Source: Pelomonas sp. Root405
GTDB taxonomy: Bacteria; Pseudomonadota; Gammaproteobacteria; Burkholderiales; Burkholderiaceae_C
Reading direction: 5' to 3'
DNA: 64,000 nucleotides
Assembly (NCBI RefSeq): GCF_001425165.1
Contig: NZ_LMDU01000001.1
Location: 404,075 to 468,074 of the forward strand
A program made the translations under genes and the position numbers. Positions 1 through 64,000 of the stretch are shown piece by piece (the first letter of the stretch is position 1; every line of letters begins with the position of its first letter). Under the pieces are notes generated by a model, which did not search any database, was not told the DNA's origin, and worked only from the letters and a program-made list of their open reading frames with translations.

Positions 1-1091
1 CAGTCGTCCAGCACGTCGTCGAGCCGCACCGGCTCGACCGACAGCTCGACATGCCCGCTCTCGATGCGGGCGAGGTTGAGGATCTCGTTGATCAGCGTCA
101 GCAGGTGCTTGCCCGCGCCGACGATGTGATCGACGAACTCCTGGCGCCGCTCGGGCTTGGCCTCGACGATGTTGGTGCCCAGCAGCTGGCCAAAGCCGAT
201 GATGGCGTTCAGCGGCGTGCGCAGCTCGTGGCTCATGCTCGACAGGAACTCCGACTTGGCTCGGTTGGCTTTCTCGGCCGTGGCGGTGGCCAGCTTGAGT
301 TCATCGTTGGAGGCTTCGAGCTGGGCGGTGCGCTCGCGCACCCGCGCCTCCAGCTGCTCGTTCAGGCGCAGCACTTCGCGCGAATGGCGTTCGATCTCGG
401 CCAGCATGCCGTTGAAGGAATCGGCCAGCACGCCGACCTCGTCCTGGGTGACCTTCGGCGCGCGGCGCGAATAGTCCTGGCGCTGCATGACGTCGCGCGC
501 CACGTCGCTGATGGCCAGGATGGGCTGCACGACGGCGCGTTGCAGCCGCGACGACAGCAGCAGCGCGATGCCCAGGGCCACGGCGGCGACGATGGCCGCA
601 ATGCCCAGATAGCTCAGCACGCGGTCATAAAGCGCGTATTCGGCGCGCAGGTAGACGCTGCCGATGGTGCGCCCGTCCTGCACGATGGGCAGGGCCACGG
701 CGATGTCGCGCTCGACCCGCTCCACGCGCTCCCCGCGCTGCACGGCGCGCACGTCGGCCCGGGCCGGCAGGGCCGCCGCGGAGCCTTCTGCGGCGTAGGA
801 CGCGAACATCTCGCCCTTGCTGCCATACACCGCCGCGGCACGCACGCGCGGCTGGGTGCGCAACAGCGCCAGGTTCTCGCGGGCCACCTTGACATCGTCG
901 AACTCCAGCGCCGGCGCGGTTGAATGGCCGAGCAACTCGGCCTGGGCCTTCAGGTCCGCCGTCCAGCCCGCGTGATAGGCGTGCAGGTCATAGGCCACCA
1001 TCGCGCTCAGCGCGACCAGCAAGGCCACCAGCGACGTCAGCATCGTGACGCCGAGCAGTCGGCGTTGAAGGGACAGCTTGAACATCCGCAT
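1..1091 (-). CDS. Sensor histidine kinase, C-terminal part outside window
   Basis: This is the N-terminal 363 codons of a membrane histidine kinase; the gene runs off the left edge. A first membrane segment (residues about 13-33) is followed by a periplasmic sensor of CHASE8-like size (about 40-150), a second membrane segment (about 158-181), a HAMP linker, a coiled coil (about 235-275) and a HisKA domain with the phospho-accepting histidine at about residue 288 in SMSHELRTPLN. The ATPase domain and any receiver lie outside the window. The ATG overlaps the stop of the YfiR-like gene (TGATG), so the two are probably translationally coupled; a second ATG two codons later is also possible. The input is probably relayed from the YfiR-like protein and TonB receptor encoded upstream, which is inference from gene order. 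Confidence 0.9.
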   Translation of the reverse strand, partial: MRMFKLSLQRRLLGVTMLTSLVALLVALSAMVAYDLHAYHAGWTADLKAQAELLGHSTAPALEFDDVKVARENLALLRTQPRVRAAAVYGSKGEMFASYAAEGSAAALPARADVRAVQRGERVERVERDIAVALPIVQDGRTIGSVYLRAEYALYDRVLSYLGIAAIVAAVALGIALLLSSRLQRAVVQPILAISDVARDVMQRQDYSRRAPKVTQDEVGVLADSFNGMLAEIERHSREVLRLNEQLEARVRERTAQLEASNDELKLATATAEKANRAKSEFLSSMSHELRTPLNAIIGFGQLLGTNIVEAKPERRQEFVDHIVGAGKHLLTLINEILNLARIESGHVELSVEPVRLDDVLDD

Positions 1092-1645
1092 CACCTACCT
1101 TCGACCCGCCGAGCCACGCCCAGCAGGCGTGCGCTGATCTTCAGGCCGCTTTGCGATGCCGCCGGCAACAAGATGTCAAAGCGCACCTTGTCGTTGACAA
1201 CGATGAAATTGACCATGCCGGTGCTCGGGGTCGCATCGAGCTCGGTGATGGTCAGCACCGGCCGGCCGCGTGCCGCGGCGACGATAGCCGCGGCGTGCGC
1301 CGACATCGCCCGTGTGACGAAGACGGCATGCAGCCCATCGGGCAGCTCGGGGCGGTGCAGCGGGTGAACCTCGATGGGCCGGCCGCCGACGGAACTCGCC
1401 GCGGCGGTGCGGCGGAACTCTTCCAGCACCGCCTCGCTGCCCAGCAGGCCGATACGGAAGGGATCGCCGGCTCCACCCATGACCTGCGCGGGCCATTCGA
1501 CGTAGTTGCCGAACTTGCAGACAAAGGCGGCCTTGACCTGGTACTCCACCAGGTTCTCCTCGGCAGCCGGGGCCGGTGTGGGCGCAGCCAGGGCTGCCAG
1601 CGGCGCCAGCAGCAGCTTTCGACGAGCGAGCAGGGCCGGCGCCAT
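1091..1645 (-). CDS. YfiR family periplasmic protein (DUF4154)
   Basis: This 184-residue exported protein has an N-terminal signal sequence (ARRKLLLAPLAALAAPTPAPA) followed by the YfiR/DUF4154 pattern: EYQVKAAFVCKFGNYVEWP near the mature N-terminus, IGLLG in the middle and a C-terminal GMVNFIVVNDKVRFDI block ending in ISARLL. YfiR proteins are periplasmic and, in the best-studied case, repress a membrane diguanylate cyclase. Here the partner is more likely the downstream histidine kinase, because both junctions are TGATG overlaps. The start was placed at the ATG that overlaps the receptor stop codon; a longer reading lacks family similarity. The exact role is inferred from neighbours. Confidence 0.88.
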   Translation of the reverse strand: MAPALLARRKLLLAPLAALAAPTPAPAAEENLVEYQVKAAFVCKFGNYVEWPAQVMGGAGDPFRIGLLGSEAVLEEFRRTAAASSVGGRPIEVHPLHRPELPDGLHAVFVTRAMSAHAAAIVAAARGRPVLTITELDATPSTGMVNFIVVNDKVRFDILLPAASQSGLKISARLLGVARRVEGR

Positions 1646-3573
1646 CAGTCGAAGCGCAGGCGCACTTGCAGCGCCAGGCTGCGGCGGAACTCGCTGCGCG
1701 TCTCGACGGGCGTGAACTCGCCATGGCCACCAAGCAGGTTGCTGGCGGTCAGCGCGATGTCGGCGTCGGCGCCGAGGCGCGCGCCCAGGCGCAGGTCGAC
1801 GGCTGTGTAGGCCGGGACCTCGGGCGTGCGCAGCGCCGAGACATGGCGCAGCGTGAGGTCGAACTCGGCGTCGCGCGGCAGGTTGAAGGCGGCGCGCAGC
1901 CGCCACATCCGCCGCGGCATCGCGCCCTCGGCGGCCGACACGGACGACGCGTTGTCAGCGCTGCCGGGCTTGAGCGCCAGCCGCGGGCGCAACAGCGTCA
2001 CGCCGCCGTGCAGCCGCAGCCAGGTGGCGGTCTGCACGCTGCCCCAGGCCTCCAGGCCACTGACGCGGCCCTGCATGCCATTGCCGAAGAAGACGGCGGT
2101 ACCACTCGGCGCCAGCTCGGTGGTGCGCAACCTGTCGTAGTCCCCGTGGAAAGCCGTGGCCGACAGCGTCAAAGGCGACAGCGGCTGGCCGCGGTAGCCC
2201 AGCTCCAGCACCTTGGCCACCTCGGCGCGGAAGCCCGGGCCGCCGTTGAGGATGAAGGGCGGCTTGTCGGGCACGTAGGCGTCGCGGTCCAGCCGCGAGG
2301 GCGCACGCACGGTGCGCGCGGCCGAGGCCCACCACAGATGGGCCGGCGAGGGTTTCCAGGCCAGCCGCAGGTTGGGCAGGATTTCGTTGCCGGTGTAGTC
2401 GTTGCGGTCGATACGGGCGCCCAGCGTCAGCCGCAGCGCGTCGCTCAGGGCCATCTCGTCCTGCGCATACAGGCTGGTCCAGCTCTGGCTGAGCTTCTCA
2501 GGCAGGAAGGCGAACTCCGGCGCGTCGTGGCCCACGCGGTCGTTCGATCGGCGGTGGCTCGCACCCAGCACCAGCGTGTGGGCGGTGGCGGGCCGCAGCG
2601 TGTATTGCACCTCCAGGTCGGCGATGTTCAGGGTCTCGTCGAAGGTGGGCGGGTTGACGCGCACGCTGCGGTCCAGATAGCCCTGCACGCTGAGCTCGCC
2701 ACCGCGCAGCGGCGTCTCCCAGCGCGCCAGCAGGTTGGCGCCCGACACGCTGATGTTGTCGAGCGCGAAATTGATGCCTGTCAACGCGATGCTGCCCGGA
2801 TCCGGCTGGCCGTGGTTGCCGCGGTAGGCATTGCCCAGCAGCGTGACGCGCTGGCCGCCGTGACGGCCCCAGTCGGCGCGAAAGCCGCCGCGGATCAGGT
2901 GGCCGGCGTCGTCCACAGGCGTGCCGGCGGCCGTCTCGGAGGCACGCACGTCGGTACGCTTGATGTGCAGGCGCATGGCGCCATCATTGCCCAGCGACCA
3001 GCCATGGCGCAGCAGCGCCATGCGCTCGCGGTTGCCAATGGCTGCCGAGGCCAGCGTGCCGCGCGTTTCCGAAGCCCGGCGCATGATGACGTTGATGACG
3101 CCGTTGACCGCGTTGACGCCCCACAGCGTGCTGCCAGGGCCGCTGCTGACCTCGATGCGCTCGACGTCGTCGAGCACCACATCCTGCACGTCCCAGAACA
3201 CGCCGGCGAACAGCGGCGTGTAGACCGAGCGCCCGTCGATCAGGACGAGCAGCTTGTTGGCCGAGTTGGCATTGAAGCCGCGCGCGGTGATCGCATAGCC
3301 GCCGTTGTAGACCTGGGCGACGTGCAGGTTCGGCGCCAGCCGCAGCGCTTCGGGCAGGCGCGTCACGCCGGCACGGCGGATGTCGTCGGCCGTGATGACG
3401 AACAGCGACGTCGGCACGTCGGCCAGGCGCTGCTCGCGCTTGGCGGCCGACGTGATGGTCACATTGCCGAGTTCTTCCAGGCTGAGGTCAACCAGGGGCG
3501 CCAGCGCATGGCCCGGCGGCGCGCACAGCGCGGCTGCTGCAAAGCAGCAAATCCGGCTCCGTGACATTGCCAT
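1645..3573 (-). CDS. TonB-dependent outer membrane receptor
   Basis: The 642-residue protein begins with a signal peptide ending near CAPPGHA, then a plug domain with the usual landmarks: VPTSLFVITADDIRRAG, LPEALRLAPNL, ITARGFNA, LVLIDGRSVY and IEVSSGPGSTLWGVNAVNGV. The rest is a beta-barrel ending in an aromatic C-terminus (LRLRFD) typical of outer membrane proteins. The plug resembles the small family found next to YfiR-like and histidine kinase genes rather than classical siderophore receptors, so the ligand is unknown. It is first in a three-gene minus-strand operon. Signalling by ligand binding is possible; no N-terminal FecA-type signalling domain is visible. Confidence 0.93.
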   Translation of the reverse strand: MAMSRSRICCFAAAALCAPPGHALAPLVDLSLEELGNVTITSAAKREQRLADVPTSLFVITADDIRRAGVTRLPEALRLAPNLHVAQVYNGGYAITARGFNANSANKLLVLIDGRSVYTPLFAGVFWDVQDVVLDDVERIEVSSGPGSTLWGVNAVNGVINVIMRRASETRGTLASAAIGNRERMALLRHGWSLGNDGAMRLHIKRTDVRASETAAGTPVDDAGHLIRGGFRADWGRHGGQRVTLLGNAYRGNHGQPDPGSIALTGINFALDNISVSGANLLARWETPLRGGELSVQGYLDRSVRVNPPTFDETLNIADLEVQYTLRPATAHTLVLGASHRRSNDRVGHDAPEFAFLPEKLSQSWTSLYAQDEMALSDALRLTLGARIDRNDYTGNEILPNLRLAWKPSPAHLWWASAARTVRAPSRLDRDAYVPDKPPFILNGGPGFRAEVAKVLELGYRGQPLSPLTLSATAFHGDYDRLRTTELAPSGTAVFFGNGMQGRVSGLEAWGSVQTATWLRLHGGVTLLRPRLALKPGSADNASSVSAAEGAMPRRMWRLRAAFNLPRDAEFDLTLRHVSALRTPEVPAYTAVDLRLGARLGADADIALTASNLLGGHGEFTPVETRSEFRRSLALQVRLRFD

Positions 3574-3730
3574 GCACCCTCCCGGCGGTGTCCTTGGTCA
3601 GCTGCACGATAACGCAGCGGTCGATGGGCGGCAACGCGACGGCGCCGGGCAACGTCGCGCCCGCATGGCAGCGCAGTCCTACGCAGACTTGCGCTGAAGG
3701 ATCACGCGCATGAGTCGCCCGCGGCGCCAG

Positions 3731-3751
3731 AGTCGGAGCATTCTTCCGACT
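3731..3751. promoter_or_regulatory. Small inverted repeat in divergent intergenic region
   Basis: The arms AGTCGGA and TCCGACT are perfect and separated by 7 bases, 10 bases upstream of the next gene's ATG. It lies in the 188-bp gap between the divergent receptor operon and the small unknown gene. It could be an operator or a leader hairpin; nothing else supports a role. Confidence 0.3.
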
Positions 3752-3761
3752 GGAGCCGACG

Positions 3762-4232
3762 ATGGATGCGACCATGGATTGCCCGCCTGAGACCCTGCCG
3801 GCGCAAGCGCAACAGGCCACGGTTCTGATCTGCGTGATCGGCACGACCGAGGTCATGCAGAGCTGCGAGAAGGAACTGGCCGTGCTGGCGACCGACGCCC
3901 GTGTCAGCCGCCTGAACTGGCGCCTGGATGATGAGTTCGGTGAGCCGCCCGTCGAGGCGGACTGGGCCGATGGCCTGATCGTCTTGAACGCTGACGCCTG
4001 GGCAGCGCCGACGGGCTGCGCCAAGCTGCAGGCGCTGCTGAAGATGGGCTGGCGCTGCGGCCGCACCATTGCCCTGTGCGGCGATGCAGTGAATTCGCTG
4101 ATCACGCTTGGCTTTGCCGCCGATGTGCCGGCCGAGGCCGAGGGCCTCTTCCTTTGCCCCGAGGGGCCGTGCGTCGGCACCCTGCGCGAGTTCCTCGACG
4201 CCATCCAGGAGCAGCCGCATCGAGGTCGATGA
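3762..4232 (+). CDS. Unknown protein, possibly DJ-1/PfpI-like fold
   Basis: I do not recognise this 156-residue soluble protein with confidence. The pattern of hydrophobic strands (TVLICVIG, GLIVLNADAW, GRTIALCGDAVNSLITLGF) and a cysteine in the TIALCGDA turn recall the glutamine-amidotransferase-like fold of DJ-1/PfpI proteins and of the C-terminal domain of large catalases, but the match is by eye only. Cysteine and acidic residues are well spread and the codon use fits the genome. The gene is divergent from the receptor operon and is closed by a strong terminator. A minus-strand reading overlaps it almost completely but looks like a shadow. Whether the gene is real is likely but not certain. 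Confidence 0.6.
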   Translation: MDATMDCPPETLPAQAQQATVLICVIGTTEVMQSCEKELAVLATDARVSRLNWRLDDEFGEPPVEADWADGLIVLNADAWAAPTGCAKLQALLKMGWRCGRTIALCGDAVNSLITLGFAADVPAEAEGLFLCPEGPCVGTLREFLDAIQEQPHRGR

Positions 4233-4250
4233 TCGTCGTTGTACCCAAAT

Positions 4251-4286
4251 AGCCAAGCGGCCCTGAGTGATCAGGGCCGCTTGGCT
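4251..4286. terminator. Bidirectional hairpin terminator
   Basis: A perfect 16-bp stem (AGCCAAGCGGCCCTGA with its exact complement) closes on a GTGA tetraloop between two convergent genes. No clear T-run follows on either strand, so termination efficiency is uncertain, but position and stem strength fit a shared terminator. Confidence 0.8.
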
Positions 4287-4301
4287 TCGGAGTTGCCGGC
4301 G

Positions 4302-4463
4302 CTATCTGCGGATCAGACCCACGACCAGGCTGATGACGGCCAGGATGATGAAGCCATAGAACAGCAGCTGGGCGATGCCCGCTGCGCTGGCGGCAATGCC
4401 ACCGAAGCCGAACACGGCGGCGACGAGGGCGACGACGAAAAAGATGATCGCGTAACGGAGCAT
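4302..4463 (-). CDS. DUF1328 small membrane protein (YtjA family)
   Basis: This 53-residue peptide is almost entirely hydrophobic with two membrane segments: [19 protein letters not shown] and, after a [12 protein letters not shown] turn, [19 protein letters not shown]. Length and the [14 protein letters not shown] signature match the DUF1328/YtjA family of inner membrane peptides of unknown function. A good ribosome binding site (AAGGAGA) lies eight bases before the ATG, which fixes the start. It follows the AsmA-like gene on the same strand with a 37-base gap and ends at the shared hairpin terminator. Confidence 0.93.
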
Positions 4464-4500
4464 GAAGGGTTCTCCTTGTTGGGGTACTGACAGCGCTAAT

Positions 4501-6468
4501 TTAGGACCGCCGCGGCTCCGCCAGTGACGGCCCCGGCCGCGAGGCCGGGTAGGAGGGCGCCGACGCCGCGCGTGCGGGCCGGCCCTGCTCGGCGCGCGGC
4601 GCATCGGCCGGCCCGTCGCAACTGACCGGCGGCAGGTCTTCGCCCGGGTCGACGAAGGCCAGCAGCGCAGCGGGCGGCGAGAGCGCGCCGAGCGCGATGG
4701 CTGCAATGGCCTTGCCACCCAGGGACTTGCCCTCCAGCGCCACCCGCGGGTCGGCCAGCGTGCCCTGCACGCGCACCGGCGAGCGCAGCGAGAACAGCGA
4801 CAAGTCCTTGGGTTTGGCAACGACGCGCAGATCCATCGTCTCGTCGGACAGGTTGACGCGGCCGTCGATGTCGATGCGGGTGTCGCGGTTGTCGACGACG
4901 GCCGAGCGTGGCCGCAGCACGCCGGCCTTGAAGCGGCCGTCCAAGCGGGCGCAGTTCAGCTCCAGCTTTTTGTCGCCACGCAGCCAGACCATCAGGCCCT
5001 GGGCCACGTCCAGGCCGCTCGCCTCGGTCAGCAGGTGGGAGATGCTGCCCCGGTCGATCTGCAGGCTGACCGGCCCGTCCATCGTCGCCAGCAGCTCGGC
5101 CGTGCTGCGCCCGCGGCCCTGCACGTCGACGTCGGCGCGCAGCCGGCCGGTCACCGGGTCGGCGCCCATGCTCTTGGTCTCGAACTTGAGCCAGCGTTCG
5201 ATGGCCATGCCGCGCACGTCCAGGCCGATCTGCCACAGCGGCGGCGTCTGGACGGTGTCCAGCCGCGCGTGGCCCGAGGCCTCGCCGCCTGCGATGCCGG
5301 CGTTGAAGCTGTCCAGCCGCAGCACGCCGTTCTCCAGCACCAGGCTGGCGTTCACCGGTGCGAGCGGTGCCAGGTTGGCGGTGCCGAGGTCGAGCTGGCT
5401 CAAGGCGATGGCAACGCGCGCGTCCATGGCCTTGAGCGACGGCAGGTCGAGCGGCCGGTCGGGAAGCACCCGGCCGGGGCGGCTGGGCGCCTTGTCTGCG
5501 CCGACCGCGGGGCCGAGGTCGGCCAGGCGCAGCGGGCCGCCGCGCAGCAGGCCGCTGAGCTGAGAGCGCGCCGGGCGGGTGTCGAAGGCGAAGTCCCCGC
5601 CGAGATGGCTCTGGCCGATGCGCGCCTTTGCGCCGCCAAGCTGCCAGACGCCTGCGGCATGGCGCAACCGTCCGCTGAGGTCCACCGAGGGCGTGTTGGG
5701 CAGGGTGATGCCGAAGGGCTTGCCGATGTCGGCCAGCGAGCGGCCCCGGACCTGCAACTGGCCGTCGAGCGCGCGGGCGTCCAGCAGCGACGCGGCCGTG
5801 CCGTCGAAGGCGATGCGGCCGTCGCGCTGGGTCAGCTCGGCGCGCAGCCGCACCGGTGGCAAGCCGGCCTCGGGTGGCGCCAGCAGCGCCAGGCCAGCGC
5901 CGGCTTCGGCTTTCAGCGCCAGTTGCTGATCGCGCAGCTGGCCCTGCATCTGCGCGGACCAGCGGCCGTCGGCAGCCGTGGCGAAACGCGCGTCCGCCTT
6001 CAGGCGCAGCGGCGCATCGTCCAGCTTCGCTTGGCCGCGGCGGATGACGAGATGGTCGACTTGGGGCAGCTTGGCCGGTTCGTCGCGTGTGCCGCTGGGC
6101 TGTACCGGCCAGGCGGTGCGGCCGTTTGCATCGCGCTGCCAGTTGAGCGACAGGGCGTCCGCCTCCACCAGGCGCAGCCTCAGCGGTTCACCGCGGCGCC
6201 AGGCCCGGACGTCGCCCCACCGCCAGTTCAGGCGGACCGCCTGCGCCTGTGCCAGCGGCTCGCCGCCCTGACCGACGACGTTCAGGCGTGCGGCTTCCAG
6301 CCGGGGGTTCCACAACAGATGAAGCCGGGCGCCATCGTCCATGTCCAGGCCTCGGTCGGCTTTGGCAGCCAACCAGGGCGCTAGGCCAGGCCAGCCGGCC
6401 AGATCCAGGCCCACCAGGGCAACCACTGCGGCCAGCGCGACGCCGGCAAGTTTGACGGCGACTTTCAT
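4501..6468 (-). CDS. AsmA family protein
   Basis: The 655-residue protein starts with one membrane anchor ([20 protein letters not shown]) and continues as a long beta-rich periplasmic region, the arrangement of AsmA-like proteins that have been linked to lipid transport and outer membrane assembly. The AsmA-like C-terminal block is visible around [20 protein letters not shown], with [15 protein letters not shown] just before it and the [26 protein letters not shown] type of sequence after it (the last runs past residue 500). The start was set at the ATG just before the anchor; the reading frame is open further upstream but that part looks non-coding. The DUF1328 gene follows 37 bases downstream and may share its transcript. 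Confidence 0.88.
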
Positions 6469-6663
6469 GGCCGAATGCTGGCGGCCGGCCGGCCTGCTTC
6501 GCGTGGGACGGGCGCGCCGGCGGTTGTAGGACAGCGCCCGGCGGCCGCCTTGTCGGCGTGGTCCCACAAGCATTCGGCGCGCTGACTTAAACAGTTAGGC
6601 CGTCGGCGCGTCCAAAGTCACCGCACCGGCCACCAGTGGCCTTTGTTGTCGAAAGGACGCCCG

Positions 6664-7092
6664 ATGAAACAGCCGAACCTCTCCACTCGCATGCCTCTGA
6701 TTGCCGCCCTGATGCTGGCTGCTGGCCTGACCGCCTGCGGTCGCCAGGCCGAGGATGCCAGCACGATGCCGCGCTCCGACGCACCGGTTGCCGACGCCAG
6801 CCAGCAAACCCGAGACGCCGCTGCTGACATGCAGCGCTCGGCCAGCCAGGCTGCCGACAACGCCGGCGGTGCGGCAACCGACATGACCATCACCGCCAAG
6901 GTCAATGCCGCCCTTGCCGTGGACGACCGCCTGAAGGCGACGCAGATCAATGTCGACACGCGTGACGGCCAGGTCACGCTGTCAGGCCAGGCGCCCGACG
7001 CGCAGTCGCGTGAACGCGCCACGACGCTGGTGGCGGCCATCGAAGGCGTGAAGCAGGTCAACAACCAGCTCGTCGTCGGCCAGAACGGCTGA
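6664..7092 (+). CDS. BON domain lipoprotein
   Basis: The 142-residue protein has a lipoprotein signal peptide with lipobox LTAC (Cys about residue 24), a low-complexity linker rich in Ala, Asp and Gln, and a C-terminal BON domain (ITAKVNAALAVDDRLKATQI, VTLSGQAPDAQSRERA, VEGVKQV-type end). BON domain lipoproteins bind phospholipid or envelope polymers and are often induced by osmotic stress. The start is the ATG preceded by GAAAGGA; an ORF extension upstream adds residues before the signal peptide and was rejected. It is a single-gene unit closed by a strong intrinsic terminator. Confidence 0.92.
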   Translation: MKQPNLSTRMPLIAALMLAAGLTACGRQAEDASTMPRSDAPVADASQQTRDAAADMQRSASQAADNAGGAATDMTITAKVNAALAVDDRLKATQINVDTRDGQVTLSGQAPDAQSRERATTLVAAIEGVKQVNNQLVVGQNG

Positions 7093-7110
7093 TCGTCGCA
7101 GCTGATTGGG

Positions 7111-7134
7111 GGCGCCCTTCGGGGCGCCTTTTTT
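7111..7134 (+). terminator. Intrinsic terminator after BON lipoprotein gene
   Basis: GGCGCCC pairs with GGGCGCC around a TTCG loop and is followed directly by six T residues. It starts 18 bases after the stop codon. This is a textbook factor-independent terminator for the plus strand. Confidence 0.95.
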
Positions 7135-7223
7135 GTTGCCGGACCGCAGCGCTTCGGCGTGCCGTCCGACAACCCGCGTCAGGGGCCCCGGCTAGCCTTA
7201 TCTCAACAACATCCGCTCACACC

Positions 7224-8918
7224 ATGGCCGACGCTCCTGCTTCCGCGCTGAAACGCTTCATGACCGTCGCCAGGCCGTACTGGGTGGGCGACCGGCGCGT
7301 CTGGGCCTGGTGCTTTCTCGGCGGAATCATCCTGCTGATGCTGGCCGAGACGCAGTTCGCCGTCTGGCTGAACAAGCAGACCGGTGAGCTGACCTCGGCG
7401 CTGGCGGCGCGCGACGAGGCGCGCTTCTGGGACGCGGTACGGGCGATGTTGTGGATCCTGGCGTTCGCGGTGCCGATCTTCGCCATCTACTACTACGCCC
7501 GCGACGCCTATGCCAATGACTGGCGGCGCTGGCTGACGCAGCGCTACCTCGACGGCTATCTGCGCGAGCGGCGCTATTTCCATATCGCCGCGGACGAGAT
7601 CGACAACCCCGACCAGCGCATCGCCGACGACATCAACACCTTCACCGGCCGCTCGCTGCACTTCCTGCTGATCATGCTGGGCTCGCTCATGCAGCTGGTG
7701 GCCTTCAGTGCGGTGCTGTGGTCGTTGTCGCACACGCTGGTGGGCTTTCTGGTCGTCTATGCGCTGGCCGGCACGCTGCTGTCGCTGGGCTTGTTCGGTC
7801 GGCCGCTGATCCGGCTGAACCACTGGCAGCTCAAGCGCGAGGCGGACTTCCGATTCCGGCTGATGCGGGTGCGCGAGAACGCGGAGTCCATCGCCTTCTA
7901 CGGCGGCGAGGAGCAGGAACGCCACCAGCTGCAGCAGCGCCTTCGCGCCACGCTGCTGAACACGCGCAAGCTGATCCGCGCGCAGTTCTGGCTCAACCTC
8001 TTCCAGCGCGGCTTCAGCCAGCTCAGCCTGCTGGTGCCCTGCGTGGTGCTGGCCGGCGACGTGCTCGGCGGTCGGCTGGAGGTGGGCCAGGCGGTGCAGG
8101 CCGGCGGCGCCTTCGCGGCGGTGCTGGGCGCGGTGTCGCTGATCATCGACAACTTCGAGAGCCTGTCTCGCTTCGTCGCCGGCATCGACCGCCTGCATGT
8201 GATGGCCGAGGTGCTGGAGACCCCACCGCCCGAGGCGGGCATCGCCCGCGAGGAAGGCCGCGAGCTGCACATCAAGGACCTGACGGTGCACGCCCCCGGC
8301 AGCGACCGCGTGCTGGTCGAGAAGCTGTCGCTGAAGGTGCCCGAAGGCGGCTCGCTGCTGATCACCGGCGCCAGCGGCTGCGGCAAGAGTTCGCTGCTGC
8401 GCGCCATTGCCGGCTTGTGGACGCAGGGCAGCGGCCAGGTCGCGCACCCGCCGCGCGAGGACGTCTTCTTCCTGCCGCAGCGGCCCTATCTGCAGACCGG
8501 CACGCTGCGCAGCCAGCTCATCTACCCGAGCAAACAGTCCGAGCTGGACGACGACGCCCTGTTGAAGATCCTCGACGAAGTGCAACTGCGCCATCTGGCA
8601 GAAGGCGAGGGCGGCCTGGACCGCACGGCGGACTGGGAGAAGCAGCTCAGCGGCGGCGAACAGCAGCGCCTGGCCTTCGGCCGCCTGCTGGTGCATGCGC
8701 CGCGCCTGGCCATCCTGGACGAGGCCACCAGCGCGTTGGACGATGCCAACCAGAAGCGCCTCTACGAACGCCTGCGCGAGCGTGGCACGACGCTGATCAG
8801 CATCGCCCACCGGGCGGCCGTGGCGGGCTTCCACCGCCGCGTGCTGAAGCTGACCGGCGGCGGTCGCTGGACGCTGGCCAAGACGCCTCGCCCGAGCGCC
8901 GAGAAACCTGCCGACTGA
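7224..8918 (+). CDS. ABC transporter, fused permease/ATPase, SbmA/YddA type
   Basis: The 564-residue protein is a half-transporter: an N-terminal SbmA/BacA-like membrane domain (residues 1 to about 330, with the marker RYFHIAADEIDNPDQRIADD) and a C-terminal ATPase with Walker A GASGCGKSS (about 380), signature LSGGEQQR, Walker B LAILDEATSALD and switch region IAHR. This domain order is that of E. coli YddA and eukaryotic ABCD peroxisomal transporters. Substrates of the family include peptides and very-long-chain fatty acids; the substrate here is unknown. The start ATG is the first in frame. It stands alone before the Liv operon, separated by 87 bases with two hairpins. Confidence 0.92.
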   Translation: MADAPASALKRFMTVARPYWVGDRRVWAWCFLGGIILLMLAETQFAVWLNKQTGELTSALAARDEARFWDAVRAMLWILAFAVPIFAIYYYARDAYANDWRRWLTQRYLDGYLRERRYFHIAADEIDNPDQRIADDINTFTGRSLHFLLIMLGSLMQLVAFSAVLWSLSHTLVGFLVVYALAGTLLSLGLFGRPLIRLNHWQLKREADFRFRLMRVRENAESIAFYGGEEQERHQLQQRLRATLLNTRKLIRAQFWLNLFQRGFSQLSLLVPCVVLAGDVLGGRLEVGQAVQAGGAFAAVLGAVSLIIDNFESLSRFVAGIDRLHVMAEVLETPPPEAGIAREEGRELHIKDLTVHAPGSDRVLVEKLSLKVPEGGSLLITGASGCGKSSLLRAIAGLWTQGSGQVAHPPREDVFFLPQRPYLQTGTLRSQLIYPSKQSELDDDALLKILDEVQLRHLAEGEGGLDRTADWEKQLSGGEQQRLAFGRLLVHAPRLAILDEATSALDDANQKRLYERLRERGTTLISIAHRAAVAGFHRRVLKLTGGGRWTLAKTPRPSAEKPAD

Positions 8919-8946
8919 CCGCACTGCGCTGTCTCTGGGTGATATC

Positions 8947-8984
8947 CCGACCGTGCGGTCGGCAAATCGCCGATACCATCGGCG
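8947..8984. promoter_or_regulatory. Two tandem hairpins upstream of livH
   Basis: Two perfect short stems stand back to back: CCGACC/GGTCGG around GTGC, then CGCCGAT/ATCGGCG around ACC. The second ends 21 bases before the livH ATG. No T-run follows. They may form a leader structure or a weak terminator of the preceding ABC gene; the function is not shown. Confidence 0.45.
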
Positions 8985-9005
8985 GGCCACCACGAACGCG
9001 CCGCC

Positions 9006-10043
9006 ATGGACCTCACGATTGCCGCCATCCTCGGCCTCGACGGCCTGACCAACGGGGCCATCTACGCCCTGGTCGCCCTGGCCCTGGTGCTGGTGTTTTC
9101 GGTCACCCGCATCATCTTCATCCCGCAGGGCGAGTTCGTCGCCTTCGGTGCGCTGACGCTGGCGGCGATGCAGATGGGCAAGGTGCCGGGCACGGTGTGG
9201 CTGCTGTTGCTGATGGCGATCGCCGTCGCGGTGCTGGACCTGGTGCAGGGGCTGCGTGAACGCTGGCCGCCGATGCGAATCTCGCGCAGCCTGGTGTCGA
9301 CGCTGATATTTCCTTGCATCGTTGCCGTGGTGGCGCCGCAGTTCGTGCAGCGGCAGCACAGCTTGATCGTGCAGGTGCTCGCCACGCTGGCCATCGTCAC
9401 CTGCATGGGCCCGCTGCTCTACCGCCTGGCCTACCGCGCGCTGTCCGGCGCCAGCGTGCTGACGCTGCTGATCGTCTCGGTCGGCGTGCATTTCGCGCTG
9501 ACCGGCGTCGGCCTGGTCTTCTTCGGCGCCGAGGGCTACCGCACGCCAGCTTTCTGGGAGGCGCGCTTCGACGTCGGGCCGCTGAGCTTCACCGGCCAGA
9601 CGCTGATCATCTTCGGCGCGTCCATCGTGCTGCTGCTGGCGATGTTCATCTTCTTCGAGCGCACGCTGATGGGCAAGGCGCTGCGCGCCACCTCGGTCAA
9701 CCGCACCGGCGCGCGGCTGATGGGCATCTCGGGCGACGCGGCCGGCAGCTTGAGCTTCACGATGGCCGCCTTCATCGGCGCGCTGTCGGGCCTGCTGATC
9801 TCGCCGTCAACGACCATCTATTACGACACCGGCTTCCTGATTGGCCTGAAGGGCTTCGTCGCGGCGGTGTTTGCCGGCCTGGCCAGCTTCCCCATGGCCC
9901 TGGCCGGCGCCATCGGCGTGGGGCTCATCGAGAGCTTCGGTTCCTTCTGGGCCAGCGCCTTCAAGGAGGTCATCGTGTTCACGGTGATCCTGCCCATCCT
10001 CCTGTGGCGGTCGTTCGTCGACCCGCACCACGAGGAGCACTGA
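9006..10043 (+). CDS. livH: Branched-chain amino acid type ABC permease (LivH)
   Basis: This 345-residue integral membrane protein has the LivH pattern: an N-terminal [19 protein letters not shown] helix, an early [12 protein letters not shown] segment, several further membrane helices and the conserved cytoplasmic region [19 protein letters not shown] near residue 225-245. It pairs with the LivM-like permease two bases downstream. Transporters of this class (HAAT) take up leucine, isoleucine, valine and also amides, urea or aromatic acids, so the substrate cannot be set without a binding protein, and none is encoded here. Confidence 0.9.
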
Positions 10044-10045
10044 AC

Positions 10046-11821
10046 ATGACCCGCAACCGCCTGACAGCGGCCGCCGCCGTCCTGCTCGTCGTCCTGCCGT
10101 TCGCCCCGGTGCCGGACTTCTGGATCACCCAGCTCAACTACATCGGCCTGTTCTCCCTTGTCGTGCTTGGGCTGGTGCTGCTGACCGGTGTGGGCGGCCT
10201 GACGTCCTTCGGCCAGGCGGCGTTCGCCGGTGTCGGCGCGTATGCCACGGCCTATCTGTCGGCGACCCTGGCAATGTCGCCGTGGCTGGGCCTGCTGGCG
10301 GGCCTGGTCGTCACGCTGCTGCTGGCATTGGCCATCGGCGCGATGACGCTGCGCATGTCGGGCCACTATCTGCCGCTGGCCACCATCTGCTGGTGCCTGG
10401 CGCTGTACTACCTGGTTGGCAACCTGGAGGCGCTCGGTAAATACGACGGCCTGCTGGGCCTGCCGGCGCTGACCATCGGCGACTTCAGCTTTCAGAGCGA
10501 GCGCCGCATCTACCTGTTGATCTGGCTGGCCGCGTTGCTGGCGGCGCTGGCGGTGACGCGGCTGCTGGACTCGCGGCCGGGCCGCATCATGCGCGCGCTC
10601 AACACCAACCGCGGCGGCGGCGCGACCATGCCCGAGGCGATGGGCGCGTCGACCTTCCGCTACAAGCTCATCATGTTCGTGATCGCGGCGCTGCTGGCCT
10701 CGGTGTCGGGCTGGCTGTATGCGCACATGCAGCGCAGCGTGAACCCCTCGCCCTTCGGCATCAAGTTCGGCATCGAATACCTCTTCATGGCCGTCGTCGG
10801 CGGCATCGGCACGGTGGGCGGCGCCTTCGCCGGCGCGGCGCTCGTCAAGCTGGCCGAGGACCAGCTCAAGGTCGTGCTACCGCTGGTCTTTGGCGGCTCG
10901 GGCAACTACGAAATCATCGTCTTCGGCGTCGTGCTGGTGCTGGTGCTGCGCTTTGCGCCAGATGGCCTGTGGCCCTTGATCTCGCGCTGGCTGCCGGCAA
11001 CGCGCGCCCGCCCGGTGGACGACGCGGCGCCGCCCTTGAGTTCGCGCGCCCACCCGGCGCGCGGCGCGCCGCTGCTGAACGTGCGCGCCGTGCGCAAGGA
11101 GTTCGGTGGGCTGGTGGCCGTCAACGACATCAGCTTTGCCGTGGCCACCGGCGACATCGTCGGCCTCATCGGCCCCAACGGCGCTGGCAAGAGCACCACC
11201 TTCAACCTCGTCTCCGGTGTGCTGCCGCTGACGCGCGGTGAGGTCGAGCTGCTGGGCCAGCGCGTCGACGGTCGCGAGAGCCGCGACATTGCCCGCGCCG
11301 GCCTCAGCCGCACCTTCCAGCACGTCAAGCTGGTGCCCGACATGACGGTGCTGGAGAACGTGGCGCTGGGTACCTACTTGCGCACCCGCAGCGGCACGCT
11401 GAGCGCCATGCTGCGCACCGACCGTGCCGAGGAGGCGCAAGCCCGCGCCGAAGCGATGCGCCAGCTGCGCCGCATCGGCCTCGAAGGGCAGGCGCATGAG
11501 CTGGCCGGCAACCTGGCCCTGGGTCCGCAGCGCCTGGTCGAGATCGCGCGTGCGTTGGCCAGCGACCCTTCCCTGCTGCTGTTGGACGAACCCGCCGCCG
11601 GCCTGCGCCACCAGGAGAAGGAAGCGCTCGCCGAGGTCCTGCGGCAGCTCAAGGCCGAAGGCCTGTCGCTGCTGCTGGTCGAGCACGACATGGACTTCGT
11701 CATGAAGCTCACCGACCGCATCGTCGTCATGGAGTTCGGCCGCTGGCTGATGGAAGGCACACCGGCCGAGGTGCAGGCCAGCCCGGCGGTGCGTGCGGCT
11801 TATCTGGGGGCGGAGGAATGA
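10046..11821 (+). CDS. LivM permease fused to LivG ATPase
   Basis: The 591-residue protein joins two usually separate subunits. Residues 1 to about 310 form a LivM-like permease (GLVLLTGVGGLTSFGQAAF, MRMSGHYLPLATI, VVGGIGTVGGAFAGA). After a Pro/Arg-rich linker, residues from about 345 form a LivG-type ATPase with Walker A GPNGAGKSTTFN (about 375), signature region LALGPQRLVEIARAL and Walker B LLLLDEPAAGL. No stop or frame change separates the halves. The ATG follows the livH stop by two bases, and the end overlaps the livF start by ATGA. The fusion is known in some Burkholderiales; the substrate is undetermined. Confidence 0.92.
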   Translation: MTRNRLTAAAAVLLVVLPFAPVPDFWITQLNYIGLFSLVVLGLVLLTGVGGLTSFGQAAFAGVGAYATAYLSATLAMSPWLGLLAGLVVTLLLALAIGAMTLRMSGHYLPLATICWCLALYYLVGNLEALGKYDGLLGLPALTIGDFSFQSERRIYLLIWLAALLAALAVTRLLDSRPGRIMRALNTNRGGGATMPEAMGASTFRYKLIMFVIAALLASVSGWLYAHMQRSVNPSPFGIKFGIEYLFMAVVGGIGTVGGAFAGAALVKLAEDQLKVVLPLVFGGSGNYEIIVFGVVLVLVLRFAPDGLWPLISRWLPATRARPVDDAAPPLSSRAHPARGAPLLNVRAVRKEFGGLVAVNDISFAVATGDIVGLIGPNGAGKSTTFNLVSGVLPLTRGEVELLGQRVDGRESRDIARAGLSRTFQHVKLVPDMTVLENVALGTYLRTRSGTLSAMLRTDRAEEAQARAEAMRQLRRIGLEGQAHELAGNLALGPQRLVEIARALASDPSLLLLDEPAAGLRHQEKEALAEVLRQLKAEGLSLLLVEHDMDFVMKLTDRIVVMEFGRWLMEGTPAEVQASPAVRAAYLGAEE

Positions 11822-12549
11822 GCGCGCTGCTTGAGGTGGCTGACCTGCACGCCGGTTATGGCCGTGCGGAGGTGCTGCATGGGCTGAGCTTTTCGGCGCA
11901 GGAGAAGAGCGTCGTCACCGTCATCGGCCCCAACGGTGCCGGCAAGTCCACGCTGCTCGGTGCGCTGATGGGCCTGATCCCGTCGCGCAGTTCGGCGCTG
12001 CGATTTGCGGGCGAGGACATCGCCCGGCTGACGCTCGAAGAACGCGTCATGGCCGGCCTGGCCCTGGTGCCTGAGAAGCGCGAGCTGTTCGGCACGATGA
12101 CGGTGGAAGACAACCTGCTGCTCGGCGGCTGGCGGCCGAAGAAGCTGGGCGACAAGCGCTGGCGCGACGGGCTGGACAGCGTCTACGCGCGCTTTCCGCG
12201 GTTGAAGGAGCGCAGCGAGCAAGCGGCTGGCACGCTGTCGGGCGGTGAACGTCAAATGCTGGCACTGGGCCGCGCGCTGATGGGCCAGCCGAAGCTGCTG
12301 ATGCTGGATGAGCCCAGCCTGGGCCTGGCGCCGCTGATCGTGCGCGAGATCTTTGCCATCGTCGACGACCTGCGCGCGAGCGGTGTCAGCATCCTGCTCG
12401 TCGAGCAGAACGCCCGCGCCGCGCTGCGCGTGGCCGACCACGGGCATGTGCTGGAGACGGGGGAGTTCGGGCTCAGCGGGCCGGCGGATCAGTTGGCGGC
12501 GGACCCGAGGGTCATCGAGACGTATCTCGGTGCGGGACGCAAGGACTAG
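11818..12549 (+). CDS. livF: Branched-chain amino acid type ABC ATPase (LivF)
   Basis: The 243-residue ATPase has Walker A GPNGAGKSTLL, signature LSGGERQMLALGRAL, Walker B LLMLDEPSLGLAP and a C-terminal LVEQNARAALRVADHGHVLETG block, the LivF hallmark. Its ATG overlaps the stop of the LivM-LivG fusion (ATGA), so it is the last gene of a three-gene operon encoding all membrane and ATPase parts of a HAAT-type importer. No periplasmic binding protein gene is seen within the operon or the flanks. Confidence 0.95.
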   Translation: MSALLEVADLHAGYGRAEVLHGLSFSAQEKSVVTVIGPNGAGKSTLLGALMGLIPSRSSALRFAGEDIARLTLEERVMAGLALVPEKRELFGTMTVEDNLLLGGWRPKKLGDKRWRDGLDSVYARFPRLKERSEQAAGTLSGGERQMLALGRALMGQPKLLMLDEPSLGLAPLIVREIFAIVDDLRASGVSILLVEQNARAALRVADHGHVLETGEFGLSGPADQLAADPRVIETYLGAGRKD

Positions 12550-12625
12550 TCGCTTCGGCGATGCAGATATTCAAGGGCACCATGCATATTCCCCCCTTCT
12601 GCATCCATTGCTTGGCTTGTTCACC

Positions 12626-12868
12626 ATGGATGTTGCACCGGGTGTGTGGTGGATGATCGTTGATGAGTACGCAGAAGCCACGTCGCCAGCGGAGTTGGAA
12701 GTAGTCGTGGATCACCTTGGACGCCTTGCCGCCGCGGGCCTCACCGACACTGAACTTTCAGCGGCACTGATTGAAGCTGGGTGCTTCTACTGGCCGGGGG
12801 AGGAGGCGAGTTACGCGTATTGGTTGGGAGCTGTGGCGTCTCGACTTGGAGCCTGTAGGTTGAGGTGA
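12626..12868 (+). CDS. Small protein resembling CdiI-type immunity proteins
   Basis: The frame gives an 80-residue acidic protein with a helical pattern like contact-dependent inhibition immunity proteins of the CdiI_2 kind: an aromatic start, SPAELEVVVDHLGRL, then LTDTELSAALIEAGCFYWPG and a final YAYWLGAVASRLG. The resemblance seems to continue upstream of the ATG in the same frame (SPLLHPLLGLF), which suggests either a non-ATG start near 12590 or a gene whose true start has been lost. No toxin gene is adjacent. The last five codons come from a REP-like repeat, so the 3' end may have been replaced. Identification rests on pattern memory only. Confidence 0.45.
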   Translation: MDVAPGVWWMIVDEYAEATSPAELEVVVDHLGRLAAAGLTDTELSAALIEAGCFYWPGEEASYAYWLGAVASRLGACRLR

Positions 12869-12886
12869 GCGTAGTGAACCCCAACA
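12854..12886 (+). repeat. GTAGGTTG REP-like element, copy 1
   Basis: This 33-base element starts TGTAGGTTGAGGTGAGC and ends GAACCCCAACA. The ends are inverted (GTTG and CAAC) and the sequence matches a short intergenic motif widespread in proteobacterial genomes. It supplies the stop codon of the small immunity-like gene. Two related copies in inverted order lie at the other end of this gene-free stretch. Confidence 0.7.
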
Positions 12887-12952
12887 AGAGCGACGCGAAA
12901 CACTACGGTTGAGGGTGTGTCTGCGATGAGCCTTCTGACTCGGTGCCGTGAT

Positions 12953-13500
12953 GCCGGGAGTCCGCCCCGGCGGGCGGGTAACTTTCTTCTGCGGCGCCAG
13001 AAGAAAGTCACCAAAGAAGAGGCGCTGAACCGCACACGAGCATCGCGGCGCCAGGAGCGGCGCGCGAAAACAAGCGCCTCCATGCCGGGAAGACGCGACC
13101 CGCTGCGCTCTCGCTGCTGTCCCTATCACCAGCAGCATCCATCGCACCACCTGCCCGCTTAACGCGCGGCTGCACGCCGTGCTCACGAGAAAGCCCAAGA
13201 GCGTCGCTCGGGCGACGTGTCGCTGTGCAGCATCCACCGGGGCGTCGCCCCAGCGACGCTGTATTCCTGGTGAGCCCGGCGTGCAGCCGCGCGTTGAGCG
13301 ACCTGAAGCGGGCACCATGGCCCTCGTCATAAGGTCAGCAGCGAGAGCGAAGCGGTTCGCGTCTTCCCGCTCAACGAGCGGCTGTTGCACGGCGCAGCGC
13401 GTGCATGTGGTGATGGTGTGCGGTTCAGGGCCTCTTCTTTGGTGACTTTCTTCTGGCCCCGCAGAAGAAAGTTACCCCGCCGCCGGGCGGGACTCCCGGC
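12953..13500. repeat. 548-bp imperfect palindrome of nested inverted repeats
   Basis: Three nested arm pairs run inwards. The outer arms (12953-13037 and 13416-13500, 85 bases each) carry GTAACTTTCTTCTGC followed by AGAAGAAAGTCACCAAAG. Middle arms (13087-13119 and 13336-13368) carry GGGAAGACGCG. Inner arms (13148-13186 and about 13270-13317) carry CGCGCGGCTGCACGCCG. Spacing is nearly symmetric around position 13227. The arms also contain many stop-free frames that give spurious short ORFs ending in KKVTKEEALNRT, a string I recall from intergenic repeats of Burkholderiales and Xanthomonadales. I see no gene, transposase or target duplication. Confidence 0.8.
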
Positions 13501-13561
13501 AATGCAGCGATGAGGCGCGTTCTCTGCCAAAGCATCCATGCAACGCAGACACCGCAGCCCG

Positions 13562-13633
13562 GTAGGTTGGGTTGCCAACCCCAACGCTGTGCGGCGGCCT
13601 CATGTTGGGGTTCGCAAGCTCGCTCCAACCTAC
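13562..13633. repeat. GTAGGTTG REP-like elements, copies 2 and 3 inverted
   Basis: Two copies of the same 24-30 base motif face each other: GTAGGTTGGGTTGCCAACC at the left and GCTCGCTCCAACCTAC at the right, with CCCCAAC and GTTGGGG inside. Together they can form a long hairpin immediately after the stop codon of the lipoprotein gene on the minus strand, so they may act as its transcription terminator or mRNA stabiliser. Confidence 0.7.
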
Positions 13634-13638
13634 TGCTT

Positions 13639-15033
13639 TCACAGCCGTTGCTCACGCAGATACCCGTCCGCCGTCAGCAGCGCCGTGTTCGCATCGGCCG
13701 AATGCGTGCCCGGCCCGTTGTCCATGCCGCCGAGCAGCCAGCTCCCATCGGCGCGCGATGCCAGCGCCCGCAGCTGGTTGTGGCGCGGGCCGGCCACCAG
13801 CGTGATGCGTTGCTGCCATTGCCCGTCTGCCGACAACAGGCCCAGCAGCGGCTTGGCGTCTTCCGAGATGCTGGCGCCCGCGGGGTTCTGGGTGTATCCG
13901 GTGCTGCCGGCCACCAGCAGGCGGCCGTCGCTGCGCAGGGCGACATCGAAGACCACGTCGCCGGCATCGGCGTGCAGCACGCGATAGGCCGAGGCCGCCG
14001 TGGCGCCGGCTGGCACCAGCGCCAGGAAGCCATCCCAGCCTTCCGGGGTCTGCAAAGTGCGCACGCGGCCAGCAACAGCCACCTGGTCGCCCACCCAGCG
14101 CAGCGCATGCAGCTCCGAGCGCTGGCGGGTGTCGATGAGGGCCGTGCCGAGGCGCTGCCCGCTGCCGTTGAACTGGCTCAGCAGCAGGCCGTTGGCGACG
14201 GCCGGGTCCAGGGCCTCACCGAAATGCTGGCGGTGGCCATCGAGCAGGTCGGTGTCGTGCAGGCTCACCGCCACGGCGATGCGGCCCTGCGCATCGGCAT
14301 CCAGCGCGACGCGCCACTGCTGGTCCAGGCTCTTGAAGGGGTCGAATGTGCCGGAGGTGATGAAGCGCGCGCCGATGAAGACGCCCGGTTCGACCAGGCG
14401 GCGCCATTGCTTGGCGAAACCATCCGTCGCCGTGTAGGCGAGGCGGTGCAGCACGACGGCGTGGCGCCCCGAGCGGAAGGCCAGCGCCACGTCCTCGCCG
14501 ATGGCTGCCAGGCGGGCGGCGTCGCGCGTGTAGTGGGGCAGCAGCGACTGGTGGTCGCGCCCAGACAGCGGGTCGCCGACGAAGGCGTCGGTGGCCACCT
14601 GCAGGTCGACGAAGGGCTGGTCGCGCAGCGGCTGACCGATGGCCGACAGCCGCTGCAGGCGCAGCTCGCGGTCGCTGGCCAGCAGCAGGCTGATCTCGCC
14701 CGAGGCATGCAGCGCGAAGTCCAGCAGCGACCAGCCATCGGGCGGCAGGTGGCTCAGCCGCAGGCTGCGTCCGTCGGCCTGCGAGATGAGCAACTGCCGT
14801 TGCGGCTTGGTCGGGATCTCCGGTGACCGCGCCTTCTCGGCCAGCGCCACCCAGCTGGTCGCGCCGCTGCGCAGCTTGATCACTGACACGCCCGGCGTGG
14901 CCAGCTGCAGTGGTGGCGGCGGGTCACCACCTCCGCCAGCGCTGCCGCCACCCCCGCCGCAGGCCGCCAACATGGCCAGCAGCACCGCCGCCGCGCCACG
15001 CCGACGGATCATCCTCGCCAAACGCCATTCCAT
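13639..15033 (-). CDS. Exported lipoprotein of unknown function
   Basis: The 464-residue protein has a lipoprotein signal peptide (RRRGAAAVLLAMLAAC) followed by a Gly/Pro-rich linker typical of surface-exposed Burkholderiales lipoproteins. The rest is a beta-rich region with weakly repeated strand-turn units such as SGEISLLLASDRELRLQRL, QGRIAVAVSLHD and SDGRLLVAGSTG, which suggests a beta-propeller-like fold. I do not recognise a named family. The gene stands alone, convergent to nothing, and ends in paired REP-like repeats. The start ATG is the first in frame; an internal ATG seven codons later also precedes the signal peptide. Confidence 0.8.
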   Translation of the reverse strand: MEWRLARMIRRRGAAAVLLAMLAACGGGGGSAGGGGDPPPPLQLATPGVSVIKLRSGATSWVALAEKARSPEIPTKPQRQLLISQADGRSLRLSHLPPDGWSLLDFALHASGEISLLLASDRELRLQRLSAIGQPLRDQPFVDLQVATDAFVGDPLSGRDHQSLLPHYTRDAARLAAIGEDVALAFRSGRHAVVLHRLAYTATDGFAKQWRRLVEPGVFIGARFITSGTFDPFKSLDQQWRVALDADAQGRIAVAVSLHDTDLLDGHRQHFGEALDPAVANGLLLSQFNGSGQRLGTALIDTRQRSELHALRWVGDQVAVAGRVRTLQTPEGWDGFLALVPAGATAASAYRVLHADAGDVVFDVALRSDGRLLVAGSTGYTQNPAGASISEDAKPLLGLLSADGQWQQRITLVAGPRHNQLRALASRADGSWLLGGMDNGPGTHSADANTALLTADGYLREQRL

Positions 15034-15144
15034 CTTTTGTCACTCCCCGGGCTTGAACTTGCGCGTCGTTGCCAGGTTAGGGCGGGGAGCGTCGGATGGC
15101 AAAAGTTTGCCGGCGGTGGCGTTGTGCCGAGCGCTGCAGGCCGC

Positions 15145-15897
15145 TCAACCGGCCGAATGCCCGCCGTCGATCGCCACGGTCTCCCCCGTCAGGAACCGCG
15201 AGCGGTTGCCCGCCAGGAAGACGATGGCCTGGGCGATCTCGTCGGGTGCGGCCGCGCGCTTGCCGACCATGCCAGCCAGCATCTGCGCCTTGGCGTCCTC
15301 GTCGTTGCCAGTGAGGCGATTGAGCATGGGCGTGTCGACCGGGCCCGGCGCCACGCCGTTGACGCGCACGCCGTGGGCCGCGCCTTCCAGCGCCGCGGTG
15401 CGCGTGAGGCCGTCCACCGCGTGCTTGCTGGCCGTGTAGACGCCGAAGCCGGCGTAGCCGACGCGACCGAGCACGGACGACACGTTGACGATGCTGCCGC
15501 CACCCTGGGCCTGCATCACGCGCAGTTCGTGCTTCAGCGAGTTCACGACGCCGCGCACATTGGTGTCGAAGACGGCCACGTAGTTCGCGTCGGTGGTCTC
15601 GCTGATAGGGCCGTAGTCGCCCTCGATACCGGCGTTGTTGACGGCCACGTCCAGCCGGCCGAAGCGCTCGACGGTCTGCTCGACGAGAGAGCGCACTTCG
15701 GCTTCATGGCGCACGTCGGCGCGGATGAAGGCCGCAGCGGGCGCGCCGGCCGCGCGCAGTTCGGCCACCAGCGCCTGGCCTTCGGCTTCGCGCCTCCCGC
15801 TGGCGACGACGGTGGCACCTTCCTTGGCAAACGCAAGCGCGGTGGCGCGGCCGATGCCGGACAGGGCGCCGGTGATGAGAACGATGGGTGAAGTCAT
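15145..15897 (-). CDS. Short-chain dehydrogenase/reductase
   Basis: The 250-residue protein is a classical SDR: cofactor motif TGALSGIGRA near residue 9-18, Arg after the second strand (ASGRRE) favouring NADP, NNAG at about 85, catalytic Ser in VNVSSV, YTASK catalytic pair and the C-terminal PGPVDTPM loop. The substrate is not predictable. The longer frame upstream was rejected because the Rossmann strand starts right after this ATG. It is divergent from a LysR gene with a 115-base gap containing an inverted repeat, so it is the likely target of that regulator. Confidence 0.93.
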   Translation of the reverse strand: MTSPIVLITGALSGIGRATALAFAKEGATVVASGRREAEGQALVAELRAAGAPAAAFIRADVRHEAEVRSLVEQTVERFGRLDVAVNNAGIEGDYGPISETTDANYVAVFDTNVRGVVNSLKHELRVMQAQGGGSIVNVSSVLGRVGYAGFGVYTASKHAVDGLTRTAALEGAAHGVRVNGVAPGPVDTPMLNRLTGNDEDAKAQMLAGMVGKRAAAPDEIAQAIVFLAGNRSRFLTGETVAIDGGHSAG

Positions 15898-15970
15898 GCA
15901 GAAAGCTCCGTGGAGTGGTTGAGTGACTTCACTGTGATTGCCGCTCAGGCAAAGCGGTAGCCGGCCGGAT

Positions 15971-15996
15971 TGCCTAAGATTTATTCCAATCAGGCA
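15971..15996. promoter_or_regulatory. Likely LysR operator between SDR and lysR genes
   Basis: Arms TGCCT and AGGCA are spaced 16 bases apart and end 16 bases before the LysR ATG. A second TGCC/GGCA pair lies near 15940. Such dyads in divergent gaps are typical LysR sites. The regulator-target link is inferred from layout. Confidence 0.45.
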
Positions 15997-16012
15997 TGGA
16001 AGGCGAAGAGAG

Positions 16013-16924
16013 ATGGACCGTTTGCAGGCAATGCAGACCCTCGTGCGGGTGGTCGAGCTGGGCAGCTTCTCGGCCGCGGGGCGCGAGCTCGGCAGCACGC
16101 AGAGCGCCGTCAGCAAGCAGGTGGCGGCGCTGGAGAAGCAGCTGGGCGCGCAGCTGCTGTCGCGCAGCACGCGGGCGCTCAAGCTGACCGACGCGGGCGA
16201 GCGCTATGTGGAGCAGGCGCGGCGGCTGGTGGCCGAGATTGCCGAGGCCGAGAGCGAGCTGCGCGCGGGCGAGCACCGGCTGCAGGGCTGGCTGCGCGTG
16301 GCGGCGTCGGCCAGCTTCGGCCGCATGAAGCTGATGCCGCTGGTGCACAGCTTCCTGGCTGCGCATCCCGACGTGAAGGTGGACCTGCGGCTGGACGATG
16401 GCTACATCGACCTGGTCGAGCATGGCATTGATGTCGCGGTGCGCATCGGCGAGCTGGCGGACTCGGGCCTGGTGGCGCGGCGCATCGGCACCGTGCGCCG
16501 TGCCGTGGTGGCGCGGCGGGGCTACTTCGAGGAACGGGGCATCGCACCGCCGGCCGAGCCGGCCGACCTGCAGCAGCATGACTGCATCGTCTTCACCGAG
16601 CTGCGCGCCGGCCCGGTGTGGGCCTTCGAGGCGGAGCCGGGCGCGTCCGCACCCGTCGGCAGCCCGGCCAGCGTGCGCGTGGCCGGGCGCCTGCGCAGCA
16701 ACAGCGGCGAGGCGGTGCGCGAGGCCGTGCTGGCGGGCATGGGCCTGGCCTATTCGCCGGGCTGGCTGCTGCAGGACGAACTGGCGAGCGGCAAGGTGCA
16801 GGTGGCGCTGCCGCATTGGCGCGGGCGGGCCCTGCCCATGCACCTCGTCAGCCCGCCGCAGCGGCGGCTGTCGGGCAAGGCCAAGGCGTTCGGCGACCAC
16901 GTGGCCGCGGGTCTAGCGAGTTAG
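16013..16924 (+). CDS. LysR family transcriptional regulator
   Basis: The 303-residue protein has the N-terminal winged helix (MDRLQAMQTLVRVVELGSFS, then SQSAVSKQVAALEKQLG-type recognition helix and LLSRSTRALKLTDAG) and a two-lobed effector domain. It belongs to the CrgA-like group often controlling an adjacent SDR. The ATG was chosen because the helix begins directly there. Its 3' end overlaps the convergent DUF938 gene by 12 bases. The effector is unknown. Confidence 0.92.
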   Translation: MDRLQAMQTLVRVVELGSFSAAGRELGSTQSAVSKQVAALEKQLGAQLLSRSTRALKLTDAGERYVEQARRLVAEIAEAESELRAGEHRLQGWLRVAASASFGRMKLMPLVHSFLAAHPDVKVDLRLDDGYIDLVEHGIDVAVRIGELADSGLVARRIGTVRRAVVARRGYFEERGIAPPAEPADLQQHDCIVFTELRAGPVWAFEAEPGASAPVGSPASVRVAGRLRSNSGEAVREAVLAGMGLAYSPGWLLQDELASGKVQVALPHWRGRALPMHLVSPPQRRLSGKAKAFGDHVAAGLAS

Positions 16925-17518
16925 GCGAGCCCAGACCAGCAGCTTGTTGTTGGCCGGCATGTCGATGCGCTCGCGCAGCCGCAGGCCCGCCGTGGCCGCT
17001 TCTGCGGCAACGTCTGCCAGCCGGCGGATGCCCCAGCTGGCGTTGCGAGCGCGCAGGTCCTCATCGAAGGCGAGGTTGCTGGGCGCCGTCGGCTCGTCGT
17101 CGAGCAGGTAGGGCCCGTAGGTGATGAGCAGGCCCTCGGCCGCCAGGTGGCGCGCTGCGCCCCGCATCAGCCCGGCCGTGCAGGCCCAGGGCGCGATGTG
17201 GATCATGTTGGCGCAGTAGATGGCGTCGACCTGCGCGGGCACGCCGGGCCAGGCGGCGTCGAGCACGTTCAGCGTGATCGGTGGGCGCACGCGGGCCAGG
17301 CCGTCGCACCACGCCGAGATGGAGGGCAGCGATGCGGTATCGAAGTCGCTCGGCTGCCATTGCCAGTCGGCCAATCCTTCGCTGAGAAAGGCCGCATGCT
17401 GGCCGGTGCCGCTGGCGATTTCCAGCATCACGCCCGTGGGCGGCAGCAGGCGGTGCAACGCGGCCAGGATGGGCGGGCCGTTGCGTTCGGCGGCGGGGCT
17501 GTGGCGGCGTGGGTCCAT
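16913..17518 (-). CDS. DUF938 SAM-dependent methyltransferase-like protein
   Basis: The 201-residue protein shows the DUF938 pattern: N-terminal [18 protein letters not shown]-binding motif [15 protein letters not shown] (about 37-51), QPSDFD, and a central [12 protein letters not shown] followed by [12 protein letters not shown]938 proteins are methyltransferase-fold proteins whose substrate is unknown. A longer upstream frame was rejected as it lacks family residues. It is divergent from the GST gene, with a 123-base gap. Confidence 0.9.
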
Positions 17519-17641
17519 GGACTGGGATTGTGCGGCGCGGCGATTGCCGTCAGGCGCCGAAAGAGTGGCTTGCGGCGCGCGCCCTTTCGCGATGGCAGGC
17601 GGCTCGGCACAGTGAGCCTTGTTGCTTTCCAAGGAGCCCTC

Positions 17642-18268
17642 ATGACCCTCAAGCTGTACCGCCATGCCCTGTCAGGGCATGCCCACCGCGCGGAACTGGC
17701 GTTGTCCCTGCTGGGCCTGCCGCATGAACTCGTCGACATCGACTTCGCCACCCGCGCGCACAAGACACCCGAGTTCATCGCCCGCCATCCGTTCGGCCAG
17801 CTGCCGCTGCTGGAGGACGACGGCCACTTTGTCTGGGACAGCACGGCCATCCTCGTCTACCTGGCCAGCAAGTACGACGCCGCCGGCCGCTGGCTGCCGC
17901 AGGACGCCGCCGGCCGGGCGGCGGTGCAGGCCTGGCTGTCGGTGGCTTCCGGCCCCATCGCCTTCGGCCCGGCGGCGGCTCGCCTGGTCACCGTGTTCGG
18001 CGCGCGCCTCGATGCCGACGAGGTCATCGGCCGTGCCCATGGCTTGTTCAAGGTGATGGAGGGCGAGCTGTCGAAGCGGTCCTTCCTTGTCGGCGATCAC
18101 GCGACGCTGGCCGACATCGCCGGCTACAGCTACATCGTCAATGCGCCCGAGGGCAATGTCGATCTGGCGCCGTACCCCGCGCTGCGTTCCTGGCTGGCCC
18201 GCATCGAGGCGCTACCGGGCTTCGTGCCTTTCAAGACCACTGCCGCCGGCCTGCGCGCCGCAGCCTGA
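17642..18268 (+). CDS. Glutathione S-transferase family protein
   Basis: The 208-residue protein has an N-terminal thioredoxin-like domain ([44 protein letters not shown]) and an all-alpha C-terminal domain with the N-capping motif [17 protein letters not shown]. These are glutathione transferase landmarks; the substrate is unknown. It precedes the PNPOx-like gene by eight bases, so the two form an operon, possibly for detoxification. The start ATG follows AAGGAG five bases upstream. Confidence 0.93.
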
Positions 18269-18276
18269 GGTCTGCC

Positions 18277-19194
18277 ATGAATGCACAGACCTTCCATGCC
18301 GGCGAGGTCGCCGTGCAGGCGCGCCTGGGCGTCGCCGAGCGCATGGCCGAGATCGGTCCGCGGGTCGTGCGCGACCACATGCCCGAGCAGCACCAGCGCT
18401 TCTACGAGCAACTGCCCTTCATGCTGGCCGGCAGCGTGGACCCCGCAGGCCGGCCCTGGGCCACGCTGCTGGTCGGGCCGCCGGGCTTTGTGCAGGCGCC
18501 GGATGCCTCACATCTGACTTTCGCTGCCATGCCCATCCCTGGTGATCCGGCCGCGGCCGGCATGACGCCGGGCGCGTCGCTCGGGCTGCTGGGCATCGAG
18601 CTGCACACGCGCCGACGCAACCGCGTCAACGGCAAGCTGGTGGCGGTCGAGGCTTCAGGCTTGCGGCTGCAGGTCGAGCAGACGGTGGGCAATTGCCCGC
18701 AATACATCCAGGGCCGCGAGGTCGACTGGGTGCGCGATGCGGCCGACACGCGGCCGCGTGCCATCGAGCGCATGACGGAACTGGGCGACGACGCGGCCTG
18801 GCTGATCGCCGCCGCCGACACGGTGTTCGTCGCCACGCATGCGGGCGGCGCCGGCGCGGATGTGTCTCACCGGGGCGGCCCCGCCGGCTTCGTCATGCAG
18901 GAGGACGAACGGACGCTGCTGGTGCCCGACTACTCGGGCAACCGCATGTTCATGACGTTAGGCAACCTGCAGATCGATGGGCGCGCCGGCCTGCTCTTCA
19001 TCGACTTCGAGCGCGGCGACCTGCTGACGCTGACGGGGCGGGCGGAGATCGTCTGGGATGGCCCGGAGCTGGCAGCACTCGACGACGCGGAGCGAGCCTG
19101 GCGCTTCCAGCTCGACGAGGGGTATTGGTTGCGCGATGTCCTGCCGCTGCGCTGGCGTTTCCGCGACTGGGCGCGGGAGAACCTGCCGGCTTAA
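18277..19194 (+). CDS. Pyridoxamine 5'-phosphate oxidase-like flavoprotein
   Basis: The 305-residue protein contains two split-barrel half domains: MLAGSVDPAGRPWATLLVG near residue 50-70 and LLVPDYSGNRMFMTLGNLQ near 210-230, with NCPQYIQGR between. This is the layout of FMN-binding PNPOx-like proteins that are often fused or linked to ferredoxin-reductase or GST genes. The reaction is unknown. It lies eight bases after the GST gene and its stop overlaps that of a convergent LysR gene by four bases. Confidence 0.85.
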   Translation: MNAQTFHAGEVAVQARLGVAERMAEIGPRVVRDHMPEQHQRFYEQLPFMLAGSVDPAGRPWATLLVGPPGFVQAPDASHLTFAAMPIPGDPAAAGMTPGASLGLLGIELHTRRRNRVNGKLVAVEASGLRLQVEQTVGNCPQYIQGREVDWVRDAADTRPRAIERMTELGDDAAWLIAAADTVFVATHAGGAGADVSHRGGPAGFVMQEDERTLLVPDYSGNRMFMTLGNLQIDGRAGLLFIDFERGDLLTLTGRAEIVWDGPELAALDDAERAWRFQLDEGYWLRDVLPLRWRFRDWARENLPA

Positions 19195-20090
19195 CGCAAG
19201 GCCGGATTCGCGCGCAAGCTGTCCACCGCCAGGTCGATGAAGGCGCGCAGCTTCTGCGTCATGTGCCGCCCCTCGTGGTGCACGATGTGGACGGGGACAG
19301 GCGGCAACTCGAAGCTCTCCAGCACCGGCAGCAGCTCGCCACGCGCCAGTGCATCGGCGGCCTGGTAGCTGAGCAGGCGCACGATGCCAAGCCCCGCCAG
19401 CGCGAACGAGCGGGCGGCATCGTTGGTCGTCGTGCGCAGCCGTGGCCGGATGCGCTGCACCAGCGGCCGGCCGCCTTCGGCAAAGCGCCATTCCGGGTAG
19501 GGCGCCACCTGGGTGGGATGGATCAGCGTGTGCCCGGACAGATCCTCGGGCCGCTGCGGTCGGCCATGCTGGGCGATGTAGCTGGGCGAGGCCAGCAGCA
19601 TGCGCCGCACCTGGCCAACGCCGATGGCACGCAGCGCGGAGTCGGGCAGCTCGCCGATGCGCACGGCCACGTCCAGGCCCTCGTCGACCAGGTTGACGAC
19701 GCGGTCGACGAAGACGCATTGCGCGTCGACGTCCGGGTAGCGCTGCAGATAGTCCGTGACGATGGGCGTCACATGCAGGTTGCCGAACAGCACCGGCGCC
19801 GTCACGCTGAGCAAGCCCTTGAACTGGCTGCGGCTGCCACTGGTGGCGGCCTCCGAGTCGCCCACGTCGGCCAGGATGCGCCGGCAGTCCTCGGCATAGC
19901 GGGCGCCGGCCTCGGTCAGGCGCACCGCGCGGGTCGTGCGCGTCAGCAGCCGCACGCCGAGGCGCGCCTCCAGCTCGGCCACGGCGCGCGTGACGACCGG
20001 GGCGGACAGGTCCAGCTTGCGCGCCGCCGCCGCGAAGCCGCCGCTGTCGACGACGGCGACGAAGACCTCCATGGCCTGCAGGCGGTCCAT
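19191..20090 (-). CDS. LysR family transcriptional regulator
   Basis: This 299-residue LysR protein starts MDRLQAMEVFVAVVDSGGF and has the recognition helix SAPVVTRAVAELEARLG and the LLTRTTRAVRLTEAG wing, followed by a substrate-binding-like domain. It begins only four bases after the pirin stop codon, so it is the third gene of an azoR-pirin-lysR transcript and may feed back on it. Its target could equally be the GST/PNPOx pair on the other side. Confidence 0.92.
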   Translation of the reverse strand: MDRLQAMEVFVAVVDSGGFAAAARKLDLSAPVVTRAVAELEARLGVRLLTRTTRAVRLTEAGARYAEDCRRILADVGDSEAATSGSRSQFKGLLSVTAPVLFGNLHVTPIVTDYLQRYPDVDAQCVFVDRVVNLVDEGLDVAVRIGELPDSALRAIGVGQVRRMLLASPSYIAQHGRPQRPEDLSGHTLIHPTQVAPYPEWRFAEGGRPLVQRIRPRLRTTTNDAARSFALAGLGIVRLLSYQAADALARGELLPVLESFELPPVPVHIVHHEGRHMTQKLRAFIDLAVDSLRANPALR

Positions 20091-20094
20091 TCGA

Positions 20095-20964
20095 TCAGGC
20101 CAGCCTGCCAGCCTGGAAGTCGCGCACCGCCTGCACCAGCTCGGCCTCGGTGTTCATGACGAAGGGCCCGTACTGCGCGATGGGCTCGCCCAGCGGCTTA
20201 CCGGCGATCAGCAGTGCGCGGGTCGGCTTGTCGCTGGCCTGCAGGCGCACGCCGTCGCTGCCGGGTGTGTTGGCAAGGATGGCCATGCGTCCCTCGGGCT
20301 GCTGGCAACCGCTGTCGAACTTCAACGCGCCTTCGTACACGTAGACGAAGGCGTTGAACTCGGGCGGCAGCGGCTGCTCGAAGCGGGCACCGGGCGCGAA
20401 GTGCAGGTCGAGGTAAAGCGGCTCGGTGCTGTCGCGCTGCACGGCGCCGGTCACACCATGGCTGGTGCCGGCAATGACACGCGTCTTCACGCCATCGCGC
20501 TCGAACTCCGGCACCTCGTGGCTGGCCACGTCGCGGTACCACGGGTCGCGCAGCTTGTCCTTGGCCGGCAGGTTGAGCCAGAGCTGGAAGCCGGCCATGC
20601 GGCCTTCGTTCTGCTCGGGCGTCTCGCTGTGGATGACGCCGCGACCGGCGGTCATCCACTGCACGCCGCCGTCGCTGATCAGGCCTTCGTTACCGGCCGA
20701 GTCGCGGTGGCGCATGCGGCCGGCGAGCATGTAGGTGATGGTCTCGAAGCCGCGGTGCGGATGGTCGGGAAAGCCGGCGATGTAGTCGTCGGGGTTGTCC
20801 GTGCCGAAGGCGTCGAGCATGAGGAAGGGGTCCAGCCGGCGCTGCAGGTTGTTCGTCAGCACGCGGTTGAGCTTGACGCCGGCACCGTCGCTGGTCGGCT
20901 GACCGGCGACCAGGCGCTCGACTTCGCGAGGCTGGTTCAACAGGGTGGGGGCGACGGTGCTCAT
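20095..20964 (-). CDS. Pirin family protein
   Basis: The 289-residue bicupin protein shows pirin marks: LDPFLMLDAFG, FPDHPHRGFETITYMLAGRM (metal-binding His pair and Glu), GGVQWMTAGRGVIHSE, and a C-terminal cupin ending FGPFVMNTEAEL-like. Bacterial pirins include quercetin 2,3-dioxygenases and iron-binding regulators. It follows the azoreductase gene by nine bases. Co-location with azoR suggests response to quinones or aromatic electrophiles, which is inference. Confidence 0.94.
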   Translation of the reverse strand: MSTVAPTLLNQPREVERLVAGQPTSDGAGVKLNRVLTNNLQRRLDPFLMLDAFGTDNPDDYIAGFPDHPHRGFETITYMLAGRMRHRDSAGNEGLISDGGVQWMTAGRGVIHSETPEQNEGRMAGFQLWLNLPAKDKLRDPWYRDVASHEVPEFERDGVKTRVIAGTSHGVTGAVQRDSTEPLYLDLHFAPGARFEQPLPPEFNAFVYVYEGALKFDSGCQQPEGRMAILANTPGSDGVRLQASDKPTRALLIAGKPLGEPIAQYGPFVMNTEAELVQAVRDFQAGRLA

Positions 20965-20973
20965 GGCGATTCC

Positions 20974-21579
20974 TTAAGCGGCGAGCAGTTGAGTAATTTG
21001 CGAACGGGCGTTGGCCAAGCCTTGTTCGGCCGCGAAGGCCATGCCTTCAGCGTAGACGAACTCGACGTCGGTCATGCCCAGGAAGGCCAGCACGGTGCGC
21101 AGATAGGGCGTCATCTGGTCGCTGGGCTGGTCACGGTGGATGCCGCCGCGGCTGGTGACGATGAACACCTTCTTGCCGGTCACCAGGCCGACCGGCCCCT
21201 TCTCGGTGTACTTGAAGGTGACGCCGGCGCGGGCCACCGCGTCGATCCAGTTCTTGAACTGCGCCGTGACGTTGAAGTTGTACATCGGTACGCCGATGAC
21301 GACGGTGTCGGCGGCCTGCAGCTCGGCGATCAGCGCATCGTCCAGCGCCACGCGGGCGGCCTGTTCGGGGCTGCGCTGGTCGGCCGGCGTGAAGAGGGCG
21401 CCGAGCGCCACTTCGTCGAGCACGGGCTGCGGCGTCAGCGTCAGGTCGCGCACGGTGACGGTGGCGGCTGGGTTGCCAGCGCGCAGGCCGGCGGTCAGTT
21501 CATTGGCCAGCCGGGTAGAGACCGAACCTTGGTCGTCGGTGGCACGGCGGGCGCTGGCGTTGATTTGCAGGATGTTCAT
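20974..21579 (-). CDS. azoR: FMN-dependent NADH-azoreductase/quinone reductase
   Basis: The 201-residue protein has a flavodoxin-like fold with ILQINASAR at the N-terminus (phosphate-binding loop), the family signature [18 protein letters not shown] near 95-115 and VTSRGGIH. AzoR enzymes reduce azo dyes and quinones with NADH through FMN and protect against thiol-specific stress. The start was set at the ATG before MNILQINAS. It is first of a three-gene minus-strand unit and divergent from a LysR gene. Confidence 0.94.
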
Positions 21580-21680
21580 TCGGGGCTCCGGGTAGCGGGT
21601 TGCGATGGAATGAACTCTAGGCAGTGGCAATCAACTGCAGAAGTCGTCGATTTGCATAAGATTGTTCCGTCAATGGATCA

Positions 21681-22607
21681 ATGGGGCCAAAAGTGGAATC
21701 CGACGCCGACGACCTGCTGCTGTTTGCCCGTGTGATGGACGCCGGCAGCTTCAGCCGCGCCGCTGAGCGCGTGCACTGGCCCAAGAGCACCGTGTCACGG
21801 CGCATTGCGGCGCTGGAAACCCGGCTGGGCGAGAAGCTGTTGCAGCGCACGACGCGCAAGTTGACGCTGACGGACTTCGGCGCCGGCGTGCTGGAACATG
21901 CGCGGGCCGTGGCGGCCGAAGTGGACGGCGCGCTGGCGCTGGCGTTGCATCGGCAGCAAAAGCCGAGCGGGCGGCTGCGCGTGAGCATGCCGGCGGACTT
22001 TGCCGAGCGCGTGGCCGCGGGCATGCTGGCCGAGTTCGCGCTGAACTATCCGGAAGTGCAGCTGGAGCTGGACCTGACGCCACGGCGCGTGGACCTGATC
22101 GGCGAGGGTTTCGACCTCGCCATCCGAATGGGCCAGCTCGGCGAGGACAGCCAGCTCGCCGCGCGCCGGCTGGCGACGACGCATTGGGGCCTGTACGCCT
22201 CGCCTGGCTACCTGGAACGGGTCGGCGAGCCGCTGCTGCCCCAGGCGCTCGACAACATGCATGCGCTGATGCTGCTGACGCGCACCGGCGAGCCGGTGCC
22301 CTGGCAGCTGCAGCGCGATGGCGCCGAGCCGCACCTGGCCCGACCGGCGCAGCGCACGCTGGCCAACTCGCCCAGCCTGCTGGCGCAACTGGCACTCAGC
22401 GGCGTGGGCATTGCCGGCGTGGACCGCCTGCTGGTGCGCCATTCGGTCGAGCTGGGCACGCTGCAGCGCTTGCTGCCGGACTGGCACCTGCCCGGCTCGA
22501 TCTGCTGGGCCGTGTTCCCGGAGCGGCGGCTGATGCCGCTGCGCACCCGGGTGTTTCTGGAGGCGATGTCAGCCTTGCTGGACGCGTGCCCGGCGCCGGG
22601 CGCCTAG
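21681..22607 (+). CDS. LysR family transcriptional regulator, probably of azoR
   Basis: The 308-residue protein has DADDLLLFARVMDAGSFS and a recognition helix PKSTVSRRIAALETRLGEK, then LLQRTTRKLTLTDFG and a two-lobe effector domain. Divergent placement (101-base gap) from azoR is the classic setting for control of a quinone-inducible azoreductase. The gap holds a TTGATT / AATCGA-like dyad near 21630-21655. Its 3' end overlaps the convergent GDSL esterase gene by 39 bases. Confidence 0.92.
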   Translation: MGPKVESDADDLLLFARVMDAGSFSRAAERVHWPKSTVSRRIAALETRLGEKLLQRTTRKLTLTDFGAGVLEHARAVAAEVDGALALALHRQQKPSGRLRVSMPADFAERVAAGMLAEFALNYPEVQLELDLTPRRVDLIGEGFDLAIRMGQLGEDSQLAARRLATTHWGLYASPGYLERVGEPLLPQALDNMHALMLLTRTGEPVPWQLQRDGAEPHLARPAQRTLANSPSLLAQLALSGVGIAGVDRLLVRHSVELGTLQRLLPDWHLPGSICWAVFPERRLMPLRTRVFLEAMSALLDACPAPGA

Positions 22608-23603
22608 GACGATGACGGCCAGGCCGAGAGCCAGCATCGCGGCCGCACCGGGCTCGGGGACGGCCACGGCCAGCACGGCGTTGGCGAGCTGCTGGTGGGC
22701 CAGCGTCGTCGGATGGATGGCGTCCCAGAACAGCGCGGTGTCGAGGTCGCAGTTGTTGATCCCAGCTGCGCAGGCGTTGGTCCAGTTGCTGAAGGCAGGC
22801 GGATTGCCGAGTGCCACGGCCGCTTCGTTGGCCGCCACCGTGGCAGTCAGGAAGCTGAACATGTCGAAGCTCTTCACCCCGCTGCCGGCCAGCGCGCCTG
22901 CGAGGGCGGCATCCATGGCGAAGCTGAGTGCCGTGGCCTCGGCGCCGATGCCCATCGCATTGGCGAGCGGCGTGAGGCCGAAGTTGGGCGTGTTCATCAC
23001 CAGCACATGCTGGGCGCCGGCCAGCTTCAGGCTGGCCACGAGGCCGGCCATGTCGGCGGCGTAGTTGGCCACCGTGGCGCCGACGGTCGCGTTGGCGTCC
23101 GCCCCGGCAGCGATGGCCTCCAGCGCCACGCGCACGTTGTTGCCGCCACCAGCGACCACGTAGAGCGCATTCGGGTCGGCGATGTTGCCGGCGCCGTTGA
23201 GATAGATGTCGAGCTGCGTGCGCATGCTGAACGGGAAGCCCGGGATCTGCGGCACGTCACCGCCGTTCATGCCGGTCTGCGCGCCACCGAAGGCGAAGTT
23301 GGTGCCGCCGGCCACCGAGGGCAACAACGTGAGGCCCAGCGACTGCGCCAGGTACTGCGTCCAGACGGGCCCGTTGGAGTAGGTGCCGGCGCTGGAGGGC
23401 AGCTGGCTGTAGAAGGCATCGTTCGCCACGACGACGGTCGGCAGCGTGCCGCCGTAGGCGGGTGTCAGCAACAGCGCGTTGTTGCCGCTGTCCGAGAGGC
23501 TGTCGCCAAAGACGAACAGGCCGGAATAGGGGCCGGCCGAGGCCGACAAGGCGGCACAAAGACCAAAGCCCGCGAGCATGCGGGCGAGCAGACGGTAGGA
23601 CAT
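22569..23603 (-). CDS. GDSL esterase/lipase with PEP-CTERM tail
   Basis: The 344-residue exported protein has a signal peptide, then the SGNH/GDSL blocks: FVFGDSLSDSGNN (Ser nucleophile), GGTNFAFGGAQ (Gly), VVAGGGNN (Asn) and FWDAIHPTTLAHQ (Asp-His pair). The C-terminus is a PEP-CTERM signal: VPEPGAAAMLALGLAVIVLG followed by an Arg cluster. Such proteins are processed by an exosortase and released to the surface or matrix. The tail is encoded partly on the strand opposite the LysR 3' end. It is a single gene; the exosortase must be elsewhere. Confidence 0.92.
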   Translation of the reverse strand: MSYRLLARMLAGFGLCAALSASAGPYSGLFVFGDSLSDSGNNALLLTPAYGGTLPTVVVANDAFYSQLPSSAGTYSNGPVWTQYLAQSLGLTLLPSVAGGTNFAFGGAQTGMNGGDVPQIPGFPFSMRTQLDIYLNGAGNIADPNALYVVAGGGNNVRVALEAIAAGADANATVGATVANYAADMAGLVASLKLAGAQHVLVMNTPNFGLTPLANAMGIGAEATALSFAMDAALAGALAGSGVKSFDMFSFLTATVAANEAAVALGNPPAFSNWTNACAAGINNCDLDTALFWDAIHPTTLAHQQLANAVLAVAVPEPGAAAMLALGLAVIVLGARRRARVQQG

Positions 23604-23728
23604 GGGAACTCCCTGGTTTTGCCGCAGGACTTCTGGCGGCTCAGCAGAGCATCGATGGCCGCCATCGCGGCGTCAACCCGTGTACGCCCGAGCCTGAAAC
23701 AGGGCGCTTGCCGCCGCGTCCGCAGGCC

Positions 23729-24484
23729 TTATTCGGTGTCGTTCTTGAAGGCGACTTCGACGGCCGCCTCGCGGGACTTGCGCAGCGGCGCGAAACGCCA
23801 TTGGCGCACGGCGTCGACGGCGGCATTGCCCAGGCGGGAATGGGTGGCCTTGATGACCGAGGCCTGCTGCACCGAGCCGTCGGTGCCGACCGTGAACTGC
23901 ACCTGCGCGAAGCCGTTGCGGAACGTGCCCTGCTGCAACTGGCGCGGCAACGTCGGGTCGACCTTGGAGACGAGTTTCAGCGGCTCCTCGCGTTCCTCCG
24001 GCGCCTGCGGCTCAGGTTGGGCGGGCGGCTGCGCCACCTGTGCGGCGGCGGCCATCGGTGCGGCCGGTGCGGGCGTGGGCGCGGCGGCGGCGAGCACCAC
24101 GGGCGTGCGATCAAGTTCGGGTTCAGGTGCCGGCTGGGCGGCCAATGTGACCGGCGCCGGCGCAGCGGCGACCGTGGCTGCCACAGGAGGGGCACTCGGT
24201 TCGGATGCCGGCGCAGGCCGCGGCGCGGCAGCCACCGGTGCGGCAGCTTTCTTGGGCGCAGGAGCAGGTGCAGGTGCTGCTGCAGGGGCCGGCGGCTTGC
24301 GGTTGGCGCCCTTGTCCGCGTTCAGCTTGATCCAGTGGAAAACCGCGTCGGCGGCCTTCTGCGCGCGCTCAAGATCCGGCTTGGGCGGGTCTTGTTGGGC
24401 GCGGGCCGGTTGGGCCAGCAACAGCAGTGCTCCCGCAATGGCGGGCAGGGCAAGCGCCAAAGAGGGGCGCGGTCCAAGTGTCAT
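23729..24484 (-). CDS. TonB-like protein with C-terminal TonB domain
   Basis: The 251-residue protein has an N-terminal hydrophobic segment (LALALPAIAGALLLLAQPARA) that looks like a cleavable signal rather than the usual TonB anchor, a long Pro/Ala-rich spacer (about residues 60-170) and a C-terminal TonB domain (VDPTLPRQLQQGTFRNGFAQ, FTVGTDGSVQQASVI, NAAVDAVRQWRFAP). No ExbB/ExbD genes are adjacent. Proteins of this form may act in protein-protein contacts in the periplasm rather than energy transfer. Confidence 0.85.
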   Translation of the reverse strand: MTLGPRPSLALALPAIAGALLLLAQPARAQQDPPKPDLERAQKAADAVFHWIKLNADKGANRKPPAPAAAPAPAPAPKKAAAPVAAAPRPAPASEPSAPPVAATVAAAPAPVTLAAQPAPEPELDRTPVVLAAAAPTPAPAAPMAAAAQVAQPPAQPEPQAPEEREEPLKLVSKVDPTLPRQLQQGTFRNGFAQVQFTVGTDGSVQQASVIKATHSRLGNAAVDAVRQWRFAPLRKSREAAVEVAFKNDTE

Positions 24485-24618
24485 GACAGCTCCACGAAGA
24501 CGATTCGGCCGGCGGCAGGAGACTGCAGCCAGCGCCGGACTCTAGTGAGGGTTACAAATGGCCGCAGCACGGTTTGTGCCGCTTCAGACGAAAAATTGCC
24601 GGTTCTGCCGACCAGGCG

Positions 24619-25035
24619 TCACGCTTTGCCGGCCAGGAGGGCGCGGCAGCGCTTCTCGTGCTGCTGGATCTCGGCCAGCGTCACCTCGATGTCGTGGCGC
24701 TGCTGCTCCAGCTGGTTGCGGTGCTGCGCCAGGATGGCCAGGAACGCCCGCAGTTGGGGCGCGGCGCTGGCTTGGCTGTCGTACATGTCGACCAGCTGCT
24801 TGATCTCCTGCAGCGGCAGCCCCAGGCGCTTGCCGCGTAGGGTCAGCTTCAGACGCGTGCGGTCGCGCGGCGTGTAGACGCGGTTGCGGCCCTTGCGGCC
24901 GGGCTCCAGCAGGCCCATGTCCTCGTAGAAGCGGATGGCGCGCGGGGTGATGTCGAACTCGGCCGCGAGCTCGGTGATGGTGAAGGTCGGCTGGGCGGCC
25001 TCGGTCGCGGCGGAGACAGACTTGCGGGAGGGCAT
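24619..25035 (-). CDS. MerR family regulator, LiuR-like
   Basis: The 138-residue protein has a MerR helix-turn-helix (FTITELAAEFDITPRAIRFY, EDMGLLEPGRKGRNRVYTPR) and a long dimerisation helix, with no metal-binding cysteines in the C-terminal part. This fits the LiuR group, which controls branched-chain amino acid and acyl-CoA breakdown. A TTG twelve bases upstream is an alternative start; ATG was preferred. It is divergent from the metallo-beta-lactamase fold gene with a perfect-looking operator between them. Confidence 0.9.
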   Translation of the reverse strand: MPSRKSVSAATEAAQPTFTITELAAEFDITPRAIRFYEDMGLLEPGRKGRNRVYTPRDRTRLKLTLRGKRLGLPLQEIKQLVDMYDSQASAAPQLRAFLAILAQHRNQLEQQRHDIEVTLAEIQQHEKRCRALLAGKA

Positions 25036-25047
25036 GGCTACACTCAA

Positions 25048-25062
25048 TTGACGTAAACGTCA
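25048..25062. promoter_or_regulatory. Palindromic operator, LiuR-like
   Basis: TGACGT and ACGTCA flank AA in the divergent gap, giving the dyad TTGACGTAAACGTCAG. The core TACG/CGTA pattern matches what is known of LiuR-type MerR sites (TTTACGTAAACGTAAA). It sits 13 bases before the regulator ATG and 25 before the hydrolase ATG, so one dimer could control both. Confidence 0.65.
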
Positions 25063-25086
25063 GTCTAAATCGAGCCGAGCAGCACC

Positions 25087-26145
25087 ATGGCCAACGCACG
25101 CGAATCCGAACTGCATTACCCCCTGGGTGACACCCTGCCCGGCCCCGGCGAGGCGCTGGACCTCGCGCCCGGCGTGCGATGGGTGCGCATGGGCCTGCCT
25201 TTTGCGCTGGATCACATCAACCTGTGGCTGCTGCGTGACCGCATCGACGGGCGAGAGGGCTGGACCATCGTCGACTGCGGCATCGCCAGTGACGAGACGC
25301 GCGCCAACTGGGAGACCGTGTTTGCCGAGCGCCTGGACGGCCTGCCGGTGCTGCGCGTCATCGCAACCCACTTCCACCCTGACCACCTCGGCCTTGGCCA
25401 CTGGCTGACCGAGAAGTGGAATTGCCGCTTGTGGATGAGCGCGACAGATTACAACCTCGCGCGCCTGGCCAGCGGTTCGACGGTAGGCATGGGCGGCGCC
25501 TCGGCGGCGGCCTTCTTCGGCAGCCATGGACTGACCGATCCCGATTCCCTGGAGAAGATCCGCGCCCGCGCCGACTACTACCCCAAGATGGTGCCGGCCG
25601 TGCCGTCCAGCTACCGGCGCCTGATGGACGGCAGCCAGATCGACATCGGTGGCAAGACCTGGCGCTGCATCGCCGGCTACGGCCATGCGCCCGAGCACAT
25701 CAGCCTGTTCTGCGCGGAAGCCAAGCTGCTGATCAGCGGCGACATGGTGCTGCCACGCATCTCGACCAATGTGTCGGTCGTCGACGTCGAGCCCGAGGCC
25801 GATCCGCTGACGCTCTATCTGAGCTCACTCGAGCGCTACCTCGACCTGCCCGACGACACGCTGGTGCTGCCCTCGCACGGCAAGCCCTTCACGGGTTTGC
25901 ATGCGCGCATCGACCAGTTGCAGGAGCACCACGTCGACCGCCTGGCCGAAGTCGTGGCAGCCTGCCGCGCAGCGCCGACCCATGCGGCCGGCCTGCTGTC
26001 GGTGCTGTTCAAGCGCAAGCTCGACCTGCACCAGACCACCTTCGCCATGGGTGAGGCGATTGCCCACCTGCATGCGCTGTGGCTGAAGGGAGAACTCCGG
26101 CGCGAGCTGGGCGCAGACGGCATCTACCGCTTCGCGCCGTCCTGA
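25087..26145 (+). CDS. Metallo-beta-lactamase fold hydrolase
   Basis: The 352-residue protein has the MBL metal motif THFHPDHLG (about residue 98-106), a further His in GYGHAPEHIS, Asp in ISGDMVLPRIS and a final His in LPSHGKPFTG. It has a C-terminal helical extension (LHQTTFAMGEAIAHLHALWLKG) seen in glyoxalase-II-like hydrolases linked to acyl-CoA genes. The likely substrate is a thioester, but this is inference from the LiuR-like regulator next to it. The ATG has a weak ribosome binding site. Confidence 0.9.
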   Translation: MANARESELHYPLGDTLPGPGEALDLAPGVRWVRMGLPFALDHINLWLLRDRIDGREGWTIVDCGIASDETRANWETVFAERLDGLPVLRVIATHFHPDHLGLGHWLTEKWNCRLWMSATDYNLARLASGSTVGMGGASAAAFFGSHGLTDPDSLEKIRARADYYPKMVPAVPSSYRRLMDGSQIDIGGKTWRCIAGYGHAPEHISLFCAEAKLLISGDMVLPRISTNVSVVDVEPEADPLTLYLSSLERYLDLPDDTLVLPSHGKPFTGLHARIDQLQEHHVDRLAEVVAACRAAPTHAAGLLSVLFKRKLDLHQTTFAMGEAIAHLHALWLKGELRRELGADGIYRFAPS

Positions 26146-26162
26146 ACCAATGCCAGAAAAGG

Positions 26163-26198
26163 AAAAGCCGCCGCGGGATCAGCCCGGCGGCGGCGTTT
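26163..26198. terminator. Hairpin terminator, stronger on the minus strand
   Basis: GCCGCCGCGGG pairs with CCCGGCGGCGGC around a 5-base loop with one mismatch. On the minus strand it is followed by TTTTCCTTTT; on the plus strand only GTTTCG follows. It starts 17 bases after the hydrolase stop. The minus-strand orientation suggests a minus-strand transcript ends here, whose only upstream gene is over 350 bases away. Confidence 0.7.
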
Positions 26199-26210
26199 CG
26201 GCCTTCTATC

Positions 26211-26549
26211 GGTACCCTTCTCTCCCTCTGTCCACCAGCTTCAAGCCGGCTTGGGGTACCTGTGGTGACAGCGTCGGAGCGAAGTGTTGCTGAACGTGTC
26301 TGCGTGCGGATGACACCGGCCGGGGAATATTCACACGCCATCGTCTTTCGGGCCGAGCGCCGGGCCGCTCCGAAGCCGGCCCACTTGGCGATGTGCTTGC
26401 GGCTCAATGCCGCAAGCATCGCCGTCCCCTCGGGGGCTGAGGCCGGACACATCGCGCCCAGTGGGCGGGATGTGCCTGCCGAAGAGCTGCGGCACTGCCG
26501 CAGCGCGGTCTGCAAGACCGACTGGGATGGCCCGCGTTCAGCGCGGCCA
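26211..26549. other. Gene-free hairpin-rich region, possible structured RNA
   Basis: The 419 bases between the hydrolase and the YgjP-like gene hold no convincing ORF but many strong stems: GGTACCC/GGGTACC (26211-26260) enclosing AAGCCGGCTT; a long-range pair TCGGAGCG/CGCTCCGA (about 26273 and 26366); a 15-bp bulged stem (26387-26423, loop TCAAT); CACATC..GCCC/GGGC..GATGTG (26448-26474); GCTGCGGC/GCCGCAGC around ACT (26486-26504); CGGTCT/AGACCG around GCA (26506-26520); and TGG-CCGCG/CGCGG-CCA (26528-26549). I compared it mentally with RNase P RNA, 6S RNA, tmRNA and SRP RNA and saw no conserved core of any of them. Strand is open; the downstream T-rich terminator favours minus. Confidence 0.5.
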
Positions 26550-26564
26550 GACCAGGCGAGGGGC

Positions 26565-27374
26565 TCACTGAACCACGATGGATTCCTCACGCAGCGCCTC
26601 GCGCGAGCGCTCGAAGTCTGGCAGCACGGAGCGCACCGTGTCCCAGAAGGCCGGGCTGTGGTTCATCTCGCGCAGGTGGGCCAGCTCGTGGGCGACGACG
26701 TAGTCAATGATGGCTGGCGTGAAGTGGATGAGGCGCCAGTTCAGGCGGATGGAGCCGTCCGCACTCGCGCTGCCCCAACGCGTTTGCGCGGACGACAACC
26801 GCAGCCCCTTCATCGTCACGCCGAGTGCCTCGGCAAAGCGCTGACAGCGCGGCAGGAAATCCTCGCGGGCGCGGGCCTGCAGCCAGGCCTGGGTCAGGTC
26901 GCGGATCTGCTCGGCCGACGCCCCCAGGGGCAGCGGCAGACGCAGCTGGCGCACGGCGGCGTCCCAGACGATCTCGCGTTCCGCGGGTGCCAGCACCAGC
27001 GTCAGCGCATCGCCAAAAAAGGGCAGGCGGCCGCCGTCCAGCCATTCGATGCGCGAGGCCTGCACGCGCTGCTGACGCTCGCGCTGCTCGACGAGCTTGC
27101 GCAAGATCCACTCGCCCTTGTGATGCAGGGCACGCTCGATGTCGTCGATCGGCACCCAGCGCGGCGCGCTGACCCGCAGGCCCTGCGGCCCGACGACAAA
27201 GCCGATGCTGCGCCGGCGCGCGCGCTTGAGTTCGTAGCCGACGCGGTGCTGCCCCAGCCACAGCTCCCGCCGCGAGCGCGGCGCGCCGGGCTCGGCGGGC
27301 GTGATTTCCGGCGTCACATCGAACAGCGACAGCTGGCTGTCCTGCAGGAGTGGAGCCGGGCGCTTGGCGGGCAT
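26565..27374 (-). CDS. YgjP-like zinc metallopeptidase-fold protein
   Basis: The 269-residue protein carries HELAHLREMNHSPAFW (HExxH with a downstream His) near residue 225, after the WGSASADGSIRLNWRL block characteristic of the YgjP/SprT-like family (DUF45). E. coli YgjP has been described as a nucleotide pyrophosphatase, while others in this fold are peptidases, so the reaction is uncertain. The start ATG precedes a basic N-terminal tail with DSQLSLFD. It is the last gene of the minus-strand housekeeping block, five bases after plsC. Confidence 0.92.
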   Translation of the reverse strand: MPAKRPAPLLQDSQLSLFDVTPEITPAEPGAPRSRRELWLGQHRVGYELKRARRRSIGFVVGPQGLRVSAPRWVPIDDIERALHHKGEWILRKLVEQRERQQRVQASRIEWLDGGRLPFFGDALTLVLAPAEREIVWDAAVRQLRLPLPLGASAEQIRDLTQAWLQARAREDFLPRCQRFAEALGVTMKGLRLSSAQTRWGSASADGSIRLNWRLIHFTPAIIDYVVAHELAHLREMNHSPAFWDTVRSVLPDFERSREALREESIVVQ

Positions 27375-27379
27375 GCTGT

Positions 27380-28189
27380 TCAGCGTTGATTGGCGGCCGG
27401 CGCTGCCGGAGCGGCGGCGACGCCGGCGGGCAGAGGGTTTTGGTAGGCCTCCGGGTCGAGGCGGCGCATCTCGCTCTCGATCCAGTCCTTGACCTCAGCC
27501 ATCAGCTCGCCCGGCGCGCGGCCGACCGAGGGGATCTGCTTGCCGATGGAGACGTCCACCACGCCCGGGCGCAGCAGGAAGCTCTTGCGCGGCCAGCAGC
27601 GCGCCGCGGTGGCCGCGATGGGCACGACGGGCAGGCCGGCCTCGATGGCCAGGCGCGTGCCGCCGGTCTTGTAGTCACCCACCTCGCCGCGGGCGATGCG
27701 CGTGCCCTCGGGGAACATGATCACCCAGTTGCCCTGGCCGCCCAGGCGCTTGCCCTGGGTCAGCACCTTGTTCCAGGCCTCGGTGCGGCGGCCGCGGTCA
27801 ATGTGGATCATGTCCATGCGCGCCATCGCCCAGCCGAAGAACGGCACATAGAGCAGCTCGCGCTTGAAGACATAGGCCAGCGGGTGGCTGAACAGCGCCG
27901 GGTAGGCAAAGGTCTCCCAGGTGCTCTGGTGCTTGGACAGCAGCACGACGCCGGCGCGGCGGTCGGACGCCGGCGGCAGGTTCTCCATGCCGTGGATGCG
28001 CCAGCGGATGCCGCAGATGAAGCGGGCGCTCCAGACGGCGACCTTCAGCCAGCCGGCGCAAGCCCAGTAGACCGGGTCGCCGCGGCGGAAGATGGACAGG
28101 ATGAGGACGCCGGTGGCCCAGGGGATCACGGTGACGATCAGCACCAGGACAAAAATCAGCGAGCGAATCGCGCTCAGCAGGTTGGACAT
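27380..28189 (-). CDS. plsC: 1-acyl-sn-glycerol-3-phosphate acyltransferase
   Basis: The 269-residue membrane enzyme transfers an acyl chain to lysophosphatidic acid in phospholipid synthesis. It has an N-terminal membrane helix (IRSLIFVLVLIVTVIPWATG), the acyltransferase motif SKHQSTWETF (HX4E in place of the common HX4D), and FPEGTRIARGE (about residue 160) for glycerol-phosphate binding. Its ATG overlaps the stop of the gmhB-like gene (TGATG), which indicates co-translation. This order is common in betaproteobacteria. Confidence 0.93.
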   Translation of the reverse strand: MSNLLSAIRSLIFVLVLIVTVIPWATGVLILSIFRRGDPVYWACAGWLKVAVWSARFICGIRWRIHGMENLPPASDRRAGVVLLSKHQSTWETFAYPALFSHPLAYVFKRELLYVPFFGWAMARMDMIHIDRGRRTEAWNKVLTQGKRLGGQGNWVIMFPEGTRIARGEVGDYKTGGTRLAIEAGLPVVPIAATAARCWPRKSFLLRPGVVDVSIGKQIPSVGRAPGELMAEVKDWIESEMRRLDPEAYQNPLPAGVAAAPAAPAANQR

Positions 28190-28809
28190 CAGTTCAGGTC
28201 TCCGGCCTGGGTGTCGGGGGCGAGGATCTTGCCGCGCTGCTCGGCAACGCGGCGGCGCTCAGCCTGGATGATGACTTCCGCGCAACTGGCGAGGTCGTCG
28301 TGCACGCGGGCGCTCGGTACCTGCACAAGCAGGTTGGCGAGTTCCTCGGTGCCAAGGTTGCCGAAGGGGCCGGTCAGCACGAGGTGGGGAATGCAGCCGG
28401 CGTTCTGGGCCGTCAGCAGGTCGGTCAGCGACGCGCCGACCATGTGCACCGCCGGCAGCTCGACATCGAAGCGCTCGCCGATCTGCTGGATCAGGCCCGG
28501 CAGCGGCTTGCGGCAGTCGCAGCCTTCCTCGGGCGTGTGCGGGCAGAAGAAGGCCGCGTCCAGGCGCCCGCCCTTCTCGGCCAGCAACTGGTTCAGGCGC
28601 AGGTGCACCGCGTTCAGCGAGGCCATGTCGAGCAGGCCGCGGCCGATGCCGGCCTGGTTGGTCGCCAGCACCGTGTGCCAGCCGGCGTGGTTCAGGCGCG
28701 CCACGGCCTCCATCGCGCCGGGCAGCGGGTCGAGCTCCTCCGGCGCCTTGACGTGGTCGTCGCGGTAGCGGTTGAGCGTGCCGTCCCGGCCAAGGATGAC
28801 CAGCTTCAT
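28189..28809 (-). CDS. gmhB: GmhB-like HAD protein lacking catalytic aspartates
   Basis: By length (206 residues), position after glyS and zinc loop CPHTPEEGCDC (89-99) this is the heptose bisphosphate phosphatase GmhB of LPS core synthesis. TNQ (50-52) and the Lys of CRKP (101) are also intact. Yet motif I reads VILGRDGTLN, with Gly at residue 7 where the nucleophilic Asp is expected (DxD), and motif IV reads VGASLTD, with Ala at 126 in place of a metal-binding Asp. Both were checked in the nucleotide sequence. The protein should therefore be inactive as a phosphatase, unless another residue takes over, although the reading frame is intact and under apparent constraint. A start 24 bases upstream is possible. 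Confidence 0.85.
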   Translation of the reverse strand: MKLVILGRDGTLNRYRDDHVKAPEELDPLPGAMEAVARLNHAGWHTVLATNQAGIGRGLLDMASLNAVHLRLNQLLAEKGGRLDAAFFCPHTPEEGCDCRKPLPGLIQQIGERFDVELPAVHMVGASLTDLLTAQNAGCIPHLVLTGPFGNLGTEELANLLVQVPSARVHDDLASCAEVIIQAERRRVAEQRGKILAPDTQAGDLN

Positions 28810-28837
28810 GCCGTGGGCGTGGTCGGCGCGCATGGGC

Positions 28838-30970
28838 TTAGGTTGCGAGGCGCGACAGGTCGGCCACGCGGTTCATCGCGGCGTGCAGCCGACCCAGCAG
28901 CGCCAGGCGGTTGGCGCGCAGCGCGGGGTCCTCGGCATTGACCATGACGCCGTCGAAGAAGGCATCGACCGGCGCCTTCAGCGCAGCCAGTGCTTTCAGC
29001 GAGCCGGTGTAGTCGTGCTGCTCGAACAGGCGGTCAGCGGCGGGCTGGACGTCGGTGATGGCAGCGGCCAGCGCCTGCTCGGCGGCTTCCTGCAACAGCT
29101 CGGGCTTGATCTCGGTCGGCAGCTCGCCGTCGACTTTCTTCAGGATGTTGCCGACGCGCTTGTTGGCGGCAGCCAGCGAGGCCGCTTCCGCCAGGGCGGC
29201 AAAGGCGCGCACGGCCTCCAGGCGGCGCGGCACATCGCCCAGGCGAGCGGGGTTCAGCGCCAGCACGGCATCGACTTCCTGGGCGCTGTAGCCCTGGTCG
29301 CGTAGGCTGACGGCCAGGCGGTCGGAGAAGAAGCTCCGCAGCGCCTCGCTTGGGTTGGTAATCAGCTCACCGAACGGCGGTACGGCCGCGTCGATCAAAG
29401 CCGGCAGGTCCAGCGGTAGATTCTTCTCGACCAGGATGCGGATGACGCCGAGTGCATGGCGGCGCAGCGCGAACGGGTCCTTGTCGCCAGTGGGCAGCTG
29501 GCCGATGCCGAACAGGCCCACCAGCGTCTCCAGCTTGTCAGCCAGCGCCACGACGGTGCCGGTGTGGTTGCGCGGCAGCGCATCGCCGGCGAAGCGGGGC
29601 TTGTAGTGGTCCTCGATGGCGATGGCGACACCGTCGCGCAAGCCCTCGTGGCGGGCGTAGTAGCCGCCCATGATGCCCTGCAGCTCGGGGAACTCGCCGA
29701 CCATGTCGGTCAGCAGGTCGCACTTGGCGAGCTGGCTGGCTTGCTGGGCCTTGCTGTCCAGCACGTCGAACTCGTCCTTGGCTTCGACCGTGTAAGGCAC
29801 GGTGGCCATGCGCATCTGGTTGACGATGGCGTGCGCGATGGCGCGGACGCGTTCGGCGCGCTCGCCCTGGCTGCCCAGCTTGCCGTGATAAACCACCTTG
29901 GCGAGGCCGGGCAGGCGGTCGGCCAGCTTCTTCTTGCGGTCCTGGTCGAAGAAGAACTTGGCGTCGGCCAGGCGCGGGCGCACGACGCGCTCGTTGCCCT
30001 GCACGACGGCACTGGCGTCGGCCGGCGCGATGTTGCTGACCACCAGGAAGTGGCGAGTCAGCTTGCCCTGCGAGTCCAGCAGCGGGAAGTACTTCTGGTT
30101 GGCCTTCATCGTCAGGATGAGGCACTCCTGCGGCACGGCCAGGAACTCGGCCTCGAAGGCGCAGGTCAGCACATTCGGGCGCTCGACGAGGGCGGTCACT
30201 TCATCCAGCAGCGCTTCGTCGTCGATGGGTGTCAGGCTCAGCGCATCGGCCGCGCCTTTCAGCTGGCGCGAGATCTCGGCGCGGCGCTCGGCGAAGCTGG
30301 CGATGACGGCGCCCTGGTCGCTCAACTGAGCGGCATAGCTGTCGGCGGACTCGATGCTGACGGTGGGCTGGGCGGCTTCGAAGCGGTGGCCGCTGGTGGT
30401 GCGGCCGGCCACCAGTCCCAGTGCCTGGACCGGCACGATCTCACTGCCATGCAGCGCGACCAGGCCATGCGCCGGGCGCACGAACTTCACATCGGTCCAG
30501 CCATCGGCGAGCTGGTAGCTCATGACCTTGGGGATGGGCAGCTTGGCCAGCGTCTCGTCCAGTGCCTTCTGAAGGCCTTGAGCCAGCGTGGCGCCAGCCA
30601 CCATGCTGTCCCAGAACAGCGCCTCGGCCTTGCCATCGGGCGCGCGTTTCAATTGAGGCACGACTTCGGGGCCGGCGCCGATGGACGCCAGCTTCTTCAG
30701 AAGCGCGGGCGTCGGCTGTCCGTCGGCGGTCAACGCGACGGCGACAGGCATCAGCTTTTGCTGGACGGCCTTGTCGGCGGCCTTGGCGGCAACGCCGGCG
30801 ACGTGCACGCCCAGGCGGCGTGGCGACGCGAACGACATGACGGCCGCATCCGCAGCGGCCAGGCCCTGAGCCTTGAGGCTGTCCGCCAGCACGCCCGCGA
30901 ATGACTCACCCAGCTTCTTCAGCGCCTTGGGCGGCAGCTCTTCGACAAACAGTTCAACGAGCAAATTCAT
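28838..30970 (-). CDS. glyS: Glycyl-tRNA synthetase beta subunit
   Basis: The 710-residue subunit binds tRNA-Gly and works with GlyQ as an alpha2-beta2 enzyme. It starts LLVELFVEELPPKALKKLG, a strongly conserved N-terminus, and has CLILTMKANQKYFPLLD, an HD-like domain (CDLLTDMVGEFPELQGIMG, YARHEG) and the C-terminal anticodon-binding-like helices ending FFDGVMVNAEDPALRANRL. Its ATG overlaps the glyQ stop (TGATG); the upstream TTG in frame was not used. Confidence 0.98.
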   Translation of the reverse strand: MNLLVELFVEELPPKALKKLGESFAGVLADSLKAQGLAAADAAVMSFASPRRLGVHVAGVAAKAADKAVQQKLMPVAVALTADGQPTPALLKKLASIGAGPEVVPQLKRAPDGKAEALFWDSMVAGATLAQGLQKALDETLAKLPIPKVMSYQLADGWTDVKFVRPAHGLVALHGSEIVPVQALGLVAGRTTSGHRFEAAQPTVSIESADSYAAQLSDQGAVIASFAERRAEISRQLKGAADALSLTPIDDEALLDEVTALVERPNVLTCAFEAEFLAVPQECLILTMKANQKYFPLLDSQGKLTRHFLVVSNIAPADASAVVQGNERVVRPRLADAKFFFDQDRKKKLADRLPGLAKVVYHGKLGSQGERAERVRAIAHAIVNQMRMATVPYTVEAKDEFDVLDSKAQQASQLAKCDLLTDMVGEFPELQGIMGGYYARHEGLRDGVAIAIEDHYKPRFAGDALPRNHTGTVVALADKLETLVGLFGIGQLPTGDKDPFALRRHALGVIRILVEKNLPLDLPALIDAAVPPFGELITNPSEALRSFFSDRLAVSLRDQGYSAQEVDAVLALNPARLGDVPRRLEAVRAFAALAEAASLAAANKRVGNILKKVDGELPTEIKPELLQEAAEQALAAAITDVQPAADRLFEQHDYTGSLKALAALKAPVDAFFDGVMVNAEDPALRANRLALLGRLHAAMNRVADLSRLAT

Positions 30971-31902
30971 CAAGCGGCCGCCTTCTTGCTGTTCTTCAGT
31001 TCGATCTGCGCGACGACTTCATCGGCCCAGGCCTTGGGCGCCATCGGGAAGCCCAACCGCGCGCGGCTGTCGAGATAGCTCTGCGCCACGGCGCGCGCCA
31101 GATTGCGAATGCGGCCGATGTAGGCGGCGCGCTCGGTCACGCTGATGGCGCCACGGGCGTCCAGCAGGTTGAAGCTGTGGCCGGCCTTGAGCAGCTGCTC
31201 GTAGGCGGGCAGGGCGAGCTTCTCGGCCATCAGCTCCTGGCTCTTCTTCTCATGCGCGGCAAAGGCGCTGAGCAGGAAGTCGACGTCGCTGTGCTCGAAG
31301 TTGTAGGTGCTTTGCTCGACCTCGTTCTGGTGGAACACGTCGCCGTAGGTCAGGCCGTCGGTATAGACCAGGTCGTAGACCGATTCCTTGCCCTGCAGAT
31401 ACATGGCCAGGCGCTCCAGCCCGTAGGTGATCTCGCCGGTGATGGGCTTGCAGTCGATGCCGCCGACCTGCTGGAAGTAGGTGAACTGCGTCACCTCCAT
31501 GCCGTTCAGCCAGACCTCCCAGCCCAGGCCCCAGCAGCCGAGCGTCGGGTTCTCCCAGTCGTCCTCGACGAAGCGCACGTCGTTCTTCTTCAGGTCGAAG
31601 CCGAGGGCCTCCAGCGAGCCGAGATACAGCTCCAGGATGTTGGCCGGGGCGGGCTTGAGCACGACCTGGTACTGGTAGTAGTGCTGCAGGCGGTTGGGGT
31701 TGTCGCCGTAGCGGCCGTCCTTGGGGCGGCGGCTGGGCTGCACATAGCCGGCCTTCCAGGGTTCGGGGCCGAGGGCGCGCAGGAAGGTGGCGGTGTGGCT
31801 GGTGCCGGCGCCGACTTCCATGTCGTAGGGCTGGAGCAATGCGCAGCCTTGTTGGGACCAATAGTCCTGAAGCGTCAGGATGATTTGCTGGAAGGTCAGC
31901 AT
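30970..31902 (-). CDS. glyQ: Glycyl-tRNA synthetase alpha subunit
   Basis: The 310-residue catalytic subunit attaches glycine to its tRNA. The sequence is nearly invariant in the family: [57 protein letters not shown] and [13 protein letters not shown]. The start is at MLTFQQ; upstream codons in frame lack similarity. It lies 29 bases after lnt and overlaps glyS, so it belongs to one transcript with both. Confidence 0.98.
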
Positions 31903-31931
31903 GGGGCTAGCGGAAACGGGGGTGGCCGATT

Positions 31932-33374
31932 CTATTGGCCGGCCTTCCTCAGTCCGATCAGGGTCAACAGCCCCAGCCCCCAGAGCGGCCACAGGCCCAG
32001 CGCGGCCAGCCAGCGGGCGTAAGGCGTCGAGCCGCTGCGGCCGTCGACATCGGCCTCCAGCACACCGCGTTGCAGTGGCGGCAGACGAGCCGTGATGCGG
32101 CCCTGGTGGTCGACGACGGCCGTGGAGCCGGTGTTGGTCGAGCGCACGACGGGGCGCTGGAATTCCAGCGCGCGCATCTGCGAGAACTGCAGATGCTGGT
32201 CCTGGACCATGACGGTGCCGAACCACGCCAGGTTGCTGACGTTGACGAAGACGGTCGCTGCGTCGGGGCCCACCGCGCTTTGCACGAAGTCCTCGCCAAA
32301 CAGGTCCTCGTAGCAGATCAGGGGCCGCAGGCGCTGGCCGGCCACGGCCCAGGCGCGCTGGTGGCTGCCGCGGGCCTGGTCGTCCAGGGGGATGTTCATG
32401 GCCCGCACGAACCAGCCGAAGCCGGGCGGGATGAATTCGCCGAAGGGCAGCAGGTGGTGCTTGCCGTAGAAGTAGTCGCTGCCGAGGCCGACGACCGAGT
32501 TGACATAGCCCTCGTCGGCATTGCCGAGGAAGCTGCCGAGCAGGGCCGGGCGCTCGGGGTTGGACAGGCGCACGAGCGTGGCGCGGTCCAGCTCAGCCAG
32601 CGGCAGCGGCACGACGGATTCGGGCGTGATGACGACCTGGCCGCGGGCCGACTCGATGAGCCGGGCCAGCAGTTCCATGTTGGCGGCAAAGCGGGCAGGA
32701 TCGAACTTCTGATCCTGCGGGATGCTGGGCTGCACCAGGGACAAGGTGACGCGCCCGGCCGACGTCGTGAAGTCCTGCGGCAGCAGCAGGCCGGCCAGAG
32801 GCAGCAGCACCGCGGGCGCAGCCAGGCGCCAAGCCTTCTCGCGCATCAAAACGAGGCCGGCTGCGGCGAGTGCGGCCAGCGCCGTGATGCCGTAGACACC
32901 GATCCACGCCGCCCAGCCGGCCAGTGGCCCGACGCTGTGCGCATAGCCCGACGCGATCCACGGAAAGCCGGTGAACCAGGTCGCCCGCGCCAGTTCGGCC
33001 AGCAGCCAGGCCGGCACCAGGGCCAGCAGTCGGATGCGGCCGGGCGCGATCCAGCGCGCTGTCAGCCCGAGCGCCAGCGCGTAATAGCTGCACAGGAATG
33101 CCGCCAGCAAGGCGACCGCCAGCGCGGCCAGCAGCCAGGGAATACCGCCGAACTGGTGCATGCTGATGTGCAACCACCACAGGCCAGATGCCAGCCAGCC
33201 CCAGCCGAACAAGGCACCGCACAGCGCGGCGACTCGCGGCGTGGCATGCGACACCAGGCCGAACAGGATGGCCAGCGCGGCGATCTGAGCCCACCAGGCG
33301 TCAGTGGGGGCAAATGAGGCCGTGTGCAGCAGCCCGGCGGCCAGCGCCACCGCTGCTTTCACCGCAGTCTTCAC
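31932..33374 (-). CDS. lnt: Apolipoprotein N-acyltransferase
   Basis: The 480-residue inner membrane enzyme adds the third acyl chain to lipoproteins. After about six membrane helices it has a nitrilase-type domain with the catalytic triad visible as [11 protein letters not shown] (Glu), [13 protein letters not shown] (Lys) and [12 protein letters not shown] (Cys, about residue 358). A GTG start overlaps the corC stop (GTGA), so the two are coupled, as in many proteobacteria. A last membrane segment closes the protein ([21 protein letters not shown]). Confidence 0.95.
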
Positions 33375-34261
33375 GCCGCGGACTCGCCGTCGGGTGCGCG
33401 CGTGACCTTGAACCAGCGCACTGCGCCGCCGCGGGTCAGCATGACGGCGAAGTTAAGGCCGGCGACCTGCACGGCTTCGCCACGGCGCGGCACTCGGCCA
33501 TGCTGGTGCGCGACGAGGCCGCCGATGGTGTCGAAGTCCTGCTCAGACAGGTCCAGGCCGAAGGCAGCATTGACGGCTGCGATGGTCGCGTCGCCGGCCA
33601 CGCGCTGGCTGCCGTCGGCCAGTGTGTAGATGCCGGTGTCCGAGCTCTCTTCATCGAACTCGTCCTCGATCTCGCCGACGATCTCTTCCAGCACGTCCTC
33701 GATGGTGATGAGGCCGGCGGTGTTGCCGAACTCGTCGATGACGATGGCGAGGTGGTTGCGGTTGGAGCGAAAGTCGCGCAGCAGCTCGTTGAGCCCCTTG
33801 CTCTCGGGCACGAAGACGGTCGGGCGCAGCAGGGCGCGCAAATTGAGCTCCGGCGCGCGCTGCATCTTCAGCAGGTCCTTGGCGAGCAGGATGCCGATGA
33901 TGTTGTCCCGCGTACCTTCATAGACGGGGAAGCGCGAGTGGCCGGTGTCGATCACGATGCCCAGCAATTCGTCGTAGGGCGCATCGATGTCCAGCAGGTC
34001 CATGCGCGGCGCGGCCACCATCGCGTCGCCGGCCGACAGCTCGGCCATGCGCAACACGCCTTCCAGCATCTGGCGCGACTCGGGCTCGATCAGCTCACGT
34101 TGTTCGGCGTCGGCCAGGGTGTCGATCAGTTCAGACTTGGAGTCAGGGCCGGGGTGCAGGAACTCCAGCATGCGCTCCAGCAGGCCACGCGCCTCGGGCT
34201 GGTGTTTGGCGGCCCCGCGAACTGGGGGCCTGCCTGAATGTGGTTCGCTCAAGGGGAGCAT
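33371..34261 (-). CDS. corC: CorC/HlyC family CBS domain protein
   Basis: The 296-residue protein has two CBS domains (AAPRMDLLDIDAPYDELLG and LRPTVFVPESKGLNELLRDF) and a C-terminal CorC_HlyC transporter-associated domain (VAGDATIAAVNAAFGLDL). It lacks membrane segments and resembles the soluble CorC/YbeX protein linked to magnesium and cobalt efflux and to ribosome maturation. It is the first gene of the minus-strand block; a TTG one codon upstream of the ATG was not used. Confidence 0.94.
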   Translation of the reverse strand: MLPLSEPHSGRPPVRGAAKHQPEARGLLERMLEFLHPGPDSKSELIDTLADAEQRELIEPESRQMLEGVLRMAELSAGDAMVAAPRMDLLDIDAPYDELLGIVIDTGHSRFPVYEGTRDNIIGILLAKDLLKMQRAPELNLRALLRPTVFVPESKGLNELLRDFRSNRNHLAIVIDEFGNTAGLITIEDVLEEIVGEIEDEFDEESSDTGIYTLADGSQRVAGDATIAAVNAAFGLDLSEQDFDTIGGLVAHQHGRVPRRGEAVQVAGLNFAVMLTRGGAVRWFKVTRAPDGESAA

Positions 34262-34367
34262 CAAGGGATTGCGACAGGGGACAGAATAGCCGATCAGCTT
34301 GCCAAGCCCTTGTAGTCCGGCGGGCAGTCCCTATCTGTGTCGCCTTCATTCGAAACGGTCCCCCGCC

Positions 34368-35423
34368 ATGTCCTCTTCCGCCAAAGGCCTCATCCCCGCC
34401 ACCATCCTCACGGGCTTCCTCGGCGCCGGTAAAACCACGCTGCTCAAGCGCGTGCTGACCGAAGCCCACGGCCAGAAGATCGCCATCATCGAGAACGAGT
34501 TCGGCGAGGAGAACATCGACAACGACATCCTGGTGTCGGACACCAACGAGCAGATCATCCAGATGAGCAACGGCTGCGTCTGCTGCACCATTCGCGAGGA
34601 CCTGCGCACGACGCTGAGCGACCTGGCCGCCAAGCGCCGCAAGGGTGAATTGACCTTCGACCGCGTCATCATCGAGACCACCGGCCTGGCCGACCCCGGC
34701 CCGGTCGCTCAGACCTTCTTCATGGACGATGAGATCGCCGAGAGCTACCTGCTGGACTCGGTGCTGACGCTGGTGGACGCCAAGCACGCCGACGACCAGC
34801 TCAACGGCCGGCAGGAAGCGCGCATGCAGGTGGGCTTTGCCGACCAGATCTTCATCAGCAAGAGCGACCTGGTCGAGCCGGCGGTGGTTGAAGCGCTGGT
34901 GCACCGCATCAAGCACATGAACCCGCGCGCGCCCATCCAGACGGCGCATTTCGGCGAGGTGGCGCTCAGCAAGGTGTTCGATCTGCGCGGCTTCAATCTG
35001 AACGCCAAGCTGGAGATCGATCCCGACTTTCTGAAGGCCGACGGCCATGACCATCATCACGGCCATGACCACCATGACCATGAGCACGGTGAACATTGCG
35101 ACCACCCGCACCACCACGCCCATGACGACGACGTGAAGAGCTTCGTCTTCAAATCAGACAAGCCCTTCAATCCCGCCAAGCTGGAGGACTTCCTCGGGGC
35201 CATCGTGCAGGTCTACGGCCCGAAGATGCTGAGATACAAAGGTGTCCTACACATGAAAGGCACGGACAAGAAGGTCATTTTCCAGGGTGTTCATCAGATG
35301 ATGGGCTCCGATCTCGGCCCGAAATGGATGCCCGGAGAGAAAAAGCAGAGCAAGATGGTGTTCATTGGTATCGACCTTCCCAAAGAGATCCTGATGCAGG
35401 GCTTGGAAGGTTGTTTGGCTTGA
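34368..35423 (+). CDS. COG0523 GTPase metallochaperone with His-rich loop
   Basis: The 351-residue protein belongs to the CobW/YjiA/ZNG1 family that uses GTP to deliver metals. Walker A GFLGAGKTTLL (about 14-24), the metal motif GCVCC (about 65-69) and SKSDL for guanine are present. A 28-residue stretch from about residue 225 is dense with His, Asp and Glu and lies before the C-terminal domain (KSFVFKSDKPFNPAKLEDFL), pointing to zinc. The start ATG is preferred to an upstream frame extension because the Walker strand starts here. It is followed by dksA after 156 bases. Confidence 0.95.
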   Translation: MSSSAKGLIPATILTGFLGAGKTTLLKRVLTEAHGQKIAIIENEFGEENIDNDILVSDTNEQIIQMSNGCVCCTIREDLRTTLSDLAAKRRKGELTFDRVIIETTGLADPGPVAQTFFMDDEIAESYLLDSVLTLVDAKHADDQLNGRQEARMQVGFADQIFISKSDLVEPAVVEALVHRIKHMNPRAPIQTAHFGEVALSKVFDLRGFNLNAKLEIDPDFLKADGHDHHHGHDHHDHEHGEHCDHPHHHAHDDDVKSFVFKSDKPFNPAKLEDFLGAIVQVYGPKMLRYKGVLHMKGTDKKVIFQGVHQMMGSDLGPKWMPGEKKQSKMVFIGIDLPKEILMQGLEGCLA

Positions 35424-35579
35424 TGTTCCCGGCCCTCCGGAGCCCTGTTTCCGGGGGGGTGCAGATGGATGAATCCTCATGGCTACAATCCGCCGCGCTC
35501 AAAAATGGGCCGCCGGCTAACAGCAGTGGGATCAAGGTCTGACACCGCGCCGATGCAAGCCCTGAGCGAGGAGATGACT

Positions 35580-36218
35580 GTGAGCAAGACCCCGGCCCCA
35601 AAAACCGCCGCATCCAAAGGTGCGAAGAAGACCGATATCGGTGCTGACGTCGCCATGTTGGAAGCGCCCGCACCGGCGAATCGGTTTGCCGACCGCTTTG
35701 CGCCGCCCAAGCCACCTGCGCGCGGTGCCAACCACACCGACGAAACGCCACGCGTGGCCGCCAAGGGTGACCCCAAGCTCGTCAATGCCTGGAAGAGCAA
35801 ACCGGGTGCCGAGCTGACCGACGCCGAAGTCCTGGCCATGCCGGACTCGGAGTACATGAATGCCAAGCAGATCGAGTTCTTCCGCGCCAAGCTCACCGAA
35901 CTGAAGAACGGCGTGCTGTCCAACGCGGGCGAGACGACCGAGCATCTGCGCGAGGACACGACCATCGTGCCCGACCCCGCCGACCGGGCGACCATCGAGG
36001 AAGAGCATGCGCTGGAACTGCGAACGCGCGACCGCGAGCGCAAGCTGCTCAAGAAGATCGTGCAGTCCATTGCCCGCCTCGACACGGGCGAATACGGCTA
36101 CTGCGACGAGACCGGCGAGCCCATCGGCCTGGGTCGCCTGATCGCCCGCCCGACGGCGACGCTGTCGCTCGAAGCGCAGCAGCGCCGCGAGTTGAAGCAA
36201 AAAATGTTCGGCGACTGA
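35580..36218 (+). CDS. dksA: RNA polymerase-binding regulator DksA, one-cysteine form
   Basis: DksA sits in the secondary channel of RNA polymerase and with ppGpp mediates the stringent response. The coiled-coil tip has the two key acidic residues in VPDPADRATIEEE. The zinc-finger region reads YCDETGEPIGLGRL then TATLSLEAQQ, so only one of four cysteines remains (CxxT in place of CxxC; second pair lost), a form that should fold without zinc. The N-terminus has a 70-residue Ala/Pro/Lys-rich extension. A GTG start with AGGAG 7 bases upstream was chosen; ATGs at 35553 and 35574 are alternatives. Confidence 0.93.
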   Translation: MSKTPAPKTAASKGAKKTDIGADVAMLEAPAPANRFADRFAPPKPPARGANHTDETPRVAAKGDPKLVNAWKSKPGAELTDAEVLAMPDSEYMNAKQIEFFRAKLTELKNGVLSNAGETTEHLREDTTIVPDPADRATIEEEHALELRTRDRERKLLKKIVQSIARLDTGEYGYCDETGEPIGLGRLIARPTATLSLEAQQRRELKQKMFGD

Positions 36219-36226
36219 CCCGCAGC

Positions 36227-37990
36227 ATGTCCGACTCCAAGCCCGCAGACCCCAAGGAAGGCGACAGCTTCTTCCGCAAGGTTGCGCGCTTCGTCGCCAA
36301 CCCGACGACGGACTGGTCGGAAATCAACTCGCGCCAGGACGACCCCGAAGGTGACCTGGCCAAGGCCGAACTGCGCGCCATGGTGGAGCGCAAGCGCCGC
36401 AACGACTTCGTGCGCAAGCGCGAGCTCGACATGCTGCGCCGCATCCGCCGCGAAGGGCTGACGCCGGAGCAACTGGCCGCCCTCGCCGCGTCGCCGTCCA
36501 GATTGGGCGATGACGACCGCATCAGCGAGCCCAGCTCCAAGATCGACCTGGGTGTGAAGGCCAAGATCGACGAGATCGAGCAGCAGATGGTGGGCGAAAG
36601 CTTTGCGACGACGCAGGCCGTGCCCAAGCATCAGCCAGGCTTCTTCGAGACCAGCACGCGGCCTGCGGCGTTTGCGTCCACCGTCGCGGCCACGCCGGCC
36701 ACCGACGCTGCCAACGGCCGTGTCAGCGAGTTCTCTACCCCCCGCGAGGTCCAGCGCCTGCAGGCGCCGACGCCGCCTGCCGCCGTGACCATGGGCGCGG
36801 CCATTCCGCCGCTGTCCGATTCGCCGGCCAGCCGTCTGCCCGACCTGCCGCCGCTGGACATGCCGCTGTCGTTCACGCTGGCCGAGTCCACGCCCGACGT
36901 CGAAGTACAGGAGTTGGTGCACGACCCCGATCTGGACGAGGCCGTCATCGCCTTCGCCAATGCCGACTACGAGAACAGCGAGCGCGCGCTGACCGAGCTG
37001 GTGCGTCCGGGCGGCAGCCGCAATCTGCACGGCGAGACCTGGCTGGTGCTGTTCGACCACTACCGCGCCACCGGCGCCCAAGGCAAGTTCGAGGCGCTGG
37101 CTGTCGAGTACGCCCAGCAGTTCGGTCTGTCGGCGCCGCAGTGGTTCTCCATGCCCAAGCTGGTGGCCGAATCGACGCGCCAGTCCAACCGCTCACCGAT
37201 GGCCAAGGCCAGCCAGGTCAGCTGGACGGCGCCGCCGATGCTGACGGCCGACGACGTGTCGGTGCTGCAAAGGCGCAGCGAGACCCTCCCCATGCCCTGG
37301 GTCTTCGATTGGGGCGCGCTCGATTCCATCGAGATCGAGGCGGCGATCCAGATGCGCCAGTTGTTCCGCCAGTGGGCGCAGCAGCAGGTCGACCAGCGCT
37401 GGGTCGGCGGCGACCGCTTCCTGGCCCAGCTCAAGGAAGTCGCGCCGGTCGGCGAGCGCGACACCGACCCGGCGTTGTGGATGCTGCGCCTGGAGGCGCT
37501 GCGCCTGGCCAACCGGCCCGATCAGTTCGACGAGGCCGCCATTGACTACTGCGTGACCTACGAGGTCTCGCCGCCGTCGTGGGAGCGCGCCAAGTGCCGC
37601 GTGCGCATCGGCAGCGACGGCGGGTCGACCAACAGCCCCGCCACCAGCACGATGCAGAGCGAGGCCCAGTCCACCTTCCTCGACACCGGGCTGCCTGATG
37701 GCGCGATGGCAGCCGCACAGCTCGAACTGATGGGCCAGCTCAACGGTGACATTTCCGACACCTTGCGCGCCTTGTCCGCCGAGGTCGGCGAGGCCAGCCT
37801 CATCAATATTTCCTGCACCAAGCTCATCCGGCTGGACTTCATGGCTGCCGGTGACCTGCTGAACTGGGTGCTGCAGCGCCGCAGCGAGAACCGCGGCGTC
37901 GTCTTCACCGACACGCACCGCCTTGTCGCGCTGTTCTTTGGCGCCATGGGCATCAACGAGCACGCGAAAGTCAAAGTCCGCATCAACTGA
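36227..37990 (+). CDS. STAS/MlaB-like domain protein of unknown function
   Basis: The 587-residue soluble protein starts with a charged region ([40 protein letters not shown]) and a Pro-rich linker, continues with an alpha-helical repeat-like part ([20 protein letters not shown]) and ends with a STAS-like domain (LISC-type block: [28 protein letters not shown], of which the core is [14 protein letters not shown]). It recurs next to hslV in Burkholderiales. Function is unknown. It follows dksA by eight bases and precedes hslV by 40. Confidence 0.85.
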
Positions 37991-38030
37991 GGGCTTGCTT
38001 TGGGCGCTGTCGGGCTCATCTGGAGGCCCT

Positions 38031-38600
38031 ATGTCTTCTTCTGATTCCTCCTCAGCCGTCTACCACGGCACCACCATCATCTCGGTGCGCCGCCAGACGG
38101 CAACCGGCTGGCAGGTCGCCATCGGCGGCGATGGCCAGGTGACGCTGGGCAACACGGTCGTCAAGTCCAGCGCGCGCAAGGTGCGCAAGCTCTACCGGGA
38201 CCAGGTTCTGGCGGGCTTTGCCGGCGCCACGGCCGACGCCTTCACGCTGTTCGAACGCTTCGAGGCCAAGCTCGAAAAGCACCAGGGCCACCTTGTGCGC
38301 GCCGCCGTCGAGCTGACGCGTGACTGGCGCACCGACCGCGTGCTGCGCCGCCTGGAGGCCATGCTGGCCGTGGCCGACCGCACGGCGTCGCTGATCATCA
38401 CCGGCAACGGCGACGTGCTGGAGCCCGAGCAGGGCATCGTCGCCATCGGCTCCGGCGGCGCCTATGCCCAGGCGGCGGCCAAGGCGCTGCTGGCGCATAC
38501 CGAGCTGGGCGCGGCGGACATCGTCAAAAAGTCGTTGGAGATTGCGGGCGAAATCTGCATCTACACCAACCAGAACCACACGCTGGAGGTGCTTGAATGA
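38031..38600 (+). CDS. hslV: ATP-dependent protease peptidase subunit HslV
   Basis: HslV is the proteolytic ring of the HslVU protease. The mature N-terminal threonine is in [10 protein letters not shown] after a 13-residue propeptide ([13 protein letters not shown]), much longer than the single Met of E. coli. [25 protein letters not shown] and the C-terminal [12 protein letters not shown] match the family. A TGGAGG ribosome binding site lies seven bases before the ATG. The stop overlaps the hslU start (ATGA). Confidence 0.98.
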
Positions 38601-39910
38601 GCTCGATGACCCCGGCGGAAATCGTCTCGGAGCTGGACCGTCACATCGTCGGCCAGCAGGCCGCCAAGCGCGCCGTCGCCATTGCCATGCGCAACCGCTG
38701 GCGCCGCCAGCAGGTCGACGAGAAATTGCGCGGCGAGATCACGCCCAAGAACATCCTGATGATCGGCCCCACCGGCGTCGGCAAGACCGAGATCGCACGC
38801 CGCCTGGCCAAGCTGGCCGGCGCGCCCTTCGTCAAGGTCGAGGCGACCAAGTTCACCGAGGTCGGCTACGTCGGCAAGGATGTGGACTCCATCGTGCGCG
38901 ACCTCGTCGAGGTGGCCGTCAAGCTGGAGCGCGAGGTGGCCATGCGCCGCTGCCAGACGCGCGCCGAAGACGCGGCCGAAGAGCGCATCCTCGGCGTGCT
39001 GCTGCCCGGTGTCGAGCCGGACAACGCCACCCGCCAGACCATGCGCAAACGGCTGCGCGAGGGCCAGCTCGACGACAAGGACATCGAGCTCGACCTGCTC
39101 GCACCCAAGCCAAGCCTGGAGGTGCTGACACCCTTTGGCAACCAGCCCGGCATGGAGGACATGGCCGAGCAACTCAAGGGCATGTTCAGCCAGTTCGGCG
39201 GCAACCAGAAGAAGACGCGCAAGCTCAAGATTGCCGAAGCGATGAAGCTGCTTGTTGACGAAGAGGCGGCCAAACTCGTCAATGAGGAAGAGATCCGCGC
39301 CACGGCGCTGACCAACGCCCAGGAGATGGGCATCGTCTTCATCGACGAGATCGACAAGGTCGCCTCGCGCAACGAGCATGGCGGCGCCGAAGTCTCGCGC
39401 CAGGGCGTGCAGCGCGACCTGCTGCCCCTGGTCGAGGGCACGACGGTGTCAACCAAATACGGCATGGTGAGGACCGACCACATCCTCTTCATCGCCAGCG
39501 GCGCCTTCCACCTCGCCAAGCCGAGCGACCTCATTCCCGAACTGCAGGGCCGGCTGCCCATCCGCGTCGAGCTCGACTCGCTGTCGGTGGCCGACTTCGA
39601 GGCCATCCTGACCAGCACGCATGCCAGCCTCGTCAAGCAATACCAGGCCCTGCTCGCGACCGAAGGCGTCACGCTCGACCTGCAGCCCGAGGCCATCCGG
39701 CGCCTGGCCCAGATCGCCTTCGAGGTCAACGAGCGCACCGAGAACATCGGCGCGCGACGCCTGGCCACGGTGATGGAGCGACTGCTCGACGAGATCAGTT
39801 TCGACGCACCGCGCAACTCGGGTCAGACGGTGTCGCTGGACGCGGCGGCGGTCGATGCCAAGCTGGCGGCGCTGGCGGCGAATGAGGATTTGAGTCGGTT
39901 CATTCTCTGA
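38597..39910 (+). CDS. hslU: ATP-dependent protease ATPase subunit HslU
   Basis: HslU is the AAA+ unfoldase ring that feeds HslV. The 437-residue protein has Walker [18 protein letters not shown], pore loop VGYVGKD, an I-domain (about 105-245), Walker [12 protein letters not shown] and sensor/arginine finger region [11 protein letters not shown], ending in the docking tail LSRFIL. Overlap with hslV shows co-translation. Confidence 0.98.
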
Positions 39911-39916
39911 GCAGGA

Positions 39917-40561
39917 CTAATGCGGCAGCGCCTGGCCGCTGCCCACCCAGCGCAGCAGTTGCATCAGCGAAGAAGCCTGCGTCTTGCCGAGCAGATTGCG
40001 CACATGGCTGCGTAGCGTCGACAGGCACACACCGAGATGAGCCGCGGCAATCTCCACGGTCATGCCGTCGCCCAGGAGCATCAGGACATGGCGCTCGGTG
40101 GCGCTGAGCCGGCTGTGGCGGGCCAGGGCATCGATGCGCGCCGCCTGGGTCAGCGTGGGCTGGTCCAGGTGAATGACCAGCAGCACGGCGTCCGCGGGCC
40201 AGCCGGCGCCGGCTGCGAGGTCTTCGGGCAACGGCATGCTGTGCAGCCAGCCGGTGCTGATCTGCGGTGTGAACCACAGCCCGACATAGGACGTCGAGCC
40301 GGCCTGCGCCAGACGCAGCGGTGGCTCCAGCCGCGCTGCGTCGAGCTGGCCGATCTGCATCAGATGGTCGGCGCTCACCTCCGCGCGCCGGTCGCGCAGC
40401 AGGCTCTCGGCACTGCGGTTGCGGAACAGCAGGCGCCGGTCAGGCCGTACCACGAGCATGGGCTGGGGCAGGGCTGCCAGGACCTGGCAAGTCGAATCTG
40501 CCGGTGTGAAACCTGCCTGTGAGCGGTGGTCCGCCGAGTGGGTCTGGAAGGCGGTCAGCAT
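39917..40561 (-). CDS. LuxR family regulator with PAS-like N-terminus
   Basis: The 214-residue protein has a PAS-like segment (LAALPQPMLVVRPDRRLLFRN, about residues 28-48) and a C-terminal LuxR helix-turn-helix (LSATERHVLMLLGDGMTVEI, AAHLGVCLSTLRSHVRNLLGK). It has no receiver domain and no autoinducer pocket signature. A good ribosome site (AGGGAGAA) precedes the ATG at 10 bases. It is convergent with hslU (6-base gap) and divergent from a NarL-type response regulator, so the two share a 288-base control region. Its ligand is unknown. Confidence 0.85.
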   Translation of the reverse strand: MLTAFQTHSADHRSQAGFTPADSTCQVLAALPQPMLVVRPDRRLLFRNRSAESLLRDRRAEVSADHLMQIGQLDAARLEPPLRLAQAGSTSYVGLWFTPQISTGWLHSMPLPEDLAAGAGWPADAVLLVIHLDQPTLTQAARIDALARHSRLSATERHVLMLLGDGMTVEIAAAHLGVCLSTLRSHVRNLLGKTQASSLMQLLRWVGSGQALPH

Positions 40562-40849
40562 GAAAGTTCTCCCTGAGCAGTGGCGATGACAGCGTTTGAT
40601 TTGCTGACAAGTTTGATGGGTGCACCCCTTTCCCGCATTGCCCTGACGGCCGGCCCAGATGGTCGAGCGACCGGCTTGGCGCAAGCCGGCACTGCCGCGC
40701 CGACAGGCCCCGGCAACAGGCCGCGCATCGCCTGCGTCGGGAGGATGTGTGAGGGCGTCTTGGCCTTCAGGCCTATCCATAAGGCCAATGCGGCAGCGGC
40801 GCTGGCGCCTTGATTGCTCGCTAATATCGGTTCGCACCCATCGCGCCCC

Positions 40850-41629
40850 ATGAGAGTCCTGCTCGTCGACGACCACACCTTGTTCAGAGAGGGCATCGCC
40901 CTGTTGCTGCGGCCCCTCGTTCAGCCGCTTGAAACCTGGGAGGCGGGCAGTTGCGAAGAAGCCTTCGCGCTGATCGAGGAGAGGGGTGCTGCGGAACTCG
41001 TCCTCATCGACCTCGGCCTGCCTGGTGCCTCGGGCCTGGAAGGCGTGCAGCGTCTGCGCGAAGCGCACCCCGAGATGCCGGTCGTGGTCATGTCCTCGGC
41101 GGACGACAAGGAGACCGTCCTGGCTGCCCTGGATGCTGGCGCGATGGGCTTCATTCCCAAGAGCGCGACGTCGGCCGTCATGATCGGCGCGCTCAAGCTC
41201 ATCCTGGCCAAGGGCATTTATCTGCCGCCCAGCGTCTTCCTGGCGGCGCGCAACCCGGCGCCGGCTGCGGCTCCATCAGCCTCACCCGCGGCCGCCGTCA
41301 CGCCCATGCGCGCTGCGGCGCCAGCGGTAGGGCCCGAGTCGGCTGGTGTGCCGGCGCGCCGGCCGTCCGACCTCGGCCTCACGCCCCGCCAGGCCGAGGT
41401 GCTGCACCTGCTGCTGCAGGGCAAGCCGGCCAAGCTGATCGGCCGCGAGCTCGACCTTTCCCTCAGCACCGTGAAGGCCCACACCTCCGCCGTGCTGCGG
41501 GCCTTGAACGTCACCACCCGCACCCAGGCCATCGTGGCGGCGGGCCGCATCGGCCTGCGCTTCGACCACCGCCAGCCGCCTCAGGCGGCGGTCTCCAGCG
41601 ACTCCTTGAGCGCCAGCAACAGGCGTTGA
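40850..41629 (+). CDS. NarL/LuxR family response regulator
   Basis: The 259-residue protein has an N-terminal receiver (VLLVDDHTLFREGIALLL, phospho-Asp in LVLIDLGLPG, Thr/Ser in VVVMSSAD, Lys in GFIPKSA), an Ala/Pro-rich linker (about 145-180) and a LuxR helix-turn-helix (LTPRQAEVLHLLLQGKPAKL, ELDLSLSTVKAHTSAVLRAL). It is convergent with the hybrid kinase gene and overlaps its end by 49 bases, suggesting a cognate pair. The start ATG replaces an in-frame non-ATG codon upstream. Confidence 0.93.
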   Translation: MRVLLVDDHTLFREGIALLLRPLVQPLETWEAGSCEEAFALIEERGAAELVLIDLGLPGASGLEGVQRLREAHPEMPVVVMSSADDKETVLAALDAGAMGFIPKSATSAVMIGALKLILAKGIYLPPSVFLAARNPAPAAAPSASPAAAVTPMRAAAPAVGPESAGVPARRPSDLGLTPRQAEVLHLLLQGKPAKLIGRELDLSLSTVKAHTSAVLRALNVTTRTQAIVAAGRIGLRFDHRQPPQAAVSSDSLSASNRR

Positions 41630-43905
41630 AGGCCAACGGGCTTGTGCAGCAGGCTGGCACCCAGCGCCGCAGCCTCGGCGGGCAGCCGCGTGTCGGTATT
41701 GGCGGTCACGACCAGTGCGCGAATCGGCTCGTCGTAATGAGCGCGCAGCCGGCGGATCACATCCAGGCCATCACCTGCGGTCCCCAGCTGGTAGTCGGTC
41801 AGGATCAGATCAGGCGTGCGCAGGTGTGCCGCCAGCTGCGCCAGCGCGTCGTCGCCGTTGGCCGCGATCACCACGTGGCAGCCGGCGGCAAGCAGTGCAT
41901 CCCGCACCGCTTCGCGATTGGTGGCCTCGTCGTCCACGACGACAACGAAGTTGCCGTCCAGCGCCTGCAGCGGCGCGTTGACCGCGCCTGCAGCCGCGGG
42001 TGACGCCGCAGTGCCTGCTGCCAGCGGCAACAAGACCTTGAACACCGACCCCCGTCCTTCGCGGCTCTGCACGGCGATTGAATAGCCCAGGATGTGAGCG
42101 CAGCGCCGCACGATGGACAGCCCGAGCCCCAGCCCCTTCTCCTGCCCGGTGCCGGGCGCGCCGATGCGGAAGAACTCCTCGAAGATCGCTTCGAGATGCT
42201 CCGGCGCGATGCCCGGCCCCGTGTCCCAGATCTGCAGTTCGCACTGCTTGCCGCGCCGCCTGCAGCCCACCAGCACGCCGCCGCTGCGCGTATAGCGGAT
42301 GGCATTGGCGAGTAGGTTGCCGACGATGCGCTCCAGCAAAGTCGCGTCGCCCCGCACCACCCAGCGGCCGGGGCGCACGCGCAGGCTCAAGCCCTTTTCC
42401 TGGGCCTGCGGCAGCCAGGTCTGCGCCGCGCGCTCTAGCAGCCAACCCAGGTCCACGTCCTCGACATGAGGGTGCACGGCGCCGGCGTCGAGCTTGGAGA
42501 TGTCGAGCAGGTTGCCGAACAGGTTCTCCATCGTGGTGACGGAGGACTGCACCTTGTCGGCAAGGTCGATCTGCGCTGGGTCGACCAGGCGGGTGCGCAG
42601 CACGCCGATCAGCAGGCTGATGGAGTGCATGGGCTGGCGCAGGTCGTGGCTGGCCGCGGCGAGGAAGCGGGTCTTGGCGGCGTTGGTGCGTTCGGCTTCG
42701 TCCTTGAGTTGTACGAGTTGATCTGCCCGCGCAGTCAACACATCCCGCGCCACGGACAGTTCGTTGGTGCGCTCTGCGACCTTGGCTTCCAAGTTGGCGT
42801 ACAGGTCGCGCAACTTCATGGCCATCTGGTTGAAGTCGTTCGCGAGCCCGTCGATCTCATCGTGGCTGCTCGACTGCAAATGCGTCTCCAGATCCCCACT
42901 GGCGATGCGGGCCGTGGCTCGCCGCAAGGCGACGATGGGTGCAGCCATTCGACGGGCGAAAGCAACGCCTGCTGCGAGTGCCAGCACCATGCCAAGTGCC
43001 ATCAGCAGCGCCGTCCGAGTGAGAGTGGACCAGGCTGGCGCCAGTGCCTGGCTGCGCTTTTGCTCCATGACGACCAGCCATCCCGGGCCTGCCACCGACG
43101 CGGAGGTGGCAATCACGGGTTGACCTGTGAAGTCCCGGGTGTGCAGCGTCGGCATGGCGGCCGGTGCGGTCAACTTGGATGCATTGGCTTGTTGCACGAC
43201 TTCGGCGCGGGACAGATCCATGCGTCTCAGTACGTGCGTGCGCTGCGGGTGCACGATCAGCAGCCCCTGTTCATCGACGATGTAGGCCAGCCCACCGTCT
43301 CCGACCGCAAGCCGGTCGACGACCTCGCCGAACATGCGAAGGTCGACGGTGGCGATGACGGCGCCGACTCCACTCGATGCGGCCAGCCGTACCGTCGGTA
43401 ACTCGCCATCGCGAAAGAAGGTTCGGCCATAGCGCACGCCGTCCTTGAGTTTCAGGTCGGTCACCACGGCATCGTCCTCACGGCGCAAGCTGTCTATCCG
43501 GTCGGGCAGGACCCTGGAGATGAACAGCCGCTCCTGCCGTTCGGTGTCCACGACCTGGAGGTCGATGACGGCCGGAACGGATCGCAGCAGTTTGTAGCAC
43601 TCGTCGCGGCGCTGCGTGGTGTCCAGTGCGTCATCGCTGCACGAGAACATTGCAGCTTCGCGTAGTCGATCCTCAACCCTCTCAAGATAGCTGCCAATTT
43701 CCCGTGCTGCGCCGAGCGCCTGGGCCTGCTGCAGCTCGCCGATATGCCTCACGGACGTCTGATAGCCAACATAGCTGTCGGATGCTCCAAGCAGCAGTAG
43801 CGTGCCTGCCAGCGAGCCACCCAGCCAAACCGCGAAGCGATGGGCCATTGGGCGGTGCCGCGTCGGATTGGACATCTGCGAATCAGCGGTAGACCACGTC
43901 AGCAT
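41581..43905 (-). CDS. Hybrid sensor histidine kinase with receiver
   Basis: The 774-residue protein has a first membrane helix (about 24-43), a large double-Cache-like periplasmic domain (about 45-290, with GGLAYIVDEQGLLIVHP), a second helix (about 297-317), HAMP, a coiled coil, HisKA with His about 420 in ASHDLRQPMHS, the ATPase boxes NLLANAIRYT, IWDTGPGI and GLGLGLSIV, and a C-terminal receiver with DYQLG (phospho-Asp) near 705. The ATG at 43905 overlaps the binding-protein gene by 23 bases; an ATG at 43875 would start just after it. The binding protein upstream likely supplies the ligand. Confidence 0.93.
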   Translation of the reverse strand: MLTWSTADSQMSNPTRHRPMAHRFAVWLGGSLAGTLLLLGASDSYVGYQTSVRHIGELQQAQALGAAREIGSYLERVEDRLREAAMFSCSDDALDTTQRRDECYKLLRSVPAVIDLQVVDTERQERLFISRVLPDRIDSLRREDDAVVTDLKLKDGVRYGRTFFRDGELPTVRLAASSGVGAVIATVDLRMFGEVVDRLAVGDGGLAYIVDEQGLLIVHPQRTHVLRRMDLSRAEVVQQANASKLTAPAAMPTLHTRDFTGQPVIATSASVAGPGWLVVMEQKRSQALAPAWSTLTRTALLMALGMVLALAAGVAFARRMAAPIVALRRATARIASGDLETHLQSSSHDEIDGLANDFNQMAMKLRDLYANLEAKVAERTNELSVARDVLTARADQLVQLKDEAERTNAAKTRFLAAASHDLRQPMHSISLLIGVLRTRLVDPAQIDLADKVQSSVTTMENLFGNLLDISKLDAGAVHPHVEDVDLGWLLERAAQTWLPQAQEKGLSLRVRPGRWVVRGDATLLERIVGNLLANAIRYTRSGGVLVGCRRRGKQCELQIWDTGPGIAPEHLEAIFEEFFRIGAPGTGQEKGLGLGLSIVRRCAHILGYSIAVQSREGRGSVFKVLLPLAAGTAASPAAAGAVNAPLQALDGNFVVVVDDEATNREAVRDALLAAGCHVVIAANGDDALAQLAAHLRTPDLILTDYQLGTAGDGLDVIRRLRAHYDEPIRALVVTANTDTRLPAEAAALGASLLHKPVGLQRLLLALKESLETAA

Positions 43906-44875
43906 GCCGTGTCACAGGGCTCGCTGGGGGAGGAAAGCCTTCGGCAGGTTTGGGGCGCACGGCCAACACGGCACGCTCGGTGCGTTGCACCGGAATGGCG
44001 GCAGCCGATTCGCCGTTCAGTACCCGGCCCAGTAGGTCGATCATCGCCGGCCAGGTGAAGCTGTAATCCAGTGCCAGGGAAAGCGGCGCACCCTGCTCGA
44101 CGGCCGCTGTGTTCCCGACGACGACAGGCCGCCGCCAACTGCGCAGCCTTTCCATGATTGCTGACAAGTGCAGGAAGGCCAGACCGGTTGGGGGCAGGCA
44201 CCAGGCATCGAAGTGGTTTGACGCAGTCTCGTCAAGGAGCCTGTTCGCCTCCACCAGCGTTTCTGCTGACAGCACCGACACTTCGAGTCCAAGTCGCTGG
44301 CCGGCCTCGATCAACCGTGTGTCTGCCTTCGTGTTCGCGCGCCAGTCGGCGTCCATCAGAACGGCAACCTTCTTCACCGCCGGGTAGGCATCACGCAGGA
44401 CCTCAAGTCGCTTGGCATCCAGGTCGTCGTCTATCCAGACTCCCGTGAACGGCTCGCTGCGCGCGGAGGTCGATGACACCACGGCGTAGCGCACGGGGTC
44501 GAGGAAGCTGGCGAAGATGACCGGGATATCGCGGTTTCTCCTGCGCACGGCCGCTGCGGTAAACGTCGACGGTGCCACGATCACCGTCGGGTCACCCGCC
44601 AGCGCGGCATCCACCGCCTTTTCAATGTCCTCGACCGCCCCCAGCTTGGTCGAGGCGAACTGGATGTTGACGCGGTTTCGCAGTGATGCGGGCAGGCGCT
44701 CGAAGGCCTTGGAGAAACGATGGAAGCCCGCGTCTTCCTCCTGCGTTAGGCGCCCGAGGAAGGCCAATCGGATGCTGTCGCCGGCCTGCCGAGAATCCGA
44801 CCGCATCGCCAGTGTCAAGGTGATGGCAAACACAGCACCGACCAAGGTACGGGACCTTCTGCCAATGTTCACCAT
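43883..44875 (-). CDS. Periplasmic ABC-type substrate-binding protein (PF04392 type)
   Basis: The 330-residue protein has an N-terminal signal/anchor (TLVGAVFAITLTLAMR), then a two-lobe type I fold with IRLAFLGRLTQEED, DPTVIVAPSTFTAAAVR, IPVIFASFLDPV and GVWIDDDLDAKRLEVLRDAYP. It resembles the ABC transporter substrate-binding family often fused or linked to sensor kinases. No permease or ATPase gene is nearby, so it probably serves the adjacent hybrid kinase as a sensor subunit. The ATG chosen has GGAAGG six bases upstream. Confidence 0.85.
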   Translation of the reverse strand: MVNIGRRSRTLVGAVFAITLTLAMRSDSRQAGDSIRLAFLGRLTQEEDAGFHRFSKAFERLPASLRNRVNIQFASTKLGAVEDIEKAVDAALAGDPTVIVAPSTFTAAAVRRRNRDIPVIFASFLDPVRYAVVSSTSARSEPFTGVWIDDDLDAKRLEVLRDAYPAVKKVAVLMDADWRANTKADTRLIEAGQRLGLEVSVLSAETLVEANRLLDETASNHFDAWCLPPTGLAFLHLSAIMERLRSWRRPVVVGNTAAVEQGAPLSLALDYSFTWPAMIDLLGRVLNGESAAAIPVQRTERAVLAVRPKPAEGFPPPASPVTRHADVVYR

Positions 44876-44944
44876 GCCTTCCGTCCCATATCCTATGTTG
44901 GCGTCTTGGACGCATTTTTCGGCAAGTTTAGTAAGGAGGGCTTC

Positions 44945-45370
44945 ATGACATCTCAATCCGCACCTGAATCCACGGCACAAGTCGAATCCATCAACGAGCA
45001 CGAGATCCAGGCACTGTGGTCATTCCGCACGATGGTTGAAGGCACGCCGGCCTATGGCATCGCTCAACCGGCGAGGGTCCGCTACCCGACCGTCCCAGTC
45101 GTGCCCTGTACAGGCACCGTGCATCCCGACAGCATGCCGAGCACCGATCTGCAGGCGTTGGTTGCTGCGGACATCCGCGTCATCCTCCAGGCTACGAGCG
45201 AGCCGCCTGACGACCGCTTCCTTGCCATCGACTCCGTCATCTTTGCGGCCGATGACGACACGCCGCTTACTGGAACCAAGCCGGCCTCTGCATTGACCAA
45301 TCAGGCACTCGCGCAGCTCTCCGTGGCAGCCGTGCTTGAACTGGAGCGGCGGCTGATCGGCGGCAATTGA
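44945..45370 (+). CDS. Unknown soluble protein
   Basis: I do not recognise this 141-residue acidic protein. It has no signal peptide or membrane segment; a helix is likely at ALAQLSVAAVLELERRLIG. The start has a clear site (AAGGAGGGC, seven bases upstream), which supports a real gene. It is divergent from the binding-protein gene with a 69-base gap, so expression may be co-regulated with the sensor module. Codon use is typical of the window. Confidence 0.7.
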   Translation: MTSQSAPESTAQVESINEHEIQALWSFRTMVEGTPAYGIAQPARVRYPTVPVVPCTGTVHPDSMPSTDLQALVAADIRVILQATSEPPDDRFLAIDSVIFAADDDTPLTGTKPASALTNQALAQLSVAAVLELERRLIGGN

Positions 45371-45405
45371 CGACCCGCGCGGTAACGCGCAGGCCGGCCA
45401 GCCCC

Positions 45406-46710
45406 TTAAAACAGCCCGTCCGTGACCTTGCTGGCCTGGGTCGAAGCACCCGGGCTCCCGGCGGCGACGAGCCTGCCGTCGGCGTCGAACAGGACCCATG
45501 TCGCCGCCGTGTGACTTGCGACCGCCACTTTCAGTCCGCTGAAGAAGCCGTTCTTGGCGATGACATCAGCCTTGGAGCCGGCCAAGGTCAGGTTCAAGCT
45601 GTAGAGCCTGGCCTTGTCCGCCGGCAGCAGTGCGCGCAGCCTGCTACCGCGCAGCGCTTCGTCCAACGGGCTGTCGCCCTGTGCGTCCGGCGTGGCAAGT
45701 TCGAGCAAGGCCTTGGCGACGGCGTCCGCATTGCCGTTGTGCTTGGTGGCGGCCACCGTCAGCGCATCGGCGGCATCCAGCCAGGCTTGGCGGAGCTTTG
45801 ACGCGGGCGACTTTTCGTCATTCGTGCCCTGCGGAGCGTTCTTGCGCAGTTCAGCGGCTTTCAACAGGGCTCGCTCCACCGCCTTGAATGCGTCGGCGAC
45901 GGAGGCCGACAGCCGCTGCTCACGGTCGAACAGCGGCGACCGAGCGTCGAGCGAGCTACTGAGCATCGCGTCGACATGCAGCACTCGGCAGCCGGTGCCG
46001 TGCTTCATCGACAACTGCCCCTGCACCATGTTGCCGAACACAGTGGTGATCAAGTCCTTGTTGTCCACGCCATCGAACTTGTAGCTGCTGCGCATCGCAG
46101 ACGCCAAGGCCACACCGACTTCCCCGATGGCCCCAATCGCGGGCAGCAAGGCGATACCGGCGAAGAGGGCCTTCGCGCCGCCTTTGCCCGCCTGTTGTTG
46201 TTGCTGTTGTTGTTGTTGTTGGGTCACTCGCTCGATCAACTTGGCCTTTTCGATCTCGTTGCTCAGCGCGCCCGTGAGGTTGTCCAGGCTGGTTTGCGAG
46301 TTGAGCATGTTGCGCTCCAGGGCTTCAGCCCGCATCAGCAATGCGCGCGGTCGTGCGGACGACAGCAAAAGCGTCACTGGCGCGCCGCCATTGACTGCGC
46401 AGCCCGTGACCCTTTCGATATCGTCGGCTACCTGTCGCGCCAAGCCGCCCGCCTCGGCGAGGGCCAGACGGGCCGCGGTCGCGTCGAGCTTGACCTCGGG
46501 CGCGTCAAGCTTGTACTTGCTCAGGTCGCCAACCTGCGGCAGCCTGGCGGCGTTGATCGCAGCCTGGGCGTCGGCAACCGCCTTGTCCTCGCGAGCCTTG
46601 AGTTCGACCGCCGACAGCGGCGCCTGCGGCGCGTCCTCGGCCTGTGCCAGGGATAGCGAGGTCAGCAATATGGTGGCGATGACGCAGCGAGAGGATTGGC
46701 GTTGGTTCAC
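45406..46710 (-). CDS. Exported protein of unknown function with polyglutamine run
   Basis: The 434-residue protein has a signal peptide (IATILLTSLSLAQA) and a helix-rich body. A run of ten Gln after ERVT (about residue 167) precedes a glycine/alanine hydrophobic stretch (ALFAGIALLPAIGAIGEVG) that may insert in a membrane. The remainder is helical with long charged segments. No family is recognised. A GTG start is used, with AGGACA upstream. It is convergent with the unknown gene at 45 kb and stands before the large repeat gene in the same direction, separated by 54 bases, so they might be co-transcribed. Confidence 0.75.
   Translation of the reverse strand: MNQRQSSRCVIATILLTSLSLAQAEDAPQAPLSAVELKAREDKAVADAQAAINAARLPQVGDLSKYKLDAPEVKLDATAARLALAEAGGLARQVADDIERVTGCAVNGGAPVTLLLSSARPRALLMRAEALERNMLNSQTSLDNLTGALSNEIEKAKLIERVTQQQQQQQQQQAGKGGAKALFAGIALLPAIGAIGEVGVALASAMRSSYKFDGVDNKDLITTVFGNMVQGQLSMKHGTGCRVLHVDAMLSSSLDARSPLFDREQRLSASVADAFKAVERALLKAAELRKNAPQGTNDEKSPASKLRQAWLDAADALTVAATKHNGNADAVAKALLELATPDAQGDSPLDEALRGSRLRALLPADKARLYSLNLTLAGSKADVIAKNGFFSGLKVAVASHTAATWVLFDADGRLVAAGSPGASTQASKVTDGLF
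46192..46221 (-). repeat. CAA/CAG trinucleotide tract encoding ten glutamines
   Basis: Eight CAA and two CAG codons stand in a row on the minus strand. CAA is otherwise rare in this GC-rich window. Slippage would change the tract length by whole codons and keep the frame. Confidence 0.9.
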
Positions 46711-46764
46711 GATGTTGTCCTGGGTCGGGTGTTGAGAGCGTTGGGTGAGATGGGCGTGGACTGG

Positions 46765-49700
46765 CTAGCTGCGGCGACTCGCGACGGATGAATGTCGACG
46801 CCGGGCAACCCTCCCCACCGCCATCAGCCCGGCGAGCAGTAAGGCCCAGCTTCCCGGCTCCGGCACCGCCTGCGCCTGAAACACCGCCCCGCCATCTGCC
46901 GAGAAGCTGAAGCTCGTGAACTGATACGCCGCGCTGCTGGCCGAATAGCTCGCGCCGTCCAGCAGCTCATGGTCCAGTCCCGAACTGCCTTGGCGCAGGA
47001 AGCTGTCGATCTGGAAGGCGCCGCTGGCCTGGAAGGCACTGGGGTCGCTCGCACCGAGGAAGCGGAACTCGATCTGCACCTGTCCCAGGCTGAGCGCTGC
47101 GCCGGCGTCGAAGACCAGTTGGTCGGTGACAAAGCCGCCCTGGCCATCCCCCTCGACTTCCAGCACCAGCCGCCCGCCCGCCGCATTGGCAAAGCTGCCC
47201 TGCACATGCAGCGTGCCGGGCGAGTTGCCGGGACTGAAGACGCCGCGGTTGACGATGTTGCCGATCAGGGTGCCGGTGCCGCCGACAAAGCCCTTGGCGC
47301 CGATCTCGATCTGGTCGGCTGTCACGGTGCTGCTGTCCTGCACGAGCAGAGTGCCGACGCCGGCGTCGCTGCCGTTGAGGGCACCGACGCCGATGTAGTT
47401 GGCGCTCATCTGGCTGCCGCCCACCAGCCTGGTGACGCCGACACCGCCAGCCGTTGCGCCGATGACGATCTGGCCGCCGCCGCCGCCAATGCCCGAGACG
47501 CTGACCATCGAGCCACCGGCCAGGCTCATGGTGCCGCTGCCGCCAGAAAGGAAGCCGACGATGCCGCCCAAGGACAGGTTGGTGCGCTCGTTGCCGCTGG
47601 CGTTGCCGACCAGCAGTTGGGCGCCGTTGTTCAGCGTCAGGTGGGCCGAGCTGCCCACGCCCGCGCCGACGGACAGACTGGCGCCGATGCAGCAGCCGGT
47701 GCGCCAGGCGCCTTCAAGCTGCAGCGTCGCGTTGTCGATCTGCGTCGAGCCGGTGGCGCCGAAGTCGGCGATGCCCATCAGCGTCGTTCGCACGACCGCA
47801 CCGTCGCGAATGCTCAGGCGGCCGTTGCCCAGTGCGCCGTCGCCGACGGTGATGAAGGGGTTGGTGCCCATCACCTCCAGCCGTGCGCCGGCCCCGCTCA
47901 CTTCGACGCTGCCGTTGGACGCAGCGCCCCAGCCGTTGCCGACGATGACGCCCGCGCCTTCGTAGAAGAGGGCTGCGTCGGTGGGCGCCAGGCCCTCCAG
48001 GCGCAGCACCGCGCCATCGCGGATGGCAAGTGCGCCGTTGGCGCTGCGGCCGATGTAGACGGTCGGGCTGAAGGTGTTGGCGTCGCCGGCCACGCCGCTT
48101 TTCATCGACACCAGCGTGCCGGCGCCGCGCAACGTCAGGGCGCCCTGGCCGGCAGCCGTGGCCGTCGTGAAGCCGAAGTTGTCGCCGACGCTGATGCGGC
48201 TGAAGTAGTCGCCATGCATCTGCACCTGGGCGCCGCCGGAGATGTCGGCCGTGCCGACCGACCCGGAGCGGCCGACGTAGAGATCGGCGAAGAGCTGGCC
48301 GTAGGTGACGCTGCTGGCAGGCCCATTGACGCTGAAGCTGGCGAGCGCGCCGGTGTTGCCAACCTGGATGCGGTTGACGCCCTCGATGGCGCCACCGTTG
48401 CCGACGCTGAGGCTGGCTGTTGCGCCATTGCGGCCCAGCCACAGGCCGGCGTTGCTGGTCGAGCCATAGACGAGCTTGGCGCCGGCGCCGGTGATGCTCA
48501 TGCGGCTGACGCCGCCGTCAAAGCCGAGCTGCACATAAGCCGCCGTGTTCGCGTCGGCCGTCAGCAGCAACTGGCCGCCGTCGGCGATCTGGATGTCGCT
48601 CAGGGTGTTGGCGGCGTTGCCCATGCCGCTCATGAAGCTTGCCGCACGGCCGTTGGCGCCGCTGACCTGCCAGACCGAGCCGGCGCCTCTGATGCGGACC
48701 TGGGCGAAGACGCTCTCGTTGCCGTTGGCAGCCGGGCCGCTGGAACCCTCGGCGATGTAGACCTGCTCGGTCTCAAGCCGTCCGCCGCCCAGCACATGGA
48801 CCTGGGCGGTGCTGGTGGCGCCAGCCTCGCCTGAGGACCAGGGCGTGGTCGGAGGTGCCGTCACATGGGCCTGACCGACGTTGAAGTTGCTCAGGAAGCG
48901 GGCTGTTGAACCGCTGTCGGTGACGGTCAGCACGCCGGCGTTGCCGGCGTCATTGGCGATGAACACGCCGCACCAGACGCCGCCGCTACAGGCCGCGCTG
49001 CCGACCGTGCCGTCCAGCAGCGCACCGCCTGAGACGCGGACACCGCCGTTTCTGATCGCCATGCGGTGCCAGCTCACGGCATCCAGTTCGACCCGGGTGC
49101 CGATTCCGTCGATTAGCACTTCGCCGCGGCTCTGCGTCGGGTCGCTGCCCGCACCCACCTGCAGGGAGAAGGCCGACAGCCGGCCGCCGTCCCAGACATC
49201 GAGCCAGCCATGGCCTTGCTGGCCGACGTTGACCTGGCCGACGAAGCTGCCGCTGCGATCCGTCGTGAGCAGGCTGCCGGCGCCGCTGATCAGCAGGCTG
49301 CCGGCGCCGCCGCTGCCGACGTTGACCTGGCGCGCGCCGCTGACTTGGCCGCCGCTGGAGATCTCCACGAGGCCGGTGCTGTGGGTCTCGCCGATATTGA
49401 CGTAGCTCCAGCTTGCGCCGTTCTGCGCCACGGCGCCCCCGTCCTTCACGGTCAGGGCCGCGGTGCCGCCCTGCGTGTTGCCGACGACGAAGCGGGAGGT
49501 GTCCCCCTGGATTTCAAGGCGCGACCCGGCGCCCTGGATCGTCGTCAAGCTGGTGCCGCCAGACGCGAGATCGACCCCGGCCTGCCGACCCGGCTGCGAT
49601 TGGACCCGCAACAGGCCGCCGTCGCTGACGACGAGCGTCGTGTGCGCCAGGCGGTCGCGGTTCTCGCTGAGCGTGAACTGCGCGTCGCTCGATGGGCTGC

Positions 49701-51369
49701 CCGTGACAAGCCAGCTGGAGCCGGCGCCGTCGACGGCCAGGTCGACGAAGCTGCGCTCGCCACCGCCCTGCGAGGCGGTGACCGAGCCGCCCGTGTGGAC
49801 GCTCTGCGTGACCAGCTTGCCGCCGGCCAGCACGTCGACGCGAGCCCGCGTGGCGCCGTTGAGCTCGCCGCCCGTCCAGCCTTCGCTGGCCGGGCGGGCG
49901 ACGAAGAGTTCGCCGATGTTGAAGCGGTCCAGGAAGCGCGCCTCGCTGCCGGCGCCTGTGACGGTGAAGCGAGCGGAGGCGCCCGCAAGCTGGCCGACAA
50001 AGGTGCCGCACCAGCGGCCGGCGCAGGCACTGGCGTCGATGCTGGCATCCAGCAGTGCACCGCCGCTGACGGTCAGGCTGCCGGTGCCCGCGCTGCCGAT
50101 CGCGAGGCGGCGCATATCGACGCCGCCAAGCTCGACCACAGTGCCCGCACCGTGGACGGTGGCCGTGCCTGCGTTGTTGGTATCGGCGCCCGAGCCGAGG
50201 TTGAGCTGGCGCGCCGTCAGGCGTCCGCCGTTGCTCAGGTTAAGAGCACCGGTGGCCGCATAACCGACGTGGACGTCGCCTGCCGAGAACTCCGCCGAGC
50301 CGCCGTCGACGTTGAGCGTGGCGTTGCCGCCGTTCAAGCCGACCTGCAACCAGCGCCCGCCGCCGATCTTGCCGCCGTGGGTCACGTCGAGCTGCGCCGT
50401 GCCACCGCCTTCGGCCAGGTGGAAATAGCCCTTGTCGGCATCGCCGCTGAGCCACAGCGCCGAGTTCGCGCCGGTGATGCTGCCGCTGAAGCTGCCGCCT
50501 TCGCCCAGGCGCACGCCAAAGCCGCGGCCCGCGCCGCCGGTCACGAGGATCTGGCCGCCGCCGTCCACCTGCAGCAGCGCCTCGCTGCGTGCGCCCTGGG
50601 CGAGGTGAACATGGCTGCCCACCGGGCTCGCCATGTCGGTCACCTGCCAGCGCGAGCCCGCGCCTGTGACGCGCAGCTCGGCGAACGCTCGTTCATGGCC
50701 CAGCAGCGGCCCGCCGCTGGCGCTGGCTCCGGCCACGACATGGCCGGTGTCCAGCGTCGCGCCGTCGGCCACGAGCAGGCGGCCCATCACGTCCTGCCCC
50801 GCCTGGCCGGATTGCAGGTTGATGCCGAGATGGCCGATGTAGGTTGTGTGGATCAGCGTGGCCGACGATCCCGCACCGGTCACTGTCAGGCTGCCCTGGG
50901 CGCCCGCGGCGACGCCGACAAAGTTGTTGCACCAGCCATTGCCCAGGGCGCAGGCGGCGCTGTCGGAGCCGGCGTCGAGCCGGGCGCCATTGCTGACGAC
51001 GAAGCTGCTGACGCCGGTGTTGCCGACCGAGAAGCGGTTGCTGTTGGCATCGGCCTTCAGCAGCATCTGCGTGCCGGCGCCGTCCAGCAGGCCCGTGGTC
51101 GGGCCATTTCCATGGCCGGCCATCATCAGGTAGGCCAGCGTGACCTTTGATCCGGCCGTGGCGGCAAAGCTGCCTGGCGCGCCCCAGCCCACCTGCAGCG
51201 TCGCGCCGGGCTGGTCCACGTCGCCCGGGCCGATGGCTTGGCCGTTGCCGTTGCTCAGGAAATACGAACCGGTCACCGTGACGGCGGCGCGGCCGTTCGG
51301 CGTGGCGAGCGTCAGCAACAGCGTGGCAACGGCCAGCGCGATGCGCTGGCGGGAATGGAGATGCTTCAT
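46765..51369 (-). CDS. Large repetitive beta-solenoid protein with PEP-CTERM tail
   Basis: The 1534-residue exported protein has a signal peptide ([21 protein letters not shown]) and dozens of degenerate 20-30 residue units built from phrases such as [46 protein letters not shown] and [14 protein letters not shown], the pattern of a right-handed beta-helix passenger. The unit set recurs three times on a larger scale (blocks with [10 protein letters not shown]-like, [12 protein letters not shown] and [11 protein letters not shown] cysteine pairs). It ends with [18 protein letters not shown] and an Arg cluster, a PEP-CTERM sorting signal, not an autotransporter barrel. It probably forms an extracellular adhesin or matrix protein. 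Confidence 0.9.
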
Positions 51370-51548
51370 GGTGGCCCCCTGGCTGGCTGTTGTTGGCGTC
51401 TCCGGGAACGGAGCGCAGCCGGAGGGCGCGAGGCCTCCCGGCGACAGCACGATGCCGGGTCAGGCCTTGCGCGGCATCCTCAACACTGCGGACCCGGGGT
51501 CCCAGGCGGGTTGGGACATTCCCAGGGCGCGGTGGCGCAGCATGCGCG

Positions 51549-52313
51549 TCAGCCGCGCGCCGCGTTGATCGCCAGCAGCCCGTCGAAGATCAGGCCATCG
51601 ATCAGCTCGTGCGGCGTGTCCAGCGCCGGCGCCACCTTCCAGCCTGCGCCGCCCGTCATCAGCAGCAGCGGCTCACGGCCTTCGCGCTTGGCCAGCAGCC
51701 GCGCCATGCGTTCGATGGCGCCGGTGATGGCGAAGGTGCCGCCCGTCGTCAGCGCGTCGCTGGTGTTGGTGGGAAAGTCGCGCACCTCGCCGGTCGGCAC
51801 GCGCAGCCCGGCGGTGCCGCCTTCGAGTGCGCGCAGCATGATGCCGTGGCCGGGCAGGATGAGGCCGCCCAGGAACTCGGCGGCGCTGGACAGCGCCTCG
51901 ACGGTCACCGCCGTGCCCACCATGACGACCAGCACGGGCCCGTCGAAGCCGCGCTTGAGCGCGTGCGCGTGCGCACCGATGACGGCCACCCAGCGGTCGG
52001 CGCCCAGGCGTGTCGGGTGGTCGTAGCCGTTCTTCACGCCAGCGGCCTCGGGTGCCGGCACCACCCAGCGCGTGGCCAGGTCCCAGTGCTCCATCTGTTC
52101 CTCGACGCGGCGGCGCACCGCGTCGCCGGCCACATTGCTGCCCAGCATGCGCGTCGGCGGGGGCAGGTCTTGCCAGTCCTCATCGGCCAGGCGGTCGATG
52201 TTCTCCAGGAAGACGGCGCCGTGCTGTTGCGGCGGGCTGCCGGGTTCGGCGCCGTCTGCGTAGACGGCCCACTTGAGCCGGGTGTTGCCGATGTCGATGG
52301 CCAGAAAGCTCAT
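51549..52313 (-). CDS. coaX: Type III pantothenate kinase
   Basis: The 254-residue enzyme phosphorylates pantothenate in the first step of coenzyme A synthesis. [11 protein letters not shown] (phosphate loop), [13 protein letters not shown] (catalytic Asp in GADR) and [10 protein letters not shown] match the family. The third motif reads GTAVTVEAL, with Glu in place of the usual Asp of GTAxTxD, which may affect cation binding. It is divergent from the chemotaxis receptor; the usual neighbour birA is not adjacent. Confidence 0.94.
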
Positions 52314-52448
52314 GGTGGGGACCGTGGCGCGGACAAAGCCGTGAAGAATGGCGCGAGCCTACCAGCAGGCTTCCACGTTTTCCCGCTGGTTTCTGCTTCA
52401 ATCAGCTGGCTAAGCCCGGGCCGTCCTGCGCCCCTTCAAGGAGAACCC

Positions 52449-53999
52449 ATGCTGCGTCGTCTGCGTATCCAAGCCCGCCTCTGGCTGGCTTTCGGCATCA
52501 TCCTCGTGATGACGGCGCTGCTGGTGGGCTTGGGCGGCTTTGGACTGAAGGTATCGCAGCGGGCCATCCAGGGCATCACGCAGAAGCTGATCCCGGCCTC
52601 CAACATCACCATGGCCGCGCGCAGCCAGCTGCTGCAGAGCAAGGCCGCGACGTCGACACTGGTGGCCTCCATCTTCAACAAGGAAGGCACCGCGCGCGCC
52701 CGCAAGGAGTGGGACGCCGCCCAGGCCGGGCTGGACAAGGCGATGGACGATTTCGGCGCCATCTCGACCGAGGAGAAGGGCAAGGTGGCGCTGGCCAAGT
52801 TCCGCGTGCTGATGGCCGACTACCGCAAGGCCGTGCTGCCCGTGGCCGACAAGCTCGGCGCCGATGGCTTTGCCGATGCCCAGAGTGCCTTCGAGGAGAT
52901 GAAGGCCGCCGACGCCGCCTATGAGCCGGCGATCACCATGCTCAACAACATCGAGGGCGACCTGAAGAAGCGGGGCGACGACGTCTTCGCCCAGGTCGAC
53001 AGTTTGGTCAGCAACGTTTTCCTCGGCTTCATCGTCGCCTTCGTCGTCTGCGTCGTCGTCGGTGGCGCGTTGGCGATGCTCATCTCACGCTCCATCATCG
53101 GCCCGCTGATGGCGGCCAAGCGCTTTGCAGAGCGCATGGCGGGCGGCGACCTGTCGCGCGCGCCCGAAGTGCGCGGCAACGATGAGTCCGCCGAGATGAT
53201 GCAGGCCCTGGCTGCCATGCAGGAGTCGCTGTCCGGCATCGTTGGGCAGGTGCGCGAATCGGCCGAGAGCATCCAGGTCGCCTCCAGCGAAGTGGCCAGC
53301 GGCAACATGGACCTGTCGCAGCGCACCGAGCAGACGGCATCCAACCTGCAGCAGGCCTCCAGCGCCATGACGCAGCTGACCGGCACCGTCAGCCAGAGCG
53401 CCGACTCGGCGATGACGGCCAAGCAGCTCGCCGGCGCCGCTGCCGAGACCGCAGGCCGCGGCGGTGCGGTCGTGTCGCGCGTCGTCAGCACCATGGGCGA
53501 GATCAACGCGGCCAGCCGCAAGATCAGCGACATCATCGGCACCATCGACGGCATCGCCTTCCAGACCAACATCTTGGCGTTGAACGCTGCCGTGGAAGCG
53601 GCGCGTGCCGGCGAACAGGGCCGCGGCTTCGCGGTGGTCGCCGGCGAGGTGCGTTCGTTGGCGCAGCGCTCGGCCGAAGCCGCACGTGAGATCAAGGGCC
53701 TCATCGGGGCCAGCGTCGAGCGCGTCGAGGCTGGCACCCAGCTCGTCAACGACGCCGGCACGACGATGACCGACATCGTCGGCTCGGTGCAGCGCGTGAC
53801 CGACATCATTGGCGAGATCAGCGCCGCGGCCGTCGAGCAGAGCCAGGGCCTGCGCCAGGTCAACGGCACTGTGACCGAGCTGGACCAGATGACGCAGCAG
53901 AACGCTGCGCTGGTCGAGGAATCTGCCGCGGCGGCTCAGTCGCTGAAGGAGCAGGCGGTGCGGCTGGCGGGGCTGGTGAGTAGCTTCAAGTTGAGCTGA
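52449..53999 (+). CDS. Methyl-accepting chemotaxis protein
   Basis: The 516-residue receptor has a first helix ([21 protein letters not shown]), a four-helix periplasmic sensor (about 33-185, Tar/4HB type), a second helix ([22 protein letters not shown]), HAMP, and the signalling hairpin tip [20 protein letters not shown] with [15 protein letters not shown]. Methylation sites flank it. No CheW-binding pentapeptide tail is seen. A strong site AAGGAG precedes the ATG. The ligand is unknown. Confidence 0.96.
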
Positions 54000-54033
54000 G
54001 CCGCTGCCCGGTCTCCGTCAGTCCGCGGCTCAG
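53996..54033. terminator. Inverted repeat spanning two convergent stop codons
   Basis: Arms CTGAGCCGC and GCGGCTCAG are perfect and spaced 20 bases apart. The left arm includes the receptor stop codon, and the right arm the stop of the PEP-CTERM gene. It may act as a shared terminator; no T-run is present. Confidence 0.5.
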
Positions 54034-54974
54034 GCTTTCAGCTGCCTCCGATAGGTGGCACCGGCCACGCATGCAAGCAGGCCCGCCAGCCACAGCGCGG
54101 CGGCTTGCGGCTCGGGCACGCTGCTGACATAGGCCTGCGTGTAGTCGAAGCCGGTGGCTGTGCTGACGGCGCTGAAGTGGGTCAGCGCCTGCTGGTTGGC
54201 ATCGACGGCTGAGACGATGCCGCCCCAGGACAGCGTGCTGCCGAACTGCGCCTGGCCCGCGCCTGACACGGAACCGGATGCACCGGCGAGGATCTGGGCA
54301 CCGCTGCCCGCGTCCACGGTGCCGGATATGCCGAGGTAAAGCCGCTCTCCCACGCGCGCGTTGAAGCTGAACAATCGATCACCTGGCGTGGCGTTGCCAT
54401 CGCGCGTGGCATCGCCCCCGCCGCGGCTTTCGGTCTCGTAGCCCTCCCAGCGCACGGCGTCGTCCTGCCCAAGCAGTGAAAAGCTTGCACGCCATCCGGC
54501 CGTGCCGCCGCCGCCCAGCCCCTCGGCGCCCACGCCCACTGTCTCGGTAGCGATGGCGCCGGACACGTTGAAGCGCACGGTGAGGGTGACCAGGCTGCCC
54601 AGTGGTGCCAGCGTGCTGCCGAACACGAAATCGTCCGTGAACCCGCCCGTCGCGTAGCCGCTGCTGTAAATGAGCGCCGGGCCCGGTGAGGCGATGGATG
54701 AACTCGTCGCGACCAAGTGCACACCCGCCGTCTCGACCCTGGCGGCGGCGACGGCACTCGTGCCTACCAGGGCCGTACCGCCGCGGTTGGAAGCGACGAC
54801 GCTGACAGGCTGTGAATCGGCTGCGCTCTGCGCGGTTGGCGAATCGACGATGCGCACTTCGGCAAAACCGCCATAGCTGGCGGCGCTGGCCGGCGCGCTG
54901 AAGGCGGCACTGGTGGCGATGACCATCGCCACCCGGCGAAGTGTGCCGGGGCGACCCGGGAGTTCGAGCTTCAT
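54030..54974 (-). CDS. PEP-CTERM exported protein of unknown function
   Basis: The 314-residue protein has a signal peptide (VAMVIATSAAFSAPASA), a beta-rich body without recognised domains and a C-terminal PEP-CTERM signal (VPEPQAAALWLAGLLACVAG, then YRRQ). It is the third such protein in the window. Composition is rich in Gly, Ser, Ala and Thr. It is convergent with the chemotaxis gene, with the gap closed by an inverted repeat. Confidence 0.85.
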   Translation of the reverse strand: MKLELPGRPGTLRRVAMVIATSAAFSAPASAASYGGFAEVRIVDSPTAQSAADSQPVSVVASNRGGTALVGTSAVAAARVETAGVHLVATSSSIASPGPALIYSSGYATGGFTDDFVFGSTLAPLGSLVTLTVRFNVSGAIATETVGVGAEGLGGGGTAGWRASFSLLGQDDAVRWEGYETESRGGGDATRDGNATPGDRLFSFNARVGERLYLGISGTVDAGSGAQILAGASGSVSGAGQAQFGSTLSWGGIVSAVDANQQALTHFSAVSTATGFDYTQAYVSSVPEPQAAALWLAGLLACVAGATYRRQLKA

Positions 54975-55057
54975 ACGTTTCCCCTGGAATCCAGCATCGC
55001 AATGTCTGCGCCGCGAACTGGCGGGCGTATCCCTGGAGTAGGCGTTGACGCGAGCGG

Positions 55058-55909
55058 CTAACCGTGCCGCACAGCGAGCGCGTGGGTGCTGACGAGCGCG
55101 TTCATGTTTGCCAGTGCGACCACCTCGCCGATCACCAGCAGGGCCGGGCTGGCGAGCTGCTCGCGCTCGATCGTGGCGGCCAGGTGAGCGAGGGTAGTGA
55201 GCGCGTGCCGCTGCCGCGAGGTGTGAGCGGCGGAGACGACCGCGGCCGGCATGTCGCCGCGCATGCCGCCCTCGCGCAGCGCCGCCACGATGGCTTCGCA
55301 GCGCGCCACGCCCATGTAGATCACCAACGTCAGCCGGCTCTTCGCTAGCGCCGCCCAGTCAGGCGCCACGCCCGCTTCGCCGTTGTGGCCGGTGACCAGG
55401 GCGACACCAGGCGAGCACCGCCGGTCCGTGACCGGGATGCCGACGGCGGCCGGGCCGGCGATGCCGCTGGTGAGACCTGACACCACTTCCACTTGCAGGC
55501 CCGCTTCGCGCAGTGCGTCGACCTCCTCGCCGCCGCGGCCGAAGACGAACGGGTCGCCGCCCTTGAGCCGCACGACGCGGTGGCCGGCGCGGGCCTCCTT
55601 GATCATCAGCGCGTGGATGAAGTGCTGGTCTGTCGAGACGCAGCCACCACGCTTGCCGACGCGCAGCAGCCGGCCCTTGACGAGCGCCAGCACGCGCGGG
55701 TCGATAAGGTCATCGGCCAGCACCACATCGGCGCCTTCGATGCGCTTGAGGGCGCGAACGGTCAGCAGCTCCGGGTCGCCGGGACCGGCGCCCACGAGCG
55801 CAACTGGCGCCCCTCGGCCGCCGAGTACGTCGACCGATCCCCCGAGGGGATGAGGGCCGGCTTGGGAGCGGCCCGGCGCTCGGCCCTCCGAATCAACTTG
55901 GGTGCTCAT
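55058..55909 (-). CDS. cobA: Uroporphyrinogen-III C-methyltransferase
   Basis: This 283-residue SUMT enzyme methylates uroporphyrinogen III at C2 and C7, the first step to siroheme, which NirB needs. VALVGAGPGDPELLTVRAL, DVVLADDLI, RLKGGDPFVFGRGGEE and GIPVTDRR-type segments are all visible. A 35-residue N-terminal extension rich in Gly and Pro precedes the fold. The ATG overlaps the nasA stop (ATGA), and the gene closes the nitrate assimilation operon. Confidence 0.95.
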   Translation of the reverse strand: MSTQVDSEGRAPGRSQAGPHPLGGSVDVLGGRGAPVALVGAGPGDPELLTVRALKRIEGADVVLADDLIDPRVLALVKGRLLRVGKRGGCVSTDQHFIHALMIKEARAGHRVVRLKGGDPFVFGRGGEEVDALREAGLQVEVVSGLTSGIAGPAAVGIPVTDRRCSPGVALVTGHNGEAGVAPDWAALAKSRLTLVIYMGVARCEAIVAALREGGMRGDMPAAVVSAAHTSRQRHALTTLAHLAATIEREQLASPALLVIGEVVALANMNALVSTHALAVRHG

Positions 55910-58653
55910 GCGGGAACCTCTTCAGGGGTGGTGGCGACGAGGCGGCGCAGTGCCGGCAGGCAGGAGCCGCATTGCGTGCCGCAGCGCTTCTCGGCCTGCA
56001 GCTGCGCCAGGCGCTCGGCCGGGCTGCCAACGCAGCGCGCGAGCGTCAGGCGGATGACGTCTTCGCGCACGTCGAAGCAGTTGCAGACCTGCGGGCTGGC
56101 GGCGACGGTGTTGGTGGGTGGCGCGCCGGGCGACAGCAGCCAGCGGCCGACGGTGCTTGCTGCCGTGCGCTCGCGCCACAGGTCGACGAGCCAGGCGCCT
56201 TCCTCATGCTGGCCGACGCGCAGCAGAGCCTGCAGCGGCGCGGCCTGCAGGTCGTCGCCATCCAGATTGAGCAGGCGCAGCCGGCCGCGCTGCGCATCGG
56301 CATAGCGCAGCACGTGGGCGCCAGACAGGCCGAGTGCCTCAGCCAGTTGGTCGACCAGCTCGGCGGCGGGCGCCTCGGCGCAGGCGGCCTCGAAGGCCCA
56401 GCCGACCAGGCCGGTCTTGGTCGGCTCGGGCAGGCATTGCGCGTAGCCAAAGCGCGGCATCAATGCGCGCAGTTGCTCGCGCAGCGCAGCGCCTTGGCCC
56501 GGCGCCACCCAGGCGCAGCCGCTGAGGCGCCAGGGCAGGGTGGCCGACTCAATCGCGACGGCGCTGAACTTCAGCTCCGGTTGCTTGGAGTCGGGGCAGA
56601 AGGCGCCTTGCGTGACGGCATTGACGCCGTGTTGCGCGCCGATGAACTCGTCGCCCCAGTGCATCGCGATGTCGGCGCCGGCCAAGGGCACGTTCTCGTC
56701 GAGCTTGAGCGGCAGCACGACCTCGCCGCGGCGCGAACGCACATGCACGAGTTCGCCCTCGGCCAGCTTGCGGCGCGCGGCGTCGCTGGGGTGCAGGCGC
56801 ACCAGCGGCCGGCCTTCGTGGGCGAACAGGTTGGGCACACTGCCGCTGCGGCTCATGCCATGCCACTGGTCGCGCATGCGGCCGGTGGTCAGCGCGAACG
56901 GGCGCTTTGGGGATGCGACCTCCGCCGTCGGCTGGTAGGCCTTGGTGATGAAGCGGGCGCGGCCGTTGGCAGTGGCGAAGCGGCCGTCGGTATACAGGCG
57001 CGCGGTGGGCCCGCTGACAAAGGGCCACTGCTGCGGGCCTTCGGTCTCCAGCGTGACCCAGGACAGGCCGGTGATATCCAGGTCGCGGCCGCGGGTGGCC
57101 GCGCGGTGCTCGTTCCACAAGTCTTCGGGGCCGTTGGCGACGATGCGTGGCGCGCGGGCCAGGCCGGCGTCGATCAGCGCGGCGATGTCGCGCACGATGC
57201 GCCAGTCGGCACGCGACTCGGCGGCGGCAGGCACGGCCGCGCGCACGCGGCTGATGCGGCGCTCGCTGTTGGTGACGGTGCCTTCCTTCTCGCCCCAGGT
57301 GGCGGCCGGCAACAGGTAGTCGGCGTACCTGGCGGTGGCCGTGTGGGCAAAGGCCTCCTGCAGGATGACCAGCTCGCAGCGCTCCAACGCTTGGCGCACG
57401 GTGGCTTGGTCGGGCATGGACTGGGCGGGGTTGGTGCAGGCAATCCACAGCGCCTTGATCTCGCCCCGCGCAGCGGCTTCGAACATCTCGACGGCGGTAT
57501 GCCCGCGCTTGGCTGGCAGACCGGGTACGCCCCACAGCGCCTCGATCTCGGCCCAGTGCTCGGCCTTGCCCGGGTCACGGTGGCCGGGCAACAGCGTCGC
57601 CATGCCGCCGCTCTCGCGGCCGCCCATGGCGTTGGGCTGGCCCGTCAGCGAGAAGGGGCCGGCGCCGGGCTTGCCGATCTGGCCGGTGGCCAGGTGCAGG
57701 TTGATCAGCGCCGTGTTCTTGGCGGTGCCGCGGCTGCTCTGGTTCAGCCCCTGGCAGTAGAGGCTGAGCGAGGAGGGCGAGGTGGCGAACCACTCGGCAG
57801 CCTGCCAGATGTCGGCTTCCTGCACGCCGCAGACCTGCGCCGCGCGCGACGGTGCCCAGTCGCGCACCAGCTCTTTCAGCGCGTCGAAGCCTTCGGTGGA
57901 CGCGGCGATGAAGTCGCCCGCCGTCCAGCCCTGCCAGATGACGGCGTGCAGCAGGCCGTGGCACAGGGCCACATCGGTGCCGGCGCGGATCTGCAGATGC
58001 AGGTCGGCGAGTTCGGCCGTCTCGGTGCGGCGCGGGTCGATGACGATCAGCTTGTGGCCCGGCTTGTTCGCGCGCGCCGCTTCGAGGCGGCGGAACAGGA
58101 TCGGGTGGGCCCAGGCCGGGTTGGCGCCGCTGATCAGCACGCAGTCGGCCAGCTCGATGTCCTCGTAGCTGCAGGGCGGCGCATCGGCGCCCAGCGCCTG
58201 CTTGTAGCCGACGACGGCCGAGCTCATGCACAGCCGCGAGTTGGAGTCGATGTGGGGCGTGCCGATGACGGCGCGGGCCAGCTTGTTGAAGGCGTGATAG
58301 TCCTCGGTCAGCAACTGGCCGGAGATGTAGACGCCAATCGATTCCGGCCCGTGTTCGGCGCGGATGGCCAGCAGCTTGTCGGCAATCTCGCGGTTGGCCT
58401 GGTCCCAGCTGACGACCTCAGGCTGAGCGCCGAGCTCGGCGCGCCGCTGCGGCTCACGCAGGCGCTGGTGCTGTATGACGACCGGCGTGGCGGTCAGGTG
58501 CAGGTTGGTGCCCTTGGTGCAGAGCCGGCCGAAGTTGGCCGGGTGATCAGGGTCGCCGCGCACGCCGGTGATCTGGGTGTCATCGTGTTCGATCACAACA
58601 CCACAGCCGACGCCGCAGTACGGACATGTGGATTTCGTTTCGCGCATGGTCAT
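55906..58653 (-). CDS. nasA: Assimilatory nitrate reductase catalytic subunit
   Basis: The 915-residue cytoplasmic molybdoenzyme reduces nitrate to nitrite. The N-terminal cluster motif CPYCGVGCGVV plus GRLCTKG (Cys 10, 13, 17 and 45) binds a [4Fe-4S] centre; LCMSSAVVGYKQALG, GANPAWAHPI, YCQGLNQSSRGTAKN and LTGQPNAMGGRE follow the molybdopterin-binding pattern. A C-terminal BFD-like domain (CNCFDVRED and CGTQCGSCLPAL) adds a [2Fe-2S] cluster, as in NasA types that take electrons from NADH or ferredoxin partners. An ATG two codons in (MRETKS) is an alternative start. Confidence 0.96.
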   Translation of the reverse strand: MTMRETKSTCPYCGVGCGVVIEHDDTQITGVRGDPDHPANFGRLCTKGTNLHLTATPVVIQHQRLREPQRRAELGAQPEVVSWDQANREIADKLLAIRAEHGPESIGVYISGQLLTEDYHAFNKLARAVIGTPHIDSNSRLCMSSAVVGYKQALGADAPPCSYEDIELADCVLISGANPAWAHPILFRRLEAARANKPGHKLIVIDPRRTETAELADLHLQIRAGTDVALCHGLLHAVIWQGWTAGDFIAASTEGFDALKELVRDWAPSRAAQVCGVQEADIWQAAEWFATSPSSLSLYCQGLNQSSRGTAKNTALINLHLATGQIGKPGAGPFSLTGQPNAMGGRESGGMATLLPGHRDPGKAEHWAEIEALWGVPGLPAKRGHTAVEMFEAAARGEIKALWIACTNPAQSMPDQATVRQALERCELVILQEAFAHTATARYADYLLPAATWGEKEGTVTNSERRISRVRAAVPAAAESRADWRIVRDIAALIDAGLARAPRIVANGPEDLWNEHRAATRGRDLDITGLSWVTLETEGPQQWPFVSGPTARLYTDGRFATANGRARFITKAYQPTAEVASPKRPFALTTGRMRDQWHGMSRSGSVPNLFAHEGRPLVRLHPSDAARRKLAEGELVHVRSRRGEVVLPLKLDENVPLAGADIAMHWGDEFIGAQHGVNAVTQGAFCPDSKQPELKFSAVAIESATLPWRLSGCAWVAPGQGAALREQLRALMPRFGYAQCLPEPTKTGLVGWAFEAACAEAPAAELVDQLAEALGLSGAHVLRYADAQRGRLRLLNLDGDDLQAAPLQALLRVGQHEEGAWLVDLWRERTAASTVGRWLLSPGAPPTNTVAASPQVCNCFDVREDVIRLTLARCVGSPAERLAQLQAEKRCGTQCGSCLPALRRLVATTPEEVPA

Positions 58654-58793
58654 ACCCGCCCTCGGCTGTGGAGCCCCTCGCTTGGCGAGGGGATGAGAGG
58701 GGAGTGCTGCATGTCACCGCAACGCGGATCGCGCTTCAGCGCGTATCCGCGGCCGACGCCACAGTAGGGGCGGGTGGACTTTGTCTCGTTCAT
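58650..58793 (-). pseudogene. Decayed duplicate of the nasA N-terminus (47 codons)
   Basis: Just upstream of nasA is an intact short frame starting MNETKSTRPYCGVGRGYALK. It matches the nasA start MRETKSTCPYCGVGCGVV in 12 of the first 16 positions after Met, but two cluster cysteines are Arg and similarity then stops. The frame continues through DPRCGDMQHSP to a TGA that overlaps the nasA ATG. It may be a fragment left by a tandem duplication or a leader peptide derived from it. Its translation could influence nasA expression by coupling. Confidence 0.7.
58674..58692 (-). promoter_or_regulatory. Hairpin in nasA leader
   Basis: CCCCTCGC pairs perfectly with GCGAGGGG around a three-base loop, 21 bases upstream of the nasA ATG and inside the short duplicate frame. 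It could hide or expose the nasA ribosome binding site depending on leader translation. Confidence 0.5.
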
Positions 58794-58821
58794 GTTCTTT
58801 TAAGGCGGGCTGTCTCCAGCG

Positions 58822-59205
58822 TCAAGCCACCGCAATCGGAATCTTTGGGCCGGCTACCGGGGCGACCAAGTCCAGCGCCAGTGTGTCCAGCTCGACCTGA
58901 AGCAGGAAAACCTCCCCGCCATCGAGCTTCACGCGGAAGCTTGGCGTGCAGCCCTCGTCGGGCTCGCGGGCACAGCCGTCGGTCAGGCCGATGGTCCAGT
59001 TATGCAGCGGGCAGGCCACGCTCTTGCCGAAGACGATGCCCTGGCTCAGCGGGCCGCCCTTGTGCGGGCAGCGGTCCAGCAGCGCGAAGACCTCGTCGTC
59101 GGCGTTGCGGAACACGGCCACGTCGACGCCGGCAGGGCGCTGCACCCGGCGGGAGCCCAGCACCGGGATGTCCTGCAGTGCACAGATGCGGGTCCAGTCG
59201 TCCAT
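58822..59205 (-). CDS. nirD: Nitrite reductase small subunit NirD
   Basis: The 127-residue protein has a Rieske-type fold with the full ligand set visible (CPHKGGPLSQG and CPLHNWTIGL), as in small subunits that keep an iron-sulphur cluster. It pairs with NirB for NADH-dependent reduction of nitrite to ammonium. The ATG lies five bases after the stop of the PilJ-domain gene, with GGGGTGA as a binding site; an in-frame GTG three codons upstream overlaps that stop. Confidence 0.94.
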   Translation of the reverse strand: MDDWTRICALQDIPVLGSRRVQRPAGVDVAVFRNADDEVFALLDRCPHKGGPLSQGIVFGKSVACPLHNWTIGLTDGCAREPDEGCTPSFRVKLDGGEVFLLQVELDTLALDLVAPVAGPKIPIAVA

Positions 59206-59210
59206 GCTCG

Positions 59211-59993
59211 TCACCCCACTTGGCGGGCGAACTGCCCGGTCACGGTTTCCATCACGGCGAGCAGGTTCTCGCTCGCCACGAACACGTCGCTGGCCGCCTT
59301 CGGGCCCTGGCTTTCGCCGGCCAGCGCGGCCTGCAGGAAGACCCACTGGCTCTGGGCCAGCGCCAAGTTGGACAGGATGGCCGGCGAGCCTTCGGCCGCC
59401 GTCTTCAGCACACCCATGGCGGCCACGAATTCGGTGCGGGCCTTGGCGGCCTCGCGGCGCACCAGGTCGGGCCGCGCGCCTTGCTGGTCGGCCAGATAGA
59501 ACAGGGCCAGGCGCTGGGACAGCATGCGCTGGCGGCCCGACACGTTGACCAGCCTTGCCGTGGCGCCATCCGAGCGTTCCTGCAATTGGCCGGTGGCGAC
59601 ATGGGCCAGGTTCAGCACCGCGCCGGAGGTCCGCAGCAGCTCGTCGACGCGCTCACGGCTCGGCGGGCTCTGCAGCAGCGCGCGGTAGTCGCCAAAGCGA
59701 TGCTGCAGCGCGCGGTAGCTGCCGGCGATCTCGGGCGTGGGTGCATAGGCCAGCAGCTCGCCGAGCTGTCGCTCGAATCGGGCCTCGCTGGCCTTCAGCA
59801 CGGTGCGGGCGCGCTCCGCCAGCTCGGGGCGCGACAAGCCCAGCCAAGCCTTGCCCATGCGCTGGCTCAACATGCGCTGGGCGCCGGCCTTGTCGATGGC
59901 TTCGCCGAGTTGGTGGATGCGGCCTTGCGCGATGGCCGGACCTTCTGTGAGGCTGGCCAGGCCGGCAAGCAGGATGACGCGCCGGTTCAGCAT
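59211..59993 (-). CDS. Exported PilJ-domain protein in the nir operon
   Basis: The 260-residue protein has a signal peptide (VILLAGLASLTEGPAIA) and two copies of the type IV pili methyl-accepting (PilJ/NarX-type) motif: AGAQRMLSQRMGKAWLGL and SGRQRMLSQRLALFYLA. In sensor kinases such as NarX this helix pair binds nitrate at the conserved Arg. Here the domain stands alone, without kinase or chemotaxis output, between nirB and nirD, overlapping nirB by TGATG. A role as a periplasmic nitrate or nitrite binding protein is inference. Confidence 0.88.
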   Translation of the reverse strand: MLNRRVILLAGLASLTEGPAIAQGRIHQLGEAIDKAGAQRMLSQRMGKAWLGLSRPELAERARTVLKASEARFERQLGELLAYAPTPEIAGSYRALQHRFGDYRALLQSPPSRERVDELLRTSGAVLNLAHVATGQLQERSDGATARLVNVSGRQRMLSQRLALFYLADQQGARPDLVRREAAKARTEFVAAMGVLKTAAEGSPAILSNLALAQSQWVFLQAALAGESQGPKAASDVFVASENLLAVMETVTGQFARQVG

Positions 59994-62443
59994 CAGGCGC
60001 TCACCTTGTCGAACTGGCGCAGGTCCACATGGGCCTTGTCGAAGTCGAACCAGGGATCGGGCTCGCCGTCCAGGCTGAACTGCAACTGCGCCCACAGCGC
60101 GCGGCGGTTGTCGGCGTCTTCGAGGATCTTCTTCTTGACGTGATCGAGGCCGACACGCGCGACGTAATGCACGGTGCGCTCCAGATACCAGCCCTCCAGG
60201 CGATACAGCTGCAGGAAGGCGCCGCTGTACTCCAGCACCTCCTCGGGGGTCTTGAGCTTGCAGAAGAACTCCGCCACCTCGGTCTTGATGCCGCCGTTGC
60301 CAGCGACATAGATCTCCCAGCCCGAGTCAACGCCGATGACGCCGACGTCCTTGATGCCGGCCTCCGCGCAGTTCCGCGGGCAGCCCGACACGGCGATCTT
60401 GACCTTGTGCGGCGCGTACATGCGCCACAACGCGCGCTCCAGGTCCTTGCCCATCTGCGTGCTGTCCTGCGTGCCGAAGCGGCACCACTCACTGCCCACG
60501 CAGGTCTTCACCGTTCGCAGCGCCTTGGCATAGGCATGGCCCGAGGGCATGCCGATGTCTTTCCAGACGTTGACGAGGTCTTCCTTCTTGACGCCCAGCA
60601 GGTCGATGCGCTGGCCACCGGTGACCTTGACGGTGGGGATCTGGTACTTGTCGACCGCGTCGGCGATGCGGCGCAGTTCACTCGACGTCGTCTCGCCGCC
60701 CCACATGCGCGGGATGACCGAGTAGCGGCCGTCCTTCTGGATGTTGGCGTGCGAGCGCTCGTTGATGTAGCGGCTCTGCGGGTCGTCGATGGCCTCCTTG
60801 GGCCAGGTGCTGATCAGGTAGTAGTTGACGGCCGGGCGGCAGGTGGCGCAGCCGTTGGGCGTCTTCCAGTCCAGCGCGCGGAAGACCTCTTCCTTGGTCA
60901 GCAGATGGGCCTTGGCGATGACGTCGCGGGCGTCCTGGTGGCTGGCGTCGGTGCAGCCACAGATCGCCTTCTTCTTCGGGCTGGCCGAGTAGTCGCCACC
61001 GGCCGTGAACATGATCAGCTGCTCGACCAGGCCGGTGCAGCTGCCGCAGCTTGCACTCGCCTTGGTGTGCTTGCGTACCTCGTCCAGCGTGAACAGGCCC
61101 TTGTCGCGGATGGCCTTGCAGATGCTGCCCTTGCTGACGCCGTTGCAGCCGCAGACCTCGTCGGTGTCGGCCATGCTCGCTGCGCGGCTGACGCCCTGGT
61201 GGCCGACGTCGCCGATGTTGGCGCCCGCCTCGCCGAACATCAGCTTGTCGCGGATATCGGCGATCTTGCGGCCCTCGCGCAGCAGCTTGAAGTACCAGCC
61301 GCCGTCCACCGTGTCGCCATACAGGCAGGCGCCGACGAGCTGGTCGTCCTGGATGACGAGCTTCTTGTAGACGCCAGCGAAGGGGTCGCTCATGACGATC
61401 TCTTCGGTGCCCGCGCCGCCGGTGAAGTTGCCGGCGCTGAAGAGGTCGATGCCCGTCACCTTGAGCTTGGTGCTGACCGACGAGCCCAGGTAGCGGCCGA
61501 TGCCGAACTGGGCCAGGTGCGTGGCGCAGACCTTGCCCTGCTCGAACAGCGGCGCGACCAGGCCATAGGCGATGCCGCGGTGGGCGGCGCATTCGCCGAC
61601 CGAGTAGATGCGCGGGTCGGTCACGGTCTGCATCGTGTCGGTGACGACGATGCCGCGGCTGCAGTGCAGGCCGGCCTTCTCTGCCAACGCCGTGTTCGGG
61701 CGGATGCCGGCGGCCATGACGACCAGGTCGGCCGGCACTTCGATGGACTGGCCGTTCTTGTCCTTCAGCTGGATGGCCCGCACGCGACCGGCTTCGTTGC
61801 CCAGCAGCGCCTGCGTCTGCGCGCCGAGCATGAAGCTCAGGCCGCGGTCGACCAGCGACTTGCGCAGCAGGTCGCCGGCAACGCCGTCGAGCTGGCGCTC
61901 CATCAGCGTGTCGACCAGGTGGACGACGGTCACCTGCATGCCGCGCAGCATCAGGCCGTTAGCAGCCTCCAGGCCGAGCAGGCCGCCGCCGATGACGACG
62001 GCGTGCTTGTACTTGGTGGCCGCGTCGATCATCGCGTTGGTGTCGGCGATGTCGCGGTAGGCGATGACGCCATCCAGGTCCTTGCCCGGCACCGGCAGCA
62101 CGAAGGGATTCGAGCCGGTGGCGATCAGCAGGCGGTCGTACTCGGCCACGGTGCCATCGGCCGCGATGACGCGGCGGCGCACGCGGTCGATCTCGGTGAC
62201 CGTCTTGCCCAGGTGCAGCGTGATGCCGTTCTCCTCATACCAGGAGAGCGGGTTGAGGATGATCTCGTCGACGGTCTGCTCGCCGGCCAGCACCGGCGAC
62301 AGCAGGATGCGGTTGTAGTTCGGGTGCGGCTCGGCGCCGAACACCGTGATGTCGTAGAGATCCGGCGTGATCTTCAGCAGCTCTTCGAGCGTGCGGACAC
62401 CGGCCATGCCGTTGCCCACCATCACGAGCTTCATCTTCTTCAT
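59993..62443 (-). CDS. nirB: Nitrite reductase large subunit NirB
   Basis: The 816-residue cytoplasmic enzyme reduces nitrite to ammonium with NADH. Domains in order: FAD/NAD-binding reductase (MVGNGMAGVRTLEELLK, then IGGGLLGLEAANGL), two BFD-like [2Fe-2S] modules (CGCNGVSKG, SCGSCTGLV; CGCTDASH, CATCRPAVN), a sulphite/nitrite reductase ferredoxin-like half domain and the siroheme/[4Fe-4S] site (CVGSEWCRFG and SGCPRNCAEAG). The start at MKKMKLVMVG has AGAGG upstream; the longer frame was rejected. It is first of nirB-pilJ-like-nirD-nasA-cobA. Confidence 0.97.
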   Translation of the reverse strand: MKKMKLVMVGNGMAGVRTLEELLKITPDLYDITVFGAEPHPNYNRILLSPVLAGEQTVDEIILNPLSWYEENGITLHLGKTVTEIDRVRRRVIAADGTVAEYDRLLIATGSNPFVLPVPGKDLDGVIAYRDIADTNAMIDAATKYKHAVVIGGGLLGLEAANGLMLRGMQVTVVHLVDTLMERQLDGVAGDLLRKSLVDRGLSFMLGAQTQALLGNEAGRVRAIQLKDKNGQSIEVPADLVVMAAGIRPNTALAEKAGLHCSRGIVVTDTMQTVTDPRIYSVGECAAHRGIAYGLVAPLFEQGKVCATHLAQFGIGRYLGSSVSTKLKVTGIDLFSAGNFTGGAGTEEIVMSDPFAGVYKKLVIQDDQLVGACLYGDTVDGGWYFKLLREGRKIADIRDKLMFGEAGANIGDVGHQGVSRAASMADTDEVCGCNGVSKGSICKAIRDKGLFTLDEVRKHTKASASCGSCTGLVEQLIMFTAGGDYSASPKKKAICGCTDASHQDARDVIAKAHLLTKEEVFRALDWKTPNGCATCRPAVNYYLISTWPKEAIDDPQSRYINERSHANIQKDGRYSVIPRMWGGETTSSELRRIADAVDKYQIPTVKVTGGQRIDLLGVKKEDLVNVWKDIGMPSGHAYAKALRTVKTCVGSEWCRFGTQDSTQMGKDLERALWRMYAPHKVKIAVSGCPRNCAEAGIKDVGVIGVDSGWEIYVAGNGGIKTEVAEFFCKLKTPEEVLEYSGAFLQLYRLEGWYLERTVHYVARVGLDHVKKKILEDADNRRALWAQLQFSLDGEPDPWFDFDKAHVDLRQFDKVSA

Positions 62444-62459
62444 GCCGAACCTCTCAACT

Positions 62460-62513
62460 GCAAAGCTGGTCTGCCCTTTGCTTTGCAAGGCATGTGCCAG
62501 CGATGAAGCTGGC
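62460..62513 (-). promoter_or_regulatory. Two hairpins in the nirB leader
   Basis: On the minus strand the leader can form GCCAGC/GCTGGC with a six-base loop (62496-62513) and GCAAAGC/GCTTTGC (62460-62486), 17 bases before the nirB ATG. Paired hairpins before nirB recall ANTAR-type nitrate leaders, but the hexaloop lacks the A and G expected at loop positions 1 and 4 and no T-run follows. Confidence 0.4.
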
Positions 62514-62575
62514 CCTCAGCCCTGCCGCAGCGTGCAAAACGACAAGCGGCGCCCCACGCCGAAGCGATTGCGAGC

Positions 62576-62633
62576 CCGGTGCGGGTGCACTCACCCTCAA
62601 ATTGCACCAACACCGGGCGACTGCCCGTTGGTG
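62576..62633 (+). promoter_or_regulatory. Mutually exclusive hairpins before the PP2C/kinase gene
   Basis: A first stem (CCGGTG..GGTGCA with TGCACC..CACCGG, 62576-62616) and a second stem (CACCAAC..GGGC with GCCC..GTTGGTG, 62605-62633) share CACCAACACCGG and cannot coexist. The second ends 14 bases before the downstream ATG. The arrangement looks like a two-state leader. The gap also holds the divergent promoters. Confidence 0.5.
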
Positions 62634-62647
62634 ATCCACTCACGCCC

Positions 62648-64000
62648 ATGCGCTTCGAACTCGACACCGGCCTGTCCAGCCTGCAGGGCAAGCGCCCTCG
62701 CAATGAAGACTTCGCCGGCGTGCAGGCGCCCGCCGCGCACGAGGCTGAGCGTGGCTGGGTCGCGGCGCTGGCCGATGGCGTGAGTGGTGGAGAGAGCTCG
62801 GGCGGGGAAGGCTTGATGGCGGCGCAGACCTCGGTCATGAGCCTGCTGCGCGACTTCCATGCGGTACCGGCCGACTGGGACACCAGCGTGGCGTTGGACC
62901 GCCTGCTCGGCCACCAGAACGCCTGGCTGGCCGCGCACAACCGCCGGCCCGGCACCGACGGCCAGCCCCGCGAGGCGCTGACGACTTTGACGGCCGTTGC
63001 GCTGCGTGGCCGCCGCTATGCGCTAGCCCATGTCGGCGACAGCCGCGCCTGGCTGCTGCGCGATGGCCAATGCCTGCTGCTGACCCAGGACCACCGCATG
63101 GAGCGCCGCGATTTCGCCGGCCTGACGCGCGCCCTGGGCCTGGACGACGCGCTGCGCCTGGACCACAGCGCCGGTGAACTCAAGGTGGGCGACCGCCTGC
63201 TGCTGACCAGCGACGGCGTGCACGGTTCCCTGCGCAGCCGCCAGATCGGCGACCTGTTGCGCACGACGCCCGGCGCCCAGGCGGCGGCTGACGCGCTGAC
63301 TGCCGCTGCGCTGGCCGCCGGCAGTCACGACAACGCGACCGCCCTGGTGCTGGACATCAAGGACCTGGCCGACCCCGGCCTGGCCGATCTCGCGGCGCTG
63401 GGCCGCACGTTGCCCAGCCCGGGGGCACTTGGTGTCGGCGCCACGCTGGACGGCTACCAGGTCACGGCCGTCGTGGCCGACAACGGCGTGCACCGCCTGC
63501 TGCAGGCGCGCGAACTGGCCAGTGGCCGCCTCGTTGCGCTGAAGATGCTGCGCCCCGGCCGCGCCGACGACCCGGAGGAGCGGGCCATGCTGGCGCATGA
63601 GATCTGGCTCGGCCTGCGCCTGGCCGAGGCGCCGCGCCACCGCCGCCGCGGTGGTGAAAGCGGCTTCGTGCGCGTCCATCCGCCGGCCGATGGTGCGACC
63701 CATTTCTATGCCGTGTTCGACTGGCATGCCGGCCACACGCTGGAGCAGCTGCTGGCCAGGGGGCTGCTGGACAGCTCCCAAGCCGCGGCCCTTGGCAGCG
63801 CGGTGGCGCGCTCATTGAGCCTGCTGCATGCGGCCGGTGTCGTGCACCGCGACATCAAGCCGGCCAACCTGCACTTCGGCGACGACGGCCAGTGGCGCGT
63901 GCTGGACCTCGGCGTGGCCCTGAGCGCGCGCGCGCCAGCGGCGTCGCGCGAGCTGCATGCCGGCACGCCCAGCTACATCAACCCCGAGCAATGGCAGGAC
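62648..64000 (+). CDS. PP2C phosphatase/Ser-Thr kinase fusion, C-terminus outside window
   Basis: The visible 451 residues begin with a PP2C phosphatase (RNEDFAGV, ALADGVSGG, VGDSRAWLL, TSDGVHG and HDNATALVL give the metal-binding Asp set, about residues 19-235), followed from about 262 by a Hanks-type kinase with VALKMLRP (Lys), HRDIKPANLHF (catalytic loop) and DLGVA in place of DFG. The gene runs off the right edge, where a membrane helix is expected. Similar fusions lie next to nitrate assimilation genes in many proteobacteria. It is divergent from nirB with a 204-base gap. Confidence 0.93.
   Translation, partial: MRFELDTGLSSLQGKRPRNEDFAGVQAPAAHEAERGWVAALADGVSGGESSGGEGLMAAQTSVMSLLRDFHAVPADWDTSVALDRLLGHQNAWLAAHNRRPGTDGQPREALTTLTAVALRGRRYALAHVGDSRAWLLRDGQCLLLTQDHRMERRDFAGLTRALGLDDALRLDHSAGELKVGDRLLLTSDGVHGSLRSRQIGDLLRTTPGAQAAADALTAAALAAGSHDNATALVLDIKDLADPGLADLAALGRTLPSPGALGVGATLDGYQVTAVVADNGVHRLLQARELASGRLVALKMLRPGRADDPEERAMLAHEIWLGLRLAEAPRHRRRGGESGFVRVHPPADGATHFYAVFDWHAGHTLEQLLARGLLDSSQAAALGSAVARSLSLLHAAGVVHRDIKPANLHFGDDGQWRVLDLGVALSARAPAASRELHAGTPSYINPEQWQD

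Follow-up and report, generated by a model that had tools for sequence, protein, structure and literature searches.

The closest described relatives of the protein considered here are the canonical D-glycero-D-manno-heptose-1,7-bisphosphate 7-phosphatases (GmhB), for which structures are available from B. bronchiseptica (3l8h), B. thailandensis (4pnh) and E. coli (2gmw/3l8e). From the HAD mechanism, we take Asp7 to be the nucleophile of these enzymes, Asp9 the acid/base and Asp126 a ligand of Mg. PMC8204981 gives the GmhB motifs as DXDX(T/V), S/T and (G/S)DXX(N/T)D. In this study we analysed a stretch of 64,000 nucleotides from Pelomonas sp. Root405 (the window), which encodes a protein that resembles canonical GmhB in its fold, zinc ligands, Asp9, T50-N51-Q52, Arg100 and Lys101. 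It differs from canonical GmhB, however, in having Gly7, Ala126 and His19, and its hosts mostly lack a full set of LPS-heptose genes. Comparison of sequences suggests that a duplicated GmhB here probably gave up its phosphatase chemistry and was retained as a ligand-binding pseudophosphatase beside the acyltransferase PlsC.

The window protein and its active site

The gene and its neighbours comprise the following features.

28838..30973, minus strand: glyS, glycyl-tRNA synthetase beta chain, upstream of gmhB
28189..28809, minus strand: GmhB homologue of the Gly7/His19 type (putative pseudo-GmhB), 206 aa; from translation, NF006506 and AlphaFold2
28789..28791, minus strand: codon 7, Gly; in active GmhB the Asp nucleophile of motif I
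28753..28755, minus strand: codon 19, His; Phe/Tyr in Asp7 proteins, invariant with Gly7
28507..28545, minus strand: zinc loop and catalytic Lys (Cys89, His91, Cys97, Cys99, Arg100, Lys101), all retained
28432..28434, minus strand: codon 126, Ala; in active GmhB the first Asp of motif IV
27380..28189, minus strand: plsC-type acyltransferase, downstream of gmhB

Translation of 28189-28809 on the minus strand gives ILGRDGT at residues 5-11 and MVGASLTD at residues 123-130, where the aligned sequences of 4pnh and 3l8h read LDRDG and VGDSLRD. The window protein aligns with 4pnh over residues 2-178 and with 3l8h over residues 1-182, and a wrong start or frame is ruled out by the match of its start and motif I to 3l8h, which holds from residue 1 onwards. 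The preliminary description had reported GRDGT in place of DRDGT and VGASLTD in place of VGDxxxD, with the zinc loop, TNQ and Lys intact. Translation and alignment to 4pnh and 3l8h bear out both substitutions, and translation confirms that the zinc loop, TNQ (50-52) and Lys101 are unaltered. The protein thus lacks the DxDx(T/V) form of motif I, having GRDGT, and has A126 for the first Asp of motif IV. It retains Asp9, Thr50-Asn51-Gln52, the CPH...CxCRK zinc loop (89-101), Lys101 and Asp130. The acid/base Asp, the motif II Thr/Ser and the Lys (D9, T50, K101), and likewise the Cys-His-Cys-Cys ligands of the zinc loop (C89, H91, C97, C99), are the same in 39/39 Gly7 genomes.

By family and by fold the window protein is nevertheless a GmhB. 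It scores 187 bits against NF006506, just above the cut-off of 178, and falls below the cut-offs for TIGR00213 (82 against 149.6) and NF050049 (51.7 against 250). Its AlphaFold2 model is a confident GmhB fold (mean pLDDT 91.8), to which the closest PDB structure is 3l8h, with a TM-score of 0.92 by target and 0.81 by query and 48% identity. As expected of a pseudoenzyme, it has an enzyme fold that lacks the catalytic residue and is maintained by selection.

Distribution of the Gly7 form

Gly7 together with the motif IV Ala is found in all 20 genomes of the genus, and the identity of these residues in every member rules out decay or sequencing error. The family was sampled with 170 genomes at least 95% complete, of which 163 have GmhB. 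The other seven, outside the 163, have no GmhB at E 1e-12, so GmhB is not indispensable in the family. Gly7 occurs in 39 of the 163 GmhB-bearing genomes (25 genera), and every genus sampled more than once is uniform in this respect. It is also present in 35 of 80 named loci, which come partly from the same genomes as the family set. Named carriers include Roseateles, Paucibacter, Pelomonas, Rubrivivax, Ideonella, Scleromatobacter, Aquabacterium humicola and Caldimonas mangrovi, and the named loci nearest to the window gene are mostly Roseateles. Two named Aquabacterium species (L109 and L111) differ, A. humicola being of the Gly7/His19 type and A. commune of the Asp7 type.

Asp9 and Asp130 are retained throughout the 39 Gly7 genomes, and Asp126 divides them. 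It has been lost in 21 Roseateles-like genomes, including that of the window (clade A; Ala in 20, Val in one), and kept in 18 Rubrivivax-like genomes (clade B). The earlier claim that two catalytic aspartates have been lost therefore holds for the window and clade A (21/39), but not for the Gly7 clade as a whole, where the loss common to all is that of Asp7. The alignment across Burkholderiales proposed in that description, carried out here at family level, thus gives 39/163 with Gly7, of which 21 have also lost Asp126. A change confined to this strain in a decaying gene, the circumstance that was to have told against the idea, fails on both points, given 20/20 in the genus, 39/163 in the family and the purifying selection described below.

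A change at residue 19, overlooked in the first reading, is the partner of Gly7. In a column scan, residues 7, 19, 36 and 68 separate the Gly7 proteins from intact proteins of HldE-positive genomes, and of the four only 7 and 19 are absolute within the Gly7 set. His19 accompanies Gly7 in 39/39 genomes, whereas Phe or Tyr occupies this position in 120 of 123 Asp7 copies. The named loci divide without exception into 35 that are Gly7/His19 and 45 that are Asp7/aromatic. In the AlphaFold2 model residue 19 lies in the loop 14-22 that follows motif I, presumably the flap that faces the active site in HAD enzymes. A His near position 19 is also found in the Asp-type paralogues L064, L325, L326 and L330.

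Invariance in the Gly7 set extends to 54 of 183 columns, among them all 11 of the pocket and zinc columns tested. Against columns drawn at random this has a hypergeometric probability of 5.7e-7, a figure that ignores the earlier conservation of these columns. Only five of the same 11 are invariant in 37 other degenerate copies.

Gene order and selection

The preliminary description placed the gene in a conserved operon. In the Gly7 genomes glyS lies directly upstream of gmhB in 39/39 and plsC directly downstream in 36/39. Among the remaining three, G150 has a second gmhB between the Gly7 gene and plsC, and G106 and G194, which belong to one genus, have no plsC in the stretch around gmhB and keep the gene itself. 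The stop of gmhB and the start of plsC have one base in common in the window, and, judged from aligned starts, gmhB and plsC overlap in no fewer than 25 of the 36.

Within the genus the Gly7-type gmhB is under purifying selection at the protein level. Its median dN/dS is 0.177 (20 sequences), compared with 0.242 for plsC (20) and 0.188 for the 3' part of glyS (19). Beyond the genus dN/dS is higher (0.26 in clade A, 0.44 in clade B, 0.37 in intact HldE-positive genomes) and dS is large, for which reason gmhB was compared there with plsC. Median dN of gmhB versus plsC is 0.180 versus 0.243 in clade A, 0.265 versus 0.279 in clade B and 0.294 versus 0.336 in intact HldE-positive genomes. In the other degenerate group gmhB is the faster of the two (0.393 versus 0.281).

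Origin of the Gly7 clade

In a quick GmhB tree of 73 rows, built with the trait columns left out, all Gly7 proteins form one clade with a single change (support 99), and a single change is still found when 15 active-site columns are removed. One change is likewise needed on a careful 30-row tree that includes named species, where the Gly7 clade has support of only 81/75. On the GmhB sequences, several independent losses are rejected in favour of a single origin. A separate case, L037 (G035, outside both the 170 genomes and the named set), has Gly7 with Phe19 and Arg100 changed to His; its genome has no HldE or WaaC above the cut-off, and it looks like ordinary degeneration and not the Gly7/His19 type.

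The neighbouring genes tell a different history. Monophyly of the Gly7 hosts is rejected by GlyS and PlsC together (log-likelihood difference 222, p-AU 1.3e-55; 37 versus 35 rows). Eight Gly7 changes would be needed on the combined tree, 10 on GlyS alone and seven on PlsC alone, trees that are weakly resolved and whose histories may be unlike. Vertical descent of Gly7 with its operon is rejected by these data, and the conflict calls for either a duplication followed by uneven losses or a transfer of the gene. In both Caldimonas mangrovi (L125) and G150 (L226), glyS, Gly7 gmhB, Asp7 gmhB and plsC stand in a row:

L125 5971-7376: tandem Gly7-type and Asp7-type gmhB between glyS and plsC, Caldimonas mangrovi

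Between the two genomes the Gly copies are 84% identical and the Asp copies 81%, and Gly and Asp copies are 57-61% identical to each other. Such pairs would fit an old tandem duplication followed by uneven loss, and from them we infer that the Gly7 gene arose by duplication. Gene transfer may be an alternative history.

Heptose genes and the second GmhB

Heptose genes were called at E 1e-60 for HldE, 1e-50 for WaaC and 1e-70 for HldD, with at most the best 12 candidate places scored per genome. On this basis the 39 Gly7 genomes include 17 with HldE, 10 with a WaaC match (seven above the family cut-off; those of G150, G163 and G193 below it) and three with HldD; 22 have no HldE at E 1e-60 among the best 12 or fewer places. 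All three genes are present in 3/39 Gly7, 58/87 intact-site and 1/37 other degenerate genomes, and none of the three in 18/39, 17/87 and 36/37, respectively. These association tests ignore kinship; in a kinship-corrected test of intact site against heptose genes there were only three supported independent pairs.

A second GmhB (E 1e-8), each with the motif I Asp, is present in all 17 HldE-positive Gly7 genomes, lying within about 10 kb of HldE in 15 of them; in G150 the tandem copy has this Asp too. Among the 69 intact-site genomes that are HldE-positive, a second GmhB is present in at least 15, only the best 45 places having been scored in 34 of the 69. The contrast gives a Fisher probability of 1.4e-9 with kinship ignored. 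In the genus a further GmhB-like match (1e-10) is found in 11/11 members with HldE above the cut-off and in 1/9 without HldE, the exception (G009) having Gly in motif I of its further copy. Motif I of the second copy has Asp in all 10 read of the 11 HldE-positive members (G005 left out). The search for second copies (E 1e-8 or 1e-10) took in eight of the 22 HldE-negative Gly7 genomes (G026, G030, G032, G077, G104, G105, G120 and G206), and one of the eight, G104, has a second GmhB. The earlier suggestion that another gene does the heptose phosphatase work is supported by these counts, the 17 HldE-positive genomes all having a second GmhB with an intact Asp motif and the other 22 having no HldE at the threshold. 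It would appear, then, that Gly7 genomes either leave the heptose step to another gene or do without it.

The window's own genome has a cluster on contig 14 with two glycosyltransferases of the GT9 family, other glycosyltransferases, a separate HldE-type kinase, an Asp-type GmhB and, by eye, an ORF resembling the nucleotidyltransferase half of HldE.

L331 2420-8975 and 18676-19623; L002 824-1914: contig 14 cluster, window's genome

The same genome has no HldD at 1e-70 and no WaaC at 1e-50, with weaker GT9 matches at 1.5e-25, and because HldD and WaaC are absent at these thresholds its heptose probably goes into a glycan other than the LPS core.

That the pathway was lost and the enzyme then degenerated is a poor fit for the Gly7 clade, in which 3/39 genomes have the full gene set and the rest of the pocket does not vary; such a course of events suits the other degenerate group better. 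The heptose kinase is not a condition for keeping the site intact, as 18 of 87 intact-site genomes have no HldE. According to PMC9302095, E. coli and Klebsiella depend on GmhB only in part. Two genomes with LPS-heptose genes have no GmhB at E 1e-8, G151, in which HldE, HldD and WaaC are present and another phosphatase would have to serve, and G159, in which WaaC is present. The partial need for GmhB and the case of G151 together mean that presence of the pathway alone is no proof of which phosphatase works.

Other degenerate copies

Outside the Gly7 clade there are 37 further copies with a changed Asp7, Asp9, Thr50, Lys101 or Asp126, and 36 of these are in genomes without HldE. In one genome, G066 (L194, L198), the copy beside plsC is degenerate (ERDG and an altered motif IV) and that beside HldE is intact; it is classed in our counts by the intact, HldE-linked copy. 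G022, G023, G029, G060, G102, G112 and their relatives retain DRDG and have VGS in motif IV, mostly with His for the second Asp. Ser126 is found in 17 copies of this VGS group, which has no HldE, HldD or WaaC at the thresholds used and represents a second loss of another kind. Loss of the nucleophile recurs in the family, since further HAD-IIIA/GmhB-like genes of the genus have Asn, Ala or Gly in place of the motif I Asp:

L003 1501-1929 and L004 1501-1944, window's genome; L073, G009

GmhB has been retained outside the Gly7 clade in 53 genomes in which none of the three heptose genes is found at the thresholds used, 36 of them with damaged catalytic residues. Because it is retained there, the GmhB beside glyS may already have served a non-catalytic purpose when Gly7 arose.

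Function of the Gly7 protein

If a pseudophosphatase is the correct reading, one copy of a duplicated gmhB would have lost Asp7 to Gly and exchanged the aromatic residue 19 for His. This change would have occurred once, in the Roseateles-Rubrivivax-Caldimonas part of the family, and the Roseateles branch would later have lost Asp126 too. The protein has kept the fold of GmhB together with its zinc loop, its acid/base Asp, the Thr of motif II and the Arg/Lys pair, and it is predicted to bind a small phosphorylated ligand without turnover, acting as a sensor or partner protein. Where ADP-heptose is made, another GmhB, of the Asp type, would take part in its synthesis. Phospho-aspartate cannot form in a HAD phosphatase that lacks the Asp, and it is therefore very likely that the Gly7 protein has lost phosphatase activity. 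The retained pocket residues and the invariant new His suggest a pocket that most likely still binds a ligand, and a gene kept under selection beside the same neighbours probably has a new, non-enzymatic job. The lasting gene order makes PlsC the first candidate for a partner, which is a guess; the substrate and product of PlsC are both phosphorylated lipids. The idea of a pseudoenzyme put forward in the preliminary description is supported at the level of sequence, since the nucleophile is gone clade-wide and yet purifying selection and gene neighbourhood persist.

Other readings take the altered site to be rebuilt or still active. It is conceivable, but rather unlikely, that Gly7/His19 is a rebuilt HAD active site in which the His of the flap stands in for the lost Asp nucleophile. 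This His would then be a catalytic group of a new kind, or else it would gate a sensor of a phospho-ligand; by controlling PlsC, such a sensor would couple the making of phospholipids to sugar-phosphate status. That the rebuilt site is still catalytic, with His19, perhaps together with Asp9 and the zinc loop, carrying out a different phosphoryl transfer or hydrolysis on a different substrate, we also think unlikely. Inactivation alone would not call for the gain of an invariant His, and the strict pairing of Gly7 with His19 (39/39), with the other tested pocket columns invariant save 126 in clade A, would suit such a site. However, clade A has lost Asp126 and yet has His19, which makes Mg-dependent chemistry there unlikely, and the His near position 19 of the Asp-type paralogues may mean that this residue only marks a ligand preference; to our knowledge there is no active HAD phosphatase without the Asp. 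Nor does it seem probable, in spite of the intact fold, zinc loop and acid/base Asp, that the protein remains a weak heptose-bisphosphate phosphatase using attack by water or a side chain borrowed from elsewhere. HAD catalysis is expected to cease once the nucleophile is lost, and every HldE-positive Gly7 genome (17/17) has a second GmhB of the Asp type.

The remaining readings give the protein itself no work. The frame might be retained only for expression, through translational coupling of plsC to the glyS operon, as the one-base overlap in the window and the overlap in at least 25 of 36 Gly7 genomes would allow. We regard an idle protein as quite improbable, since purifying selection in the genus is as strong on gmhB as on the neighbouring genes and the pocket and zinc columns are invariant; moreover, G106 and G194 retain the gene with no plsC in the stretch around it, and in Caldimonas it is the Asp copy, not the Gly copy, that adjoins plsC. 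Slow decay after loss of LPS heptose, leaving a relic, would resemble the scattered losses in other heptose-poor lineages (37 copies, 36 without HldE, with gmhB faster than plsC), to which the copy upstream of plsC in G066 also belongs. For the Gly7 clade it is very improbable, as the remaining pocket is invariant, gmhB is no faster than plsC in clades A and B, and the Gly copy has been kept beside an Asp copy.

Retention as a pseudophosphatase, the preferred reading, has consequences for annotation. For this gene in many Burkholderiales genomes, the phosphatase name attached to NF006506 is probably mistaken, and so are pathway reconstructions that draw on it; a Gly7-type gene should not be filed as the phosphatase. 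The order glyS-gmhB-plsC suggests that GmhB has a second function, separable from heptose synthesis. The gene seems to offer a clear natural example of how a biosynthetic phosphatase becomes a conserved pseudoenzyme, with the two-copy tandem state surviving in Caldimonas.

Comparison with known systems

Among the matches listed from open-licence PMC literature, in titles and the starts of abstracts, no GmhB pseudoenzyme and no heptose-free LPS in this family is described. Within the window's genome the HldE-linked GmhB (G000:C14, L002) is a HAD-IIIA relative with 38% identity over residues 6-139. It differs from the window protein in that its Asp motif is intact and it adjoins a heptose kinase and glycosyltransferases.

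Outside this family, STYX and MK-STYX are pseudophosphatases of the protein tyrosine and dual-specificity families, as described in PMC8269279 and PMC8907265. Like them, the window protein is a phosphatase relative without its catalytic motif; STYX and MK-STYX act as regulators. The window protein is unlike them in being a bacterial HAD sugar phosphatase relative. A closer parallel in chemistry may be drawn with PDB entries 3u7g (mPNKP D170A with single-stranded DNA) and 1swv (D12A phosphonoacetaldehyde hydrolase), in which an Asp, presumably the HAD nucleophile, has been replaced by a small residue. By its entry title, 3u7g has ligand bound despite the Asp mutation. The changes in these two proteins were engineered, whereas Gly7 has been fixed naturally, together with a second change at residue 19.
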